64,000 bases of DNA from Planctomycetota bacterium (lineage in GTDB: Bacteria > Planctomycetota > UBA8108 > UBA1146): positions 1-64,000 of the forward strand of contig JADHSM010000016.1 in assembly GCA_016776905.1 (NCBI GenBank). Reading direction: 5' to 3'. Each line of letters begins with the position of its first letter. Within the stretch, counting starts at the first letter, position 1. This document shows, piece by piece, positions 1-64,000 of the stretch. Both the position numbers and the translations under genes were made by a program. Under the pieces are notes generated by a model. The model worked only from the letters and a program-made list of their open reading frames with translations, ran no database searches and was not told the origin of the DNA.

Positions 1-93
1 CTGTTCACAATTCTCGCCTGTTCACAATTCTCGCCTGTTCACAATTCTCGCCTGTTCACAATTCTCGCCTGTTCACAATTCTCGCCTGTTCAC
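1..93. repeat. 17-bp tandem repeat at window edge
   Basis: The unit CTGTTCACAATTCTCGC occurs five times without a mismatch (1-85), followed by 8 bases of a sixth copy. The array begins at base 1, so it probably continues outside the window. The period is not a multiple of three and I see no convincing reading frame through it, so it looks like an intergenic minisatellite. The copies touch with no spacers, so it is not a CRISPR array. Between the array and the gene at 304 I see nothing beyond a possible extended -10 promoter. Confidence 0.95.
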
Positions 94-256
94 CATGTCA
101 TACCCTTCTGTGTTACGGCCTGTGTTACAGGGTCGACCACTTTCGCGCACCTGTAACATCGACCGTAAAGGCGTCACTTCTTCGATTCCTTCGACTTCGT
201 CACTTCAAGTACCGCCTTCAGCGCCCAGACAGTGTCAATTCGCAATTCATCCTCGG

Positions 257-265
257 TGGTATACT
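257..265 (+). promoter_or_regulatory. Possible extended -10 promoter of the TPR gene
   Basis: TG-G-TATACT at 257-265 fits an extended -10 element, and a start of transcription near 272 would leave a leader of about 30 bases that includes the GGAAGGA ribosome binding site at 291-297. I see no good -35 hexamer, which extended -10 promoters can do without. This is inference from sequence pattern only. Confidence 0.3.
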
Positions 266-303
266 TTATGGGGGCATTGCCAGCTCCCCCGGAAGGAATC
301 GAC

Positions 304-1344
304 ATGTTTATCACTCTGAGGATTTCGACAGTGGTTCTCATATTCCTTGGGATAAATTCAGCCTCCTCTCACGCGATGCAAGACGAGACCTCGGTTGAAA
401 AACCGTCGATCCAACTTGAGGAACTGCCCAAAGAACGCATCCGACTGCGATCATGGATTATCGAGGGGAGAGCCATCGCTGCTCTGCCAGATCTGAACTC
501 TTACTTGGCACTTTTTCCGGAGAATGGCGCACTTCACCTTTTGAAAGGTGAGGCTCTCTACGCCCTCGAACGCTTCGAGGATTCGGCCAGCTCATTCTCT
601 CGCGGCGTCGAGCTCGACCCAGGAAAACTGGGTGAACTCTTTAACTATGGTCGCTGTCTTCAATCTCTCGATCGATATGAGGAAGCACTCGAAGTGTTTC
701 TCTCGATGCAATCTCGAAGTGATACATCACTGCAAGTCCGTGGTTATTTTGGGGAAGGACTCTCCCGGCAATCTCTGGGAAACATAGAGGAAGCAAAACG
801 ACTTTACCAAAAGGCTCTCACCCTCAACCCCAGTTTCGACCGTGCTCGTTATCGCTTGGCATTGATTCTTCTCGACGACTCTCCTGACGAGGCTCTCTCG
901 ATGTTGAACAGAGTGCTCATCAGTGATCCTCTCCATCATGGAGGGGCATATAATAAAGCGTTGGCGTTGAGAAACCTCCAGCGTATGGATGACGCCCAAA
1001 AGGCTTTGGCTCGGTATCAACAGATTCTGGCGGGTCGGTCTCGCATCGCTCTCTTAAAAGAACGCTGGGCGATGACGCCCAATGAGACTTCAATCCTTTT
1101 GGAACTGGGCCGCGTTTACAGAAGCCTGGGAGTGACGGGAGAATCCTTACGCTGGTTTGCCCGCGCTGGAGGACTTGCACCCAATGACCCTGAGCCCGCT
1201 ATTGAAACCCTAAGAACTTTGATTCTCGCTCAACGAAGAGCGGAAGCACTCCAATTGGTTCAACGCCTCAAGAGCACCCCCCTTTATGCCGCGGCCAAAG
1301 ATCAAATCGAAGACCTGCTCAAGCCACCTACCGAAGAGGAATGA
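304..1344 (+). CDS. Exported TPR-repeat protein
   Basis: This is a 346-residue protein. The ATG at 304 is chosen because GGAAGGA lies 6 bases upstream and the protein then begins with a clean signal peptide (MFITLRISTVVLIFLGINSA, cleavage near SSHA). An upstream in-frame start at 232 would bury this signal. The rest is made of helical TPR units, clearest around residues 65-230 with patterns such as G-x-x-L-x-x-L-x-R-Y-x-E-A and a unit ending in LNP. TPR proteins are scaffolds for protein-protein contact, so it probably acts in the periplasm, with unknown partners. It stands alone, between the tandem repeat and a convergent membrane-protein gene. Confidence 0.8.
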   Translation: MFITLRISTVVLIFLGINSASSHAMQDETSVEKPSIQLEELPKERIRLRSWIIEGRAIAALPDLNSYLALFPENGALHLLKGEALYALERFEDSASSFSRGVELDPGKLGELFNYGRCLQSLDRYEEALEVFLSMQSRSDTSLQVRGYFGEGLSRQSLGNIEEAKRLYQKALTLNPSFDRARYRLALILLDDSPDEALSMLNRVLISDPLHHGGAYNKALALRNLQRMDDAQKALARYQQILAGRSRIALLKERWAMTPNETSILLELGRVYRSLGVTGESLRWFARAGGLAPNDPEPAIETLRTLILAQRRAEALQLVQRLKSTPLYAAAKDQIEDLLKPPTEEE

Positions 1345-1371
1345 GAGATAGGACCCCAGAAACCAGAAGAC

Positions 1372-2097
1372 TCAGATGGGCCAATGTGTCCTTGAAGGTT
1401 CTTTTCTTCTGATTTCTGTATCTTGACGTGGGCCCGCCATGATGAGGATCGAGAAGATATACGTATAAAAGAGAGCCATAAAGCCCACCACTACGATTCC
1501 CGAAATGTCACCGCCTCCAAAAATCTCCATATCGAAGCCGTTATCTCCCGCTCGTCCAAGTCCGAGAAGAATCCAAGTCCCCAATACGATCAGGAACAAC
1601 CAGATATAGGTTCTCTGGAGTCGTCTTCCCAAAGCTTCGATCCGACTCATTTTATAATTCGGCGCCAAGAGATCATTACAGAGCGTTTCTCGCCAATTGC
1701 CTTCTGCTAAATCCTGGCCCTGCAATAAAGCGGGTACCATCAAATGAACCTCTAACATGCGAACCCTCATCCGCCATACATCAAAGTAGCGATAACGACG
1801 AGCTTCGATATGGAGAAGTAGATACAGCAAGACGCAGCAGAAGGGCAAAAGCAAGATAGATGCGTCGGTATTGGAGTATGCGAGCGAGATAATGGCCATT
1901 GTCGAGACCACCGCCCAGTGAGTGGTCGCATCCATTCTTTGTCTCCAGACATTCGCTCTGGAGAGTTCACCCCGATAAAAATGGGCCAATACTTGCAGAT
2001 TTGACGCAGGAAAACGCTGAACCAGAGCACTTTCTCCATCAGCAGAAGATCCGTCTACACCGGGTTCCATTTGCGGCTCATGATTCGAATCATTCAT
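1372..2097 (-). CDS. DUF2270-like integral membrane protein
   Basis: This 241-residue protein has a DUF2270-type core: AHFYRGELSRANVWRQRMDA followed by TTHWAV, then two hydrophobic stretches near residues 70-105 and two more near 165-225. Four membrane helices are likely. The ATG at 2097 is preferred because GGGGGA lies just upstream on the minus strand; a further in-frame start 24 bases upstream is also possible. The function of DUF2270 is not known. The gene is divergent from the tricorn-like peptidase gene, with about 130 bases between the two starts, and its 3' end converges on the TPR gene. Confidence 0.75.
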   Translation of the reverse strand: MNDSNHEPQMEPGVDGSSADGESALVQRFPASNLQVLAHFYRGELSRANVWRQRMDATTHWAVVSTMAIISLAYSNTDASILLLPFCCVLLYLLLHIEARRYRYFDVWRMRVRMLEVHLMVPALLQGQDLAEGNWRETLCNDLLAPNYKMSRIEALGRRLQRTYIWLFLIVLGTWILLGLGRAGDNGFDMEIFGGGDISGIVVVGFMALFYTYIFSILIMAGPRQDTEIRRKEPSRTHWPI

Positions 2098-2227
2098 TTC
2101 AGTCCCCCTTCGAGTCCACATCTAATCCTATAAAGACTGCCCAGTTTACTCCTGAAGATCAAGTGCAGGCTTGCGAATGATTCAAGTCGCAGACAAACTT
2201 AGGAACGAACACTCCGGGAGGAAGTCC

Positions 2228-5200
2228 ATGACAACAAGCCAATATTTTAAGCACCTCATTATCTCCCCTATTCTCCTTGTGATTCTGTTTCCAGGAATCC
2301 ATGTTCCAGGTAGCCATGGAGACATCTTTTCAAAACTGCACGCCGCAGAGCGAAAAGAAGAACTCACGAACACCGCAACCCTGCCCGGAGAAGCCGTCAT
2401 CTGGCCGCACTCTCCTCGCATTTCACCCCAAGGGGATCTCGTCGCATTCACTTGGGAGGGAGATCTATGGCTCGGCTCCATCGACGGAGGGCGTGCCCGA
2501 CGATTGACGGACCATCCCTCATGGGAATCTGACCCGGTATGGAGCCCTGACGGAAAACAGATTATCTTCTCGTCCACTCGAGAAGGTAGCCGCGATATCT
2601 GGTCTATCCCGTCAGCAGGAGGCACTCCCCAACAACTCACTTGGTGGAGTGGTACAGATAGACCCTCTGATTGGTTCCCGGGTACACGCTCAGTTCTCAT
2701 GTCCAGTGACCGCGTCGACAGCTGGAAGCGGGGCGGAGCACAACTCTACAAACTGAACCTCCCTGATCAGGAAAGTAAGGCTCTTGAACCGCAAAGATTG
2801 AGCCTGGCATCTGCTTCTTCAGCACGCATCTCACCGTCCGGTAGAGAACTGCTCGTGACTCGCTGGGGAGTCGGCATGACTCGTCAAGGGTATGAAGGGT
2901 CGATGGCCACTCAAATTTGGCATTTCAAACTCGAGACCGGTGAATGGAAACAACTGACTCCCACCAATTTGGATCATCGCCATCCTTGCTGGATCACTGA
3001 CGACCAGTTTCTCATGGTGGAAATGATGGAGGGACGCGGTCAACTCGTCGAAAGAAATCTGTCCGGAGATCAGCGCAAGGTATGGACCGCATTTAAAGAA
3101 GACTCCGTTCGATCACCGAGCATTTCCAAGGATGGCTCGATCGTCACCTTTGAAGTGGATATGAAACTTTGGAAACTGAACAGAAACACCGGTGAACTCG
3201 AGACGGTTTCTTGGTTTGTTTCAGAAGATCTTCCTATCCTTGGAACGAAGATGTTGTCATACAGTCGAGCGCGATCCGCAAGCCTATCAGCCGATGGGAA
3301 AATGCTCGCCGCGAGCAGCGAAGGCGACATCTTGGTTCGACGCGTCGAGGCGGGTTTGTCGACTCACAGGGTCACCTCTCATCCCGCTTCAGATTCAGAC
3401 CCCATATGGCTGCCCCTCAAAGATGGGGAGCAAGCACAGAGCATACTTTTCGTGAGTAAACGGAGTGGAACAGAAGACTTCTATCGTCTCTTCAGTTCAG
3501 AGCAAAACGAGCCTCGTCTCGACCGTTGCCTTTCGACCGCCGTGGAACCCTTCCCCGGCCCCAAAGGTCGAAAACGTTCTCCCTCCGTCTCCCCCGATGG
3601 GAAAACTTTGGCATACGTTCGAGGAGATGGAGATCTTGTGGTCCAGACACTCGATGGCGAGAACGTCAGGGTCGTACATACGGGCTGGTCTCCACCTTCT
3701 TATTCATGGTCCCCCGACAGTCGCTGGCTAGCCTTCTCCACCCAGGATAACAATTTCAATAGTGACGTATGGCTCGTCCCCGTCGATGGAACCCGGGCTC
3801 CATTCAATCTCAGTGCCAACCCCAGGCCCGACATGAGTCCTGTATGGAGCCCCGATGGCAAGAAATTGGCATTCGTCTCTCAGCGTGATGAAAACGGGGG
3901 TGATCTATGGTGGCTTTGGCTTCGCAAAGAAGATCACCAACCCATCGCTGAGGATCGGGAACTTGCGAAAGATCCTCTTCCTGATCCACCTCAAGAAAAG
4001 CCCGCCAAAACCAAAGACGAGGACGATTCTGAAAAGAAAGTAACCCCTCAAAAGAAAGACGACCCTGAAAAGGAAAAACTCAAAGTCCTCATCGATCTTG
4101 ATGGAATACGCCAGAGATTCAAACGTGGGTTCGCCTCCGACGATGGTGTTCGCTCCCCCATTTGGGGTCCTAAATCGAAAAAGATATTTTTCGTCTCCTC
4201 GCACGAGAACAGTTCAGGAATCTACGCCATCGATATCGACAAGGGCTCTTCTGCGAAAAAGATAACGACCGGTCGAGATCCTCTTCGGACATGGAACTCC
4301 AAGAAAAAGGTCTTTCTTCGCATTGCCAGTGGAACCCCCACAACAGTGACGGAAAGCGGTAAAAGTACACCTCTGAGTATCAGTGGAAGCTTCTCTGTTG
4401 ACATGAGATTGCGTCAAGAAGCCGTTTTCGACGAAGCTTGGGCCACGATGCGAGACCGCTTTTATGACATCGATCTCAAAGGCCTCGACTGGGACGCCCT
4501 TGGAAAAAAATATCGTCCCGTCGCCATCTCACGTCGTGATCGATACGAATTCGGAGTGATCATCAATCGGTTGATTGGAGAACTGAATTCGTCGCATCAA
4601 AGGTTTTCGCCTTCAGGGACTTGGTCAAAAACGATTGCAGCGACAGGAGTACCGGGCTGGCAACTGGACTGGGAACCTGGGAAGTCTCTTCATTACAGGA
4701 TTTCTGAGATTATCGCCGATACCCCAGCCGCTTCTGAAGCGGCAGATATTGAGATCGGTGATCTTCTTCTCGCCATCGATGGGAAGCCGTTGGCCGCAGG
4801 AGAGAACGTCTCCATCCCCTTGATGTCAAAAGTCGGAAAAAGGGTCGTCTTCACCCTTCAACGTGGAGATCAAACCCACGACGTCCGATTACGTCCCATT
4901 TCCAACAACGTATTGAGACAACGGAAATACGCTGCTTGGCTCAATGAATGTCGAGATGCTGTCCATCGGAAATCGGCAGGACGACTGGGATACTTGCATA
5001 TCCGAAGCATGAACCAGTCCAGCCTCGACCTCTTCGCTGTACAACTCTATGAAGCCGGTCACGACCGAGAAGGCCTCATCATCGACGTACGCGAGAATGG
5101 AGGTGGTTGGACAACGGACCGCCTCCTCGTCTCATTAACTCGTCGCCCCCATGCATTGACGCAACCCAGAGCCGGAGGCTTGGGGTACCCCAACGATCGT

Positions 5201-5566
5201 CTTTCAGCTCCGTCCTGGACCAAACCTGTCGCTGTCATCTGTAATGAAAACTCCTACAGCAATGCCGAGATCTTCTCCCATGCCATCAAGAACCTGAAGC
5301 GCGGCCCATTGATCGGGATGCCGACTTCTGGAAGCGTCATCAGTACAGGAAGCAGCTCTCTCCTCGACGGAAGCACCATTCGAGTGCCCTTTAGAGGTTG
5401 GTATACTATTCCTGGCGGTCTGGATATGGATCTCAACGGTGCGATCCCTGACATCTTGGTACCTTCTGATCCCCGTGACGAAGAATCCGCCAAGGATCGA
5501 CAGCTGGAAACGGCCATTGACAGACTTTTGAAAGAATTACCGGAAGCTCCAAGAGCGACCTTCTAG
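2228..5566 (+). CDS. Secreted tricorn-type S41 peptidase
   Basis: This 1112-residue protein is built like tricorn protease: a signal peptide, a long beta-propeller region with TolB/WD40-like blades (many SPDGK and PVWSPDGK motifs, about residues 45-575), a charged Lys/Asp/Glu linker (about 579-619), a further propeller segment, the core helical domain, a PDZ domain (about 808-882) and an S41 peptidase domain. The expected catalytic His is His790 in GELNSSHQ and the nucleophile is probably Ser1011 in NENSYSNAEIF. In archaeal tricorn the residue after the nucleophile is Asp and sets specificity for basic residues; here it is Asn. The start at 2228 has GGGAGG upstream. A role in breaking down peptides in the periplasm is inferred. 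Confidence 0.88.
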   Translation: MTTSQYFKHLIISPILLVILFPGIHVPGSHGDIFSKLHAAERKEELTNTATLPGEAVIWPHSPRISPQGDLVAFTWEGDLWLGSIDGGRARRLTDHPSWESDPVWSPDGKQIIFSSTREGSRDIWSIPSAGGTPQQLTWWSGTDRPSDWFPGTRSVLMSSDRVDSWKRGGAQLYKLNLPDQESKALEPQRLSLASASSARISPSGRELLVTRWGVGMTRQGYEGSMATQIWHFKLETGEWKQLTPTNLDHRHPCWITDDQFLMVEMMEGRGQLVERNLSGDQRKVWTAFKEDSVRSPSISKDGSIVTFEVDMKLWKLNRNTGELETVSWFVSEDLPILGTKMLSYSRARSASLSADGKMLAASSEGDILVRRVEAGLSTHRVTSHPASDSDPIWLPLKDGEQAQSILFVSKRSGTEDFYRLFSSEQNEPRLDRCLSTAVEPFPGPKGRKRSPSVSPDGKTLAYVRGDGDLVVQTLDGENVRVVHTGWSPPSYSWSPDSRWLAFSTQDNNFNSDVWLVPVDGTRAPFNLSANPRPDMSPVWSPDGKKLAFVSQRDENGGDLWWLWLRKEDHQPIAEDRELAKDPLPDPPQEKPAKTKDEDDSEKKVTPQKKDDPEKEKLKVLIDLDGIRQRFKRGFASDDGVRSPIWGPKSKKIFFVSSHENSSGIYAIDIDKGSSAKKITTGRDPLRTWNSKKKVFLRIASGTPTTVTESGKSTPLSISGSFSVDMRLRQEAVFDEAWATMRDRFYDIDLKGLDWDALGKKYRPVAISRRDRYEFGVIINRLIGELNSSHQRFSPSGTWSKTIAATGVPGWQLDWEPGKSLHYRISEIIADTPAASEAADIEIGDLLLAIDGKPLAAGENVSIPLMSKVGKRVVFTLQRGDQTHDVRLRPISNNVLRQRKYAAWLNECRDAVHRKSAGRLGYLHIRSMNQSSLDLFAVQLYEAGHDREGLIIDVRENGGGWTTDRLLVSLTRRPHALTQPRAGGLGYPNDRLSAPSWTKPVAVICNENSYSNAEIFSHAIKNLKRGPLIGMPTSGSVISTGSSSLLDGSTIRVPFRGWYTIPGGLDMDLNGAIPDILVPSDPRDEESAKDRQLETAIDRLLKELPEAPRATF

Positions 5567-5619
5567 AGCGATTTAGGCGTAAAAATTTGCAAGAATCACT
5601 GCTCTTCTGACGGGTCTTG

Positions 5620-5649
5620 TTGACCCGTTGGGGTTCTGCTCTGTATATT
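5620..5649 (+). promoter_or_regulatory. Sigma70-like promoter for the small basic protein
   Basis: TTGACC (5620-5625) and TATATT (5644-5649) are separated by 18 bases. The predicted first transcribed base is about 5656, which is the A of the ATG of the next gene, so the message would be leaderless. TTGACC overlaps a small inverted repeat (CGGGTC/GACCCG, 5611-5626). Confidence 0.5.
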
Positions 5650-5655
5650 AACTGT

Positions 5656-5757
5656 ATGTCCAATAGAAATAACCGACGGGTCAAGAAGGCCAACCACGGC
5701 AAGCGTCCGGCGAATCACAATCGTCGCCAGAAACGCACAGCCAAGTTTAAGAACTAG
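5656..5757 (+). CDS. Very basic 33-residue protein
   Basis: ATG at 5656 and TAG at 5755-5757 enclose 33 codons. About half of the residues are Arg or Lys (motifs NNRRVKKANHGKRP and RRQKRTAKF), with no acidic residue at all. Such composition is usual for ribosome-associated or nucleic-acid-binding micro-proteins; I do not recognise the family. There is no Shine-Dalgarno sequence, but a promoter is positioned to start transcription at the ATG. A 6-bp hairpin (AGTTCC/GGAACT, 5756-5773) directly follows the coding part and may protect or end the transcript, although no T-run follows. It sits alone between the tricorn and aldolase genes. Confidence 0.6.
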   Translation: MSNRNNRRVKKANHGKRPANHNRRQKRTAKFKN

Positions 5758-5887
5758 TTCCTCCTCAGGAACTGGCCCCCTTCACCGTGTTCTGCTCTTG
5801 AAATCAATCGACTTGTGCCTCTCGGTGGCACGAGCCTCCCCCATGCTGTAAGAATACTCTTCGAACCTTAATAAATGCGTTCGTTGG

Positions 5888-5944
5888 TCGTTCATTGCAC
5901 GAGTCGTTCGTTGCACGAGTTCAGTGGCATGAGCTCAGTGGCAT
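5888..5944. repeat. Two adjacent short tandem duplications upstream of aldolase
   Basis: TCGTTCATTGCACGAG (5888-5903) is followed at once by a copy differing at one base (5904-5919). Next come two copies of TCAGTGGCAT spaced 14 bases apart (5921-5930 and 5935-5944). They fill the gap before the aldolase ribosome binding site. They may be slippage products or regulator binding sites; nothing in the sequence decides this. Confidence 0.7.
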
Positions 5945-5987
5945 ACCCACTCAAGAATAGTTGAAAACAAAGTACCGGAGGTCTCCC

Positions 5988-7007
5988 ATGGACATCGCTT
6001 TACTCAAGGATACTGCTCAAAAAATGGTCGCTCGCGGAAAAGGCATTTTAGCGGCAGACGAAAGTCATCCGACGATAGGAAAGCGATTCGCTGCTCTTGG
6101 CATAGAAAACTCAGAAGAGACACGTCGCACTTATCGCCAAATGTTTTTTCACAGTCCTGGAATAGAAGAGTGCATCTCAGGAGTCATACTTTTTGACGAA
6201 ACTCTTCGCCAGAGCGATGACGCAGGAACACCCTTCCCCCAGTTCATGAACTCAAAAGGAATCATCCCGGGAATCAAGGTCGACACCGGAGCAAAAGACC
6301 TTGCAGGGCATTCCGGAGAGAAAGTGACGGAAGGTCTCGACGGATTAAGAGATCGCCTCGCAGAATATTTCGAATTGGGTGCACGGTTCGCGAAATGGCG
6401 TGCAGTCATCACTATCGGAAAAGATATCCCTTCTGACGCTTGTTACATGGCCAACGCCCATTCTTTAGCGAGGTATGCACGCCTGTGTCAGGAAGCATCC
6501 ATCGTTCCCATCGTAGAGCCTGAGGTACTCATGGCTGGGGATCACGACATCGACATCTGTGATCGCGTCACCACGAATGCTCTCCACTCCACATTTTCTC
6601 AACTGAGTGAACAAGGAGTCCTTCTGGACGGGATCGTTCTCAAACCATCTATGATTATTCCAGGAACAGGATCTCAACCTGTCGACCAAGAGACGGTCGC
6701 TTCAAGAACTGTCGATTGTCTCTCGAGAACAGTCCCTAATGAAGTTCCCGGCATCGCATTCCTCTCTGGAGGTCAAAGTGACGAGGACGCGACAGGCCAC
6801 CTGAACGCCATGAACGCACTGGGCCAACAACCTTGGAACCTGACTTTCTCATACGGAAGAGCTCTGCAAGCCACCGCCATGAAAACGTGGGCGGGGAAAC
6901 CGGAAAATCTTTCCTCGGCTTCGGCAGCGTTCATGAGAAGAGCTCGCTGCAACTCTGCAGCCTCATTGGGTGAGTGGCGTGCCGAACTGGAACAATCCAC
7001 AGAGTAA
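5988..7007 (+). CDS. Fructose-bisphosphate aldolase, class I
   Basis: This 339-residue enzyme cleaves fructose 1,6-bisphosphate into dihydroxyacetone phosphate and glyceraldehyde 3-phosphate in glycolysis and catalyses the reverse step in gluconeogenesis, in the cytoplasm. It is of the eukaryote-like class I type: GKGILAADES near residue 20, VDTGAK near 95, IVPIVEPEVL near 167, and the Schiff-base lysine Lys219 in IVLKPSMI, followed by FLSGGQSDEDAT. The length is usual for the family. The ATG at 5988 is chosen because GGAGG lies 6 bases before it and the family N-terminus starts there; an in-frame start 27 bases upstream has no such site. It is a single-gene unit. Confidence 0.95.
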   Translation: MDIALLKDTAQKMVARGKGILAADESHPTIGKRFAALGIENSEETRRTYRQMFFHSPGIEECISGVILFDETLRQSDDAGTPFPQFMNSKGIIPGIKVDTGAKDLAGHSGEKVTEGLDGLRDRLAEYFELGARFAKWRAVITIGKDIPSDACYMANAHSLARYARLCQEASIVPIVEPEVLMAGDHDIDICDRVTTNALHSTFSQLSEQGVLLDGIVLKPSMIIPGTGSQPVDQETVASRTVDCLSRTVPNEVPGIAFLSGGQSDEDATGHLNAMNALGQQPWNLTFSYGRALQATAMKTWAGKPENLSSASAAFMRRARCNSAASLGEWRAELEQSTE

Positions 7008-7090
7008 GAATTGTTAAAACCTGTTGAAGATTCCGGGGTTTGCTCTATAGCCCGCAGCTTTAGACATGAACCAATAGAAAGTAAAACGAG

Positions 7091-8866
7091 ATGATCCTTC
7101 TCCTTCCTGGTTCCGACAAGCCTCGCACGACAACGTGGCTTTCATGTGCTGCATTTATTTTCTATGCAGTCTTTGCTGTGGCTCCTGCTTTCTCTTCTTC
7201 ATTCGCAGATGACTCGCCAAAAAATAAAACGAAAAAAGCAGATCCAAAAACACAACGACTAGGGATTGATGGCGCAAGACATCTTCTCGACAGAACCGTT
7301 TTTGGAGGATCACCCGATGCCCTCAATGAATTTGCCCAAAAAACTCGAACAGAAGCTGTCGATCATTTGTTGTCGACACTCCAGGTGGAGGCGGTAACCC
7401 CTCTTCCCTCATGGTCCCAGCAATCTCCTGCTGAGGTTCGAAAACTTCGCAACCAAGACCGAGCCGCTTTCGGAAAGAGACTAAGACAGTGGCAGAATGA
7501 GTTGAGGATTTGGTGGACGCGCGAGTTGCTCTCTTCTCCTTCACCTCTCACAGAGAGACTCGTTCTGCTTTGGCATGGTCACTTCACTTCCGAAATGCAA
7601 AAAGTTCGTTCACCTCATGCCATGCTCCAGCAAAACATTCTTTTCAGAACTCACGCAGCAGGTGATTACAGTAAATTGCTACACGCCGTGGCTCTCGATC
7701 CAGCAATGATTCTGTATCTCGATACTCAAAAAAGTAAAAAAGGGAGTCCCAACGAGAATTTCGCTCGGGAGTTATTCGAACTTTTTGGTCTCGGTGAAGG
7801 TCATTACACTGAAAAAGACATCAAGGAAGCCGCGAGTGCATTTACGGGATATAGGATCAACCCTGATACGGGAAAAGCCCGGCTCATCCTGCGCCAACAT
7901 GATTCTCGCCGAAAAACAGTTCTAGGACGCAGTGGCAACTTCAAAGCACCGGATATCGTCAATTCTGTACTTTCGAAGAAGGCCTCTTCGGAATGGATCG
8001 CTCAAAAGTTCTGGAAGGAGTTTGTCTCTCCAACTCCCGATGAAAAAGTGGTGTCCAAATGGGCGACCCAATTCAGGAAATCAAAGTTGAGCATTCGTTC
8101 ATTATTAGAAACGGTACTGCTCTCTGAAGCATTCTGGTCACAAGAGTATCGGGGAGCTCTGATCAAAAGCCCCGTGGATTTAGTGATCGGCTCATTACGC
8201 CGATTAGATATGTCCGAGGTTCCTGCTGGACTGGCTTTGAGAAGTATTTCCCGTTTGGGACAAAACCTCTTTGACCCCCCCAACGTTGCAGGTTGGCCCG
8301 GCGGAACCAATTGGATCGATGCCACGACGTTACTGAATCGAAGAAGATTTATCTCCGAGCAGTTACCGACAGGCATGATTCATCTGATCCGCTCCCAAAA
8401 CGCCAAATCGGAAAACCCACCGAAGAATCCGGCAAATCCCGACGCGGATGAGGAATCCATGAATCCAGACGGAGTGATGAATCCAGACGGGATGATGAAT
8501 CCAGACGGAGTGATGAATCCAGACGGAGTGATGAATCCCAAGAAGGATGCGTCGCTGCCCGACGATACGACTCCCGACATCACGACTCCCGACATCACGA
8601 CTCCCGACATCACGATGGCCGACGATGCGATGCAAAAAGAACGACCTCAACGGCTCAGGAATCGTGAAATGCGACGTCTGAGACCCCAAGCTTCTGCACG
8701 ACTGGAACAATTGTTTCAGCATTTTCGTCAACTGTTCATGAGCGACACCGATGCTTGGTTGAAATGGTGGCTGCCCTTCAAGCCGGTCACCGATGCCGAA
8801 CATGAAGACACAGGTTTTGGTCGTCTAAAAGGCGTTCTCCTCGACCCCACCTTTCAATTGAAATGA
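7091..8866 (+). CDS. DUF1800 secreted protein
   Basis: This 591-residue protein has an N-terminal signal peptide (hydrophobic core near residues 14-35) followed by a DUF1800 domain: ARHLLDRTVFGG, LLWHGHFTSEMQKV, PNENFARELFELFGLGEGHY and FDPPNVAGWPGG are the characteristic stretches. DUF1800 genes are typically followed by a DUF1501 gene, as here (6-base gap), and the pair is abundant in planctomycetes; the biochemical role is not established. Unusual features are two low-complexity runs between residues about 457 and 510 (MNPDGV-type and DITTP-type repeats), after the main domain and before a basic Arg-rich C-terminal part. These probably form a flexible spacer. Confidence 0.88.
   Translation: MILLLPGSDKPRTTTWLSCAAFIFYAVFAVAPAFSSSFADDSPKNKTKKADPKTQRLGIDGARHLLDRTVFGGSPDALNEFAQKTRTEAVDHLLSTLQVEAVTPLPSWSQQSPAEVRKLRNQDRAAFGKRLRQWQNELRIWWTRELLSSPSPLTERLVLLWHGHFTSEMQKVRSPHAMLQQNILFRTHAAGDYSKLLHAVALDPAMILYLDTQKSKKGSPNENFARELFELFGLGEGHYTEKDIKEAASAFTGYRINPDTGKARLILRQHDSRRKTVLGRSGNFKAPDIVNSVLSKKASSEWIAQKFWKEFVSPTPDEKVVSKWATQFRKSKLSIRSLLETVLLSEAFWSQEYRGALIKSPVDLVIGSLRRLDMSEVPAGLALRSISRLGQNLFDPPNVAGWPGGTNWIDATTLLNRRRFISEQLPTGMIHLIRSQNAKSENPPKNPANPDADEESMNPDGVMNPDGMMNPDGVMNPDGVMNPKKDASLPDDTTPDITTPDITTPDITMADDAMQKERPQRLRNREMRRLRPQASARLEQLFQHFRQLFMSDTDAWLKWWLPFKPVTDAEHEDTGFGRLKGVLLDPTFQLK
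8459..8538 (+). repeat. 18-bp coding tandem repeat in the DUF1800 gene
   Basis: ATGAATCCAGACGGAGTG is repeated four times (8459-8530; one copy has GGGATG at its end), with 8 bases of a fifth copy. It encodes the hexapeptide MNPDGV. In-frame and nearly identical at DNA level, so it is recent or kept by gene conversion. Confidence 0.9.
8570..8614 (+). repeat. 15-bp coding tandem repeat in the DUF1800 gene
   Basis: ACTCCCGACATCACG occurs three times in a row (8570-8614) and encodes a TPDIT/DITTP pentapeptide. It lies 30 bases after the 18-bp array of the same gene and keeps the frame. Confidence 0.88.
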
Positions 8867-8872
8867 GATCAC

Positions 8873-10114
8873 ATGACGCTTGATCGAAGAACATTTCTCC
8901 ATTTAGGAGGCGCTTCTTTTGTTCCGTGGCTCATTCCCGGCGTTGAACTGTGGGCTATGAATGAAGATTCCAGCGACAAATCCGCGATCGGTGCAAGGCT
9001 TCAGGATCGTATTCTGATTCTCGTCGAATTACAGGGCGGAAACGATGGGCTCAACACGGTAGTCCCCTTTCGTAACGAGAGATACAAGCAGCTCAGGCCG
9101 AAAATAGGACTCAAACCTAAAAACATCATCGAACTCGAATCACATCTCGGAATCAATTCTGCCCTCGCTCCTCTCACAGAGGCTTGGGAAGATGGAGATG
9201 CGTGCTGGATCCTTGGCCTGGGATACCCCAAACCCAACCGTTCACATTTTCGATCTATCGAAATTTGGGAAACCGGCTCCGACAGTGATGAAGAGATCGC
9301 AGATGGTTGGTTGGCACGAATGCTCAAAGATCATTCAGATCCCCACCGAGCTGCCGACGGCATCGTCATCGGCGGCGGAGATACAGGGCCCCTCTTCGGA
9401 AATGATCTCAGGGTTTTGAATATGGATGATCCCGAAGATTTTTCTAAACAAGCCCGAACAGTTCCTGAAGTCGCTCAGGGTAAAGACGCTCGTAAAGCGT
9501 TGGAGCATTTGATCGAAGTCCAAAAAGACATCAAGAAAGCGGCTGGAATCATCGACGACAAAATCAAGTCTGGACCGAATCACGGTGTTCGATTTCCAGA
9601 TACTCGATTTGGTCGACGCTGTTCTGTGGCCGCAGACTTGGTCGCGTCGGGAGTCCCCTGCCCGGTCATCAAACTCTCCATTGGAGGATTTGATACTCAC
9701 TCCGATCAGTTGAATAAACATTCGCGCTTACTGGCGGAACTGTCCGGTGGGTTATCAGCCTTACGACAAGCGCTCAAGGCGACAGGGATCTGGGAAAGAT
9801 CACTGATATCCACTTATTCAGAGTTTGGACGCCGAGCCCGTGAAAACGGCAGTCAGGGAACGGATCATGGTACAGCCGCTCCCCACTTGGTGATGGGTGG
9901 AGCAGTCCAGGGTGGATTCGCTGGTCGATACCCAGATCTCGGAAAATTGGATAAAGACGACCTTATTCACACGACTGATTATCGTCGACTCTACGCAACT
10001 ATCGAACAGAAGTGGTTTGAGCTCCCTCCCAGAGAAGATGTTGCTCGAGGTGCCAAACCCCTCGAAATCCTCAAAACAGTCGCTAAATCGCCAAATTCAA
10101 CATCAGGGAAGTGA
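8873..10114 (+). CDS. DUF1501 protein exported by the Tat route
   Basis: This 413-residue protein starts MTLDRRTFLHLGGASF, a twin-arginine-type signal (the DRRTFL box is typical for DUF1501 proteins). The body has DUF1501 motifs: LILVELQGGNDGLNTVVPF, SHFRSIEIWETGS, LSIGGFDTHSDQ and STYSEFGRRARENGSQGTDHG. The fold belongs to the alkaline phosphatase/sulfatase-like group, and the last motif supplies likely metal ligands, but no reaction is established. It forms an operon with the DUF1800 gene upstream (6-base gap). The shared export and constant pairing suggest that the two proteins work together at the cell surface or periplasm. Confidence 0.9.
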   Translation: MTLDRRTFLHLGGASFVPWLIPGVELWAMNEDSSDKSAIGARLQDRILILVELQGGNDGLNTVVPFRNERYKQLRPKIGLKPKNIIELESHLGINSALAPLTEAWEDGDACWILGLGYPKPNRSHFRSIEIWETGSDSDEEIADGWLARMLKDHSDPHRAADGIVIGGGDTGPLFGNDLRVLNMDDPEDFSKQARTVPEVAQGKDARKALEHLIEVQKDIKKAAGIIDDKIKSGPNHGVRFPDTRFGRRCSVAADLVASGVPCPVIKLSIGGFDTHSDQLNKHSRLLAELSGGLSALRQALKATGIWERSLISTYSEFGRRARENGSQGTDHGTAAPHLVMGGAVQGGFAGRYPDLGKLDKDDLIHTTDYRRLYATIEQKWFELPPREDVARGAKPLEILKTVAKSPNSTSGK

Positions 10115-10181
10115 AGCTTCTTTCCATTTGCTTCACCCTTTATCTGTACCGGGGTAACCTAGAGGCAGAAATGGATGAATA

Positions 10182-12032
10182 ATGTCACTACTCATACAGA
10201 GCATTATTGCTTTTGTTCTCGGTCCCATCACCGCTTCATTGGGCAAGAGGCTGCCCTCTCTGCTGCCGATACTCGATGGGTTTATTCTCATTTCTGTCAC
10301 CGGGTTGATCGTCATAGAAGTCATCCCTCACTCGATGGACGATGTTGGGCTTTGGGCCATCCCTCTTGCCCTCATCGGATTATTAGTCCCAACGATCATC
10401 GAGAAAACCCAGCATAAAAGAGCACGTCGAGCCCATGATATGGCGGCCTATTTTGGTGTCGCCGCCATATTGTTTCATTCCATGATAGACGGAGTGGCGC
10501 TATCGCTGGAGACAGTGACAGATGCGAGCCCTGGAATTGCTACGGCTGTTATCCTCCACCGATTGGTTGAGGGAATGGCCATTTGGTGGGTGATCCGCCC
10601 TCTCCATGGGCGAGGTGTCGCCAGTTTGTTCATCCTTTTAGGAGTCGTCGTTCATTGCCTGGGGTACTTCGGAAGTCAGGGACTTCAAACATGGTTTGAA
10701 TCCTTCCCCACGGGTGGGCTTTTGGCTCTATTGGGGGGCGCACTTCTTCATGTTCTCGTGCATTCGACCTCTCCCAAAATTGCTGACCAAAGCAAGGTTC
10801 CAATGCTTTCTGCCCTCGGTGCAGTTCTGGCAACCATCTTCCTCGTCACCAGCGTAACGGGCAGCGCGCATATCGATCATCAGCATTCTCATGATGGCAT
10901 TGGTCAACTGATAAAAAACTTCATCGCACTCGCCCGAGAGAGCGCACCGGCATTACTTCTGGCCTACACCGTCGCAGGCTTGATTCATGCCCTGCTTCCA
11001 AAAGCAACGATCGACTGGATGGCGAAAGGCTCACATACACAACAATCGGTGCGCGGAATGTTGTTTGCTTTGCCGTTGCCCATTTGTTCCTGTGGAGTCC
11101 TCCCACTCTATAAAAGTCTCGTCGAACGTGGAGTACCGACCGCTGCCGCCGTCACTCTTTTAGTGGCGACTCCTGAACTGGGAATAGATGCCGTCTTCTT
11201 ATCCTTCACCATGATGGATGGTCCCTTTGCCATAGCACGTGTTCTTTCCGCCGCCGCTTTGGCCATCATCGTTGGCCTTCTCGCCGTGACATATATTCCA
11301 CCCTTTAAGACCGCCTCAAATTCGAAGGAATCAGAGGAGCCCGATCGCCCACTGGGAGAAAGAATTGCGAAAGGCCTCAAGGTTGGCCTTTGTGATTTAG
11401 TCGACAGCACCGCTCCATGGATTGTTCTAGGACTCTTCCTTGCTGCTGGGCTCTCCCCCCTTGTCGAAGATGGAACGTTTCTCTCAATGATTCCGGACTG
11501 GTTAAAGGTTCCGGCCTTCGCTCTTCTTGGACTGCCGATCTATGTTTGTGCAAGTGGAGCCACTCCGTTGGCAGCAGTTCTCATCGCAGGAGGAGCTTCT
11601 CCGGGTGCGGCATTGGCATTTTTGCTCACAGGACCCGCCACCAACGCTACGACCTTCGGTATCCTGAGTGATCTCCACGGCAAGAAAACGGCCATTCTCT
11701 TTGCTGTCTGTGTTGGACTCGGTGCCATCGGGATGGGTTATACCGTCGATGCACTGCTCCCTTCAGTGGAAGTCGGCGCAGCCGCTCACCTCGGACATGA
11801 TCATGGCGAGGAAGGGCATTCCAGCTTTACTCAGCCGGGTCTCCCCGAAGTAAGCCTCCTAGCCCTGACTCTTCTGTTCACATTAAGTATTTTCCGAAAA
11901 GGCCCACGCCCATTCATGACACAAGTGTTTGGAGTTCCTACCGGCTCACCGGAATCGTCCTCAGATGGTTCCTGTTGCTCTTCCGGAGAAGATGAACCTC
12001 CTGCCCCAGAGCCTCCTGCCGGTGGCTCATGA
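10182..12032 (+). CDS. ZIP-like domain fused to an ArsP/SO_0444-type permease
   Basis: This 616-residue membrane protein has two halves. Residues 1-200 resemble a ZIP metal transporter: HSMIDGVALS near 99 and HRLVEGMAIW near 126 correspond to the paired His-rich metal-site helices. Residues 240-570 are a permease of the ArsP/SO_0444 family with the signature PLPICSCGVLPLYKSL (Cys302) and a second copy around CASGATPLAAVLIAGGASPGAA. Metal-binding loops lie between the halves (HIDHQHSHD) and near the C-terminus (HLGHDHGEEGH, then a CC pair). Efflux of a soft metal or metalloid is the likely role. It is followed by a bacilliredoxin gene. The start at 10182 directly follows a TAA and has only a weak ribosome binding site. 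Confidence 0.82.
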   Translation: MSLLIQSIIAFVLGPITASLGKRLPSLLPILDGFILISVTGLIVIEVIPHSMDDVGLWAIPLALIGLLVPTIIEKTQHKRARRAHDMAAYFGVAAILFHSMIDGVALSLETVTDASPGIATAVILHRLVEGMAIWWVIRPLHGRGVASLFILLGVVVHCLGYFGSQGLQTWFESFPTGGLLALLGGALLHVLVHSTSPKIADQSKVPMLSALGAVLATIFLVTSVTGSAHIDHQHSHDGIGQLIKNFIALARESAPALLLAYTVAGLIHALLPKATIDWMAKGSHTQQSVRGMLFALPLPICSCGVLPLYKSLVERGVPTAAAVTLLVATPELGIDAVFLSFTMMDGPFAIARVLSAAALAIIVGLLAVTYIPPFKTASNSKESEEPDRPLGERIAKGLKVGLCDLVDSTAPWIVLGLFLAAGLSPLVEDGTFLSMIPDWLKVPAFALLGLPIYVCASGATPLAAVLIAGGASPGAALAFLLTGPATNATTFGILSDLHGKKTAILFAVCVGLGAIGMGYTVDALLPSVEVGAAAHLGHDHGEEGHSSFTQPGLPEVSLLALTLLFTLSIFRKGPRPFMTQVFGVPTGSPESSSDGSCCSSGEDEPPAPEPPAGGS

Positions 12033-12047
12033 TGCTCCGGATCATGA

Positions 12048-12063
12048 AGACCCGGTCGGGTCT
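12048..12063 (+). other. GC-rich hairpin after the permease gene
   Basis: AGACCC and GGGTCT enclose a 4-base GGTC loop, 15 bases past the permease stop. No T-run follows, so it is not a classical terminator; it could mark an RNA processing or attenuation point between the permease and the bacilliredoxin gene. Confidence 0.35.
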
Positions 12064-12149
12064 GGTTGTCCTCGCCTACTTCAGTGGCTAGCATCCCCAA
12101 AAGGGAAGCCTTGAGCCCCCGTACCCCGATCTCCGGAAGGGAGACCGCA

Positions 12150-12578
12150 ATGCCATATCCAGAAGAACTCGTCACACCGATGAGAAAAGAACTCACCGAC
12201 CATGGTGTCACAGAACTAAAGAGTGCAACGGAAGTGGAAGACTTTCTTTCCACTGACGAAACCTCTTTGGTCATCGTCAATAGCGTCTGTGGCTGTGCAG
12301 CAGGTGGAGCACGTCCAGGAGCCGCTCTTGCTATCCAGTCAGAGACACGCCCAGCTCGTGTCGGAACTGTCTTTGCAGGTCAAGACGTCGAAGCCACGCA
12401 GAAGGCCAGAGATTTTTGTGCACAGGTTCCCCCGAGCAGTCCTTCCATGGCTCTCTTCAAAGGAAGCGAACTGGTCTGGTTCTTGCCTCGTCACATGATT
12501 GAAGGCAGAGATCCACAAAGCATTGCTTTCGATCTCGTACAAGCTTTTGAAGAACACTGCTCCAGTACTGCGAGCTGA
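12150..12578 (+). CDS. Bacilliredoxin (BrxA/BrxB family)
   Basis: This 142-residue protein matches the BrxA/YphP family in length and motif: VNSVCGCAAGGARPGAALA gives the CGC redox motif and the family's following ARP stretch, then FAGQDVEATQKARDF and PPSSPSMALFKGSELV. In Firmicutes these proteins remove bacillithiol from mixed disulfides; whether this organism makes bacillithiol cannot be seen here. The ATG at 12150 is preceded by AAGGGAG and gives the normal family N-terminus (MPYPEELVTPMR). An upstream in-frame start at 12066 would add residues not expected in the family. Its place after a metal permease fits a role in thiol or metal stress. Confidence 0.9.
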   Translation: MPYPEELVTPMRKELTDHGVTELKSATEVEDFLSTDETSLVIVNSVCGCAAGGARPGAALAIQSETRPARVGTVFAGQDVEATQKARDFCAQVPPSSPSMALFKGSELVWFLPRHMIEGRDPQSIAFDLVQAFEEHCSSTAS

Positions 12579-12601
12579 TCTTGGGAACATTCCACGACCA
12601 C

Positions 12602-12880
12602 ATGGGAGAACTTCACGGGATTACCGTGGTTGTTCGTCAGTTAGATGGAAACACTTGGATCGGTCGCTGTCACAGTGAAGATTCAGTGGAAGTCATTCTT
12701 CACGATGCGGATCAACACGTGTCGCAGGAGAGCGATGAATCTCCAGAAGACTGGCTCAAGAGAGCTCGGCAAATGGGACATTGGCCGAGAGTCTCAACCG
12801 TGCGTGTTCCAAGAGAACGTGTAAAGGTACTTGTTCGCTTATCTGATGTTACGAATGGAGGCGAACTGCCGGCATCTTGA
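12602..12880 (+). CDS. Hypothetical 92-residue protein
   Basis: I do not recognise this gene. The product is acidic, with an N-terminal part that could form a small beta domain (GITVVVRQLDGNTWIGRC, SVEVILHD) and a C-terminal part with PRVSTVRVPRERVKVLVRLS. The ATG at 12602 is used; a TTG at 12581 in the same frame would add seven residues, and neither has a clear ribosome binding site. It starts 23 bases after the bacilliredoxin stop in the same direction, so it probably shares its transcript. Its last bases form one arm of a 12-bp inverted repeat. Confidence 0.6.
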   Translation: MGELHGITVVVRQLDGNTWIGRCHSEDSVEVILHDADQHVSQESDESPEDWLKRARQMGHWPRVSTVRVPRERVKVLVRLSDVTNGGELPAS

Positions 12881-12900
12881 AGCCCGCTGTTCGCCTCCAT
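12855..12900. terminator. 12-bp inverted repeat between convergent genes
   Basis: ATGGAGGCGAAC (12855-12866) and GTTCGCCTCCAT (12889-12900) are perfect reverse complements 22 bases apart. One arm is inside the 3' end of the hypothetical gene. It lies between two convergent transcription units and could act as a two-way terminator or 3'-end stabiliser, although no long T-run follows on either strand. Confidence 0.45.
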
Positions 12901-12950
12901 ATCAGAGCGTATTTTCTGAACGAAATAGATTCGTTTAAAAACTACACCGG

Positions 12951-14087
12951 TCAATCTTCTTTCTGACCCGCTGCATCTCTTTGTTCATCCTTCAAGTTCG
13001 GGGGTGGCGTCGCTTCTCCAACAAGGAGACGTGTCATTCGCCCCATATCCAACAGCATCGGAACTGAAGGATCATCACTATTGAGAATGACCTCTGGGAT
13101 TTCTAGGTTTTTCACGGCTTCGAGAGCGAGAAGAATACGTCCCCCAGCACTGTCCAACGCAGAATTCCTCAATTCGTCACGCAAGGCTTTTGATTTCTCA
13201 ATCGCCAGTTCCCCGGTAGCAATCAAAATATCACGCTCAGAGATTCCTTCTGCACGGGTCTTTTGGTCGTACAACTGGGCTTCAGAATCGATCGTGGCAA
13301 TCTGAACTTCAAAGTCAGACTTCTTTTCCTGAATTTTCTTTTCCCAGTCACGTTCTTTCGCCAAGACGGCAGCACCTATTTGACGCTTTTGGGTTTGCAC
13401 CTTTTGATCTTCCTCTGCCTGTGCGGTCAGAGCTTCTTCTAATTTGGACTGTTGACGAAGCAACTGCTTATTCTGCAATTTGTCTTCGTAGTCAGCCTGA
13501 AAACTCACGGCCCGAATGAGGATATCTTCAGGCTCAACATGGAACTGTGCGAGTTTCTCTCTCAACACATTCAAAGTTAATTGAGCTCTTTCGGTTCTTG
13601 TATCTGTCAGTTGCAAGTCTTCCGAAGTCAACTTGGCAAGTTCAGTTCTCAGAACATCGAGCACCAGTGAACGGACTCGATCGACATAGTCCACTCGCAA
13701 GCCGTCTTGAACGAGTCGATATGCGCCCCCTCTGATGATTTTGTACGTCACAGAGACATCCAGCTCCACGTTGTTATTGTCGGAGGTTCTCAGCTGTAGT
13801 GGACCTCGCCAATCTTCGATCTCACGAGTTGAGATTCTGCGATCATCGATACGAGCACCACCGGTGAAGTGAAGGAAGTGAGTTTGACGGGGAAACAAAT
13901 GCCAAATGTGATAACTCGGAAGGGACAGTACTAATCCTGTGGAGAAATCTTCTTCGATCACTCCCTTACCGGGGCCGACCTGGACCTGCTTCACTCCAAT
14001 GGAAGCCGGTGGAATCTTTGTGGTCAATCCAACTGCAAATAAAACCAGAACTATGAATGCGAGGAGAGAGTATGAAAGAAACTTCAT
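12951..14087 (-). CDS. SPFH/Band 7 membrane protein (HflC-like position)
   Basis: This 378-residue protein has one N-terminal membrane helix (about residues 5-22), an SPFH/Band 7 domain (about 25-230) and a coiled coil rich in Glu, Lys and Gln (about 225-310). SPFH proteins form large ring or cage assemblies on the membrane and often control membrane proteases. It overlaps the upstream SPFH gene by 4 bases (ATGA), so the two are translationally coupled and probably make a hetero-oligomer in the manner of HflK and HflC. It is not close enough in motif to call it HflC. The gene converges on the bacilliredoxin unit. Confidence 0.85.
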   Translation of the reverse strand: MKFLSYSLLAFIVLVLFAVGLTTKIPPASIGVKQVQVGPGKGVIEEDFSTGLVLSLPSYHIWHLFPRQTHFLHFTGGARIDDRRISTREIEDWRGPLQLRTSDNNNVELDVSVTYKIIRGGAYRLVQDGLRVDYVDRVRSLVLDVLRTELAKLTSEDLQLTDTRTERAQLTLNVLREKLAQFHVEPEDILIRAVSFQADYEDKLQNKQLLRQQSKLEEALTAQAEEDQKVQTQKRQIGAAVLAKERDWEKKIQEKKSDFEVQIATIDSEAQLYDQKTRAEGISERDILIATGELAIEKSKALRDELRNSALDSAGGRILLALEAVKNLEIPEVILNSDDPSVPMLLDMGRMTRLLVGEATPPPNLKDEQRDAAGQKED

Positions 14088-15280
14088 CGGCGATTCCCTT
14101 TCAACTCAGGAATTCCCGGAGAATTATTACCTGAAGACGGCGGCAACAAATGCTCAACCCTTACCGGAGATGAATCTCGACGATATGGAACCACGCTAAA
14201 ACGCACTCGTTGGAAGAGTCTGGACAATTCTTCTCTGACCAAGATCTCGCCTTGCTTTTCGAGTGCCTTTGTACGAGCAACCAAGCCTTCTGCAGCTTTA
14301 ATGGCGCTATCCTCAAACGCTCGAGCTTCTGCTTCTTTCTTGAGTTGCTCCGCTTTTCCTGCGTTGATTTGAGTAATCTTGTAAGCGTCAGCTGACTTTT
14401 CGACTTTTACTTGTTCCTTCTCAGCGTTGATCTTGTCAGCACCGAGAATACCGATGGCCTGCTCATATTCAGAAGCCTTCGTCCGCTCTGTTTCAGCTAA
14501 CTTTCTATCGAGTTCATTGACCAATTTGGTTTGCTCGATCCGCAATCTTTCAACCTCCTGATTGGCATTTTTTCGATCTTCGATAGCCTTTTCAACTTCA
14601 GCCACAAAGATCGGTTTAGGAGTAATGATTTGCAGAATTTCGATACCATGCGGGTTCAAGAACTTGTTCAGGCGAATCTTTGATTCGCTGGTCGCCGTCA
14701 TGTAGTTACTAGGGTCAGCGATCGCTTCTGAGGAATATCGACCAAACTCATCACGCAATACAGCCCGGGCAAATGCACGAACCCAATTTCGTTTAAAGGA
14801 TTCTCCTGGTCCACTGTCCTGAAGAACGAGGGCTGCGTCTCCCGGGATCAACTGGTACTGCAAGGACAAGCTGTCAAATCGAAACTTTGACCCGTCAGAA
14901 GCTCGAACTTCGAGCTCCTGTACGTGGTTGTAATCGAGGTCTCTCCCCCCCGTCATTTCAAATTCGTTAGGCGACTTGTCCATGACATACGCATCGTTTA
15001 GCCACGGAATAAAGAACGCGACACCCGGAGTCCGGATCACTTTTTCTTCACCTGTCATGTAATTGACAATGACAGCCACTTCTGTGTCAGCAATATTGAC
15101 GATGCCCGCTCTTCCTGTCAGGACGAGGAATAACATCCCACCGACAATGAGACCCAGCAATATCAATGGAACAGCAAACGGTGGAATTTCAGGAATACCC
15201 GGAGAACCAGATCCTTGTCTGGGTTTCTTGGGTGGCGGCGGTGGCCAGCTATCCGGAATACCGTTATCGGAAGGTGTCAT
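14084..15280 (-). CDS. SPFH/Band 7 membrane protein (HflK-like position)
   Basis: This 398-residue protein has a Pro/Gly-rich cytoplasmic N-terminus (WPPPPPKKPRQG), a membrane helix (about residues 36-58), an SPFH domain and a long coiled coil (about 230-350) with RTKASEYEQAIGILGADK. The proline-rich head followed by a membrane helix is like HflK. The ATG at 15280 is chosen because GGGGA stands 5 bases upstream; an in-frame TTG 12 bases earlier has none. It is the first gene of the two-gene SPFH unit and lies 95 bases from the arginase stop. A scaffold or protease-regulator role is inferred from the family. Confidence 0.85.
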   Translation of the reverse strand: MTPSDNGIPDSWPPPPPKKPRQGSGSPGIPEIPPFAVPLILLGLIVGGMLFLVLTGRAGIVNIADTEVAVIVNYMTGEEKVIRTPGVAFFIPWLNDAYVMDKSPNEFEMTGGRDLDYNHVQELEVRASDGSKFRFDSLSLQYQLIPGDAALVLQDSGPGESFKRNWVRAFARAVLRDEFGRYSSEAIADPSNYMTATSESKIRLNKFLNPHGIEILQIITPKPIFVAEVEKAIEDRKNANQEVERLRIEQTKLVNELDRKLAETERTKASEYEQAIGILGADKINAEKEQVKVEKSADAYKITQINAGKAEQLKKEAEARAFEDSAIKAAEGLVARTKALEKQGEILVREELSRLFQRVRFSVVPYRRDSSPVRVEHLLPPSSGNNSPGIPELKGNRR

Positions 15281-15375
15281 GTGAATCCCCAATCAATCAG
15301 AAGGAAGTTCTGATGAGGATTCATAATAGAACGGCACCCGACGATTCACAACAGCGACGCTGTTATTCCGACCTC

Positions 15376-16305
15376 TTAACCGAGGATTTCCTGACCCAAA
15401 GCACTCGCAATGATGGCGACTCCTACCTCAGCGGTTCTATTCGACTGATCTAAGACCGGATTGACTTCGACCAATTCAAGCGATCCCATCTTCTGAGTTT
15501 CGGCGACCATCTCCATCGCCAGATGTGCCTCTCTATAGGTAAAGCCACCCTCGGTTGCAGTTCCCGTACCAGGAGCAAACCGAGGATCGATGACATCGAT
15601 ATCAAAACTCACATGAAGATGATCGCAATCAGAGAGAATATACTGAATAGCTTCTTCTAAGATCACAGGCAATCCTCTTCGGTCGACATCCTCCATCGTA
15701 TACGCCTGAATCTCCGACTCTTTGATGCGACGCCGTTCACCGGGATCGAGATCTCGGAGTCCGATTTGAACGATGCGGTGAGAATCTAGCTTCTGACCGA
15801 CATAACCAATCTCCGTCAGTCCCTTCGGTCCCTTTCCTAACAGGGAAGCCATCGGCATCCCGTGAATGTTACCGGTTGGAGTGGTCTCTGGTGTATTAAG
15901 ATCCGCATGCGCGTCAAACCAAAGCACTCCGATTTTGGGACTCGAGTCCTTCTTCTTTGCCTTCAAATGTGAAGCCACACCACTAATCGTCCCTACTGCA
16001 ACGGAATGGTCTCCTCCCAAAACGAGAGGGAAATGATTCCTGTCGAGAGACTCGTGAACCTTGTCACACAAATTTTGACACGTCGTCGAAACGACATTGA
16101 GATAGCGTTGTGTGGGATCTCCCGGATCTTCGGATTCAGGATTAGGAACAGGTATATCGCCGGAGTCGATGACAGGCAGTTCTATTCTCTCCAAGGCAGC
16201 TGCCAACCCGGCAATACGCAAGGCTGAAGGTCCCATAGAGACTCCTCGTCTCCCGGCACCATGGTCGAGAGGAACTCCTATTAACTCTATCGGGTCAGCA
16301 CTCAT
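15376..16305 (-). CDS. rocF: Arginase
   Basis: This 309-residue enzyme hydrolyses arginine to ornithine and urea with a two-manganese centre. The metal-site motifs are all present: GGDHSVAVG near residue 98, WFDAHADLNTP near 128, GNIHGMPMA near 143 (the arginase form, rather than agmatinase) and VSFDIDVIDP near 232; EVNP near 279 supplies the conserved Glu. The start ATG has AGGAG upstream and overlaps the stop of the selenoprotein candidate by 4 bases (ATGA), so the two are translationally coupled. Arginine could serve as nitrogen source or ornithine supply. Confidence 0.93.
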   Translation of the reverse strand: MSADPIELIGVPLDHGAGRRGVSMGPSALRIAGLAAALERIELPVIDSGDIPVPNPESEDPGDPTQRYLNVVSTTCQNLCDKVHESLDRNHFPLVLGGDHSVAVGTISGVASHLKAKKKDSSPKIGVLWFDAHADLNTPETTPTGNIHGMPMASLLGKGPKGLTEIGYVGQKLDSHRIVQIGLRDLDPGERRRIKESEIQAYTMEDVDRRGLPVILEEAIQYILSDCDHLHVSFDIDVIDPRFAPGTGTATEGGFTYREAHLAMEMVAETQKMGSLELVEVNPVLDQSNRTAEVGVAIIASALGQEILG

Positions 16306-17348
16306 TTCGAATCTCCTTTGAGTTCTTCTCTCAAACTTGAAAGACGACTACTCATACGATTGATACGAGGTTTCAGATCCGGACGTGATCCAAATGCCCT
16401 TCGATAAATCTGTAAGGATTCTTCAGCAACCTTTGGATCCTTTTTCGAAATGGCTCCATCGAAGACCAGTCTCCAATAATCAGAGAAAAGACTTATTCTC
16501 GCATCGTTCAAGCGAGTTCCATCCATGTAGAGATCGTACATTTCCAATGAGACGTTCAAATATAAGATCTTCCGACCTTCAGCATCACTCGCGCGCGCTT
16601 CTCGAACATAGTTTTGAAGAATTTTATTGATCGGCTGGTAGGCACTCCAACGCTGGTATCTCTCCAAAAGATTCTGATCCACACCAGTGACCTGAGACGC
16701 TTTCTTTAAAGCTTCACGTGTCGATTCTTTAATCTCCATGATGGCTTCCAAGAGCAAGAGACTCGCCTCAGAAGCGGAGGCTTCTGCGGATCCTGGCTCA
16801 GCACTTTTGACCCGTGCTCTCACTTTGACTAATTCAGAAGCCACTTCCACAGCAGCCCGAACTCGTTTTTCAGCATCGGGCCGGAAGTTCCCCCCCGTAT
16901 CATTTCGAAGGATGACCTTTCCATCGGCATCCATCACTACGGTTGTGGGAAACGATCGGGCTCCGATTTCTCTCAACAATTCCTGATCTGGCTTATCCTG
17001 AAGACGTGCACTGATGTTGACGTAGGGAACGAAATCTCCCGACGCCATCTTTTTCCACCAATCGGACTGGAGAGGACCCCCCTCCAAAACTTTACAGGGC
17101 GGTCATGGCGAATAAGAGCGTGTGAAATAAGCCACGATGGGAAGATTATCCCGTCGAGCCCTTTCTATTGCCGCATCGAGGGTTCTCTCCCACTTCACGG
17201 CCTTTAAAAACGCGGATTCCTGCTTTTTCTTCCACCGGCTTTCCAATTCTTCCGGGCTTTGCCCTTCGAGCATCGAAGTGGAAATCAGGCTTACAGGCAT
17301 CAAGATCAATAACCAACACAACCATAAAGGGTTTGATCGCATCATCAT
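16302..17348 (-). CDS. Thioredoxin-fold selenoprotein candidate with UPPC motif
   Basis: Read with the TGA at 17103-17105 as selenocysteine, this is one 348-residue protein. The ATG at 17348 follows GGAG by 5 bases and starts a signal peptide (MMMRSNPLWLCWLLILMPVS). A Thioredoxin_7-like domain follows: AAIERARRDNLPIVAYFTRS, then SYSP-U82-PPC85-K, DFVPYVNI, and the cis-proline loop ARSFPTTVVMDADGKV. The C-terminal 200 residues are helical, with a TPR-like end. The TGA lies exactly at the first Cys of the expected CPPC, the frame is open on both sides, and a SECIS-like hairpin follows. Read without Sec, there are two useless halves. It would be a periplasmic thiol/selenol oxidoreductase. A point mutation or sequencing error is the alternative. 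It overlaps rocF by 4 bases. Confidence 0.85.
17067..17087 (-). promoter_or_regulatory. Bacterial SECIS-like hairpin
   Basis: Counted from the base after the in-frame UGA, bases 17-35 of the mRNA (17086 down to 17068) form U-G-G-A-G-G-G-G / loop GGU / C-C-U-C-U-C-C-A: eight pairs with one G-U, and a further U-G pair can close the base. The 3-base apical loop is at positions 25-27. Bacterial SECIS elements are hairpins just after the UGA, with a small loop that carries a G in its first positions at roughly 16-37 bases from the UGA; this one meets all points. SelB would bind it. Folding was done by eye. Confidence 0.8.
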
Positions 17349-17473
17349 TTGGACTCCAATCTCTTCACCGTCCTCGTGTTCCGAGATCGGTGGCAGGTCG
17401 CTACAGGTTAGCATACCTTCATAAAAACAGGGCGACATCCACGGGAGGGCCCCAGAGGAAATCGAGGACCGAT

Positions 17474-17986
17474 TTGGTACAAAAACCGAGAAAAAAACGC
17501 CCTGGTTTCACGGTCAGGGCTGCCATTGAACGAGATGGCAAAATTCTGTTCCTCAGAGCCCGTGACACGAGTGGATCAGGACCCAATGGGTCATGGCACT
17601 TTCTTCCCGGTGGCCATGTCGACCACGGAGAATCACTGGAAACAGCCCTGAAACGGGAAATCCTTGAGGAAACAGGACTGGAGGTGGAATCTCTCAGACC
17701 CGCCTTTCTGAGAGAATTCATCGCTGGGCGACATCGTCGCCTTTCCCCAGAAATGCCCTCTGATCTCCATGTGATCGCTCTGATTTACCACTGTCAGGCA
17801 AAACAGGGGTCTTTGGAGAAATTTGAGCATGGCATCGACGGGGTCGAGGTCACCGAAGCATTGGAATGGATCTCCCCAGACCAATTTGACTCCCTTGACC
17901 TTCGCCCACCCCACCTGAAAGCCGCTCTTCAGGCCCTCGAAACTGGTTTTGAAGGCGGGATCCAATACTGGCCAGAAGAAGATTGA
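17474..17986 (+). CDS. NUDIX hydrolase
   Basis: This roughly 170-residue protein contains a complete NUDIX box: GGHVDHGESLETALKREILE followed by ETGLEV, with the Glu residues that bind Mg2+. NUDIX enzymes cleave a nucleoside diphosphate linked to another group; the substrate cannot be told. The beginning of the domain is FTVRAAIERDGKILFLRA. No ATG is available near the domain. The TTG at 17474 with GAGGA a few bases upstream is the best start; the open frame goes further upstream, into the divergent gene. It is divergent from the selenoprotein candidate and 99 bases before top6B. Confidence 0.85.
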   Translation: MVQKPRKKRPGFTVRAAIERDGKILFLRARDTSGSGPNGSWHFLPGGHVDHGESLETALKREILEETGLEVESLRPAFLREFIAGRHRRLSPEMPSDLHVIALIYHCQAKQGSLEKFEHGIDGVEVTEALEWISPDQFDSLDLRPPHLKAALQALETGFEGGIQYWPEED

Positions 17987-18085
17987 CCAGAGAAGATTGA
18001 ATCCGGGACTGGATGCTTCCCCATCAGGGGCTAGGATTCGATCACGCCCGGACAAGTTAGTCCCTAAAAAGGATGAGGAGGCGGG

Positions 18086-19930
18086 TTGCCCCCGACAAAA
18101 TCGCCATCCAGAAAAAAGACGGCCAAAAAAGCCGCTAAGAAAACTGCGAAGAAAACTGCGAAGAAAAAGGTAGCTGGTAAAGCCACCAAGAAAAAAACTT
18201 CTCGATCGCCCAGTAAAAAGGCATCGAAAAATGGCCGCAGTAGCAAGGATTCTCATCAGCAGGCTGATCTGTTTTCAAGATCATCGGCTTCAGATAAGAA
18301 GAAGTCCACGAGCAAAAAAAAGGTGACTTCAAAAAAGACTCCTGCGAAAGCCAAGAATTCCAATACCACCAAAGCGGAGATTCTTGCTGCGAAGCAAAAA
18401 GACATTTCCGTCAGTGAGTTCTTCGCTAAAAACAGACACCTCTTGGGATTTGACAGTCCTGCGAGAGCTCTTCTGACAACCGTCAGAGAAGCCATCGATA
18501 ACTCTCTGGATGCCTGTGAAGAGGCTGAGATTTCCCCAGAAATCTATCTTGAAGTCACTGCTATCAGTGAAGATCAACACAAGATTATGATCCGGGATAA
18601 TGGGCCAGGAATTGTCAAAGAACAGTTACCCAAGATTTTTGGTCGATTACTTTACGGATCCAAGTTCCATGCCCGAAAACAAACACGGGGACAACAAGGC
18701 ATCGGCATCAGTGCGGCAGGAATGTACGGGACGCTCACCACAGGAAAACCGATGACCGTGATCAGCAGAATTTCCAGAAGGAAACCTGCGATCGAAGTCA
18801 CACTCGCTATCGATATGGCAAAAAATCAGCCCGTCGTCAAAAAAGAGCGTGAAGTGGAAGTCGATTGGTCTCACGGAACCGAAGTGCACATTGAACTCGA
18901 AGGGACTTACAAAAAAGGTAAGCACTCCATCGATGCATTCCTTGAGCAGGTATCCTTGGCGAATCCTCATGTCGAGCTGACCTACATCAATCCAGTCGAC
19001 GAAGAGCCCATCATTTGGAATCGCGTCACCAAGCATCTCCCTGAGCCTCCACTCGAAATCCTTCCCCATCCTCATGGCGTCGAATTGGGAATCCTGATGC
19101 AGATGATGAAGGAAACAAAATCCAGGACAGTCAGCGGCTTCCTGTGCAGCGAATTTTGCAGAGTAACCCCAAATGTCGTGAAGAAAGTCCGTGAAGAAAC
19201 AGAAGCGCTGGGCAAGGACGTCGACACAGACCGACAACCTCGTCGACTCTCTAGTGCAGACGTCAAAATCTTACATAAAGCCATCGAGAACACAAAAATG
19301 ATGGCCCCCCCTACAAATTGCCTCTCTCCCATCGGAGAAGAACTGATGGCAAAAACGCTGACTCGAAACTTTGATCCGGAATTGGTGATCACCGTAACGA
19401 GACAACCGGCGGTATATCGGGGTAATCCTTTTCAGGTTGAAGCCGGAATCGCCTATGGAGGAGAACTCCCGGGTGACGATCTCGCTTCCATATTCCGATT
19501 TGCGAACAGAGTTCCATTGCAGTACGAGCAAGGAGCCTGCGCCATCACACAGTCCATCGTGGCTTCCCCATGGAGAAACTACGAAGTCCAACAAGCCAGA
19601 GGCGCATTGCCAACCGGCCCACTAGCAGTTCTGGTTCATATCGCCAGTGTCTGGGTCCCCTTCACTTCAGAAAGCAAGAAAGCTGTGGCGGGGTATGACG
19701 AAATCTTGAAAGAGATGCGTTTGGCCATCATGGAGGCCGGTAGAAAACTGGCGACTCATCTGCGAAAGAAAAGAAGATTAGCAGATGCTGAGCGTAAAAA
19801 AGACTACATCAAAAAGTATATCCCCCAGATCGGAATCGCTCTGCAGGACATACTTGATTTGAGCGATCAACAGAGAACCGGAGCAGAATCAAAACTCGCA
19901 GACGTTCTCGAGCGTAGTAGGAAGATGTAA
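18086..19930 (+). CDS. top6B: DNA topoisomerase VI subunit B with histone H1-like tail
   Basis: This 614-residue subunit is the ATP-binding half of topoisomerase VI, which relaxes and decatenates DNA. The GHKL ATPase motifs are clear: [13 protein letters not shown] near residue 133, IRDNGPGI near 170 and [14 protein letters not shown] near 203; the transducer domain follows to about 540. Residues 1-95 are a Lys/Ala/Ser tail (KKTAKK repeats), like histone H1 or bacterial H1-like proteins, and not part of the usual subunit. The start is a TTG with a strong GAGGAGG just upstream. Topo VI is mainly archaeal and plant; bacterial cases are scattered. The top6A gene follows after 10 bases. Confidence 0.93.
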
Positions 19931-19940
19931 GGAATCACTC

Positions 19941-21092
19941 ATGGCAAAAAAAGTGACTCGCGCATATCTCGACAAAGTTCGTCGGGACAATGCTCGCAAA
20001 GACAAAAAAACAATCTCTAGCATCGAAAATGCAGCGGACGAAATCTACAAGAAGATTCTCAAGCGAGGAAAGCCCGCGATGCGCTTTCCCGTTCGTAGTC
20101 TGAGCAATGTCTCCTACGACAAGAGAAAAGGGTATTTGGAAATAGGCAAAGCCCGCAAAGAACGCACCCTGACTGTAAACACCGTGAAAGGCTTCGCCCA
20201 AACACTACGAATGATGGGACTCTCACGAGATTTGGTGAGAAGTAATGACTTCGCTACAAAAAGGGACGTCTATTATCAGTCAAAGAACTGGGAAGACGCC
20301 AAGTTCGAGGACCAGACAGAATCAGACACTGTCATGGATGACATCGAAGCGTTGTTTTCCGTCGACGACGTGAGCAGGGAACAACTTCGATTCGTACCGG
20401 ACGAACACGGCGGAGCAGTGGCTGGAGACTTGGTTGTCCTCGATCCCGATATTGAATCTGGAGAAGTAGAACGCATCGATTGCACCCGATTCGGAAGCGG
20501 CGCTTACACGATTCCCACTTCTGTAGAACATCTCAGCTTTGAGACGAATGCTAAATTTGTCCTCGCCATCGAAACGGGCGGTGTCTTTCAAAGGCTACAA
20601 AGTCATAAATTTTGGAAGACGGCCAATTGCATCCTTATCAATATGGCGGGAGTACCCACTCGGTCGACTCGAAGATTCATCAGAAGACTGAGTGAACAGG
20701 CGAAAATCCCGGTCTATGCGTTTGTTGATTGTGATCCTTACGGAATCTCAAATATCTACAGAACACTTAAAGTGGGATCGGGAAATGCGGCTCATATCAA
20801 TAGGTTCTTTTGCGTTCCCAATGCGACATACCTAGGTGTCACCCCCCAGGACATCATCGACTATGAACTTCCAACCCATCCCTTGAAAGATGTCGATATC
20901 AAAAGAGCCAAGGACGCCCTTAAGAATGATCCGTTTTTCAAAAGCAAAAAATCGTGGAAGTCTGCCATCGAACAATTGTTGTCCATGGGAGTACGTGCTG
21001 AACAACAGGCATTGGCCATGTGGGGCCTGAACTACGTCATAGAAGAATATTTGCCCCGAAAACTGAAGAATCCGGGTATATTCCTACCCTAA
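19941..21092 (+). CDS. top6A: DNA topoisomerase VI subunit A (Spo11-like)
   Basis: This 383-residue subunit cuts both DNA strands through a tyrosine. The active-site motif TKRDVYYQSKNW gives Tyr112 as the likely nucleophile (Tyr111 next to it), and the Toprim domain follows with Glu in FVLAIETGGVF and the DxD in VYAFVDCDPYG, which bind Mg2+. Length and order fit archaeal Top6A/Spo11. It lies 10 bases after top6B in the same direction, so the two form the A2B2 enzyme from one transcript. The ATG at 19941 follows an AAGGAAT site. No odd residues were seen at the active site. Confidence 0.94.
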   Translation: MAKKVTRAYLDKVRRDNARKDKKTISSIENAADEIYKKILKRGKPAMRFPVRSLSNVSYDKRKGYLEIGKARKERTLTVNTVKGFAQTLRMMGLSRDLVRSNDFATKRDVYYQSKNWEDAKFEDQTESDTVMDDIEALFSVDDVSREQLRFVPDEHGGAVAGDLVVLDPDIESGEVERIDCTRFGSGAYTIPTSVEHLSFETNAKFVLAIETGGVFQRLQSHKFWKTANCILINMAGVPTRSTRRFIRRLSEQAKIPVYAFVDCDPYGISNIYRTLKVGSGNAAHINRFFCVPNATYLGVTPQDIIDYELPTHPLKDVDIKRAKDALKNDPFFKSKKSWKSAIEQLLSMGVRAEQQALAMWGLNYVIEEYLPRKLKNPGIFLP

Positions 21093-21153
21093 GGATGTCT
21101 CACAGAATCACCGAGGCAAAATACCTTGATTGAATCCAGGAAGGACGAGTTCC

Positions 21154-22476
21154 ATGCCGAACAGATTTTCTTTAACAGGACGAGTCATCATTCTTCTCTT
21201 GATGACTGTTTTCCCAGCGTTAGTGGGAGCACAGGCTCCTGATGCCACAGAAGCAGAACTCACGGGTTCCATGAGTACTTGGCTCGACAATCTGATTCCG
21301 GATGGAATGAAATCCAAAATCTTGTTTCTGGAACAATGGCAATGGCTCCTCCTGGCTATTATCGGAGTCGTCGCAGGGCTGATTCAAAAGATCGCCTCTC
21401 ATCTCGGTGGCATACTTCTTCAGCCGCTCCTTTCTAGAGTAGGCCAATCTAAAAAAACCACTGAAGTCATCAACTCCATCGGTAAATCACTGGGCTGGTT
21501 CGCCTCTGCTGGGATTGTCAATTCACTTCACCCTCTGTTGAAGTTTGAGGGCTTTGGCAACTCGCTCATGGAAGTGGCTGTCAGAGGACTGGCAACTATT
21601 GGAGCACTGCTACTCGCATATCGCCTCGTTGACTTAATCAGTTCAAGACTTGAAGAATCCGCAGCCGAGACCGACAGCAAACTCGATGATCAGCTCGCAC
21701 CCATGATCAGAAAAAGCCTGAAGTTGCTCGTCACGACCGGCGCCGTCATCTACCTGATTCAAAGCACAGGCGAAGACGTGATGCCTCTTGTCACAGGTCT
21801 CGGTGTATTAGGAATCGGGGTCAGTCTTGCGGCAAAAGATACATTCGCAAATCTGTTTGGTTCGATCACTGTCTTCGCTGATCGCCCCTTCTCTCTTGGA
21901 GATTGGGTCAAAGTCAGAGGAATTCAGGGCGTCGTCGAAGAAATCGGTTTTCGCTGCACCCGAATCAGAACCTTTGAAAGTTCCCTAGTCAGTGTTCCCA
22001 ACTCAGAGCTGGTCAATGGCGTCATCGATAATATGGGGCAAAGAAATTACAGAAGGTTTAAAACCCTGGTCGGTCTGAGATACGAAACGCCTTCAGAAAA
22101 GATTGAAGCTTTCACAGCAGGAATCCATGCAATCGCGGCGTCTCAAAATAAGATCGAAACAGAAACTGTTCGGGCAGCCCTCGTCGACTTTGGCGCATCC
22201 AGTCTAGATATTCTCGTCAATGTCAGAATGGTAGTGGCGGATTACCCTGAAGAGCTTCGGGTCAAACAAGACTTCCTTATTCAAGTCATCAGGCTGGCTG
22301 AAGAACTTGAAGTCGGTTTCGCATTCCCTTCGACAAGTCTTTATGTGGAATCGACACCAGAGCATCCCTTCCCGGATTCAGCGGTCCCTTCCCATGAAAG
22401 CTTGTCACAACAGGTCCAGAAATTTGGACCTGGCGGAGAACGGGCTGTCAGCAAAGGGCCATTCGAAAAGCCCTAG
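21154..22476 (+). CDS. MscS-family mechanosensitive ion channel
   Basis: This 440-residue membrane protein starts with a signal or first membrane helix (residues 7-27), has three or more further helices (about 65-90, 150-175, 195-235), and then an MscS pore and beta domain: GLGVLGIGVSLAAKDTFANL, GSITVFADRPFSLGDWVKV, GVVEEIGFRCTRIRTFESS and VPNSELVNGVIDN. MscS channels release solutes when the membrane is stretched by osmotic downshock. The ATG at 21154 has AGGAAGGA upstream. It follows top6A by 61 bases and ends 8 bases before the convergent hydrolase gene. Confidence 0.92.
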   Translation: MPNRFSLTGRVIILLLMTVFPALVGAQAPDATEAELTGSMSTWLDNLIPDGMKSKILFLEQWQWLLLAIIGVVAGLIQKIASHLGGILLQPLLSRVGQSKKTTEVINSIGKSLGWFASAGIVNSLHPLLKFEGFGNSLMEVAVRGLATIGALLLAYRLVDLISSRLEESAAETDSKLDDQLAPMIRKSLKLLVTTGAVIYLIQSTGEDVMPLVTGLGVLGIGVSLAAKDTFANLFGSITVFADRPFSLGDWVKVRGIQGVVEEIGFRCTRIRTFESSLVSVPNSELVNGVIDNMGQRNYRRFKTLVGLRYETPSEKIEAFTAGIHAIAASQNKIETETVRAALVDFGASSLDILVNVRMVVADYPEELRVKQDFLIQVIRLAEELEVGFAFPSTSLYVESTPEHPFPDSAVPSHESLSQQVQKFGPGGERAVSKGPFEKP

Positions 22477-22484
22477 TCTGACTT

Positions 22485-23321
22485 CTACGGATCCAATAGT
22501 CGGGGAAGTAGTGCTTCTAACAATTCGGTGGGACGGTCCACATGAAGCCAATGCCCCGCTTCTGATATGCTCGTAAAGCAACTACGCTCAGGATCTTTTT
22601 CAGCCGTAGTTTTCATTCTCAAAAGAGACTCATCGGAAACAACGTTCGAACGAGCCCCGACAACAAAGTCTATACGCTCTAAATCGCAACCATCGATGTG
22701 CGGCCAATAATCGAGACGATGATGATCGTCCAACAAACTCTCCACACGGTCGAGATCGAGATTGAGTTTCAATCCGCCATCGACTCGCTTGAGATTCTTT
22801 CCAACCCAGCCCGCTATCCCCTGTCGAAAACCTGACTGGGCCAATTCTTCAACAAAAGCTTCTCTACTGAGGTAAATATCAGGCCCATTTCTCAAAGCAT
22901 CCATTAATAAGAGTACCGGGAATTCTTTGCGTGAATGGCCGGTCATTTGTAATGGAGCGGGATCAGCATCGAGAATTATACATTGTCGAATTTCCGGTAT
23001 TCTTGTAGCGAGTTCTAATGCCATTTTGGATCCGAAAGAATGACCCATCACGCAACTGGGAGGACAACTCTGCACCGATATTAATTTTTCAAGATCAAGA
23101 ACGCATGCTTCCACATCATCCGGGGGAGCTCCATTCCCCGATTTCCCATGAAGCCTATGATCAGGAATCAGAACACCAAAATCGGGTCTTCTCTCACATA
23201 ATTCCCTGCCGAATGCGCCCCAGTTCGAGCCAGACCCCAGAATTCCATGGAGAATCAAAATCCAACCCGTGGGCTCCTCTGGCCCAACACTCCTCGACAA
23301 ACAGTGTAATTCAGCCCTCAT
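22485..23321 (-). CDS. Alpha/beta hydrolase (YbfF-like)
   Basis: This 278-residue protein is an alpha/beta hydrolase: LILHGILGSGSNWG forms the oxyanion region, IPDHRLHGKSG follows, the nucleophile is the Ser of VMGHSFGSKMAL, and the C-terminal ISEAGHWLHVDRP supplies the catalytic His. The HGILGSGSNW and DHRLHGKS stretches are like those of the YbfF/ABHD11 esterases. The natural substrate is unknown; a soluble esterase is likely. The ATG at 23321 follows AGAGG by a few bases. It is a single gene, divergent from the multihaem cytochrome gene, with 120 bases between the starts. Confidence 0.85.
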   Translation of the reverse strand: MRAELHCLSRSVGPEEPTGWILILHGILGSGSNWGAFGRELCERRPDFGVLIPDHRLHGKSGNGAPPDDVEACVLDLEKLISVQSCPPSCVMGHSFGSKMALELATRIPEIRQCIILDADPAPLQMTGHSRKEFPVLLLMDALRNGPDIYLSREAFVEELAQSGFRQGIAGWVGKNLKRVDGGLKLNLDLDRVESLLDDHHRLDYWPHIDGCDLERIDFVVGARSNVVSDESLLRMKTTAEKDPERSCFTSISEAGHWLHVDRPTELLEALLPRLLDP

Positions 23322-23429
23322 TAGACCTCTTCATGGCTCAACACAGGGTTCCCGTCCTGTAACTCTAAAAAAGTAACACCCATTACTCATCGTATAACTG
23401 ATTTTTCACCCTCACTGAGAACTCCCGTT

Positions 23430-23435
23430 TATAAT
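23430..23435 (+). promoter_or_regulatory. -10 element of the cytochrome operon
   Basis: A perfect TATAAT lies six bases before the ATG at 23442, which puts the predicted transcription start on the A of the start codon. The -35 region is weak (TTCACC at 23405-23410 with 19-base spacing). No ribosome binding site stands before the ATG, so a leaderless message is likely. Confidence 0.5.
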
Positions 23436-23441
23436 CAGATT

Positions 23442-26267
23442 ATGAGTCAAAACGATCTACCAAACGAAAACAATGTACCTCGTAAGAAGCGGTCGTGGGC
23501 AGAACCGGTCCATGATCGACTTCGCCCTTGGTTGATGGCCGTCCTTGGTCTGTTTGCAATCTTGGCACTGAACTCTTTTTATCTCATCTCCGTGACTATT
23601 GCAGAAGAAGTTCTGTCGAACCAATTTCAAGATTCTTTCTACCAATGGATGTTCCTCGTTCACCTCATCCTTGGAACGATATTCATCATGCCCTTCGTGA
23701 TTTTCGGGGTTTGGCATTTGAGAAGATCGTGGTCTCATCCGAATAAAAGAGCGGTGAAAGCAGGACTGGGTCTATTTGCCGCGAGCATTTTCCTACTACT
23801 ATCAGGAATATTACTGACACGTATCGAAGGAATCCTAGAAATACGGTCTCCATACTGGAGATCTATTTTCTATGTCATCCACGTAGGAACCCCACTCCTC
23901 AGTGCTTGGTTATTCGTTCTCCATAGACTCGCAGGAAATCCGATACGTTGGATAGTGGGCACACGCTGGAGTCTCGCTGGAGTTCTCTTTGTGGTTCTGA
24001 TGTTGGTCTGGCACCAGTTTTCTATTCCAGAAGGAAATACTCCTTCGAATGGAGATCAATATTTCGAGCCCTCTCTCGCTAGAACAAGTGACGGAAAATT
24101 CATTCCTGCTCACCGAATGATGCGAGATGAAACCTGTAAAGAATGTCACGAAGACGTTCATTCCCGCTGGTCGGAATCGGCACACCGATTTAGTTCATTC
24201 AATAATCCGGCCTATTTAGCCAGCGTAAAAAACACCCGAGATATTCTTTTGGAACGGGATGGAGACGTACATGCCTCCAGATTTTGCGCAGGCTGTCACG
24301 ACCCTGTTCCCTTTTTTAGCGGTGCGTTCGATGACCCCTTGTTCGACATGGACAAGGATGTCACGGCTCACGCAGCAATCACATGTACAGTATGCCACGC
24401 CATAGAAAACATTCCTGGCCCTCGCGGTAATGGCGAATACGTCATCGGGCAACCGGAGTTATATCCCTTCGCAATGAGCGAAGATCCACTTTTCAAATGG
24501 GTCAATCGACAGTTAATCAAAGCCAAGCCCGCTTTTCACAAACAGACCTACTTGAAACCTCTTCATGAATCTGCGGAATTCTGCGCTTCGTGTCACAAGG
24601 TTCATATCCCCGAGGAACTCAATCAGTACCGTTGGCTCAGGGGACAAAACCACTATGACTCATGGCTGTTATCAGGTGTCAGCGGACATGGAGTGGCCTC
24701 CTTCTACTACCCTCAAACAGCCGAAAATAACTGTAATGGCTGCCATATGCCGGCCCTCCCCAGTGGTGATTTTGGAGCCAAAGATATCTCGGGAAATGGA
24801 ATCCTCTCGGTGCACGATCACCTTTTCCCAGGTGCAAATACAGCCATGAGAAAAATGGTAGGAACCAGTGAATCTTCACTCGCGGTCCACCGAGAATTCT
24901 TAGAGGGCTCTATTGACGTGGACATCTTCGGTATCCGTAGAGGAACAGACGTCGACGCCCCGTTAGAAGCCCCACTCGGTGTTCGAGCACCTGTGCTCAT
25001 GCCAGAAGAAACAATACTGGTAGAAACAGTGCTCAGAACTATGGGGATGGGCCATCACTTCACAGAAGGAACCGCAGATTCAAATCAAACATGGGTATCC
25101 ATGGAGTTATTCTTAGATGATCAACTCATTGGTTCCAGTGGGCTTCTCGATGAATTGGGCCGTCTCGATCCATGGGCACACATGATGAATGCATTGGTTC
25201 TCGACAAAGACGGAAATAAGATCGCAGAGAGAAACGTCGAAGATATCTTTGTCGCTCTTTATAATCACCAAATCCCTCCAGGCGCAGCCGACACTTTGCA
25301 TCACCGTATCACTGTGCCAAATGCCATGGGGTCAGTGTTAAAAATCCGGGCGAAGGCGCTCTACCGGAAATTCGATTCCCACTTTTTTAGTCTTTTTAAT
25401 GAAAATGAAGTCAATGATCTTCCTGTGGTCACTCTAGGAGAAGATGAAATCGAGTTCACGATTGGTGGAACAAACCCAGAAACCACTCTTCAAGAACGAA
25501 GACCAGAATGGGTCCGGTGGAATGATTACGGGATAGGCCTCCTCAGAAAAGGAACCAAAGGAGCGGTTCGTGGAGAACTCGTCTCTGCCATTTCTGCATT
25601 TGAAGAAGTCACTAAACTCGGTAAACCAGATGGTGCACTCAATAAAGCAAGAGCACTTATCAGGGCAGGAAGACTCGACGATGCAGCCTTGGCGCTTGAA
25701 AAAGCTTCGCAGCATGTCCCGCCCTCACCCCAATGGAGCCTCGATTGGTTCGGAAGCCTCGTCAATAGAGAGAACGGGTATTACAAAGAAGCACTCACGA
25801 CTTTGATGAGACTCTATGAAACTCAATACCCAGGAGCTCTAGAACGAGGATTTGACTTCTCCCGAGATGTTCGTCTCACGAATGAAATAGGAACAGTCCA
25901 CTTCGCACTGGCTCGCAGGGAACGTGGAGAAACTCTTTTATCTGCTCTCATGATCTCTAAAGATTGGTTCGAAAAAACCTTGGTCGAGGATCCAGAAAAT
26001 GTAGTGGCATACTGGAATCTTGCTCAGATCCATGACTTGATGGCGGCGACAGAGACAAAAGACTCCACTTCCGACCAAAAACAAATACTCAATGAAAAAG
26101 CAGCCGGTTATCGAGCTCTGCATGCGAAGTATAAAAAGGACGATGCCGCGAGAGACCTTGCGGTGTCCGCTCACAGAGCAGAAAACCCACCCGCGAATGC
26201 TGCCGCCGAAGCCATCGTGATTTACGAACTTCGTCCCCCTTCCGAGAGCAATGAAAGGGAAGAGTAA
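23442..26267 (+). CDS. Membrane-anchored pentahaem cytochrome c with TPR tail
   Basis: This 941-residue protein has four or five N-terminal membrane helices with several His residues (about residues 28-190, cytochrome b-like in look), then a periplasmic part with five c-type haem sites CxxCH: Cys232 (CKECH), Cys282 (CAGCH), Cys315 (CTVCH), Cys381 (CASCH) and Cys431 (CNGCH). A beta-rich region follows, and TPR-like helices fill about 715-910. It probably carries electrons from the membrane to a periplasmic partner. The stop overlaps the next gene by one base (TAATG), so the FG-GAP/ASPIC protein is made with it. The substrate and partner are unknown. Confidence 0.88.
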   Translation: MSQNDLPNENNVPRKKRSWAEPVHDRLRPWLMAVLGLFAILALNSFYLISVTIAEEVLSNQFQDSFYQWMFLVHLILGTIFIMPFVIFGVWHLRRSWSHPNKRAVKAGLGLFAASIFLLLSGILLTRIEGILEIRSPYWRSIFYVIHVGTPLLSAWLFVLHRLAGNPIRWIVGTRWSLAGVLFVVLMLVWHQFSIPEGNTPSNGDQYFEPSLARTSDGKFIPAHRMMRDETCKECHEDVHSRWSESAHRFSSFNNPAYLASVKNTRDILLERDGDVHASRFCAGCHDPVPFFSGAFDDPLFDMDKDVTAHAAITCTVCHAIENIPGPRGNGEYVIGQPELYPFAMSEDPLFKWVNRQLIKAKPAFHKQTYLKPLHESAEFCASCHKVHIPEELNQYRWLRGQNHYDSWLLSGVSGHGVASFYYPQTAENNCNGCHMPALPSGDFGAKDISGNGILSVHDHLFPGANTAMRKMVGTSESSLAVHREFLEGSIDVDIFGIRRGTDVDAPLEAPLGVRAPVLMPEETILVETVLRTMGMGHHFTEGTADSNQTWVSMELFLDDQLIGSSGLLDELGRLDPWAHMMNALVLDKDGNKIAERNVEDIFVALYNHQIPPGAADTLHHRITVPNAMGSVLKIRAKALYRKFDSHFFSLFNENEVNDLPVVTLGEDEIEFTIGGTNPETTLQERRPEWVRWNDYGIGLLRKGTKGAVRGELVSAISAFEEVTKLGKPDGALNKARALIRAGRLDDAALALEKASQHVPPSPQWSLDWFGSLVNRENGYYKEALTTLMRLYETQYPGALERGFDFSRDVRLTNEIGTVHFALARRERGETLLSALMISKDWFEKTLVEDPENVVAYWNLAQIHDLMAATETKDSTSDQKQILNEKAAGYRALHAKYKKDDAARDLAVSAHRAENPPANAAAEAIVIYELRPPSESNEREE

Positions 26268-28072
26268 TGACGGAAGATCATTCCCCTGAGAACGATCCGG
26301 AAGCCCAAGACGACGAAGTCATTGCCAAGGCCTTTAATTGGAGTCTCAAATTCATTCTCATTGCGGTAATAACAGCGGGTTTTATTTACGCTGTTATTTC
26401 CTATGAGCCAGCGGCTGAACCTATAAAGGTCGGTCCAAACATTCCGACTCTACAAAGGGGTGCGAATGACTCTGCCCCACCTCCGGAAATTCTGTTTACA
26501 GACATCAACCAATCCTCAGGTCTGAATTTCACTCACGACGATGGTGCTCGTGGCGAAAAACTACTTCCAGAGACCATGGGAAGCGGTTGCGCGTTTGGCG
26601 ACGTCGATGGAGATGGTGACAGCGATCTCTTTCTTGCAAGCGGCAAACCTTGGCCGTGGACGGGTGAAAAGCCTAAGACATCGACCTTACGTCTCTGGTT
26701 GAATGACGGTTCAGGTGGATTTACCGAAGTCACAGAAGAATGGAACCTTAACCTTGACGCCTATTGCACAGGTCTTGCCCTCGGTGATGTCGACGGCGAT
26801 AGCGACCTTGATATTTTCGTCGCTGCAGTGGGTTCCGATCAGTTACTGATCAACGAGGGTGGATCATTCAAGGTAAAGGTCGATTCAGGTACGAGTGGCG
26901 AGTCCTCCGCTTGGTCCAGTAGTGCAGGGTTCTTCGATGCAGACGGAGATCAAGACCTCGATCTCTTCGTTTGCCAATATGTCCAATGGTCTCGCCAAAA
27001 AGACATGGACGTCGACTATAAACTCACCGGAGTGGGACGCGCATATGGCCCCCCCACTAACTTTGAAGGCAGTGCATGCCGGCTACATCTCAATGACGGG
27101 TCAGGGAAATTCGAGGATGTCAGTGAAACAGCAGGTCTGAACTCAAAAACTTTGACACGACTGAATAAAGCCTTAGCTCTCGTCCCAGCGGATATAGACT
27201 TCGACGGAGACGTCGACATCATCGTCGCCAATGACACCACTCGAAATTTCGTCTTCAAGAACCGTGGAGATGCCACCTTCGAGGAAGTCGGCGTTGAGAC
27301 TGGGCTGGCTTATGACGGCAACGGTTCGGCAACCGGTGCCATGGGATTAGATGTGACCGATTTCAGAAATGACGGTTCTGTAGGAATCGCTGTCGCCAAT
27401 TTTGCCGCAGAAATGACAGGCCTCTACAGATCCATAGGTTCCTCTGAACTGTTTATGGACGAATCTGTAAATGAGGGCATTGGCCCACCGAGTCGAAAAG
27501 CACTTTCATTTGGTCTTCTCTTCCTCGATGCCGATCTAGACGGGCGTCAAGATCTAATTCAGGCGAATGGACATCTTGAAGAAGGCATAGAACTCGTGCA
27601 ACCCGGACAGAAGTATCGCCAAAAAGCTCAATTCTTCTGGAACTGCGGACTTCCCTCAGGCTGCTTCAAAGAAATCCCTCCCGAAAAAACGGGGGATCTT
27701 TCTACGCCGGCAATCGGTCGAGGGCTCTCCTGTGCTGACATCGACGGAGACGGAGATCTCGATTTACTTTTGACTCAAGTCGGGGAGCCAGCGCTCCTTC
27801 TCCGAAATGACCAAAATACAGACCACCACTGGATTCAAATCGACACCCGTCTCATTTCACCTGGAAGTTGGATCGAGTGCCAACAAGGCGAAAAGATTCA
27901 ACGTCAGTTAACAGGTCAAACGCGCTCTTATCTCAGTCAATGCGAAGCAGTCACTACATTCGGCTTCGGATCTGACGATACTCTTCCCACGATCACCATT
28001 CGGGAAGTGGGAAAAATTCCCGTATCTTTCACTCCAGATGCTCTCAATCAACGGGTATCCCCGCCTCGCTAA
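26267..28072 (+). CDS. CRTAC1-like FG-GAP/ASPIC-UnbV protein
   Basis: This 601-residue protein has one membrane helix (about residues 25-45) and then a beta-propeller with six calcium-binding FG-GAP/VCBS loops, for example DVDGDGDSDLF, DVDGDSDLDIF, DADGDQDLDLF and DIDGDGDLDLL. The last 90 residues form an ASPIC/UnbV domain with QRQLTGQTRSYLSQCEAVTT followed by FGFG. Such proteins are common beside multihaem cytochromes and TPR proteins in planctomycetes, but the activity is not established. It is translationally coupled (TAATG) to the cytochrome gene, which points to a complex in the periplasm anchored by both membrane segments. Confidence 0.88.
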   Translation: MTEDHSPENDPEAQDDEVIAKAFNWSLKFILIAVITAGFIYAVISYEPAAEPIKVGPNIPTLQRGANDSAPPPEILFTDINQSSGLNFTHDDGARGEKLLPETMGSGCAFGDVDGDGDSDLFLASGKPWPWTGEKPKTSTLRLWLNDGSGGFTEVTEEWNLNLDAYCTGLALGDVDGDSDLDIFVAAVGSDQLLINEGGSFKVKVDSGTSGESSAWSSSAGFFDADGDQDLDLFVCQYVQWSRQKDMDVDYKLTGVGRAYGPPTNFEGSACRLHLNDGSGKFEDVSETAGLNSKTLTRLNKALALVPADIDFDGDVDIIVANDTTRNFVFKNRGDATFEEVGVETGLAYDGNGSATGAMGLDVTDFRNDGSVGIAVANFAAEMTGLYRSIGSSELFMDESVNEGIGPPSRKALSFGLLFLDADLDGRQDLIQANGHLEEGIELVQPGQKYRQKAQFFWNCGLPSGCFKEIPPEKTGDLSTPAIGRGLSCADIDGDGDLDLLLTQVGEPALLLRNDQNTDHHWIQIDTRLISPGSWIECQQGEKIQRQLTGQTRSYLSQCEAVTTFGFGSDDTLPTITIREVGKIPVSFTPDALNQRVSPPR

Positions 28073-28208
28073 TCCTCCCTAACTGTCTAACGTGAACGAA
28101 GTCATCCCAAAACTCTTTGGGCTCTCAACTATCACACCCTGAGTGATATACATGAGGATTAGTGATCTCAGACACACGCAAAAACTATTTCTTTCTAGGA
28201 GCCTCCCT

Positions 28209-29030
28209 ATGAAATTTGCTACCTCGATAGTGTTGTTCTTTATATCAATGATTCATTGCGTTGGACTTCAAGCTCAATCTGCAAACCTTGAAATCATAGG
28301 TGGAGAAGGTTTTGCTGACACGGTGGTGACCGCTCAAATTTTGGCGACGACTGATCTACAAACCCATGGTTTCAGTCTCGGACTCGCTCACGACCCCGCC
28401 ACTTTACAAATTGAGTCACTGAGTAGCATTCGTGGTGGTGCACTTCTACAGGCCCTCAATGCAAACTCTGGACCTGACTTCTTCGAAGTGAACATGAATC
28501 CTGCCAATGGATCAGGTTTCACGGTTGCTTGTATCACCGACTTGTTCAATCCGTTCGATTTGCTCCCCATCATGAATCTACAAGTCTTGTTGGAAATCGA
28601 CTATCGGATTATCCCCAGTGCAGTTGTCGGCACCATATCGACGATTAATTTCACTTCCGCATTAGGGCAGCCTCCTGTTCAGACTGTCATGGTCCTCGAA
28701 CTTGACGAAGTCATTCCAACTCTCACTCAAGGGTCTATTCTTGTAACAGAGCCTCTATTCCTTAGGGGAGACCTGAATCAGAGCGGTACTATTTCGCTTC
28801 TTGACGGAGTGCTTCTGCTCTATCGGGTATCAGGACTTCAATCTCCGGGGTCATGTAATGACGCAGACGACATCAACGACGATGGAGTCTTAACCATCGG
28901 AGATGCGGTCTATCTGTTCCAGTACATGTTCACTGGAGGATCACCGATTCCTGGATCCACAGGTCAGTGTGGACCTGATCAAACCAGTAACGACGGTCTC
29001 GATTGCGTGGAGTTTCTCGCCTGCGATTGA
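28209..29030 (+). CDS. Secreted protein with cohesin-like domain and dockerin-type repeats
   Basis: This 273-residue protein has a signal peptide (MKFATSIVLFFISMIHCVGL), a beta domain reminiscent of cohesin (about residues 25-185, with VVTAQILATTDLQTHGFSLG), and a C-terminal pair of EF-hand-like loops: RGDLNQSGTISLLDGVLLLY near 192 and DDINDDGVLTIGDAVYLFQY near 223, then a Cys-containing tail GLDCVEFLACD. This dockerin-like tail is frequent in planctomycete secreted proteins. The ATG at 28209 has AGGAG 7 bases upstream; an in-frame ATG at 28152 lacks a site. A 7-bp hairpin (GATTTCC/GGAAATC) overlaps the stop codon and may stabilise or end the message. Confidence 0.85.
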   Translation: MKFATSIVLFFISMIHCVGLQAQSANLEIIGGEGFADTVVTAQILATTDLQTHGFSLGLAHDPATLQIESLSSIRGGALLQALNANSGPDFFEVNMNPANGSGFTVACITDLFNPFDLLPIMNLQVLLEIDYRIIPSAVVGTISTINFTSALGQPPVQTVMVLELDEVIPTLTQGSILVTEPLFLRGDLNQSGTISLLDGVLLLYRVSGLQSPGSCNDADDINDDGVLTIGDAVYLFQYMFTGGSPIPGSTGQCGPDQTSNDGLDCVEFLACD

Positions 29031-29226
29031 TTTCCAAAATAAGGAAATCCGGGTTCGATCCATTCTTCTGATATTATCCTGCTCCTAGACACCTCCCGGA
29101 TGGGAGAAATGTGTCTTCGACTTCTCGTAACCACTTCTCGAAAACCGTAAATTTATGGTTCATCCCCGGGTATTCTGACGGTGGCGAATTTGCCAATGGT
29201 CAGCTCGATACAAAAGGGGGAAAACT

Positions 29227-29712
29227 GTGGTTCAAGATAGAATTCGATATCTTCCCACCGCTCCCATTCCAAAAACTCCCTATTGGCCAGGTGTGAATCA
29301 ACGAGATCCCGATTTCCACATTCTTCCAAGAAGTGATCAAACCCAATGGCGAGAAAATCCCGGATACCTTCACGGCATCGATCTTTTTAATCATGGTTGT
29401 TACTGGGAAGCCCACGAAGCTTGGGAAGATCTCTGGTTACCCTTGGAAAAAATCGATCCGGTCCGTATTCATACTCAGGGGCTGATCCAGGCGAGTGCTG
29501 CATTATTAAAGATCAGACTTCAGCAACCTCTACCCGCTTCGAGCATTTGGCATAGAGGAAAAGCACGTCTTGAAGAAATTCAACTTCGATTTCCAAATGA
29601 GATTTACCGTGGGATTGAATTAGTCGCCTTCTGCAAAAGTATTGATCAAATTCTTAAGGAAGAAAATCCGGATTTCTCACAACCACAAATCAGACTGGGT
29701 TCGGCGTCCTAA
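29227..29712 (+). CDS. DUF309 protein
   Basis: This 161-residue protein carries the DUF309 signature GIDLFNHGCYWEAHEAWEDLW (near residues 50-70) and a following helical part with HTQGLIQASAALLKI. DUF309 proteins are small helical proteins with unknown function. The start is a GTG at 29227 with GGGGG 7 bases upstream; the conserved domain would tolerate a later start. The stop overlaps the pseudouridine synthase gene by 1 base (TAATG), beginning a tightly coupled four-gene unit. About 200 bases separate it from the dockerin-type gene; I see no further gene in that gap. Confidence 0.85.
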   Translation: MVQDRIRYLPTAPIPKTPYWPGVNQRDPDFHILPRSDQTQWRENPGYLHGIDLFNHGCYWEAHEAWEDLWLPLEKIDPVRIHTQGLIQASAALLKIRLQQPLPASSIWHRGKARLEEIQLRFPNEIYRGIELVAFCKSIDQILKEENPDFSQPQIRLGSAS

Positions 29713-30413
29713 TGCTTCCCAGAATCATTGAAACGAATGAAGAAGCGATCTATGCGTCCAAGCCATCTGGAATGTTTGTCCATCCCACCGATGAACTACG
29801 GCGATCAGGAGAAACTTTACTCACTTGGCTCCGTGACCGTGTGGGGCATTATGTATATCCAGTTCACAGAATCGACCGAGCATCCTCAGGGGTCGTATGT
29901 ATGGGAAAAACGTCTCAATCGGCTGCACTTCTTCAAGAAGCGATTGGAAGCAAGAAGGCGAGTAAGCAATACATCGTATTGGCACGAGGAGAGACTGCTG
30001 ACGTATTCACATGCGACGTCCCATTGAGTCGGAAAAAGAAAGAAGATCCGGTCCCCGCTTGCACTCATTTTAGAAAACTCCTGAGTCACTCAGGTTTCTC
30101 ACTGCTGGAAGCCTCTATTGAAACAGGGAGAAGACATCAGATTCGGCGTCATCTGGCCCGAATGGGTCACCAGGTGGCTGGAGATAGCACTTATGGCAAA
30201 GGCAAGATCAATGAATGGCTCAGAAATGACTTTGGGCTACCCAGGCTTTTCCTCCATGCATATCATCTCGATCATCCTGAGATAAAGACACTGCCTCGTC
30301 AGAGCTTGATCGATCCTCTTCCCTCTGACTTGCTTGTCTTTTTACGTCTGTTCACGGGAAACCCGGACCTCTGGCCCAATGGCTGGATCCCCGACACTGA
30401 AGGAACCACATGA
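29712..30413 (+). CDS. RluA/TruC-family RNA pseudouridine synthase
   Basis: This 233-residue enzyme turns uridine into pseudouridine in rRNA or tRNA. The catalytic Asp lies in VHRIDRASSG near residue 55, and IETGRRHQIRRHLARMGHQV near 137 is the second family signature, as in TruC and RluA. A preceding S4 domain is missing, and YASKPSGMFVHP at the start is like TruC, which modifies U65 of tRNA. The exact target cannot be decided. It overlaps its neighbours on both sides (1 base with DUF309, 4 bases with the glycosyltransferase), so the unit is co-translated. Confidence 0.88.
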   Translation: MLPRIIETNEEAIYASKPSGMFVHPTDELRRSGETLLTWLRDRVGHYVYPVHRIDRASSGVVCMGKTSQSAALLQEAIGSKKASKQYIVLARGETADVFTCDVPLSRKKKEDPVPACTHFRKLLSHSGFSLLEASIETGRRHQIRRHLARMGHQVAGDSTYGKGKINEWLRNDFGLPRLFLHAYHLDHPEIKTLPRQSLIDPLPSDLLVFLRLFTGNPDLWPNGWIPDTEGTT

Positions 30414-31963
30414 AACAAGGCGAGTCTCTCAATCGCATCATATGGGGAATTCCACTCTCATTCCTGATCCTACGTATTGTCATGCAGGGGATTCTTTTTC
30501 CTTGGGAGCTGAGCGGTGATGAAGCTCAATACTGGGATTGGACCAGAAATCCTTCACTTTCGTATTATACGAAAGGTCCAGGCGTGCCTTGGCTGATCAC
30601 GGCAATGACTTCATTTTTTGGAGATACGATTCTGGGGATTAGAAGTGGTACTTTCCTATGCCATGCCATCGCAGGCATCGCTGTGGGTCTCCTTGCAAGA
30701 ACCATCAGTAAGGGACAGAGAAATGTAGTCCTATACTCTTCTCTTGGTTTTCAATGTGTCCTCGCCTATCAGGTATCAGGATCACTGATGACGGTCGACA
30801 TGATGATGGTTGCAGGCTGGCTTGTTGCGACGGTCGCGGCTGTTGAAACCTACGAAAAGATTCTCTGTCATGAATCCGTCAAAGGTCCTCTCGCATGGAT
30901 GGGGATTGGACTGGGCTTCGCCTTTCTGGCGAAATACACCGCCCTTCTCGGATTACTGGGGATCGTTCTCGGCTTATGGCCCGTGCGTAAAAAGTTGATC
31001 TCCGCCAAAGGTTTCTCTTCAGGGATCACGATGTGTGCGGTCTTTTTCCTACTAGGAGTCGCTCCAGTCGTCATCTGGAACGCCACCCGAGGTTGGCCCA
31101 CTGTGAGTCACTTACTCGGTCATCTCCATGTGGAAGGTGGCGACAGTGGCACCACCTCCTGGCTCGACTTCAACCCCATGTGGACAGTGACCTACTTTTT
31201 GCAAGTTCTCGGCCTAGCAGGGCCCTTCCTTGGCTACATCTTGTTTCGAGGGAGTTGGTCCACATGGAAACGTCGGGATTCCGCACCCGGAAGTGAACAT
31301 GTTGCTCTATGGAGCGCACTTCCGGTACTGATCTTTTATCTGTTGGTATCCATAAAAGGCTCCACAGAAGGCAATTGGATGGCGGGCGCATACGGTCCTC
31401 TGATTCCGTTGGGAGTTTGCTGGCTTCTTCGTGAAACGAAACCAGGACTACAATCCGGTCTTACGAAAATCATTGCAGCACGTTCTCTCTTCACAGGATT
31501 TATCCTGCTCTCACTCCCCTTTCTGGGACCCCTTCTGAATGAAGGATTGAAAAAGTGGGATGCCACGCCTTTATCACTTCACCGAATTTCTGGCCATTCA
31601 ACTTTTGCTACAGATCTCCATCGATTACTGACAGACAATGACCTCCTCGAGCAACCCATCGTCTGTGACTACTATGACAAAACTGCACTCCTTGCGTTTT
31701 ACTTGCCGAACAAGCCTGCGATTCATTGTGCATCTGTGGTTTTAGGCTCTCGCCCATCAGCCTACGACGATTTCGAGTCCACACGCTTTCCACAAGAAAG
31801 ACATCTGAACAAAAAATTGGTGTTGGTGGGTGCCGATGAATCTCGTTGGAAACAACATCTGGATCTCTCGTCACTGGAACCTCTAGGAATGATTAAACAA
31901 AGAAATCGCCCCCGGGAAATCTTTGTCGGAACCCTGAATTCTTTAAAGGGAGGATCACCGTGA
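30410..31963 (+). CDS. GT39/ArnT-like membrane glycosyltransferase
   Basis: This 517-residue protein has about ten membrane helices and the PMT/ArnT-type first loop: ELSGDEAQYWDWTRNPSLSY followed by YTKGPGV, with the acidic residue pair typical of polyprenyl-phosphate-sugar-dependent glycosyltransferases. Later helices run to about residue 380, followed by a soluble C-terminal domain. It probably moves a sugar from a lipid carrier to a glycolipid or protein on the outer side of the cytoplasmic membrane. It overlaps the pseudouridine synthase gene by 4 bases (ATGA) and is followed, with a GTGA overlap, by a PAP2 phosphatase that could recycle the lipid carrier. Confidence 0.88.
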   Translation: MKQGESLNRIIWGIPLSFLILRIVMQGILFPWELSGDEAQYWDWTRNPSLSYYTKGPGVPWLITAMTSFFGDTILGIRSGTFLCHAIAGIAVGLLARTISKGQRNVVLYSSLGFQCVLAYQVSGSLMTVDMMMVAGWLVATVAAVETYEKILCHESVKGPLAWMGIGLGFAFLAKYTALLGLLGIVLGLWPVRKKLISAKGFSSGITMCAVFFLLGVAPVVIWNATRGWPTVSHLLGHLHVEGGDSGTTSWLDFNPMWTVTYFLQVLGLAGPFLGYILFRGSWSTWKRRDSAPGSEHVALWSALPVLIFYLLVSIKGSTEGNWMAGAYGPLIPLGVCWLLRETKPGLQSGLTKIIAARSLFTGFILLSLPFLGPLLNEGLKKWDATPLSLHRISGHSTFATDLHRLLTDNDLLEQPIVCDYYDKTALLAFYLPNKPAIHCASVVLGSRPSAYDDFESTRFPQERHLNKKLVLVGADESRWKQHLDLSSLEPLGMIKQRNRPREIFVGTLNSLKGGSP

Positions 31964-32577
31964 AAGACGGATTGAAAGATACACTGACCGTTCAACCCAT
32001 TCCAAACTGGGCATTCTTCAGTAGCTTCCATTTGATCTTAGGAATCGCAGTACTGGACGCATGGATTCTGAAGAAGATGCCTGTTGATTTTGGCCAACGG
32101 GGTGATTTCCAATCCTCACTTCGAGTTTTGGGCTATCTGCCAAATTGGATGGTCCTGTCAGCAATGATCGCCCTGATTTCTCAGGGCTCAGCCGCCTTGA
32201 GATTAAAAAGAACCGCGCTTGCGGTCTTTCTGACCCCACTTCTGAGCGGGGTTGCCGCCGCCTGTCTCAAACCATTGATCAGACGACCTGATCCTGTTAT
32301 TGGCGCAGAGGGAGATTGGGGACCCGTTCCATGGGGCTCCGAATGGTGGGATGGCACGGATCTCTGCTTCCCCAGTGAACATGCCGCAGTGGCCTTTGGA
32401 GCCGCTCTGGCAATAGGGCGACGATATCCCAACATCATGCCGCTCGCCCTCCTAGGAGCCTTTGGCTGCGCCGCTACGAGAGTCTACGAACGGGGACACA
32501 ATCCATCAGACGTGGCGGCCAGTTTGCTGCTATCCCTCGCTGTGAGTCATGCCATAGAGAAATATCTCGATAAGTGA
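31960..32577 (+). CDS. PAP2-family lipid phosphatase
   Basis: This 205-residue membrane protein holds the three phosphatase motifs of the PAP2 family: CLKPLIRRPDP near residue 98, CFPSEHAAVAFG near 133 and TRVYERGHNPSDV near 165 (Lys, Arg; Ser, His; Arg, His). Five or six helices surround them. Such enzymes remove phosphate from undecaprenyl diphosphate or phosphatidic acid. Coupling with the GT39-type glycosyltransferase (GTGA overlap) suggests recycling of a sugar-carrier lipid. The start is a GTG with GGGAGG upstream. It ends the four-gene unit. Confidence 0.9.
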   Translation: MKDGLKDTLTVQPIPNWAFFSSFHLILGIAVLDAWILKKMPVDFGQRGDFQSSLRVLGYLPNWMVLSAMIALISQGSAALRLKRTALAVFLTPLLSGVAAACLKPLIRRPDPVIGAEGDWGPVPWGSEWWDGTDLCFPSEHAAVAFGAALAIGRRYPNIMPLALLGAFGCAATRVYERGHNPSDVAASLLLSLAVSHAIEKYLDK

Positions 32578-32690
32578 CTATTAGGCCAAAAATCCCTCAA
32601 TTCAGGCAACAAAAGTAAAAATCGTGACAAGTGTATTCTGGACTTAATTGTAGAGAGAAACCTCCACTCATCGTAGTTATCTTTTGGTGT

Positions 32691-33008
32691 ATGGAAGAGT
32701 ACAGAAACGATCCACTACCCTTCGATCCAGATTCGGTAAGTGATCTTTTGCGCACAATGGCCCATCCCATGAGACTCAGAATGCTGCAACTACTTTTAGT
32801 GAACAGGTTCAATGTTGGGGAATTAGCGAGTGCGTGTAAGATTCAAAACCATATGGCATCGGAACACCTCAGACTCATGCAGAGGTCAGGCCTCCTGTCG
32901 AGTCAGCGTGAAGGTCGCAAGATCTATTACACGGTGACAAATACAGGTGTGATCAATCTCATGAACTGTGTTTCGGGCTACGGAACTCAGACCAGTACCA
33001 TTATCTGA
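32691..33008 (+). CDS. ArsR-family transcription regulator
   Basis: This 105-residue protein has the winged helix of the ArsR family: LLRTMAHPMRLRMLQLLLVN, ELASACKIQNHMASEHLRLM (recognition helix) and GLLSSQREGRKIYYTVT (wing). The usual metal motif ELCVCD is not present; there is only the single Cys of SACKI and one near the C-terminus, so it may not sense metal in the standard way. The ATG at 32691 has no ribosome binding site; an upstream in-frame start at 32631 is possible. The gene stands alone, between the PAP2 gene and the convergent ABC permease gene, so its target is unclear. Confidence 0.85.
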   Translation: MEEYRNDPLPFDPDSVSDLLRTMAHPMRLRMLQLLLVNRFNVGELASACKIQNHMASEHLRLMQRSGLLSSQREGRKIYYTVTNTGVINLMNCVSGYGTQTSTII

Positions 33009-33055
33009 TCTGACTGAATCTAGACCGATACCGATATGAAACCATCCTTATTTCG

Positions 33056-34345
33056 TCACTGGTGACGAAGTGCTGTGATGGGATCTAGAGCTGCAGCTCT
33101 CTTTGCAGGGTAAATACCTGATGATATTCCGACTGCTACGGAAATCGTCAGAGCTATGACTATGCTTGAGGGAGTAATGACCGCCGTCCATCCCGTGAAT
33201 AGGACGAGGATTTGGACAAGGCCAAAGCCCAGCAAGATCCCCAGCACCCCTCCCAGGATCGAGATAGTCGTCGTCTCCGTAAGGAACTGGGCGATGATGT
33301 GTTTTCGTTGAGCTCCAAGAGCTCTTCTTACGCCAATCTCCCGAGTTCTCTCGGTGACTGTCGCTAGCATAATATTGGCAATCCCGATCCCACCCACCAA
33401 GAGCGAAATCGAAGCAATCGCCACCAGAGCGATGTTGAACACTTGTTGTGTTTTTCGACGTTGGGCCAGCACTTCAAGAGGCACGATGAGTTCGTAATCT
33501 TTTTCAGGATGATTCCGGGATAATAGAGCCTCGACCATCTTTGAGACGATAAGGACGCGATCCAAATCTGTGACTTCAATCACAATCTGATTCAGCTCAA
33601 CATCGGTCGCTTCCCAACTACCAGCACCGCCTGAGAAGGACCGAGTGCCTTGCCGCTTCAATACGGTGTTGTAAGGGACATAAATCTCAGAACTGCGAGC
33701 ATCTGAAACAAGGGCCTTCTGGGCATAACCTTGGAATCGCTCCTCACCAAGAACACCTACAATCTGAAACTGCTGGTCGTCGATGGCAAGATTGAACCCC
33801 AATGGATTTTCATAGATTCCCAGTTCTTCCAACAGGCCAGGTCTCACGATACAGACTCTCGCAAGTTGATCCTCATCCTGTGAACTCAAGCCTCTCCCCA
33901 GTTCGATATTGAGGCCAAAGGTCTCTAAATACTCGGGCTCTACGGCAAAAAGTGTACTCTCAAGATAGCGGCTTCCATTCCACACCTTCTTCTTGTTCAA
34001 GTGGACAGGAAGAACTTTTTTAATACCAGGAATCGTCTCAAGGATCTGCCGGTGATCTTTAAATTTCAAACCATAGAAATTTATCATGCCTCCACGGCGT
34101 CCGCCGCTCGCATTCGTACCTTCCGGTTCTTCTGATTCAACAGAATTGACAATGATGTTCTGGATCCCTAGTCGCCCTATTTCCTGAAGCAACTCTCTCT
34201 CTGCGCCAGCACCTAATGCGAGCATGGCGATCACTGACCCGACTCCAAAAACGACACCCAACATCGTAAGGATAGTCCGCATCGGATACCCCAAAAGACT
34301 CTGGAGACCCATGCGTAGCATCTCCTTTTTCTTCCTGGATATCAT
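33056..34345 (-). CDS. MacB/FtsX-type ABC transporter permease
   Basis: This 429-residue membrane protein has the MacB layout: a first helix (about residues 20-45, YPMRTILTMLGVVFGVGSVI), a long periplasmic domain to about 300, and three helices near the end (IALVAIASISLLVGGIGIAN; ILGGVLGILLGFGLVQIL; SIVIALTISVAVGISSGIYP). The conserved coupling region EIGVRRALGAQRKHI is present. Such permeases move substrates in the periplasm rather than across the inner membrane. It overlaps the ATPase gene by 4 bases (ATGA) and is the last gene of the efflux unit. A run of glycines and arginines near residue 85 is a local peculiarity. Confidence 0.9.
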   Translation of the reverse strand: MISRKKKEMLRMGLQSLLGYPMRTILTMLGVVFGVGSVIAMLALGAGAERELLQEIGRLGIQNIIVNSVESEEPEGTNASGGRRGGMINFYGLKFKDHRQILETIPGIKKVLPVHLNKKKVWNGSRYLESTLFAVEPEYLETFGLNIELGRGLSSQDEDQLARVCIVRPGLLEELGIYENPLGFNLAIDDQQFQIVGVLGEERFQGYAQKALVSDARSSEIYVPYNTVLKRQGTRSFSGGAGSWEATDVELNQIVIEVTDLDRVLIVSKMVEALLSRNHPEKDYELIVPLEVLAQRRKTQQVFNIALVAIASISLLVGGIGIANIMLATVTERTREIGVRRALGAQRKHIIAQFLTETTTISILGGVLGILLGFGLVQILVLFTGWTAVITPSSIVIALTISVAVGISSGIYPAKRAAALDPITALRHQ

Positions 34346-35013
34346 TTTTGCTCCTCCATGATGAGTCCGTCTTTGATTTTGACCTGTCTCTCCGATCGAC
34401 GTGCCACTTCAAGGTCATGCGTAATCATAATTATCGCACGTCCCTGTCCGTGAAGTTCGTCCATCAACTCAAGAACCTCGTCTCCTGTTTTAGAATCGAG
34501 ATTCCCGGTAGGTTCGTCAGCGAGTAGCAGTAGAGGATCATTGACAAGAGAACGAGCGATGGCCACCCGCTGACACTCTCCTCCTGACAACTGGGAGGGC
34601 TGATGAGTCAGCCTATGAGACAACCCCACTGAATCGAGGATTCCTCGACAGTAGTCCTCTCTTTCAGAAATGGAATGCTCACCATATAGCAATGGAACCT
34701 GAACATTCTCAAGAACCGTCAATTGAGGTATCAGTTGAAAACTTTGAAAAATAAACCCAATGTCTTCGTTACGAATTCTTGAGAGCTCGTTATCGGTTTG
34801 CTTTGAGACATCACGCCCACCTAAGAAATATGATCCTTCGGTAGGAATATCCAGACAGCCCAATAAGTTCAACAGAGTAGATTTCCCTGAACCGGAGGTT
34901 CCAGTGATGGAAAGAAACTCGCCTTTACCGACTTCGAGATGGATCCCTTTAAGGACGTGAAGTCGTGGCTCCACTTCTCCGTAGTATTTGTGGATCCCTT
35001 GTAGGGAAACCAT
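34342..35013 (-). CDS. ABC transporter ATP-binding protein (LolD/MacB type)
   Basis: This 223-residue ATPase has all nucleotide motifs: Walker A GTSGSGKST near residue 40, Q-loop FQSFQLIPQLTV, signature LSGGECQRVAIARSL near 140, Walker B LLLLADEPTGNLD near 160, and the switch His of MITHDLEVA. The NPLLLLADEPTGNLDS style and the short length fit the LolD/MacB group. The ATG at 35013 lies 9 bases after the stop of the adaptor gene and gives the normal N-terminus MVSLQGIHKYY; a longer start would overlap the adaptor. It drives the permease encoded next. Confidence 0.93.
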   Translation of the reverse strand: MVSLQGIHKYYGEVEPRLHVLKGIHLEVGKGEFLSITGTSGSGKSTLLNLLGCLDIPTEGSYFLGGRDVSKQTDNELSRIRNEDIGFIFQSFQLIPQLTVLENVQVPLLYGEHSISEREDYCRGILDSVGLSHRLTHQPSQLSGGECQRVAIARSLVNDPLLLLADEPTGNLDSKTGDEVLELMDELHGQGRAIIMITHDLEVARRSERQVKIKDGLIMEEQK

Positions 35014-35021
35014 CGATTCAC

Positions 35022-36536
35022 TCAAACCGCATTCATCCCATGAGTGACGGGGAACCAAGATGTCTCCATGGCCGAATTCGGATTAGAAGCAGGTTCTGCC
35101 CCCGTATCCTCGGGCTTGTAAAGAAGCACGTCTTCACTGCCCATAAGACCATCCGTGATTTCGAGAAAACTCTCGCTGGCACTCCCCACTGAAACAGATC
35201 TTTTTTCGTAGGACGATCCCGAACGAACAAAACAATGGAAACCACCGGCTTCGGCATGAACCGCTTGGATAGGCACATATAAAATGTCCTCCAAAGTTCC
35301 AGTATTGATCACCACCTCGGCAGAGGTACCTGGCTTCAAATCCAGATCGTCCCCCCGCATTTGGATTTCAACATTGAATCTCCGAACACGATCACCCCAG
35401 CGTCGATCCCCTGCGTTAGCGACAGAGTCGATTTTCACAACCTCACCCTGATAGATCTTTCCCTTGCTCACATCCGATTGAATCTCAGCAGTCATACCTT
35501 CTTTGATCTTGTCGATATCTGATTCATGAATCTTAATCAAGACCGCCATTTCACTGGGGTCCGGAATCGTCAACAACGTTTGATTAAAATGAGCATCTCC
35601 ACCCGCACGGATTCCATCCCTGTCCCATGGACGGTCGGGATTCCCATAAAAGACGATCCCTTGGGTAGGAGAAAAGACCGTCATCAATTCCAAGTTGGCC
35701 TTTTCGCGATCGAATTCCTCGCGTGTTTCCGCCAAGCCTCTCTCGTATTGACTGACACGAAGCTTGAGATTTGCAAGTAAGGTCGCCGCACCACGGGTTT
35801 CCATTTCGACATTCCGCTGCGCTTCTAGAACACCCGCATTTTTTTGTTTTTTGGTAAGCGGTTTCTCGTACGTATCGTAGAGCAACTGATTTTGCTCGGC
35901 AGTGACGAGAGCTTCCCTTCTTTCTTTCAGGTTGATTCTTTCCTGCTCGAACTGGTCTTGAGTCACGAACCCTTTCTCTAGCATCGTGGGCATATCTTTC
36001 CACAAGCCTTCAGAACGTTCTAACTCAGAGGTGGCTTTCTCAATCGCAAGGCTTAGCTCACGTTCTCTTCGGGGAATATCCCCTAAAATCAATTTCTCCA
36101 ACTCAACCTCGGCGACCTCGAGATTCAACTTTGCTTTCTCAAGAGTGGTTTTATTCTTATCTTCCTGAATTTTGAGGTCGTTGATGGCAGAGTTCAGAGA
36201 TGTTTCAACTGAAATGAGTTCGTTCTCAAGTTGATCAATCCTCCGTTGGACCTCTGTTTTCTCCAACTCGACAAGAATGTCACCTTTTTTGACCACTGTG
36301 CCCTCGTCCACGAGCCACTCGATTCTTCGACGTCCTCGAACAACCGAACGAATATTGGTGGCATTTCGTGTGGTCAAGGTTCCACGCTCTGAAAGCGTGA
36401 GAGAGAGGTCTCCGCGACCCACCTTCACAAATCCACCCTCAACCTCGTTCCCTGATCCTCCAGACCAAAAGGCTTGGTAAAGCAGAAATACGAGGACGAG
36501 AGCCAAAGCTATTGATAAATTTCGGTTCATTTTCAT
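35022..36536 (-). CDS. Periplasmic adaptor (HlyD/MacA-type)
   Basis: This 504-residue protein has an N-terminal membrane helix (about residues 7-22), a biotinyl-lipoyl-like half (RIEWLVDEGTVVKKGDILVE), a long coiled-coil hairpin (about 80-260, rich in Glu, Lys and Leu) and a beta-barrel region with HESDIDKIKEGMTAEIQS and GEVVKIDSVANAGD. It connects the inner-membrane transporter to the outer-membrane channel. It overlaps the TolC-like gene by 4 bases (ATGA) and precedes the ATPase gene. The hairpin is longer than in MacA, which may reflect the size of the channel partner. Confidence 0.88.
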   Translation of the reverse strand: MKMNRNLSIALALVLVFLLYQAFWSGGSGNEVEGGFVKVGRGDLSLTLSERGTLTTRNATNIRSVVRGRRRIEWLVDEGTVVKKGDILVELEKTEVQRRIDQLENELISVETSLNSAINDLKIQEDKNKTTLEKAKLNLEVAEVELEKLILGDIPRRERELSLAIEKATSELERSEGLWKDMPTMLEKGFVTQDQFEQERINLKERREALVTAEQNQLLYDTYEKPLTKKQKNAGVLEAQRNVEMETRGAATLLANLKLRVSQYERGLAETREEFDREKANLELMTVFSPTQGIVFYGNPDRPWDRDGIRAGGDAHFNQTLLTIPDPSEMAVLIKIHESDIDKIKEGMTAEIQSDVSKGKIYQGEVVKIDSVANAGDRRWGDRVRRFNVEIQMRGDDLDLKPGTSAEVVINTGTLEDILYVPIQAVHAEAGGFHCFVRSGSSYEKRSVSVGSASESFLEITDGLMGSEDVLLYKPEDTGAEPASNPNSAMETSWFPVTHGMNAV

Positions 36537-38131
36537 TGAACGATCATTCCTTCTTCAGAGACAAGGAGTAGCCCCATCAATTTGTAGAGTTCGAGAAGTT
36601 GAATCTCATGATCCACGATCCGATCCAATTGAGCATTCTTTGCGTCCGTCAGCGCACTTTGCGCTTCGACAACATCTCTGTTGGTGACAGTGCCTCGTAA
36701 CTGATCAATCTCAGCCTTCTCCACCGTCGAAGAAAAAGACTGAATCGATCGTTCACCAATTTCGATTTGAAACTTGAGCTGAGCCAATTGTCTTAATGCG
36801 CCCTGAACTTCCAAGGTGACTTGCTGTGACTTCAAATCGAATTGACGAACTTCACGATCAAATGCGATCTCGGCATTTCTAAACGAATTCCTGCGAGCGA
36901 GTCTATCGAGGGGAATCTCAAGATTCAGCCCCACGGAATAAGATTCGGAATCTCCAAGCTCCAGGTCATTAAAATCAAACTGGTCTGAGGAATCGGATCC
37001 ATAATTAATGTTCAGGTTCAAATCTGGAAGCAGTCCGTTCCTACTAATATCAAGCTGTCTTTCTACGTCCTCTAACTGATCCCTTGAGGTTTGAAGGTCA
37101 AGGCGATTCTCTCGTGCGGACAGCAATGCATCATCTAAGACAAAAGAAGCCTCAGAAATGGCGGGAAATTCTCCCGTCAGGTCAATCTCACTCTCGATCG
37201 GGATACCCAGATCGATTTTGAAGTTATCAAGAGCCACCTTGTACTGTTCGACGGTGTTGGATTGGTCATTTTTAGCGAGAAGTAATGCCTGCTCAGCACG
37301 AAAGACGTCGAGGCTGCTTCCTGTTCCGATTCGAAAGAGCGCTTTGGCCTGATCATAAGCAAACTGTTGCCCACGGACATTTTCTTCCGCGTTCTGCAAT
37401 TTCTTTTTTTGACTGAGTAAGTCATAGAACTTTTGTGTGATCTGAATGGCAAAGTCTTGACGAAACAGCTCAAAACTTCGGGTCGTATACAAAAGGTTTC
37501 TCTCTGCCTGAGTTAAACCCTCATAAGGTAATCCCGGCCCGGCTCCACGTAACAGTGGCTGAGAAATGGATGCGCTGAAGTTTCCAGAATAGATCTCTGG
37601 AAGACTCTCACCATCATCATTCAGGTTACTGCCGACCCCCACACTCAGTCTTCCACCCGTAAAGAGATATTGCTGGCCATTGAGAGAAAGTCCCGACACC
37701 GAGGACACTTCTTGACCACTCCCCCCAGATAAAGTCGAAGAAATCGATCCCGAAAAAACGGGACGAAGAAAATCACGTCGAGTGACTCCCAAAGCCAATG
37801 CCGACTGAAACAAAGATTCTCGCTGGCTGATATAATTACGATTGTGGAGAGTACTCAACCTCAATGTGTCTTCAAGACTTAAGGATTGATTCAACACTGG
37901 TACGTCACTGTTTGTTGATACGGATTCTAGTGGCAGTGTCTCTTGTTGCTTGACGAGGATTCCTTGTCGGACTTGCGCCAAGACCTCTTGGACAATCTCT
38001 TCTCCAGCTCGATCAGCCTTTGCATGATCGGAAGTGGCGCAACCGCTGCCGGCAAAGCATATGGCAAAAGTGAATGCCAGATTTTGACCGACCTGGAATA
38101 GGCCTGAGGTGTGTGCTTTGAGAGACAGCAT
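36533..38131 (-). CDS. TolC-family outer membrane efflux lipoprotein
   Basis: This 532-residue protein belongs to the outer membrane efflux protein family: two helical repeats with long coils (for example YEGLTQAERNLLYTTRSFEL and QAKALFRIGTGSSLDVFRAE) and LNLNINYGSDSSDQ as the membrane strand. The signal ends with AGSGC near residue 31, a plausible lipobox, so it is probably a lipoprotein. It is the first gene of a four-gene unit (TolC-like, adaptor, ATPase, permease) that together build a tripartite MacAB-TolC-like efflux pump. The substrate is not visible. About 250 bases upstream are free of genes up to the tRNA and terminator. Confidence 0.88.
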   Translation of the reverse strand: MLSLKAHTSGLFQVGQNLAFTFAICFAGSGCATSDHAKADRAGEEIVQEVLAQVRQGILVKQQETLPLESVSTNSDVPVLNQSLSLEDTLRLSTLHNRNYISQRESLFQSALALGVTRRDFLRPVFSGSISSTLSGGSGQEVSSVSGLSLNGQQYLFTGGRLSVGVGSNLNDDGESLPEIYSGNFSASISQPLLRGAGPGLPYEGLTQAERNLLYTTRSFELFRQDFAIQITQKFYDLLSQKKKLQNAEENVRGQQFAYDQAKALFRIGTGSSLDVFRAEQALLLAKNDQSNTVEQYKVALDNFKIDLGIPIESEIDLTGEFPAISEASFVLDDALLSARENRLDLQTSRDQLEDVERQLDISRNGLLPDLNLNINYGSDSSDQFDFNDLELGDSESYSVGLNLEIPLDRLARRNSFRNAEIAFDREVRQFDLKSQQVTLEVQGALRQLAQLKFQIEIGERSIQSFSSTVEKAEIDQLRGTVTNRDVVEAQSALTDAKNAQLDRIVDHEIQLLELYKLMGLLLVSEEGMIVQ

Positions 38132-38341
38132 CGAAGTGGTCTCGATTCCGTAAACGGGAATGACGGGTCAATTGCGGAATGAATCATCTGCTAAGAATTG
38201 TCGTAACAAATGATCTACGAAGCGAGGATATTGTATACCGCTCAAAGACTGCTTCTCGACGGCATTACAGTCTTTTTTGAAAGAGAAGATCACTTCTGCA
38301 ATATGAAACTCAGTGCTGGCTTCTGAAATGATCGAAATAGC

Positions 38342-38383
38342 AAAAAAAGAGACCGCCCCTGTCCTGGAGGGACAAGAGCGGTC
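38342..38383 (-). terminator. Rho-independent terminator of tRNA-Asn
   Basis: GACCGC (38351-38356 on plus) pairs with GCGGTC (38378-38383), and the inner CCCTGTCC pairs with GGGACAAG apart from mismatches; on the minus strand the stem is followed by TCTTTTTTT. The stem starts 2 bases past the CCA end of the tRNA. Confidence 0.85.
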
Positions 38384-38384
38384 A

Positions 38385-38460
38385 TGGCTCCCCGGGTTGG
38401 ACTTGAACCAACAACCAAGTGATTAACAGTCACCTACTCTGCCAATTGAGCTACCGGGGA
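38385..38460 (-). tRNA. tRNA-Asn(GTT)
   Basis: The minus strand folds into a full cloverleaf of 76 bases: acceptor TCCCCGG/CCGGGGA, D-arm GCTC...GAGT with AATTGGCA loop, anticodon arm GGTGA-CTGTTAA-TCACT with anticodon GTT, T-arm GTTGG-TTCAAGT-CCAAC, discriminator G, and an encoded CCA (38387-38385). GTT reads Asn codons AAC and AAU. A promoter with TTGACA stands upstream and a terminator follows at once, so it is transcribed alone. Confidence 0.97.
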
Positions 38461-38477
38461 AGAACTGTGTGTGAAGA

Positions 38478-38506
38478 AACTTATCCCTAGCAAGAAGAAC
38501 TGTCAA
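38478..38506 (-). promoter_or_regulatory. Promoter of tRNA-Asn
   Basis: On the minus strand a perfect TTGACA (38506-38501) is 17 bases from TAAGTT (38483-38478), giving a start near 38471, about 11 bases before the mature tRNA end. The -10 is imperfect, but the spacing and the consensus -35 make a strong case. Confidence 0.55.
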
Positions 38507-38590
38507 TCATTGCTGGATATTGACTCTATTTGCAGACCAATTTTGCCCGATTTTTTGGCCCTCAAGGACCACTCTCGGACCCATTCCACC

Positions 38591-38608
38591 TATTGACTTT
38601 AGTCAATA
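38591..38608. promoter_or_regulatory. Palindromic operator-like site before the sigma54 activator gene
   Basis: TATTGACT-TT-AGTCAATA is an 8-bp perfect inverted repeat with a 2-base centre, 33 bases before the ATG of the activator gene. It overlaps a possible -35 (TTGACT, 38593-38598) with a weak -10 near 38615. It could be an autoregulatory site. The neighbouring tRNA promoter reads away from it. Confidence 0.45.
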
Positions 38609-38640
38609 TTGTGCGATTTTCCAATCAGAGGAGGTGGGAA

Positions 38641-39711
38641 ATGCGATTATATGAAGAAAACAAAGCTTCAGGGCAGGGAAGACGGGATCTGACACTCTCA
38701 GAAAGAGAAAGACTCCGGAGACGCTTTCCTGAATTTATCGGAAATACAGAAACTTTATTTTTTCTCCTACAAGATCTGGAAAGAATCTCCTCTTCTGAGG
38801 CCCCTGTCTTGATCCAGGGCGAAAGCGGAACAGGAAAAGAGTTGGTAGCGCGGGCTATCCACAGAATCAGTCCCAGAAGGAGTGGGCCCTTCGTAGGGGA
38901 AAACTGTGCAGCGATGGCCCCCCACCTTCTCGAAGACGAATTGTTTGGCCACGAAAAAGGGGCCTTCACGGGTGCTCGTGGAGAAAGGGCCGGTCTCGTC
39001 GAATCATCTCACGGTGGAATTCTGTTTCTCGATGAAATCACAGAAACCAGATCCGATTTCCAGTCGAAACTCCTTCGCGTCATCCAGGAAAAAGAGATTC
39101 GCCGTTTGGGAAGCAACCGACCTCGCTCTGTCGATTTCAGACTGATCACTGCAACCCATCGCGACCCTGAACAAGAAGTGGAAGCTGGAACCTTCCGAGA
39201 GGATCTTCGTTACCGCATCGATGTCCTTCGACTTCATTTACCCCCGCTCAGACAGAGGCGTCAGGATATCCCCCTTCTATGTCAGTTTTTTTTGGGGATT
39301 TATTGCAGAAGATTAAAGAAACCGACTCCACGGATTTTAACGGATGCGATGACGGTTTTAATAGGAGCACGCTGGCGAGGAAATATTCGTGAATTACAAA
39401 ACGAGATGGAAAGGATCGCCAATCAATCCAACGCCATCATTCACGCCGATCATCTTTCTCCGTCTCTGCAGCAACAGGGAATTCCGCACCCGATCGCCTT
39501 GAAACTTCGCGCTGAAGTGGGAACAGATCTCAGGAAATTAGAGAAAATCGTCCTCGGAGGAATCGTACGAGATGTTCTCCGAGAAACGGACGGGAACAAA
39601 GCGCAAGCCGCAAGAATTCTCGGGATTCCAAAGACCACGCTTTATCGCCGACTCGACAGGTATGGCGTGATGCGCTCATTTGGATCCCAGTCACACGACG
39701 ATACCATTTAG
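38641..39711 (+). CDS. Sigma54-dependent transcription activator
   Basis: This 356-residue regulator has the AAA+ activator domain: Walker [16 protein letters not shown] near residue 62, the sigma54 contact loop [11 protein letters not shown] near 105, Walker [12 protein letters not shown] near 125, [15 protein letters not shown] and the arginine-finger region [20 protein letters not shown]. The C-terminal Fis-type helix-turn-helix is [20 protein letters not shown]. It has no receiver or ligand domain, only about 35 residues before the AAA+ part, so activity may depend on expression or a separate partner. The ATG at 38641 has GAGGAGG upstream. The usual WPGN is WRGN here. It converges on hpt. 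Confidence 0.93.
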
Positions 39712-39718
39712 TCTGTCA

Positions 39719-40294
39719 TCACGAACTGGTTTGTTGATGAACCTGTGCAATGTAAGGCAAGTTTCGATAATAGCCTTGCCAATCAAGCCCGTATCCTACG
39801 ACAAAATCATTCGGTATTTCGAAGCCGCAATAATCAATGTGAGTCAATTTCACATTGTTCCCCGGCTTGTGAAGTAATGTGCAAATTTGAATAGAGGCGG
39901 GGTTTCGGGATTCCAAATTCGATTGCAGGTATTTGAGTGTGAGCCCTGTATCCACGATGTCTTCGACAAGGAGAACATGACGATTGGAAATGGACTGTTG
40001 CAGATCCAACTCCAACTTGACCTCACCACTGGTCACAACAGAATCTCCATATGAAGAAGCTCTCAGGAAATCAATCGTGAAGGGGAAGTCTAACTGGCGA
40101 ACCAAATCGGCCACAAAGACAAACGCTCCCTTGAGGACACAGACCACAACGGGGTCTTTGTCGCCCAACTTCTCGCGGATTTCACGAGATAACTCCTGAA
40201 TCCTCTGTCGGATTTCCAACTCTTCGTGAAGAACTTCAAGACGGTGCCCAGGCAAAGGTGGCTCAGGCTGCAATCTCATATGGGATTGATTCAT
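39719..40294 (-). CDS. hpt: Hypoxanthine phosphoribosyltransferase
   Basis: This 191-residue enzyme salvages hypoxanthine (and often guanine) with PRPP to give IMP or GMP. The PRPP-binding loop HVLLVEDIVDTGLTLKYL near residue 112 and VLKGAFVFVADLVRQL near 55 are diagnostic, as is the base-binding end DFVVGYGLDWQGYYRNLPYI. The ATG at 40294 has AGAGGAG upstream. It lies in the same direction as upp and cdd, with 38 bases to the upp stop, so the three likely form a nucleobase-salvage unit. Confidence 0.93.
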   Translation of the reverse strand: MNQSHMRLQPEPPLPGHRLEVLHEELEIRQRIQELSREIREKLGDKDPVVVCVLKGAFVFVADLVRQLDFPFTIDFLRASSYGDSVVTSGEVKLELDLQQSISNRHVLLVEDIVDTGLTLKYLQSNLESRNPASIQICTLLHKPGNNVKLTHIDYCGFEIPNDFVVGYGLDWQGYYRNLPYIAQVHQQTSS

Positions 40295-40332
40295 CTCACT
40301 CCTCTAACTAGAACTCAGTATCTTGATCAGTA

Positions 40333-41142
40333 TCAGATCCACGAGTTGTTGATGATTTCACCGACGCCGCCGGCTCCTGGAACAATGTAGTCGATTTCGT
40401 TCAATCCACATTCTCTTCGATCACTTCCCGGAACAGAACTCAAAATGTCATCCGGACTGTTTCCCCGGTCGAGTCGAAGCGCCCAAATTCTAACACCAGG
40501 ATTCGCCTCAAGCATATTCCAAATGAATTCCGGGGTCACGATGAGGTGGGCAGAAATAATCGCTGCCGGGCTTCCTTCTACATGATCTTGATAATGCTGA
40601 ATCACCCTAGAAAGCGAAGATCCGGTCGCGCCCATTGGATCAGGGAAAATAAGATGTGCACCATCCACATCTCCACCGATCTTGCTCCCGTGCAATGCTG
40701 CTCCTGTGACCGCACCCTTCTCATCAACGGTTCTTTCCATGATGACATGATCCTGACGAACATTTTCAGGAGCGATCACTTGATGAAGAACATTTTGACA
40801 AAGATGTGAAGGAATCGTTCCAGCTCGCGCCACATTGACCGTGACTGCTCTGGAATCGGGATCGACAACTTCACCCCGAAAGATGCCTTTGGGTGTGGTC
40901 GATACCATATTGGTCTCACGTTGAATCAATTTCCGAGGAAACTCATGGCTGACGATGCGTTGCACCAGCCCCCTGTAGAGTGTTTCCAGAATCTGATTAA
41001 ACCGAGGTTGCTGCGTTCCCGGATCACCCAACTCTGCAAGGAGCCCCAAAGTAAAGGGTTCCGCGAGGATGTGAACACTCGGGCCATATTCATGTTGGAG
41101 ACCGTTCTTCTCGGGTCCCAGATTTTCGTATGCCTTTTCCAT
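40333..41142 (-). CDS. upp: Uracil phosphoribosyltransferase, long form
   Basis: This 269-residue enzyme converts uracil and PRPP to UMP. The PRPP loop is LIFPDPMGATGSSLSRVI near residue 163, and the C-terminal IDYIVPGAGGVGEIINNS is the uracil-site region (usually YIxPGLGDAGDR in Upp). VNVARAGTIPSH is the other family stretch (VPILRAGL in Upp). It is about 60 residues longer than the bacterial standard because of an N-terminal extension, and the C-terminal motif deviates, so it is a divergent branch of the family. It starts 7 bases after cdd ends, an arrangement fit for pyrimidine salvage. Confidence 0.85.
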   Translation of the reverse strand: MEKAYENLGPEKNGLQHEYGPSVHILAEPFTLGLLAELGDPGTQQPRFNQILETLYRGLVQRIVSHEFPRKLIQRETNMVSTTPKGIFRGEVVDPDSRAVTVNVARAGTIPSHLCQNVLHQVIAPENVRQDHVIMERTVDEKGAVTGAALHGSKIGGDVDGAHLIFPDPMGATGSSLSRVIQHYQDHVEGSPAAIISAHLIVTPEFIWNMLEANPGVRIWALRLDRGNSPDDILSSVPGSDRRECGLNEIDYIVPGAGGVGEIINNSWI

Positions 41143-41149
41143 CAGTTCT

Positions 41150-41593
41150 TCATCCTTCTTTCGAATTCAGATCCTCGGGGCCAAATGCATGGGGAAGGAG
41201 TTCTGCCAATGAGATTATGGAGAACTCTGAAGGAGTTCCAGTGCAAACCTGAAGGTTTCGAGAATCCGGGAGATCAGAAAGGACTTGTCGGCAGGCACCG
41301 CAAGGCATCGCCGTTGCAACGGAACCATCCGGTTGACGAGCGACGACAACGATCGCCTCAGGTCGTCCGGGAGACCCTGCAGAAGCCCAATGCATCACAG
41401 CCGATCTTTCCGCACACAACGTCAATCCATAACTGGAATTTTCGACATTGCAGCCGGGGAAAATCTGACCGTCACTCCAAAGTGCTGCGCCCACTCGAAA
41501 TCCTGAAAAAGGAGCGCGAGAACACTCTAGCTGAGATTCGGCGACGGCGAAAAGTCGTTCAACGGGTATATCATTCAAGGCCTGATGGTCCAT
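41150..41593 (-). CDS. cdd: Cytidine deaminase
   Basis: This 147-residue enzyme deaminates cytidine and deoxycytidine to uridine and deoxyuridine. The zinc-site motifs are clear: NVENSSYGLTLCAERSAV (Cys-Ala-Glu, near residue 60) and MPCGACRQVL (two Cys, near 96). The N-terminal YSGFRVGAAL-type stretch is APFSGFRVGAALWSDG. Length is typical of the bacterial homotetrameric form. The ATG at 41593 has GGGAGAG upstream. It is first in the cdd-upp-hpt order; uridine made here needs a phosphorylase or kinase that is not in the window. Confidence 0.94.
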   Translation of the reverse strand: MDHQALNDIPVERLFAVAESQLECSRAPFSGFRVGAALWSDGQIFPGCNVENSSYGLTLCAERSAVMHWASAGSPGRPEAIVVVARQPDGSVATAMPCGACRQVLSDLPDSRNLQVCTGTPSEFSIISLAELLPHAFGPEDLNSKEG

Positions 41594-41656
41594 GACTCTC
41601 CCTTTCGGCGAGAATCATACCACGAGAAGAGATTTCAATCCTCCCCGGCTCAAGGA

Positions 41657-43348
41657 TCAGGGGGAGGGAATCGCCTCCAGCAGACCTGTACAGGACGGAT
41701 CTTCCAACCACAGGGTAACCGTTGTAGATATCGCCAATCGATCACCTCTCAAAACTTCGTGAAGTTCTCTGGTGAGAAGACTCTGATTCCCCATTAACAA
41801 GACTTCAGAGAGCGCTCCTCGTGCGGGAGCAAGAGGGATATCTTCCGAGAAGAGCGACAAAGCAGCGATCAATGTCACGACGTCCTCTTGATCGGGATCG
41901 TCTTCAAGGAGAAGCCACAGTTTCTGCAGAAATTCTCCGGAAGACTCGCCAAGGTATGCGATATCGTCCCAACGCAGAGCAAAGATTCCAGGCTCTAAGC
42001 TGAGAGCACGCTCAAGGTCTAGACTGGCAGCCGAGAGAGCACCTATTCTCAATTGGGAAACACCTCGAAGAAAGAGCGGAATCCCCTGCTCCGGATCCAG
42101 AGCGAGAACCGTATTCAGATATTGAAGTGCTTTTTCGGGTTGGTCAGACCGGAGTGCCCCCCACGCATCGCAAGTCAGGGTTCTCACCTGGTCGAGCGAC
42201 CCCCACGCCTCTTCTTCTGGCTCAGCAGGGGTTTCTACAAAAATGATCTCCGACTGTGGGAAGGGATCATAAGTAGAAATCCAACACACTCGCTGGGAGT
42301 CATTTCGCCAGTACCCATGATGCCACCAATAGTAGGAGTATCCGCTTTGGTAAGCCCACGGCAGAGACCATCCATGACACCACGCCAAAGGACTTTGGTA
42401 ATACCAAGGAGAACACCAAACTCCTGCACCATATCCGGTCCAGAACAACCCACTCGAATAGTAAGCACCATAAGTGGGCCCAGGAGAACAGTACCAAGGA
42501 ATCGGCGAACACCCCGGATAGCCCGTACCCAGTACGATGCCGGTCGAGGGTACCGGAGGATAGACTGAAGTCGTCGGCAGATGGACCGTTCCCGATGGGC
42601 TAATACGCACAGCGGAAGAGCTTCTCAAAAGGGAATTATTTCGACGGACCGAAACTCCCGATCTTGAGAGTTCCGAAGTTCCCCTCCGTTCCAAGCGACG
42701 CATCATATCTTGGGTAGGAGTCCCTATCGAAGAGCCTCTCTCGTCCGAAAAAACGTTTCTCCCTTGATTTTGTTGCTGCGCAAGAGCAGGAAGTTTCTGC
42801 GTGGGAAGAGAGGACGGCACCTTCTCGGGTTTGTAAGCGCTGATCATTCGAGAAGTACTCCGGCCCCCCTGACTCGATGGACGAATCACATCCTGTCGAG
42901 GTGAGAACCGAGTCCCCTCTCTCGCACGATCGGGGCGAAGAATCTCCGGATTCCGAGTGATCGGTCTGCGGGTCGTCGGCTTCGAGATGCTGGGCTTTCG
43001 AATCGTGGTCCGCACAGGTGGATTTATTTGCGGTCTCGCCTGTGGACGCACTTGCGGTCTCGCCTGTGGACGCACTTGCGGTCTTGTCTGCGGACGCACT
43101 TGCGGTCTTGTCTGTGGACGCACTTGTGGTCTCGTCTGCGGACGCACTTGCGGTCTCGTCTGTGGACGCACTTGCGGTCTCGTCTGTGGACGCACTTGTG
43201 GTCTCGCCTGCGGACGCACTTGTGGTCTCGCCTGCGGACGCACTTGTGCTTCGATCACTGTCGATCCCAAGACCAGAAAGAGGGTCAATACCCATTGCCC
43301 CCATGGAAACTTCGGACTCCTTGCGGTGGAACTCAGCCAGTGATTCAT
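41657..43348 (-). CDS. Exported Arg-Pro-Gln repeat protein with TPR-like end
   Basis: This 563-residue protein has a signal (hydrophobic near residues 18-34), then about 75 residues of QVRPQARP-type octapeptides, a basic Ser/Arg-rich part to about 230, a Gly/Tyr/Trp-rich region (about 260-350, with CSPWYYQSPLAWCHG) and a TPR-like helical end (about 385-520). I know no named family for the whole. The repetitive basic part suggests binding to an acidic polymer, cell wall or nucleic acid outside the cytoplasm. The ATG at 43348 has AAGGAG upstream. It stands alone between cdd and a vanZ-like gene. Confidence 0.75.
   Translation of the reverse strand: MNHWLSSTARSPKFPWGQWVLTLFLVLGSTVIEAQVRPQARPQVRPQARPQVRPQTRPQVRPQTRPQVRPQTRPQVRPQTRPQVRPQTRPQVRPQARPQVRPQARPQINPPVRTTIRKPSISKPTTRRPITRNPEILRPDRAREGTRFSPRQDVIRPSSQGGRSTSRMISAYKPEKVPSSLPTQKLPALAQQQNQGRNVFSDERGSSIGTPTQDMMRRLERRGTSELSRSGVSVRRNNSLLRSSSAVRISPSGTVHLPTTSVYPPVPSTGIVLGTGYPGCSPIPWYCSPGPTYGAYYSSGLFWTGYGAGVWCSPWYYQSPLAWCHGWSLPWAYQSGYSYYWWHHGYWRNDSQRVCWISTYDPFPQSEIIFVETPAEPEEEAWGSLDQVRTLTCDAWGALRSDQPEKALQYLNTVLALDPEQGIPLFLRGVSQLRIGALSAASLDLERALSLEPGIFALRWDDIAYLGESSGEFLQKLWLLLEDDPDQEDVVTLIAALSLFSEDIPLAPARGALSEVLLMGNQSLLTRELHEVLRGDRLAISTTVTLWLEDPSCTGLLEAIPSP
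43032..43247 (-). repeat. 24-bp coding tandem repeat (nine units)
   Basis: On the plus strand the unit GGTCTCGCCTGTGGACGCAC plus TTGC recurs nine times from 43032 to 43247, with changes at only three or four positions. It encodes QVRPQ(A/T)RP on the minus strand. Because the period is a multiple of three and free of stops, the other frames are open too and give false reading frames. Confidence 0.93.
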
Positions 43349-43615
43349 GATCCATCTCCTTGATCAGTCATAGAGTGGGCCTGCCGCCCTCTATGATGCC
43401 GAATAAAACCTCACAGAATCCCAAATGAAGGACAAAGGTCCTCCTGACGATCCCATGAGGGAGATCTCTCTATCATACTCCACACTCCCTCGCTAAGGGA
43501 GGCTCGAATCGCCAACCCGCAGGCCAGCATGTGACAATTCGGGGCACAATATCCCGTTTCAACAGAAGATCCGCTCCGATGACGGATTTCAGTGAGAACT
43601 ATTCAATAATTTATA

Positions 43616-44005
43616 TCAGGATTGTGAGTGCGGGCTAAAGCGAAGAACGAGAGCGGTGCCGACAGCAATACCGATCAGATCCGCCATGAAATCACTTCCA
43701 GAAGGGGTGCGCCCCGGTATGAGCTCTTGGACTCCCTCGTGAAGAGCCGCGAAACAAATCAGAATCACGAGAGCACCCGGAAGCCACTTTTCTGGGGAAA
43801 TATAAGGCCCACGCCAATAGCGAAATCCCAGAGTGAGGAACATGAATCCGATGGCATGAACCACCTCATCACGACCATCTTTCAATATAAAATCTGGAAC
43901 GATTTCACTGAGAAACGAACCTGGAATCGCGGCCATCACCAATGCCGAAGCCAGTAGAATCCAAGGGAACCACCGCATGCGAGATGGCTTCTTGAGCTCT
44001 CTCAC
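43616..44005 (-). CDS. VanZ-like membrane protein
   Basis: This 129-residue protein has four membrane helices (about residues 13-30, 45-62, 75-92, 103-122) with VanZ-type residues: KDGRDEVVHAIGFMFLTLGF and LHEGVQELIPGRTPSGSDFM then ADLIG. VanZ-like proteins are small membrane proteins; VanZ itself gives low-level teicoplanin resistance, but most homologues have unknown roles. The GTG start overlaps the pyrB stop by 4 bases (GTGA), so it is translated after pyrB. The 267 bases that separate it from the repeat protein gene hold only a small 6-bp hairpin. Confidence 0.85.
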   Translation of the reverse strand: MRELKKPSRMRWFPWILLASALVMAAIPGSFLSEIVPDFILKDGRDEVVHAIGFMFLTLGFRYWRGPYISPEKWLPGALVILICFAALHEGVQELIPGRTPSGSDFMADLIGIAVGTALVLRFSPHSQS

Positions 44006-44949
44006 TTCAGCCCCTTGAGCCCCAGCGATTTTTCGACAAGAGCCATTCGTACATAAACCCCCGCTGACACCTGATCTAAAATTTGAGACCGGGGTCCATC
44101 CGCGACACCACTACTGATCTCAACTCCACGATTCATAGGACCCGGGTGGAGTACACAAAATTCACTGTTCACCGATTCCAGTCGTTTTTCGTCCAACTGG
44201 TACTCAGAAATATAATCGGAGAGAGGGAGGCCCATTCCTCCTTCGATACGTTCATGTTGTATTCTCAAAACCTGAATCGCGTCCAAGCGGGGCAGTTCGG
44301 CATCCAAGTCAGTACTGACGGAAACACCTTTAGGCCAACCTGTTTCACTGAGAAACTCTGGAGGTCCAATTAGTACGACTTCCGCTCCCAGTGCCGTAAA
44401 TGCAACGGCATCGCTTCTGGCGACACGACTATGAACCACGTCTCCGAGAATTCCGATTCTCCGACCTTCCAAATTCTCAAAATGATCCAACAATACTCTG
44501 GCGTCTAAGAGGCCCTGACTCGGATGAGCTTTCGTTCCCCCACCGGCATTGAGTACTCCCGCACGACAATGCTCTGCCAATCCGTCGATCACTTCATCGC
44601 TCTTGTCACGCACAACGATGGCCCCCGCCCCCAGCGCTTCCAGCACTTGAGCCGTGTCGAGCATCGACTCACCTTTCAGAAGGCTGGATCGATCTGCCGG
44701 AAGCTCGACGACGTCGACTCCTAATTCTTGGCAAGCCACTCGAAAGGAGAGCGAGGTTCGGGTGCTGGGTTCAGAGAAGAGCAAAGCGACACGAGGACGC
44801 GGCCCACCCATTTCGCGAGAGTTTGCGGACTCCGCTGCAAGACCTTTACGGAATTGAGCAGCACGATCGAGCAGGTCCTTGATCTCTACAGCAGAAAGAC
44901 TGGAGAGTTCTATCAAATTCCAAGGGCTGGTATCTTTTGTTCCTAGCAA
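44002..44949 (-). CDS. pyrB: Aspartate carbamoyltransferase catalytic subunit
   Basis: This 315-residue enzyme joins carbamoyl phosphate and aspartate, the first committed step of pyrimidine synthesis. The carbamoyl-phosphate site is FSEPSTRTSLSF near residue 58 and the other signatures are LLKGESMLDTAQVLE, GGGTKAHPSQGLLDA and LHPGPMNRGVEIS. It is the ATCase type rather than OTCase. No pyrI is seen near. The TTG start has GGAGGGAG upstream and overlaps the end of the mnmE-like gene by 7 bases. A vanZ-like gene follows with a GTGA overlap. Confidence 0.93.
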   Translation of the reverse strand: MLGTKDTSPWNLIELSSLSAVEIKDLLDRAAQFRKGLAAESANSREMGGPRPRVALLFSEPSTRTSLSFRVACQELGVDVVELPADRSSLLKGESMLDTAQVLEALGAGAIVVRDKSDEVIDGLAEHCRAGVLNAGGGTKAHPSQGLLDARVLLDHFENLEGRRIGILGDVVHSRVARSDAVAFTALGAEVVLIGPPEFLSETGWPKGVSVSTDLDAELPRLDAIQVLRIQHERIEGGMGLPLSDYISEYQLDEKRLESVNSEFCVLHPGPMNRGVEISSGVADGPRSQILDQVSAGVYVRMALVEKSLGLKGLK

Positions 44950-46112
44950 CGGTTCACTCCCTCCAAATAATCCTGAAGACAGACCTGGCCATTATCCCCA
45001 GAATCTAGGGCAGAGACCAATCTCTCTAAAAAGATGACATGCTCGTCAAGGAAGGGATAGGGTCCCCCTTCCGGAACGGTCGATTGACCATACAAAACTT
45101 GAAGGATCTGATCTTCCAATAATCCCAGTCCCTCCCCAGTCTTTGCCGAAATAGCGAGGTCATCGTTCGGTGGCAATGGGGTCGACAAAAACTCATCACA
45201 TCTGCTCAGAACCCGAATCACAGGCACATCTTCCGGGAAAACGAATGCACTCTCTGGGATCGACGAGACTTCTTTTTGAGAATCATCAACAATCATTTCT
45301 TCCAGTCGAGCAGGCGGTATCAACTCCACGACAAGATCTGCATTTCGGATGGCTTCTTTCACTCGCAACAATCCTTGCTCTTCAATAAGTCCAGGTGATT
45401 CTCGCCAACCAGCACCATCGACAAGGGTCAGGGGGAATCCGTTGATCTGAGTAGATGCCACGACCAAATCACGAGTCGTTCCTTCTTCGGGCGTCACAAT
45501 CGAGCGGTCTTCTCCCACCAAAACATTCAGGAGTGTACTTTTCCCAGCATTGGTCACTCCAGTAAGAACGACCACCGAAGATTTCATGACAGCTCTGCCA
45601 AGAAGCCCCCGATCCAGAACCTCTCGAACTTCATCAATGGAAGGCGCTTGTCTCTTCCATTTCTCCACCACTCCCGCAAAACCTGATGGAGATGCTTGCT
45701 CCAAAAGAAAAGAACAAGCTTCGGGACTGATGACTTCTGTTAAACGACCCAACGCTTGGCCCAGTACCTTTTCAGCAACAGCCTCTTCAGGGACTCGGAA
45801 AATCTGATCTGAATCCGCACTATGAACAGCGCCCAATTCGACACAGCGGTGGATCACTTCTTCCAAAATGAGAGGACTTCCGTGGGTCGTTAACACAAAT
45901 TGAAAGGGAGGATCCGGCCAAGAAAGACAAAGGCCGTCATCGATGGACTGCCCGGATGCATCGAGGAATTCGGTATATGTGGCTCCACCCTTTAAAGGTT
46001 GGGAAAGCAGATCCTGCAATAGACTTTCACACTGAGAGCGATCACCTGCGAGCCCCAATGCATGAAGCGCTGAGGTTCCTGGGCCAGAGAGGGAGCAAAC
46101 AGAAATACTCAT
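44943..46112 (-). CDS. MnmE-like GTPase, atypical
   Basis: This 389-residue protein has the MnmE layout: a folate-like N-terminal domain (weak), a helical domain, and a GTPase domain inserted near residues 175-320 with G1 GVTNAGKSTLLN, G2 EEGTTRD, G3 VDGAGW and G5 AISAKTGEG. MnmE modifies the wobble uridine of tRNA together with MnmG. Differences are the shorter length (usual about 450), G3 DGAGW in place of DTAG, G4 SRCD in place of NKxD, and an end at Cys without the Ile-Gly-Lys of the CIGK tail. It may be a degenerate or specialised paralogue. It shares 1 base with coaX and 7 with pyrB. Confidence 0.8.
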   Translation of the reverse strand: MSISVCSLSGPGTSALHALGLAGDRSQCESLLQDLLSQPLKGGATYTEFLDASGQSIDDGLCLSWPDPPFQFVLTTHGSPLILEEVIHRCVELGAVHSADSDQIFRVPEEAVAEKVLGQALGRLTEVISPEACSFLLEQASPSGFAGVVEKWKRQAPSIDEVREVLDRGLLGRAVMKSSVVVLTGVTNAGKSTLLNVLVGEDRSIVTPEEGTTRDLVVASTQINGFPLTLVDGAGWRESPGLIEEQGLLRVKEAIRNADLVVELIPPARLEEMIVDDSQKEVSSIPESAFVFPEDVPVIRVLSRCDEFLSTPLPPNDDLAISAKTGEGLGLLEDQILQVLYGQSTVPEGGPYPFLDEHVIFLERLVSALDSGDNGQVCLQDYLEGVNRC

Positions 46113-46870
46113 TACAGTTCCTTGTCACGAAGACAGGCTTCCAACCCATCTAAGACCAAGCCTGGTACCCATTCCGTCTCACTGAAAAGACCTTCGAGCA
46201 GAGCTGCATCTCCTCCAGTGATCACGGTCACCGGATCTGAGACCCCCTCTTCAAACCAACCTCTCTTTATTCTTTCATGAAGTTCCTGAACACCTCCACG
46301 AAACAAACCTCGTATTCCACCTTCGATAGCCACCTTGGATTCTGTGGCCCAGCCGAATCCGGGATCAGCCACTTCACTTCCAAAAGGTAATCCCGGTGCA
46401 CGGTCATGGAGAGATTGGCGAACCGCCGCCCAACCTGGAGCGATCCAACCACCGAGTAGAACACCATCCTGAGACACCGCATCCACAGTGACTGCCGTTC
46501 CAGCATCGATCACGATAGCAGCATGGGAACCGGGACGATCACACCAAGCTTTGGCACACAGAGCCCTATCAGCACCGGTATTTCCGGGTTGATCAGTACC
46601 TACATTTTTAGGGAGATCTGCGCCACTCAGAATCCATATCGGCTGAGGGGTGGACAACATGGACAGTTCTCGAGCGAGAGTGTCTTTGAGATCAGGTCGA
46701 AGACATGAAACTGCAACGGCCTCAAGACCGCCCGGCAACTGATTTAATTCGTGGACGAGATCGACGAACGGGTTCTCATAAGAACCATATCCCTCGATAG
46801 AGTTATCCGCCGCGACTCTCAGTCGCCAATGAATACGAGTGTTCCCCGAATCAACAACCAGTGTAGGCAA
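46112..46870 (-). CDS. coaX: Type III pantothenate kinase
   Basis: This 252-residue enzyme phosphorylates pantothenate, the first step to coenzyme A. The ASKHA-fold motifs are VVDSGNTRIHW at the start (family DxGNT), TGADRALCAKAW near 95 and AIVIDAGTAVTVDAVSQDG near 120, with a later ITGGDAALL. Type III enzymes are the usual form in many Gram-negatives and are not inhibited by CoA. The start is a TTG with GGGAGG upstream, which lies in the 3' arm of a 9-bp hairpin. It comes after pilT and shares 1 base with the mnmE-like gene. Confidence 0.92.
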   Translation of the reverse strand: MPTLVVDSGNTRIHWRLRVAADNSIEGYGSYENPFVDLVHELNQLPGGLEAVAVSCLRPDLKDTLARELSMLSTPQPIWILSGADLPKNVGTDQPGNTGADRALCAKAWCDRPGSHAAIVIDAGTAVTVDAVSQDGVLLGGWIAPGWAAVRQSLHDRAPGLPFGSEVADPGFGWATESKVAIEGGIRGLFRGGVQELHERIKRGWFEEGVSDPVTVITGGDAALLEGLFSETEWVPGLVLDGLEACLRDKEL

Positions 46871-46895
46871 GGTATCCTCCCTAGAAGAGGATACC
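46871..46895 (-). promoter_or_regulatory. Hairpin covering the coaX ribosome binding site
   Basis: GGTATCCTC and GAGGATACC are perfect complements with a 7-base loop and end at the base before the TTG start of coaX. The GGGAGG ribosome binding site lies at the loop and in the 3' arm, so folding would hide it. It could be a thermosensor-like or translation-control hairpin; no T-run follows, so it is unlikely to be a terminator for pilT. Confidence 0.6.
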
Positions 46896-46927
46896 TGTAA
46901 CCGAGGCTCGACCCCAGTAACTCGTGC

Positions 46928-48025
46928 CTAGTAATCGAAGTCGAAATCTCCCATAGCATTCCCTTTGACCACCCCACGCAGTTCCAACTGGAGTTCTTCG
47001 GGAAAGTCGGAGAAGGATAGAGCATCCTCAAGAGTGATTCTGTCGGCTCTGTAGAGATCCCTGAGGGACTGATTGAAGGTGTTGGAGCCGTAATGCTCGC
47101 CATCGCGAACAGCCCCATGCATCTCATGGGTCCGTCCTTCACGCAACAATTCTCTGATCGTCGGACTGTTGATCATCATCTCTAAAGCAGGCACTCTTCC
47201 CGAACCATCAAGGGAGGGTATCAGTCTTTGACAAACCACCCCTGAGAGAACCAATGAGAGCTGAAGTCTAATTAAGTCATGCTGATGAGGCGGAAAGAAA
47301 TGGATGATGCGTTCCACAGTCTGGACGGCATTGACTGTGTGCAATGTAGAGAGCACAAGATGTCCTGTCTCTGCGGCAGCAATAGCAGCTTCCATCGTTT
47401 CTCGATCACGCATTTCACCGATAAGAATCACATCTGGACTCTGACGTAATGAATGCCGCAAAGCCGTAGGGAAAGACTCGGTATCGATTCCGATCTCTCT
47501 TTGATCGATGATTGATTTCCGGTCCCTAAAAGTAAATTCGATGGGATCTTCAATAGTCACAATATGACGATTCGCAGTTTCGTTGATGTGATGAACCATC
47601 GAAGCCAAAGTCGTCGATTTTCCAGATCCTGTATTTCCGGTTACAAGAACGAGTCCTCGCTTCTGCTCCGCGAGCTTCGTCAAAGTGTCACTGGGTAGTC
47701 CGAGATCATCAAAATTTGAAACGTTTTGAGAAACGTGCCGAAAAACAAAACCGAGCTGCCCCCTCTGGTGAAAAATATTCACCCTGAATCGCCCTATTCC
47801 TGGGAGATCATAGGAAGTGTCAATGTCTAGTTTTTGAGGCAATGCATCCGGTCGTGAGTCCTGAATAATCTCTAGGAATTCCTGAGACTTACGAGGAGAG
47901 ATCTCTTCGCAGTCGAGAAATTGAACAGCACCGTCGACACGAAGAGAAGGTGGGCAACCCACCTTGATAAACATGTCTGAAGCATTCTCAACAACCATAC
48001 GACGCAACAACTCGTGAAATTCCAT
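46928..48025 (-). CDS. pilT: PilT-type pilus retraction ATPase
   Basis: This 365-residue ATPase has the PilT set: Walker A VTGNTGSGKSTTLAS near residue 127, Asp box IVTIEDPIEF, Walker B SPDVILIGEMRD and His box ETGHLVLSTLHT. PilT powers retraction of type IV pili and so twitching motility. The AIRNLIRE motif of PilT is TIRELLRE here, and the C-terminus has a run of Asp and Phe (DFDFDY). The ATG at 48025 follows GGGAG; the longer frame to 48082 has no family similarity. The rest of the pilus assembly operon is 3.6 kb away on the same strand. Confidence 0.9.
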   Translation of the reverse strand: MEFHELLRRMVVENASDMFIKVGCPPSLRVDGAVQFLDCEEISPRKSQEFLEIIQDSRPDALPQKLDIDTSYDLPGIGRFRVNIFHQRGQLGFVFRHVSQNVSNFDDLGLPSDTLTKLAEQKRGLVLVTGNTGSGKSTTLASMVHHINETANRHIVTIEDPIEFTFRDRKSIIDQREIGIDTESFPTALRHSLRQSPDVILIGEMRDRETMEAAIAAAETGHLVLSTLHTVNAVQTVERIIHFFPPHQHDLIRLQLSLVLSGVVCQRLIPSLDGSGRVPALEMMINSPTIRELLREGRTHEMHGAVRDGEHYGSNTFNQSLRDLYRADRITLEDALSFSDFPEELQLELRGVVKGNAMGDFDFDY

Positions 48026-48122
48026 AATTTCTCCCAGATGGTAGGAGGCCACGTCCCCCCTTCTTCGCAGGGGAGTCCACACAAGAATACGATGGAATCA
48101 TTCACTCTGTCGAAAAAGCCTC

Positions 48123-49136
48123 TTAGGACTCTTCTGGGGGGTTCAGGAGAACCCAGAGCTTTTCTAGTACTTCACGGATCCCTTGTCCGGTGACGCCGGA
48201 AATAACAAGAACCGGGGCCTCTAATCGATCCTCTAAACCGCTCCGCAATTGATCCAACTCTTCTTCGAGCATCAGATCTGATTTGTTGATCACTGTAATC
48301 GTCGGGCGACTTGCTAACTCTTTGGAGTGAGAAGAGACTTCTCCCCTTATGACAGAATGATCCGTGAGCAATTGATCAAGATCTCGATCATGCGGATCCA
48401 AGAGATGCAACATGACTCGAGTTCGTTCTAAATGCTTGAGGAAGCCTATTCCTAATCCCACACCATCTGCCGCTCCCTCGATGAGACCGGGAACGTCTGC
48501 CAACACGATACGTCGAAAGATGTCGAGTTCAGCAATACCCAACTGGGGACTCAAAGTCGTAAAGGGATAATCTGCAATTTTTGGATGCGCACTGGAGACA
48601 CGAGAAAGAAACGTACTTTTGCCTGCATTAGGAAGACCAAGAAGCCCCACATCGGCGATCAATTTGAGTTCGAGATGAACCCGAAATTCTTCACCTTCGA
48701 TTCCTGGAGTGATCTCCCGTGGACTTTGATGAGTTGCTGTAGCAAAGCGGGCATTACCTCGCCCCCCCTTGCCCCCTTCGGCAATCACAAACTCTTCCTC
48801 GGCAGTCGTGAGATCGACAATCAATTCACCCGACTCGGAATAAACCATCGTGCCGACGGGAACCGGGATCCTGAGATCTTGGCCCATCCGTCCCGACTGA
48901 TTTTTACTGGAGCCGGGTCGTCCCTTTTCCGCTTTGTGAACGGGACGCCCAGTGAAATCGAGGAGAGTTTGAACGTGGACATCGGCAACGAGAATCACGT
49001 GGCCTCCTCGGCCTCCGTCTCCCCCGTCAGGGCCTCCGCGAGGAATATACTTCTCTCGTCGGAACGAACTGCATCCATCTCCGCCCTTACCGGCGTAGAC
49101 GTTGATCCAGACCTCGTCTACGAAGCGGATACTCAA
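48123..49136 (-). CDS. obg: Obg/CgtA GTPase
   Basis: This 337-residue GTPase acts in late assembly of the large ribosomal subunit and in stress and cell-cycle control. The glycine-rich Obg domain is at the start (YAGKGGDGCSSFRREKYIP, then GGPDGGDGGRGGHVILVAD), followed by the G domain: GLPNAGKSTFLS near 166, DVPGLIEGA near 213, INKSD near 282 and ISGVTGQG near 315. The start is a TTG. It follows rplU and rpmA, the standard gene order, 24 bases after the rpmA stop. A C-terminal OCT domain is not present, as in many species. Confidence 0.94.
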   Translation of the reverse strand: MSIRFVDEVWINVYAGKGGDGCSSFRREKYIPRGGPDGGDGGRGGHVILVADVHVQTLLDFTGRPVHKAEKGRPGSSKNQSGRMGQDLRIPVPVGTMVYSESGELIVDLTTAEEEFVIAEGGKGGRGNARFATATHQSPREITPGIEGEEFRVHLELKLIADVGLLGLPNAGKSTFLSRVSSAHPKIADYPFTTLSPQLGIAELDIFRRIVLADVPGLIEGAADGVGLGIGFLKHLERTRVMLHLLDPHDRDLDQLLTDHSVIRGEVSSHSKELASRPTITVINKSDLMLEEELDQLRSGLEDRLEAPVLVISGVTGQGIREVLEKLWVLLNPPEES

Positions 49137-49160
49137 TGGAAGTTCGCCCGACTCAGAGAA

Positions 49161-49409
49161 TCAGGAAGTGACGGGGTCGATATGAACCCGCCTGCGGGTT
49201 CCAAAACGAACCTTACCTTCGATGAGGGCGAAAAGTGTGTAGTCTTTGCCCATACCAACGTTGTGGCCCGGATGGAATTTGGTTCCGCATTGCCTAACGA
49301 TAATATTTCCAGCGATGACATTTTCACCACCGTACTTTTTGACGCCACGATTTTGGGCATTTGAGTCGCGCCCGTTACGTGAGGCGCCCTGACCCTTCTT
49401 ATGTGCCAT
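49161..49409 (-). CDS. rpmA: Ribosomal protein bL27
   Basis: This 82-residue protein is L27 of the large subunit. The N-terminus [20 protein letters not shown] and later [20 protein letters not shown] are the family pattern; the N-terminal tail reaches into the peptidyl transferase centre. It lies between rplU and obg on the same strand. Length is normal. The ATG at 49409 has AGGAG upstream. Confidence 0.96.
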
Positions 49410-49464
49410 TTATGAACTCCTGTTTCGGTTTCCCTACCCTGTTTTCACAAAGGTAGAAAATCAA

Positions 49465-49779
49465 CTAGCTGGCGATCTTGCCGATGCGAACCTTGATGTA
49501 CTTCTGGCGGTGACCCTTGCGACTATGTGAATTTTTACGTCTACGGAAACGATGGAAGATAATCTTAGGACCCTTCACCTCTCCGATAACTTCAGCCTCA
49601 ACAGTTGCACCCGCGACCAGAGGAGTTCCGCAAACGAAATCTCCACTGCCCGGTTCAAGAGCAAGAACATCCGAAAACTGCAGGGTACTTCCTGCTTCTG
49701 CTTCACGGAAATCCAGGAAAAGGGTTTCACCCTCCTCCACACGGTATTGACGACCACCGTCGCGAAAAATCGCGTGCAT
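49465..49779 (-). CDS. rplU: Ribosomal protein bL21
   Basis: This 104-residue protein is L21 of the large subunit; it binds 23S rRNA. The start MHAIFRDGGRQYRVEEGE and the end IIFHRFRRRKNSHSRKGHRQ then KYIKVRI are the family patterns. The ATG at 49779 has AGGAG upstream. It leads the rplU-rpmA-obg unit. The 133 bases before it, up to the rng stop, hold no gene; a promoter may lie there but I cannot place one with confidence. Confidence 0.96.
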   Translation of the reverse strand: MHAIFRDGGRQYRVEEGETLFLDFREAEAGSTLQFSDVLALEPGSGDFVCGTPLVAGATVEAEVIGEVKGPKIIFHRFRRRKNSHSRKGHRQKYIKVRIGKIAS

Positions 49780-49912
49780 GGCTCCTCTTTCTTCTCAACG
49801 ACCCCTAAGGACCGATCCATTGATCAAGTAAAGTAATACTACACAGGGCCAAAAATCCTTCGGATCATCGGCTTCATCCCTTCACCAGGATGAGTCGGGC
49901 TCTGGCAGATCC

Positions 49913-51412
49913 CTAACGATACCGGATTGCCCAGCATTCTGGCGACCAATCTTTCCCAGATTCTAGGATGATTCTTGTTCCGGTCTTTTCCTCAAGAGTC
50001 AGCAATTCGTCCCCCCGCATCTCCCGGAGACGATCTTTGACGCCCTCTTCAACGGTCACGATGGCCTCCAGAACCCCTTCAATCGCCAATCCACGGCCTA
50101 ACTCGCGAAGAAGGCCCGGAGCCACACGGTGCTCAATTCGCACCGTTCCCCGTCCATTACAGGTTGGGCAGGAAATTCGCCCCTGACGATTTTTTGAGGG
50201 GCCGAGTCGCTGGCGAGTGATTTCAAGGAGTCCAAATCTCGATATCGGGGCATACCAGATCTTTGCTCTGTCCTGCCGAGTCGCTTCCCGGAAGTGATTT
50301 TCCAGTGCATCTCGGTTGGATTCTTCCAACATATCGATGAAATCACAAACGACGACTCCACCCAGATCGCGCAATCGGATTTGACGAGCGACCTCACTGG
50401 CAGCCTCAAGGTTGGTCGTCAAAGCCGTTTCTTCGAGATCGACGGCGGACATCCCACGGCCCGAATTGACATCGATCGCCACCAAAGCTTCCGTCTCTTC
50501 AATGACGATCGCTCCCCCACCGGCTAATCGAACTGTTCGATCATAGATGCTATCGATTTGATCCTGCAGTCCTCTATGACGAAAGAGTGAAGTCTTACCT
50601 CTGTAGAGATCGATCTTGAAATCATCCTGCAAGTTCCAACGGCCTAATTCATTTTTGAGAAGAGCACCCTGTTTTTCATCGTCGATGAGTATTTCGTCGA
50701 TGTACGGCAAGAATAAATCTCTTGCGACCTTCCCCATCAAATCATCTTCCTGATGCAATTTGACCGGAGCGGATGCGTCCAACGCCTTAGTACTCAATTG
50801 ATTCCAAGTTTCCCCTAGCGTCATCACTTCATGCGTCAATTCCTCGACGTTGGTCTCTAATCCCGCAGTCCGAACGATCACACCTGCACCAGCGATCACA
50901 GGAAGCTGTCCTGCAAGTTCTCTCAATCGATGACGTTCATCTTCATCTTCAATACGACGAGAAATCCCGGGTTTCTCAGCACCGCCCAACAGCACAAGGT
51001 TTCTGCCGGGAACAGAAACATAGGTCGTAACGCTAGGCCCTTTTTGACCAATGGCATCCTTTGAGACTTGAACGACCATCAACTGCCCAGGCTGAACGCA
51101 ATCTTGAATGTTGCCGGTTCCCCTTCGCCTTGGAAAAGAATCGTTAAATGCCTCAAAAGGTAATCGAGATCCACCGTCGTAACCGGGATGGATATCTGAA
51201 AAATGAAGGAAAGCAGACCGACGCTCGCCGATATCAATAAACGCCGCCTGAATGGCGGGCTCGACATTCAGCACCCGTCCAAGATAGATATTCCCCAACA
51301 GGACCGGTTTATTGTGCTGTCCCTCACTATGATATTCCCATAGTTTTCCGGAGCTATCCGTCAGAGCGACTGCTTTCCCCGAGTCTTCTCGGGTTTGTAT
51401 CATAAGTCGCAT
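49913..51412 (-). CDS. rng: Ribonuclease G/E family protein
   Basis: This 499-residue endoribonuclease processes rRNA and tRNA precursors and degrades mRNA. The S1-like RNA-binding region is near residue 40-125 (IYLGRVLNVEPAIQAAFIDI followed by GERRSAFLHF), the DNase-like catalytic part has VAIDVNSGRGMSA near 310 and VVCDFIDM near 350 with the metal-binding Asp residues, and the Zn-link is CPTCNGRGTVR near 435. The length fits RNase G rather than the longer RNase E, so no degradosome scaffold is present. It sits between rplU and the pil operon. Confidence 0.92.
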   Translation of the reverse strand: MRLMIQTREDSGKAVALTDSSGKLWEYHSEGQHNKPVLLGNIYLGRVLNVEPAIQAAFIDIGERRSAFLHFSDIHPGYDGGSRLPFEAFNDSFPRRRGTGNIQDCVQPGQLMVVQVSKDAIGQKGPSVTTYVSVPGRNLVLLGGAEKPGISRRIEDEDERHRLRELAGQLPVIAGAGVIVRTAGLETNVEELTHEVMTLGETWNQLSTKALDASAPVKLHQEDDLMGKVARDLFLPYIDEILIDDEKQGALLKNELGRWNLQDDFKIDLYRGKTSLFRHRGLQDQIDSIYDRTVRLAGGGAIVIEETEALVAIDVNSGRGMSAVDLEETALTTNLEAASEVARQIRLRDLGGVVVCDFIDMLEESNRDALENHFREATRQDRAKIWYAPISRFGLLEITRQRLGPSKNRQGRISCPTCNGRGTVRIEHRVAPGLLRELGRGLAIEGVLEAIVTVEEGVKDRLREMRGDELLTLEEKTGTRIILESGKDWSPECWAIRYR

Positions 51413-51550
51413 CTCTTACCGCCAGAATCTTGCTAGGTGACACCTTCACTCTGACAATCAGAGCGTATCGAAGTGTTAACAAGATACCCTCATGAAAGTC
51501 CCCGTCCAGTGGAGCGAAGGATGTCCTATCACTTCCTCGCTTCCAGAATT

Positions 51551-51587
51551 GAAAACAGGCCCCCGCAGCATTGCTACGGGGACCTGT
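51551..51587 (-). terminator. Rho-independent terminator of the pil operon
   Basis: On the minus strand ACAGGTCCCCG pairs with CGGGGGCCTGT around a roughly 11-base loop, which can pair further (TAGCA...TGCTG), and TTTTC follows. It lies 31 bases past the pilQ stop codon. It marks the end of the pilMNO-pilQ transcript; the rest of the 205-base gap up to rng holds nothing I recognise. Confidence 0.8.
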
Positions 51588-51617
51588 GAAATCTCGTCAT
51601 CAGTTATTTAATTGCGA

Positions 51618-53510
51618 TTAGCGACCTTCTTCGGTGGTCTCAGCAGGCTCAGCCTCTGCTGCCCCAACTGTATCGCCTTCTTCATCGTTATCGATGGTCG
51701 GTTCGCCGTATTTCTCCTTGAAGTAATCCCAACGCTCTGCCTCTTTAAGGGCATTACGGTAGATCTCTTCACTGACGTCACTGCTTTTGATGATCCTCGG
51801 AGTCACAAGAATGAGCAGGTGATTAACATCTGCCTGGCGACGGCGCCACTTGAAGAGTTCTCCGAGATAAGGAATATCGGAGAGCCCAGGAATACCCGAC
51901 TCGATCTCAACCTTACGCTCAGTATGAAGACCACCAATGACAGCGGTCTGTCCGTCGCGAACGCGAAGGTAGGTCACGACTGTCTGGCTGCTTTCACGAG
52001 GAAGGTCGATGAAAGCACTGGTGCCACTTCCCGGGTCACTAAAACGGAATCTGTCAAAACCAGGAATATCAGAAGTATTACCCACCAATGTCGAAACTTT
52101 CGGAATCACATTCATGTAGATCATGTCAGTTCCAGGAATCACATGAGGTGAAACGTAGAGAGTAAATCCGACATTGACCGGTGAACGATCATTCTCGTCG
52201 ATAGAGACGGTGACGTTACCATTCTGATCCTGCTGAACATTCTGTACAGCAAACGGAACTTCTTCTCCAACAAAGATTGTCGAAGGATAGTTATCTAATG
52301 TCGTCAAGAACGGCTGCTGAACGATCTTTGAGTTCTCGTCATCCTTGATCATGGAGATCAATAGTTGAGTCTGCGTAAAGTCGAGCACTCCGAGAGCCTG
52401 ATAAGGAACACCAATGCTTTGCATGTTACCGATATCAAAAGGCCAAGTACCTCCATTAGAGACAACCGATCCGTTGTAGATAGGAACCTGTGTACCCGCA
52501 TCCTGAATCACTCCGAGACCAGAAAGGTCGGCAAAGTTAGACTGTGGGGAAGCTCCTCTTGCACTCAATCGGAATCCGTCACGACCGGGTGTGTTGGGAT
52601 TGTCCAACTTCAGCCCTGTTTCAAGGATATCGTCATTAGAAGTCGAGATAAACTTGACCTCGACCTGAACCAAAGCAGGCTCCACGTCGATCTTGGCGAT
52701 GATCTCACCGATCTCATCAAGCCTAGGAGCAATATCTTTGACAATGAGGGAGTTCGTCTTAATGTCGAAATCCATATCTCCACCAGGAGACAACGCTCTT
52801 CGTAATGCCTTGAGAAGTGTGAACTCCACTTCAGAATCAGAAGCGGAGTTGGTCCCCAGACTTCCTGCCTGCTTCTCGATGTCAGAAATGATGGCGACGT
52901 ACTGCTCTGGAGGTCTGATGTATCTCAACTGGAAGATTCTGGTTTCCTGCTGCGCCACCAACTGATCAGGAGAAACTATACGCAAGATTTCACTCACACC
53001 TTCACGCTCGCTAACAACCACGTATCCAGCGGTTTTAACGATCGTATTGAGAGCTTCTCTCCAAGGTACATCTCTCAGGGTCAAACTGACCTTGCCCTGA
53101 ACTTGTTCCGCAATCACGATGTTTGCACCGGATTGTTTTGCCAGCAGTTCGAGAACTACTGCAAGTTCCGCATCCTGAAACTCTATATTGATGGAAGGAG
53201 GTTGTGTGAATCTGATCAATCGATCACTGATTTCCAACACTACACAATTTGTCTCTCGGGCAAGAATGTCCAGCCCCTGACGCCAATCGATGGCATCCAG
53301 AGTCAGAGTGACCGTTTCTTCGATCTCGGGATCCGGAACAATATTGACACCCACCTGGGTCCCAATCTGTGCCAAAACCTCTTTAAGATCCTTGTCACGG
53401 ACATCTATTGTCACGAGGTCGACGACTGTGCTTCCAGACTGATAAGCCTGGATTCCGTCGGTCGTTAAAAGAGCGACACAAAGGGTCGCGATCATTGTCA
53501 GTATTCTCAT
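51618..53510 (-). CDS. pilQ: Type IV pilus secretin PilQ
   Basis: This 630-residue outer membrane protein makes the ring through which the pilus passes. It has a signal peptide, two STN/N0-like repeats (VDLVTIDVRDKDLKEVLAQI near 30 and FQDAELAVVLELLAKQSGAN near 115), an N1 domain with RIFQLRYIRPPEQYV, and the secretin core with VEVKFISTSNDDI, NSKIVQQPFLTTLDN, VGEEVPF and the amphipathic end DGQTAVIGGLHTERKVEIES. The C-terminus is a Glu/Ala-rich tail. The ATG has GGGAGG upstream. It closes the operon and is followed by a terminator. Confidence 0.93.
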   Translation of the reverse strand: MRILTMIATLCVALLTTDGIQAYQSGSTVVDLVTIDVRDKDLKEVLAQIGTQVGVNIVPDPEIEETVTLTLDAIDWRQGLDILARETNCVVLEISDRLIRFTQPPSINIEFQDAELAVVLELLAKQSGANIVIAEQVQGKVSLTLRDVPWREALNTIVKTAGYVVVSEREGVSEILRIVSPDQLVAQQETRIFQLRYIRPPEQYVAIISDIEKQAGSLGTNSASDSEVEFTLLKALRRALSPGGDMDFDIKTNSLIVKDIAPRLDEIGEIIAKIDVEPALVQVEVKFISTSNDDILETGLKLDNPNTPGRDGFRLSARGASPQSNFADLSGLGVIQDAGTQVPIYNGSVVSNGGTWPFDIGNMQSIGVPYQALGVLDFTQTQLLISMIKDDENSKIVQQPFLTTLDNYPSTIFVGEEVPFAVQNVQQDQNGNVTVSIDENDRSPVNVGFTLYVSPHVIPGTDMIYMNVIPKVSTLVGNTSDIPGFDRFRFSDPGSGTSAFIDLPRESSQTVVTYLRVRDGQTAVIGGLHTERKVEIESGIPGLSDIPYLGELFKWRRRQADVNHLLILVTPRIIKSSDVSEEIYRNALKEAERWDYFKEKYGEPTIDNDEEGDTVGAAEAEPAETTEEGR

Positions 53511-53530
53511 TATCGATTTTCCTCCCGAAT

Positions 53531-53565
53531 GGGACAGGATTCCTGTTCCCTGACGCAGTGTCAGG
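53531..53565 (-). other. Two overlapping hairpins before pilQ
   Basis: On the minus strand CCTGAC-ACTGC-GTCAGG (53565-53549) is followed by GGGAACAGG-AAT-CCTGTCCC (53550-53531, one bulged base); they share two bases, so they may exclude each other. They lie in the 147-base gap between the pilP-like gene and pilQ, 21 bases before the pilQ ATG. Internal processing, partial termination or translation control are possible. Confidence 0.45.
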
Positions 53566-53657
53566 TTTTCCTGTTACTTCTATCGGCCTCCGAAAGTTCA
53601 ATCTTGAGCAGATCTCGGAGTTCTTTGGATTTACATGGGCATTTATCGGCCCAAGTG

Positions 53658-55184
53658 TTAAAAACGTCCGAATCTTCGTACGATGAGCTCCCCCTCGAAG
53701 TTAAACACGAGGCGATCTCGGTGAACTTCTTCGAGGACTGCTCCTTCGACATCTCCACCTTTAGCGATCCATTCACCATCGACGATGGCGTAGGACCCTT
53801 CACCAGAGATAACGACTCCATCAATCTGGACTGTTCTCGACAAAAACTGCTGTACCACTTCACTTCTCTGGCGCATTTGGCTCGCGGCCATTCCGACCAA
53901 AGTAGAAGTTGTTCTGTATTTGTCTCCGACATCCTGGATTTCAGATGCGAGTTTTTGAACTTCACTGTAGAGCTGATTGACAGTGGCGAAGTCCTGTTCC
54001 TCAAAGGCTCTTTTCATAGAATCTAAACGAACACGGGATTCTTCGTAGAGATGTCTCACTCTTACTTCTTCAACGCCCTGTTCCAATTCTTCAATTCTGT
54101 CAACGATAGCCTTCAATTCCGCAGCCAACTCAGGCTGGTCAAAGCGCTTGGCCTCGTCACTGATATTCATCAGAGCCCTGTACGCTTCGGTCGCAGCATC
54201 AAAGTCGCCGTTTCGTTGAGCGAACTCTATTTTCGCAATTGCAGCACGAGCTTTGAACAATGAGTCTCTCTGCTCGGAAACGGACAAATAAGTGAACTCT
54301 GTGGTTTCGTCCATACGATTGCTGGACTTCCATGGCGCTGTGAACGGATCTCTTCTCAGATCGTCCTCAAGTGTGTATCGCTCAAGTTTGAGCGCCGATC
54401 TCACAAAGCGAGTGTCATCAATGTAATTTCTCAATGCTGGAAATTGCTTAACGGCACGAGCGATATTCATTCCCTGAAGAGCGGCTTCTTCCAGAAATTC
54501 ATACGTGGATTCCATATCATTCGAACTGGCACTCGCTTCAGCAAGAAGCAAAGAAGCGATCGCTTCCTCACCACCATACTCCACATACTCAGAGAATTTT
54601 TTCTGCGCTTCGTCGAGGTGTCCCTGGTTGTCTTGGCTCTCTTGAAGACGCCTATGGACAAGTCCCAAGGTCAAATGGTAATCGGCGTTGTAGGGTCTCA
54701 AATTGACCAATTCGACGAGACTCTCGTGCGCTCTCTTCCAGTTGGCACGACGAAGATCATTACTGCATTTCGAGCGCAATTCTTCGATTCGTTGGTCCTG
54801 CACCAGCTCTGCCTGTTTCTGACTCTCGTCTTCCCCAGGCCCTGTAGCTGGAATCACTGTCGAAACGACTTCTTCGAACGACTCGGTCGCAGTCTCTTCA
54901 AATTCAGAATCAACTTCGGCCTCGAACTCTTCGACTGAAACCGTTGCAGTTTCATGACTCAACATTGAATTCTCTTCGGATTCTTCCATAACTTCAGAAT
55001 CGTCAGTGACTTTAAAGTCAACGTCTTCCCATTGGTCAATGACCTCTGGGTTATCCACGCTCACAGTTGCAGAAGCAGTATCTACTGATCCAGAACTAAA
55101 ACTGTAGAGCAGAAGAAAAACAAAAAAGAATCCAGCAACGCTGGTGGGAATCACCCACTTGTTCTCTTGAAGATATTTTTTCAT
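53658..55184 (-). CDS. PilP-like protein with acidic linker and TPR region
   Basis: This 508-residue protein has one N-terminal membrane helix (about residues 12-30), a very acidic stretch (about 45-115), a helical TPR-like region (about 130-260) and a C-terminal beta domain. RRDPFTAPW near 280 is like the DPF motif of PilP, and the last 60 residues (IDGVVISGEGSYAIVDGEWI then AKGGDVEGA) resemble the PilP/GspC homology domain. It occupies the pilP place between pilO and pilQ. PilP normally links the PilNO inner-membrane complex to the secretin; here it is several times longer. It shares 1 base with pilO (TAATG). Confidence 0.7.
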   Translation of the reverse strand: MKKYLQENKWVIPTSVAGFFFVFLLLYSFSSGSVDTASATVSVDNPEVIDQWEDVDFKVTDDSEVMEESEENSMLSHETATVSVEEFEAEVDSEFEETATESFEEVVSTVIPATGPGEDESQKQAELVQDQRIEELRSKCSNDLRRANWKRAHESLVELVNLRPYNADYHLTLGLVHRRLQESQDNQGHLDEAQKKFSEYVEYGGEEAIASLLLAEASASSNDMESTYEFLEEAALQGMNIARAVKQFPALRNYIDDTRFVRSALKLERYTLEDDLRRDPFTAPWKSSNRMDETTEFTYLSVSEQRDSLFKARAAIAKIEFAQRNGDFDAATEAYRALMNISDEAKRFDQPELAAELKAIVDRIEELEQGVEEVRVRHLYEESRVRLDSMKRAFEEQDFATVNQLYSEVQKLASEIQDVGDKYRTTSTLVGMAASQMRQRSEVVQQFLSRTVQIDGVVISGEGSYAIVDGEWIAKGGDVEGAVLEEVHRDRLVFNFEGELIVRRFGRF

Positions 55185-55819
55185 TACTGGATCTCCTTAA
55201 CCGAGACCTTTACCTCGTCATAAACATAGGTAGAGATTTCGATGGCCAATCTTTTCTTGGGATCTGAGGCTGAAGACAACCCCTCACCCTGATCTAACGG
55301 ATAGAGTTCAACTCCATCCACTCGCAGGAATCGAGGATGACTCTCGACGCTATTAATGAATCGGTGGAACTGAGAAAACTCACCCTGCATTTCGAACCGA
55401 TACTTGTGTCTCTGAAATGGTGGGTGGACGGCAACTTGTCCTGGAACCGGACGGACCATCCTGGAAGACTTACGAACCTCTGTACTTACAGGAACAGCCT
55501 CTAATATTGTCAGCCCACTGTCCTTGCAAAGCGTGGTGATGGTGTCCACAAATGCATCTCTGCGAACTTCGTCGATTTCAGGAAGAATCGCGGTGTAGTC
55601 GCTGACAATCTCTGAAAGATCTGCTGCTTTTTTACGCATCTCAGGAATCGTATTCAGTTTCGTCTGAGCAGAAACTTTCCTTTTTTCAAGTTCCTCGAGT
55701 TTGGTTCGGGTTATTGAGTTTTCAGTGCTCAAATTCCAGCCAACGACGAGTTCAACACAGAAAAACACTCCACAAACAACGGCAAGGGTGATGAGTTGTT
55801 TCTTTTCGTCCATATTCAT
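55184..55819 (-). CDS. pilO: Type IV pilus assembly protein PilO
   Basis: This 211-residue protein has the PilO layout: a short cytoplasmic start, one membrane helix (about residues 10-28), a coiled coil (about 35-75, LEELEKRKVSAQTKLNTI) and a ferredoxin-like periplasmic domain with YRFEMQGEFSQFHRFINSVE. PilO pairs with PilN in the inner-membrane alignment complex. Order and size support the call more than direct motif identity. It overlaps pilN by 4 bases and the pilP-like gene by 1 base. Confidence 0.85.
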   Translation of the reverse strand: MNMDEKKQLITLAVVCGVFFCVELVVGWNLSTENSITRTKLEELEKRKVSAQTKLNTIPEMRKKAADLSEIVSDYTAILPEIDEVRRDAFVDTITTLCKDSGLTILEAVPVSTEVRKSSRMVRPVPGQVAVHPPFQRHKYRFEMQGEFSQFHRFINSVESHPRFLRVDGVELYPLDQGEGLSSASDPKKRLAIEISTYVYDEVKVSVKEIQ

Positions 55820-56514
55820 CGCTGATCCCCCTTCTTTTTAGTGATGGGTTGAGGGGGGTCTTGCAAAGGTTTGAGTTCAATCCCGATCGTGGAACGGAAA
55901 TGCTCCGGAGTCTCTTCGTCACTCTCGACTTTTTCCCATGAAAGAGGAGTAAATCGAAGAAAGTCACCAAAGAAGGAATCCGGGAGCGCACTCACATCGA
56001 CAAGATCTCCGTAAAAACGATGATCTTCACTCAATGCTTTACGAAATCTTGTCAGTGCACCTGGGTCAGAGCCGACAGCGACACAATCCATAGTCAGGGT
56101 GCCACCTGTCTGAATCTTTCCTGATTCCCAGCGATAGTCGTCCTCTTCCAGAACATCGACCGCGAGAGAAGTAATCCAAAGATCGTCGGGGACCTTTGAG
56201 ACCAATTGATCAAGCTTGGGAGCCCATAGGATTCGACTCGTCTTGATTTTTACGATCGAAGCTTCACGTTGGCGGTAGTAATCGATATCAGATTGAATCC
56301 GATCTACCTCTAAAGCTCTCTCTTCGAGTGACTTGACCTCTGCGACCTGAGTTTCTGCATGAGCCTCCATTGTGCCCTGAGCAATCCACATCCAAATAAG
56401 ACCTATGGCGCCTAATGCGACGGCCGATACGCTACCGAGGACGGAGTAAAATACCGAACGCGGCGTGTTTGCCGCTTTCTGTAACTCCTGAGGTAGCAGG
56501 TTGATCTTGATCAA
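55816..56514 (-). CDS. pilN: Type IV pilus assembly protein PilN
   Basis: This 232-residue protein starts MIKINLLPQELQ, the conserved PilN N-terminus (INLLP) that binds PilM in the cytoplasm. A membrane helix follows (about residues 25-46), then a coiled coil (about 48-90) and a periplasmic domain with KLDQLVSKVPDDLWITSLAV. It is 23 bases after pilM and overlaps pilO by 4 bases. The C-terminal 50 residues are longer and more charged than usual for PilN. Confidence 0.9.
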   Translation of the reverse strand: MIKINLLPQELQKAANTPRSVFYSVLGSVSAVALGAIGLIWMWIAQGTMEAHAETQVAEVKSLEERALEVDRIQSDIDYYRQREASIVKIKTSRILWAPKLDQLVSKVPDDLWITSLAVDVLEEDDYRWESGKIQTGGTLTMDCVAVGSDPGALTRFRKALSEDHRFYGDLVDVSALPDSFFGDFLRFTPLSWEKVESDEETPEHFRSTIGIELKPLQDPPQPITKKKGDQR

Positions 56515-56537
56515 CTTGAAATTCCTTTCCCGTGCGC

Positions 56538-57575
56538 CTAAACGCAGTCCTGAATACGAGATCCGAGGCCGAGAGCCACGGGCAATTGAACGAGGTGCTC
56601 AGAGAGCGCCTCGACATCAACGAGGTCCTCTCGAACCTTGATCGATACCAGTGGATCCCACGTTTTGACGTCACGCTCGAAGACCCTCTCGAAGGTCTCC
56701 TGCAGCCCAACCGTCTGGCTTGCACCACCACTGAGAAAGACTTCCTCAACGGCGAAATCGAATTGGTTTTCGAAATAATCAAATGACAACTGTATTTCTC
56801 CAGCGATCTCGTCGAGAACCGGCTGAACGGCATTAGCAACCATCTGCTCATTCCCTTGGGGATCACACTTGAGATCTTCTGCTTCGGCTTCGTCCAGATG
56901 CTCGCGTCTGGAAATCGATTCTGTCAGATCCCTTCCTCCGAGATAAATCTCACGGGAGAAACAGGAAGTACTTCCTCTGACGATGTGAATGTTGGTTTTA
57001 GTCGCACCGATGTCAACGAGAGCGACCGCTCGCGGGCTATCCTCTTCCTGAACGCCTGCTTCTGTGCGCAATTCAAAAGAGTTACCCAGAGCAAATGAAT
57101 CCACATCGACCACTGTTGGAATCAAGCCCAGTTCTTGAACTTGATCAATGTGGTCCTGAAGCAAATCTTTTTTCACAGCAACGAGAATGCTTTTCATCTC
57201 TTCGGAGGAATCGTCCTCAGAATCTGGTGAAGACAGCTGCTGTCCGTCAATGCAAACTTCATCTCGATCAAATGGGATGTACTTATCAGCCTCAAGTCGC
57301 AATGTTTCAGGAAGTTCGTCAGCATCCAGTTGTGGCAAGGTGATGTATCTGACAACAACAGACCGTCCAGATACGGAGGTCGCCACCTTACGGCAACGGA
57401 TACCAGATTCTCTAAGAACAGATCTGACCGTATCCAAAGTCTCTTCAGGCGAGGGGATTTTACCCCAACCAAAACCTGTGAGTTCGAGTCCATCTTGCGT
57501 ACGGGTTAACTCGACAACTTTGACTTCGTCGGTTCCGATATCGAGTCCTACGAGCGACTTTTGGCGTGAAAACAT
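56538..57575 (-). CDS. pilM: Type IV pilus assembly protein PilM
   Basis: This 345-residue cytoplasmic ATP-binding protein has an actin-like fold: VGLDIGTDEVKVVELTR at the start, VALVDIGATKTNIHIVRG near 187 and VFLSGGASQTVGLQETFE near 285 are the phosphate and nucleotide loops. It binds the N-terminus of PilN and connects the motor ATPases with the alignment complex. It is the first gene of the unit. The ATG follows AGAGGAA. The 193-base leader has two hairpins. Confidence 0.93.
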   Translation of the reverse strand: MFSRQKSLVGLDIGTDEVKVVELTRTQDGLELTGFGWGKIPSPEETLDTVRSVLRESGIRCRKVATSVSGRSVVVRYITLPQLDADELPETLRLEADKYIPFDRDEVCIDGQQLSSPDSEDDSSEEMKSILVAVKKDLLQDHIDQVQELGLIPTVVDVDSFALGNSFELRTEAGVQEEDSPRAVALVDIGATKTNIHIVRGSTSCFSREIYLGGRDLTESISRREHLDEAEAEDLKCDPQGNEQMVANAVQPVLDEIAGEIQLSFDYFENQFDFAVEEVFLSGGASQTVGLQETFERVFERDVKTWDPLVSIKVREDLVDVEALSEHLVQLPVALGLGSRIQDCV

Positions 57576-57592
57576 GCCCTGTTCCTCTCAGC

Positions 57593-57640
57593 CACACCCC
57601 CTGGGTGTGCTTCGGGTTTCGCTTCGATGACGGGCGAAGC
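57593..57640 (-). other. Two hairpins in the pilM leader
   Basis: CACACCC/GGGTGTG (57593-57609, 3-base loop) lies 17 bases before the pilM ATG, and GCTTCG/CGAAGC (57621-57640, 8-base loop) is just upstream of it. Both would be in the 5' part of the pil operon message. They may affect stability or translation; there is no T-run behind them. Confidence 0.45.
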
Positions 57641-57723
57641 AAAACCGGATCGAGTTCCCGAATTCCAGACACTGGAACGGGAGGGCCTTTCTTTAAAGGT
57701 CCCGAGAAGACTACGACGGTGGG

Positions 57724-57744
57724 AAAAATGGGGCAAATCGCCCC
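57724..57744 (-). terminator. Rho-independent terminator after ptsI
   Basis: On the minus strand GGGGC-GATTT-GCCCC is followed by ATTTTT. It lies 24 bases past the ptsI stop codon, ending the yvcK-ptsH-ptsI transcript, and separates it from the pil operon. Confidence 0.75.
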
Positions 57745-57768
57745 TATGGCAAGAATCGGCTGAATAGC

Positions 57769-59508
57769 CTAGATCAAGCGGGAGGCGACCCCAGGGAGGT
57801 TTTCAAGGGCCCAGAAGCGGAGCTCTCTAGCGATACTCTCCCCGTCTGACATATCCATACAACGGGCTGCAAGATCTCGGACCTCATAGTCGACCAAATG
57901 CCGGATAACTTGCTTCACTTCTGGAATCAGCTGAGGCGTGATAGAGAACTCCCTCAACCCTAATCCAACTAACAACGGTAGGTGAACCGACTCAGATGCC
58001 ATTTCACCGCAAAGGCAGACACGGATGTCATGGTCTTCCCCCACTTTGATCAAAGTAGAGATCAATTGAAGCACTGCAGGGTGAAGGGGGTCGTACAAAT
58101 CAGCAACTTGTTCATTTCCACGGTCTACAGCGAGAGTGTATTGAACCAAGTCATTACTTCCAACACTCAGAAACGAAACACGATGTGCGACATGACTGGC
58201 GATAAGTGCCAGTGAAGGAACCTCAACCATCACTCCCACAGGAATGTTTTCGTCGAAGTCGACACCTTCTTTTCGAAGATCTTCACTGACTTCGTCGATG
58301 ATCTGAAGACTTCTATCCAATTCCGGAATAGTGGTGATCATAGGAAGCATCATCCGTACCGGCCCATGTAAACCAGACCGAAGAATAGCCCTAATCTGTG
58401 CCCTAAAAGGTTTAGGATTCGCAAGACACCAACGGATGGAGCGGCACCCTAGAAAGGGATTCTCTTCTTCGAGAGAGCCTTCGGGTAACTTGTCGCCACC
58501 TAAATCTAATGTTCTTATCGTCAGCGGTAATCCATTGAGTGACTTGATAACAGTCTTGTAATGTTCGAGGTGTACTTCTTCGCCACTCTCAGGTGCTTGA
58601 AGATGAATAAACTCTGTTCTGTAGAGTCCAATTCCAGCAGCACCCCATTCGACAGCAGAATCGACTTCACCCGGTAGTTCGATATTGGCGTGAACTTCTA
58701 TTCCATGTCCATCAATCGTCTCCGCTGGTAATGCGGCCTGACTTCGGAGGTGCAACGAGATTCGCTTCATCTCTTCTGCACGATCTTGATATTCCTCGAT
58801 TTGAGAATCGTCAGGATCGATGATCACCAATCCACGATAACCATCGATGATCAACCGGTCACCACCGATGACAGTCGTCGAGATATCATCGATCCCCACC
58901 ACTGCAGGGATTCCCAAAGCTCTGGCCATAATGGCTGTATGAGAAGTTTTACCTCCCAGATCGGTGGCAAATCCCATGACTTTCTCAGGATCCAACTTTG
59001 CAGTCTGAGCAGGTGTCAAGTTGTGAGCAATCACAGCGACTTCTGAACCCAGGTTTGAAAGTGTTTCAATACGCTTTCCAAGCAGAGTACTGAGCAACAT
59101 CTTTTCGACATCTTGCAAGTCGTGAACACGCTCCATAAGAAGTGGGGAACCGGATTCCTGTAACTTCCTGACATAGCGATTCATCACACGACTGACAGCA
59201 TGTTCTGCTGTAAATGACTTGTCTCGAATCGATTGTTGAATTTCGGAGTGAAGTGCCGGGTCGGCTGCAAGATCCTTATGGACAGATAAAATTCTTGCGT
59301 GGATTTCGACTTCGCCCTCAAGCCGCTGAATCTCCTCTTCGAGAATTTTATTGGAGTCTTCTACGGCCTGCTCAAAGCGAAGTATTTCCGATTCGACGTC
59401 TCCCTTGGAAACATATCTCTGGGGAATACGGATCTCCTCAGAGTCCAGAATAAGAGCATCAGCGATAGCGATACCTGGGCTGACGGCTATGCCGCTTTTT
59501 ATCTCCAT
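57769..59508 (-). CDS. ptsI: PTS enzyme I (phosphoenolpyruvate-protein phosphotransferase)
   Basis: This 579-residue enzyme moves phosphate from phosphoenolpyruvate to HPr. The active-site His is in DLGGKTSHTAIMARALGIPA near residue 190, the PEP-binding parts are TIRTLDLGGDKLPE near 333 and VGSNDLVQYTLAVDR near 450, and the catalytic Cys is in VCLCGEMASE near 503. Two ATGs stand in a row; the second (59508) leaves a better distance to the GGAGG site. No sugar-specific enzyme II gene is near, so this may be a regulatory or incomplete PTS. ptsH lies just upstream. Confidence 0.94.
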   Translation of the reverse strand: MEIKSGIAVSPGIAIADALILDSEEIRIPQRYVSKGDVESEILRFEQAVEDSNKILEEEIQRLEGEVEIHARILSVHKDLAADPALHSEIQQSIRDKSFTAEHAVSRVMNRYVRKLQESGSPLLMERVHDLQDVEKMLLSTLLGKRIETLSNLGSEVAVIAHNLTPAQTAKLDPEKVMGFATDLGGKTSHTAIMARALGIPAVVGIDDISTTVIGGDRLIIDGYRGLVIIDPDDSQIEEYQDRAEEMKRISLHLRSQAALPAETIDGHGIEVHANIELPGEVDSAVEWGAAGIGLYRTEFIHLQAPESGEEVHLEHYKTVIKSLNGLPLTIRTLDLGGDKLPEGSLEEENPFLGCRSIRWCLANPKPFRAQIRAILRSGLHGPVRMMLPMITTIPELDRSLQIIDEVSEDLRKEGVDFDENIPVGVMVEVPSLALIASHVAHRVSFLSVGSNDLVQYTLAVDRGNEQVADLYDPLHPAVLQLISTLIKVGEDHDIRVCLCGEMASESVHLPLLVGLGLREFSITPQLIPEVKQVIRHLVDYEVRDLAARCMDMSDGESIARELRFWALENLPGVASRLI

Positions 59509-59520
59509 CATTCCTCCGGC

Positions 59521-59796
59521 TCAGACTCCGTGGAAATTCTTGCGCACCAAGTCCGACAAAGCCTCTAAGGCTTCCGACTCGTCCGCTCCTGAAGTAATGA
59601 TCTCTATCTCATCTCCGAGTTGAGCACCCAGCGTCATGACTGAGATAATACTTTTCCCGTCCACTTCGCCTCCTCCGACCTTGCGTACCCTGATCGAGGC
59701 TTCAAACCTTTGAGCCAATCTTACGAACTCCGTCGACGCCCGAGCGTGCAATCCGGAAGTATGTGTGATTTTTAGCATTGCAGTAGAATCACTCAC
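59521..59796 (-). CDS. ptsH: PTS phosphocarrier HPr
   Basis: This 91-residue protein carries the phosphate on His17 in SGLHARASTEF and has a Ser49 in DGKSIISVMTLG that corresponds to the HPr kinase site (Ser46) of Gram-positives and many other groups. The Pro after ARPA-type His motif is replaced by Ala (HARAS). The start used is a GTG that overlaps the yvcK stop by 4 bases (GTGA); an ATG six codons later is an alternative. It is 12 bases before ptsI, so both are co-expressed. Confidence 0.92.
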   Translation of the reverse strand: MSDSTAMLKITHTSGLHARASTEFVRLAQRFEASIRVRKVGGGEVDGKSIISVMTLGAQLGDEIEIITSGADESEALEALSDLVRKNFHGV

Positions 59797-60785
59797 AGAA
59801 TGAATCCAGTTCTTGTAAGAGCCAATTCGCCAATAAGACGTCCCGTCAAATCAGCGCGGTGATGGGCACTCGTTGCTTCATGATCAACGAAATCACTCGT
59901 CGTCACTCTTACTCCACGACCCACGAGGTCTCCCTTGTAAATCACAGGTTGAGATCCGATGCGGGAGTACCTCTCCAACATTTCCTCAGAAAATGTACCG
60001 TCATGAGCCAAGACATGCTGAATAAAGCATTTCCCAGCATGCTTCTCTAATGAGTCTAAGTGCTCAGCCAGACCCATGTCGTCGGTTTCCCCTGCCTGAG
60101 TCATGACATTTGCCACATATATCTTCAGAGCATTACTTTCCACCACACGCTTTCGGATGCCTTCAATCAAGAGAGGCGGAATCACGCTGGTGAAAAGACT
60201 ACCCGGACCAAATACCAATACGTCCGCTTGCTCGATCGCCGATGCCACATCTTCAGCGGGCTCTTCCACCCGAGGTCGAGATTCAACTCTATCGATGGGC
60301 TTGCCACTACGAACGATTTGCTCTTCACCCGTCGACTTGGTTCCATCAGGGTGATAAGCGATCAAAGTTAATTTTTCACCGTTTGCGGGAAGTACTCGAC
60401 CTTTGACCCGAAGCAGTCGGTTCATCTCGCGAATGGCACTATCAAAGTCCCCATTCAATCGAGTCAGCGCAGTGATGAGGAGATTCCCCACCGAATGACC
60501 TTCTAATTCAGATTCTTCGAATCGGTAGTCGAGTAATCGAGCCCAAATCGGTTCCTGACTGGAGAGGGCCAAAAGGCAATTTCGTATGTCTCCTGGAGGA
60601 GCGATATCGAAATCTTTTCTCAATCGGCCTGAAGATCCCCCGTCATCGCTGACTGAGACAACGGCTGTGACTTCTACCGGCTGTTCTCTCAAACCAGAGA
60701 GCAAGCAGGACATACCAGTTCCACCCCCGAAGGCCACAACCCTCGGAGTCGGATTTTTCTCGGGTGTCGATCGCTCAGACTTCAA
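59793..60785 (-). CDS. yvcK: YvcK/CofD-like gluconeogenesis factor
   Basis: This 330-residue protein belongs to the YvcK group of the CofD-like family: VVAFGGGTGMSCLLSGLRE near residue 16, VSVSDDGGSSGRLRKDF near 43, APPGDIRNCLLALS near 62 and VFGPGSLFTSVIPPLL near 190. YvcK proteins bind UDP-sugars and are needed for cell shape and growth on gluconeogenic carbon. The start is a TTG with AAGGA upstream. It is coupled to ptsH (GTGA); the close pairing of HPr and YvcK genes is also seen in Firmicutes. Confidence 0.92.
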   Translation of the reverse strand: MKSERSTPEKNPTPRVVAFGGGTGMSCLLSGLREQPVEVTAVVSVSDDGGSSGRLRKDFDIAPPGDIRNCLLALSSQEPIWARLLDYRFEESELEGHSVGNLLITALTRLNGDFDSAIREMNRLLRVKGRVLPANGEKLTLIAYHPDGTKSTGEEQIVRSGKPIDRVESRPRVEEPAEDVASAIEQADVLVFGPGSLFTSVIPPLLIEGIRKRVVESNALKIYVANVMTQAGETDDMGLAEHLDSLEKHAGKCFIQHVLAHDGTFSEEMLERYSRIGSQPVIYKGDLVGRGVRVTTSDFVDHEATSAHHRADLTGRLIGELALTRTGFIL

Positions 60786-60806
60786 TGCAGAATCCTTCCG
60801 TGGTCA

Positions 60807-60827
60807 TTCCCTGAACATGTCAGGGAA
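60807..60827. promoter_or_regulatory. Palindrome upstream of yvcK
   Basis: TTCCCTGA-ACATG-TCAGGGAA is an 8-bp perfect inverted repeat 22 bases before the yvcK start. It could be an operator or an RNA hairpin in the leader. The 211-base gap up to truA contains no other clear element. Confidence 0.5.
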
Positions 60828-60996
60828 AGGCAGATTCTTGACACTATTTCATAACATGAAGGCAGATATTGTTCCACGAAAGGGAGCGTTGAACCGCAAG
60901 ATACGGCCTCAATCGCTGATTTAATGGCTTCTGAAGTCCGGATATGACGGAAGAAGTATATAAATCTTCACTTTCCAAATACGGACAAAATAGACC

Positions 60997-61797
60997 TCAG
61001 TGTTTGAATAACGAATCTTCATCCCGGCATCTTGGAATATTATCGGGATCATATGAAACCTCGGCCAGAAATAATCCTTCAGGTGGTGCAGCCATACCCG
61101 CAGCTGTGCGGTCTTGAGCGGCAAGGATCTTTGGGACTTCCGAGGCCTCCTTCATTCCCCGCCCCACTTCGACAAGCGTCCCCGTCAAATTTCTCACCAT
61201 CCTGTAGAGGAATCCATTTCCAACGACCTGAATCAGGACATGATCTCCATTTCGCTGCACACGAAATTCATGAATGGTTCGGACAGAATCTTCGGGCTCA
61301 TCTTTCGATCGAGTTCGAAATGAAGCGAAATCATGCTTGCCCACAAAGCATTGAGCGACTTCATTCATCGAATCCACGTCTAGCTGAGAACGAATCCACC
61401 AACTCGTATCAGACCCAAAGAGAGATCTACGGGGGCCATTCCAAATCCTGTATAAATATCTTTTGGCAACAGCATGAAACCTGGGATGCCAATCTTTAGT
61501 GGTACGTTCGCAAGAGATGATTTCAATATCATATGGAGTGATTCCTTGAAGAGAGTTCAAGAAATACTCAGGATCAAGATCCTTATCGATTTCGATCCTG
61601 ATCATATGTTGGAGTGCATGAACTCCTTTGTCGGTGCGACTGGATCCCTCGACACGAACAATTTGATCCGCGAGAATTTGAGCAGACTCTTTAATAACGC
61701 CTTGCACAGTTTGAACTTCATAATTGTCTAACCAACCATGATATTTCGACCCGTCATAAGCCACTTCGAATCGATAGAAGTATCTCTCGCTGTTCAC
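60997..61797 (-). CDS. truA: tRNA pseudouridine synthase A
   Basis: This 266-residue enzyme makes pseudouridine at positions 38-40 of tRNA anticodon stems. The catalytic Asp is in RVEGSSRTDKGVHALQHM near residue 53; VAYDGSKYHGW at the start, FHAVAKRYLYRIWNG and GNGFLYRMVRNLTGTLVEVG near 200 are the other signatures. The GTG at 61797 is preferred since it overlaps the asd stop as GTGA, the pattern used widely here, with GGAG upstream; another GTG 15 bases earlier would overlap more. No other gene follows it closely. Confidence 0.93.
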   Translation of the reverse strand: MNSERYFYRFEVAYDGSKYHGWLDNYEVQTVQGVIKESAQILADQIVRVEGSSRTDKGVHALQHMIRIEIDKDLDPEYFLNSLQGITPYDIEIISCERTTKDWHPRFHAVAKRYLYRIWNGPRRSLFGSDTSWWIRSQLDVDSMNEVAQCFVGKHDFASFRTRSKDEPEDSVRTIHEFRVQRNGDHVLIQVVGNGFLYRMVRNLTGTLVEVGRGMKEASEVPKILAAQDRTAAGMAAPPEGLFLAEVSYDPDNIPRCRDEDSLFKH

Positions 61798-62777
61798 TGG
61801 AGACGACTCCACTGTTCAGCAATCTGAACAGTATTGAGAGCAGCACCTTTGAGGACTTGGTCCCCCACAACCCACATCTGAAGACCATCGCTGAAGGGAG
61901 CACGAATCCTGCCGACGGCAACCGCATGTTGCCCTGAAAGAGGATCCGGGGTTGGAGGCTTTTCATGGTCGCTATGGTGAATAACTCCAGGAGCCTTATC
62001 CATAGCAGATATGGCTTGCTGTAATCGATCTGGATCTTTATCAGCAAAAAGCATCGTGACAGCAAGGCTGTGACAACGGGCCACAGGAACACGAACACAG
62101 GTACCTTGTATAATTATCTGGGGATCTCCGAGTATTTTACGACTCTCGTCGAGCATTTTTCGCTCTTCGACTGTCACCCCATCTTCATCCACATCTCCAA
62201 TGGCCGGGAATAGATTTCCATGAATAGGGAAAGGAAATGGATCCCCTTCTCGGAATTCTCCGCCAGCAGCTTCTCGCTCCAAAGCTTCTAATCCTGCGAC
62301 ACCTGCTCCGCTGACCGCTTGATAAGTATCAACAATCAAGCGTTCAGGTTTCAAATCCCAAAGAGGTTTCAGTGCCAGAAGAAGAATTATCGTTGAGCAA
62401 TTGGGATTGGCAATCACAGCGGGCCCACTAGGAATCGCCTCGGGGTTTACTTCCGGGACAACGAGGGCCACATCTTCTGACAAACGAAAAGCGGAGGAAT
62501 TATCTACGACTGTGATTCCCGCTTCTACGAATCGGGGTGCCCACTCTTTAGAGATCGATCCCCCGGCAGCAAAAAGTGCGACGTCGATCCCTGACAAATC
62601 CAGGGAATCTTCGAGAGCTTCCACCGTGACGGTACCGTCGCGCCACGGAAATTTTTTCCCGGCACTACGGGAGGAAGCCAACAACCGTGGCGTTTCTGTA
62701 CCCAAGCAGGAATCCTTCAAGAGCGATAGCATCTCTTGTCCCACAACACCGGTCGCACCTACGATCGCTGTTCTCAT
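61794..62777 (-). CDS. asd: Aspartate-semialdehyde dehydrogenase
   Basis: This 327-residue enzyme reduces aspartyl phosphate to aspartate semialdehyde in the pathway to lysine, threonine, methionine and diaminopimelate. The NADPH loop is IVGATGVVGQEML at the start, the active Cys is in VIANPNCSTI near residue 127, and QAVSGAGVAGLEALE near 157 and VPVARCHSLAVT near 227 belong to the substrate site. The ATG overlaps the stop of a small membrane protein gene by 4 bases (ATGA). Confidence 0.95.
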   Translation of the reverse strand: MRTAIVGATGVVGQEMLSLLKDSCLGTETPRLLASSRSAGKKFPWRDGTVTVEALEDSLDLSGIDVALFAAGGSISKEWAPRFVEAGITVVDNSSAFRLSEDVALVVPEVNPEAIPSGPAVIANPNCSTIILLLALKPLWDLKPERLIVDTYQAVSGAGVAGLEALEREAAGGEFREGDPFPFPIHGNLFPAIGDVDEDGVTVEERKMLDESRKILGDPQIIIQGTCVRVPVARCHSLAVTMLFADKDPDRLQQAISAMDKAPGVIHHSDHEKPPTPDPLSGQHAVAVGRIRAPFSDGLQMWVVGDQVLKGAALNTVQIAEQWSRLQ

Positions 62778-62890
62778 CTTTTCTTCTCTTCCCGGCTACC
62801 CAGCCAACTGAGTACTGTGGGCAAAAAAACCACGAATAGCAGTATGAGAACTGTGGTGAAAAACTCCCATAAACTCACAGAAAAGAGCAT
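62774..62890 (-). CDS. 38-residue single-helix membrane protein
   Basis: This small frame fills the gap between thrS and asd exactly. ATG at 62890 overlaps the thrS stop by 1 base (TAATG), and its TGA overlaps the asd ATG (ATGA). The product is MLFSVSLWEFFTTVLILLFV followed by a few hydrophobic residues, a short turn and a charged end (SREEKKR): one membrane helix (about residues 8-28) with a positive cytoplasmic tail. I do not recognise it. The double coupling, together with the sensible helix and charge pattern, argues that it is a real gene. It would be missed by tools with a higher length limit. Confidence 0.75.
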   Translation of the reverse strand: MLFSVSLWEFFTTVLILLFVVFLPTVLSWLGSREEKKR

Positions 62891-64000
62891 TACTCACTCT
62901 TCTCTGCGCTTGCGGGCAATCGTTTATGCTGAATCTCATCCGTGATTTGCTGGAGAAATTGATCGAGATCAATCGCCCCGATATCTCCTATACCGCGCTG
63001 TCGCACAGAAACGGTTCTCGCTTCCGCATCTTTACCACCGACAACGAGAAGATAGGGAACTTTTTCATCTGCGGCGACTTTAATCTTGGCGTTCAGGCGT
63101 TCATTAGAATCGTCTAATTTCGCTCGAACCCCCAACCCTTTAAGAAGACCGAGAACTTCTTCTCCATATTCCACATGCTTTTCACTGATGGGAAGAACTC
63201 TGGCCTGCTCTGGGGAGAGCCATGTCGGAAAGGATCCTTCGAAGTGCTCGATCAAGATCCCAATAAAGCGTTCGAAACTACCAAAAGGTGCGCGATGAAC
63301 CATGACAGGCCTATGGGAAGCGTTGTCAGCTCCTGTGTAACTGAGATCAAATCTTTCCGGAAGATTGTAATCCACCTGAACAGTGCCCAATTGCCATTCA
63401 CGGCCGATCGCGTCCGAAACAACGAAATCAATCTTTGGACCATAGAAAGCGGCTTCTCCCTCTTCTTCAGAGAAAGGAACACCCAAAGTAGTCGCGGCAT
63501 CTCTGCATGCTTGCTCTGCTCGATCCCAACGCTCAGGGTCGCCCGTGTATTTCGTGGAATCCTTATCACGCAGTCCGACTCGTACTCTGTAGTCTTGTAG
63601 ACCCAGAGTGGTCAAAACTAATTTCACGAGATCGAGACAACCTCGAATCTCGTCGGCAACTTGGTCTTCGGTACAGAACAGGTGTGCGTCATCCTGAGTA
63701 AATCCTCGGACACGAGTCAGACCATTCAATTCTCCGGACTGCTCCCAACGGTAGACTGTTCCAAATTCGGCAAGGCGGACCGGGAGATCTCGATACGATC
63801 GGGGTTCAGCGTCAAACACTTTAATGTGATGCGGACAGTTCATCGGCTTGAGCATGAAACCGTCCACTTCCCCCTCACCAATTCTGCTGGACAGTTCTGC
63901 ACAACTGCAGCCCTCGTCAGCAACAGCCTCAAGGAAATCGCCATTGATCAGAGGCGGGAACTGACTCTCCCGATAGTATGGGAAGTGCCCGCTCGTACGG
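62890..64000 (-). CDS. thrS: Threonyl-tRNA synthetase, 3' part
   Basis: Only the last 370 codons are in the window; the gene runs off at 64000. The frame opens with TSGHFPYYRESQFPP, the class II motif 2 region of ThrRS (usually KTSGHWDHYxENMF), continues with MLKPMNCPHHIKVF, RLAEFGTVYRWEQSGELNGL and FTQDDAHLFC, then the core PKIDFVVSDAIGREWQLGTV, and ends with the anticodon-binding domain (ISEKHVEYGEEVLGLLKGLG). About 30 residues between REN-type and KPMNCP sequences form a short insert with CSC. ThrRS charges tRNA-Thr. The stop overlaps the small membrane protein gene by one base. Confidence 0.95.
   Translation of the reverse strand, partial: RTSGHFPYYRESQFPPLINGDFLEAVADEGCSCAELSSRIGEGEVDGFMLKPMNCPHHIKVFDAEPRSYRDLPVRLAEFGTVYRWEQSGELNGLTRVRGFTQDDAHLFCTEDQVADEIRGCLDLVKLVLTTLGLQDYRVRVGLRDKDSTKYTGDPERWDRAEQACRDAATTLGVPFSEEEGEAAFYGPKIDFVVSDAIGREWQLGTVQVDYNLPERFDLSYTGADNASHRPVMVHRAPFGSFERFIGILIEHFEGSFPTWLSPEQARVLPISEKHVEYGEEVLGLLKGLGVRAKLDDSNERLNAKIKVAADEKVPYLLVVGGKDAEARTVSVRQRGIGDIGAIDLDQFLQQITDEIQHKRLPASAEKSE

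Follow-up and report, generated by a model that had tools for sequence, protein, structure and literature searches.

The gene with an in-frame TGA

The window analysed is the whole 64,000 nt stretch at positions 1 to 64,000 of contig JADHSM010000016.1 (assembly GCA_016776905.1, Planctomycetota bacterium). On its minus strand, an arginase gene is preceded by a gene for a thioredoxin-like protein that appears to contain selenocysteine (Sec), and the stop codon of the first gene overlaps the arginase start as ATGA. The features of the locus are as follows:

17354..17357, minus strand, GGAG, possible ribosome-binding site preceding the ATG run that begins at 17348 (from sequence inspection)
16302..17348, minus strand, putative Sec-thioredoxin gene, 348 codons plus stop, with an in-frame TGA at codon 82
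17265..17348, minus strand, residues 1-28, hydrophobic segment at the N-terminus and likely signal peptide (from inspection; model confidence is low there)
16809..17213, minus strand, thioredoxin-fold domain, approximately residues 46-180 (from the predicted structure and structural matches)
17103..17105, minus strand, TGA codon 82, probable Sec and first residue of the U-P-P-C site (TGA conserved, Cys in homologues)
17067..17087, minus strand, SECIS-like hairpin, 9 bp stem 17087-17079/17075-17067, GGU loop 17078-17076 (24 nt past the UGA)
16305..16808, minus strand, predicted all-helical C-terminal domain, approximately residues 181-348 (TPR-like arrangement weakly supported)
15376..16305, minus strand, arginase gene (TIGR01229, 309 bits, over the cut-off), a conserved neighbour in orthologues

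From the ATG at 17348 to the TGA at 16304-16302, a frame of 348 residues is open once the TGA at 17105-17103 counts as one residue. An earlier, sequence-only reading of this DNA described two minus-strand frames joined in frame by that single TGA, with S-Y-S-P encoded before it and P-P-C-K after it, and the sequence agrees on both points (RSYSP-U-PPCK in the joined frame). The joined protein has two cysteines, C11 within the signal-like segment and C85. The same reading held that the downstream half lacks a plausible start, which proved incorrect: TTG 17087 and the ATG at MASGDF are candidates, and database protein P0002 begins at that ATG. As 7 of the 12 ORFs listed for the window end at TGA, this codon has not been wholesale reassigned there.

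Compared with the orthologue from the same genus (L023), the numbers of synonymous and non-synonymous codon differences are 29 and 24 of 80 codons before the TGA, and 106 and 84 of 266 after it. Third-position changes are in excess in both parts (46 versus 26 and 15 before the TGA, 155 versus 71 and 50 after it). Judged from the codons of this one same-genus orthologue, constraint at the protein level is seen on both sides of the TGA.

The structure of the joined protein was predicted at a pLDDT of 91.2 and places residue 82 immediately ahead of the active-site helix; the nearest folds are those of AGR3, DsbH and DsbD-gamma. Though the match to Pfam Thioredoxin_7 (PF13899) is, at 25.5 bits, below the gathering cut-off of 27, the thioredoxin fold is supported by the model and the structural matches. 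Family N-termini are hydrophobic and, on inspection, several have A-X-A-like ends. The protein is confidently predicted to consist of a signal-like segment, a thioredoxin domain of the DsbH/DsbD-gamma type and a helical domain. A TPR-like C-terminal part had been suggested from the sequence. A helical domain is indeed predicted, and the TPR identity is weakly supported: when the domain was predicted and structure-searched alone, the structural matches were weak, and in 23 family members it had no Pfam match at E≤0.01. Structure searches with the predicted model returned no convincing solved structure covering both domains.

Conservation of the TGA among relatives

The joined protein was used to search 59 genomes, including its own, and 62 matches were found in 32 of them. 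An alignment was made of 51 matches, the window gene included, leaving out 11 that were weak or fragmentary. In the residue-82 column, 44 of the 51 rows have TGA, though the sequences are related and row counts are not independent trials, and all 44 have Cys three residues later. Of the other seven rows, five have CxxC, four of these being remote thioredoxins; C..S and W..S occur in one row each. The identical TGA is present in independently assembled genomes, the closest stand-in for the proposed resequencing of this codon.

A profile of 35 members was then run against 294 Planctomycetota genomes with a completeness of at least 80 % (E≤1e-20), giving 109 matches (hand count) in 68 genomes. 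At least one TGA is contained in 103 of these matches and none in six, the position of the TGA having been read in the fetched ones only. CxxC is present in two of the six TGA-less matches (L128, L067); in L066, L118, L152 and L155 the site is degenerate at one position or both. A second read-out covered 65 further loci (57 + 8 from the phylum scan). It included 65 rows with an active-site TGA, two of which are the same gene, and the resulting 64 genes encode UxxC in 63 cases and UAPA in one; four rows without the TGA have CPPC (L128) or degenerate sites (three rows). At the 108 UGA sites read, no other stop codon was found in place of UGA.

Homologues with Cys at the residue-82 position, or with an in-frame TGA there, had been proposed as a check on the sequence-only reading, and both kinds were found. 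Cys is present in eight homologues (P0016, P0017, P0018, P0023, P0024, P0025, L067 and L128), and the gene thus has an in-frame UGA where homologues have Cys, which is a criterion for bacterial selenoproteins. Two database proteins, P0019 and P0020, have Ala at both active-site positions, and the sites of L118, L152 and L155 are, as noted above, degenerate; family members of this kind have perhaps retained a binding role.

The genome that includes the window encodes a second protein of this type at C6:211136-212080 (L051:3104-4321, minus strand), which is 35 % identical and has its TGA in APUPPC. A separate record, JAACCY010000007.1 ('Planctomycetia bacterium'), is 97 % identical in the window protein. 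The 14 closest database proteins (P0002-P0015) begin after the UGA, as judged from the full sequence for seven and from length and the missing site for the rest. Among the matches listed in a database profile search (E≤1e-10) there were 19 proteins, none longer than 261 aa and one of them named ('hypothetical protein').

A conserved hairpin downstream of the UGA

The published bacterial SECIS model, as set out in PMC13188914, has a loop of 3-9 nt, a stem of 4-16 bp, a G in the first two loop bases, a spacing of 16-37 nt and an energy of ≤ -7.5 kcal/mol. The window hairpin agrees with this model on all five points (3 nt GGU loop, 9 bp, 24 nt, -12.1 kcal/mol), as do 42 of the 43 rows in the hairpin alignment, from which the remote member L047 was excluded; L065 misses at -6.9 kcal/mol. 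All 43 rows have an uninterrupted stem of 6-11 bp, a loop of 3-5 nt and a G in the first two loop bases, with the hairpin starting 14-18 nt and the loop 23-25 nt after the UGA. The stems vary in a compensatory manner among rows (GGAGAGUG/CACUCUCC, GGAGAAGA/UCUUCUCC and AGAACGC/GCGUUCU).

Because the arms of the hairpin are coding, synonymous-codon shuffles were used as the control. The mean stem length in 36 distinct rows was 8.1 bp versus 3.9 bp in the shuffles (23 of 36 at p≤0.05), and in the energy version of this control the mean z was -2.07 over 44 rows, 26 of them at 0.05 or below. With the geometry fixed beforehand from the 43-row alignment, 58 of the 64 further genes have the required stem, G and energy, and 43 of the 64 are at p≤0.05. 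Counting against the hairpin, six of the 64 fail, L125 and L148 outright with 2 bp. In the seven TGA-less rows, the best stems are 1-3 bp in six and 6 bp in L045.

The most stable local fold in the window gene also counts against the hairpin: it pairs bases of the UGA itself (z -1.76) and is more stable than the conserved structure. Hence, of the SECIS-like hairpin claimed earlier, for which no coordinates were given, a conserved structure at 17087-17067 can be upheld, but it is not the most stable fold locally. The fold nearest the UGA was rejected as the conserved SECIS, as it is not the best fold in most relatives while the downstream hairpin recurs. An Rfam scan of the window brought only a tRNA-Asn to threshold.

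Selenocysteine machinery and an in-frame TGA in DsbD

The genome (2.92 Mb in 26 contigs, 94.49 % complete) carries selA, selD and a tRNA-Sec gene (anticodon TCA in the gene, UCA) in a row on contig C6, with selB further along. All four components that the sequence-only reading had proposed to look for are thus present, as is expected for a bacterial selenoprotein. The selD gene has an in-frame TGA of its own, in AGUAAK, at L017:1531-1533 on the plus strand (G000:C6), with a hairpin downstream whose loop starts with GGU. Among the genomes compared, SelA is over the cut-off in 23 of the 26 with the UGA gene and in 23 of the 33 without it; this association is not significant (p 0.12), and SelA co-occurrence was rejected as proof of Sec decoding. 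Three genomes (G007, G012 and G048) carry the UGA gene with SelB, but no SelA, over the cut-off, SelB having been examined in seven genomes and the window's own.

A search of the same genome for a periplasmic electron donor found one DsbD_TM match. The frame includes DsbD_N and DsbD_TM, both over the cut-off, and then stops at FTGHT-TGA-QNC, the expected active site of the gamma domain:

L156:1095-1093 (G000:C24), minus strand, TGA at the DsbD gamma site (FTGHT-U-QNC), in the only DsbD detected in the genome

Past this TGA the same frame encodes a thioredoxin-like domain, which scores 26.7 bits against Thioredoxin_7, slightly less than the cut-off of 27. When this piece was compared with the 59 genomes, 35 genomes matched and 32 of the 38 matches had a TGA. 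Of 30 DsbD loci read, 27 rows have the TGA and 26 of these have UxxC in the FTG-type or an equivalent site, the exception being L178. UxxC was verified in this way in 26 genomes including the window's own (25 of 58 relatives), a count that leaves out unread TGA-bearing matches in G005, G018, G027, G033 and G054. The hairpin of the window genome's DsbD, with its GGU loop 24 nt after the TGA, has all the required features, though at that one geometry the same is true of only 3 of the 27 rows, which counts against it.

Both the Sec-thioredoxin and a verified Sec-DsbD were found in 19 of the 59 genomes, the Sec-thioredoxin only in seven, a verified Sec-DsbD only in seven and neither in 26 (Fisher p 8e-5, with kinship ignored). 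The cd02953 label on listed UxxC selenoproteins we take to denote DsbD-gamma. Sec-DsbD is probably of a known kind, because PMC2398784 and PMC13188914 already include UxxC selenoproteins of the 'thiol disulfide interchange' type.

Relationship to known proteins

None of the NF or Pfam models was over its cut-off for the window protein. Against the DsbH model (NF043050; PDB 2ju5), which has 166 positions, it scores 24.3 bits for a cut-off of 190, and it has an extra helical domain and UxxC by way of the TGA. The DsbD gamma domain (PDB 1uc7, 2fwf, 4ip1) belongs to a membrane protein that also contains DsbD_N and DsbD_TM, whereas the window protein has neither. It resembles the VPGUxxT thioredoxin-like selenoprotein (NF041383), with a weak alignment over residues 50-171, but reaches 25.4 bits against a cut-off of 275 and has S-P-U-P-P-C in place of the VPGUxxT motif. 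The Trx7/PDZ selenoprotein (NF041199) is of the Thioredoxin_7 type and was matched weakly by two of the 35 family members; the window protein had no match to it at E≤1 and no PDZ among its Pfam matches. According to Table 1 of PMC13188914, NF041199 is a CxxU protein, and it has PDZ, in contrast to the UxxC and helical domain found here. Among the Cys homologues, P0016 has a PDZ domain. In the CnoX/YbbN chaperedoxin (PDB 3qou), a thioredoxin domain is followed by a helical repeat domain, an arrangement that the window protein may share, and CnoX was the second Foldseek match (E 3.4e-4, rmsd 19.8, TM 0.24). However, CnoX is described in PMC8129009 with an SxxC site and a clear TPR domain, while the window protein has a signal-like segment and UxxC.

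As the sequence-only reading had stated, thioredoxin-like UxxC selenoproteins are a known type: 'Thiol:disulfide interchange protein' and Trx-like UxxC selenoproteins sharing this fold are tabulated in PMC13188914 (Table 1) and PMC2398784. The family may overlap with 'Trx-like 2' or 'Trx-like 3' of PMC2398784. What is seen here in addition is the helical C-terminal domain and a TGA-dominant spread through a phylum. No paper on this family was recognised in the literature searched, the scope of which stopped short of Haft and Tolstoy 2025 and of supplementary tables (such as S9 of PMC4807772, planctomycete selenoproteins). The word stem 'planctomycet' is absent from PMC13188914, PMC12013277, PMC9312934 and PMC2398784.

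Decoding and function

Taken together, the machinery genes, the homologues with TGA or Cys and the conserved hairpin support the Sec incorporation proposed from the split frame, and it is very likely that UGA 82 is decoded as Sec. That the gene at 17348-16302, with its UGA read as Sec, encodes an oxidoreductase that is thioredoxin-like, is predicted to be exported and has a U-P-P-C site is a reading to which we assign a probability of roughly 0.8. The chance that a Cys codon was mutated to or misread as TGA, in a dead or mis-assembled gene, is negligible: related Cys homologues do exist and the draft assembly consists of 26 contigs, but the TGA at codon 82 is not due to chance, as 44 of the 51 aligned rows and another 64 genes have the same TGA, which largely refutes this explanation, and the codon differences point to constraint on both sides. 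If UGA were decoded as an ordinary residue such as Trp or Cys, through a code change or near-cognate read-through, the frame would equally be open, yet this is very improbable in a genome with the full Sec machinery, in a window where seven of 12 listed ORFs stop at TGA, and for a TGA that occupies a Cys position and is followed by a conserved SECIS-like hairpin. It is similarly hard to credit that the locus produces an 81-residue exported peptide and, by a restart downstream of the UGA, a second protein. Gene calls have this form, the database entries P0002-P0015 beginning after the UGA, and the ATG at MASGDF is available; however, two products would mean a thioredoxin fold interrupted at the active site, the Cys homologues are single chains, and the codon-82 TGA is conserved and never exchanged for another stop.

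The earlier suggestion of a coupling to arginase holds in so far as the adjacency is real. Arginase is directly downstream in all 10 orthologous loci with continuing contigs (L022-L029, L032 and L033; the contigs of L030 and L031 end inside the gene and were not counted), and also in L063, from another family. At the other loci searched, for most of which the flanks covered 1-1.5 kb, no adjacent arginase was found, and the link is nearly confined to the orthologous group. Being nearly clade-limited, it is weak evidence of function, and we read it as a conserved neighbourhood that does not itself establish one. A cytoplasmic selenoprotein that is a partner or regulator of the co-encoded arginase, which this adjacency and the stop/start overlap would favour, is unlikely; the in-genome paralogue L051 is flanked by one ORF resembling an ECF sigma factor and another resembling HflX, both named by inspection, and the signal-like N-terminus would place the protein away from a cytoplasmic arginase.

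If UGA 82 is decoded as Sec, SelB with Sec-tRNA-Sec at this codon would bind to the hairpin, the GGU loop of which is 24 nt further on, and Sec insertion would allow the 348-residue protein to be completed. Inspection of the N-termini predicts export by the N-terminal segment, and outside the cytoplasm the protein may act as a disulfide reductase or isomerase. Following thioredoxin-fold chemistry, Sec 82 would attack the substrate disulfide and Cys 85, the sole cysteine beyond the signal-like segment, would resolve the mixed selenenylsulfide; the helical C-terminal domain may bind clients or partners. We infer a role as an exported thiol-disulfide oxidoreductase fed by Sec-DsbD. Because the gamma domain of the genome's own DsbD also has an active-site TGA, this protein is predicted to re-reduce the Sec-thioredoxin in a relay from cytoplasmic thioredoxin to the DsbD membrane part, Sec-DsbD-gamma and then the Sec-thioredoxin. 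Against this relay, 7 of the 26 genomes with the Sec-thioredoxin are without a position-verified Sec-DsbD.

The broader proposal, to which we give even odds, is that extracytoplasmic thiol reduction in planctomycetes runs on selenium, from Sec-DsbD to an expanded, Sec-dominant family of exported thioredoxins with a helical domain (up to four per genome), the rare non-Sec members in the phylum scan being more often degenerate than simply Cys. If the reading of the gene as a selenoprotein is right, a selenoprotein family across Planctomycetota, in which Sec-type genes are the rule (TGA in 103 of 109 phylum matches), is truncated at the active site by gene calling, and protein sets hence lack its redox function. 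Together with the TGA-containing DsbD, it would allow a direct test of a selenium-based relay across the inner membrane, and it raises the question of why an exposed compartment should retain Sec.

Other genes near the locus

A block of genes for topoisomerase VI B, NUDIX, the Sec-thioredoxin, arginase and a Band-7 protein recurs in close relatives. Topoisomerase VI B/A pairs are unusual in bacteria. In the window the B and A genes lie at 18086-21092 (plus strand), and the B gene is conserved beside the locus in relatives. A Bacilliredoxin-type protein (PF06491 Disulph_isomer, 186 bits) is encoded at 12066-12578 (plus strand), a few kb from the Sec-thioredoxin gene and after an ArsP_1-type permease.
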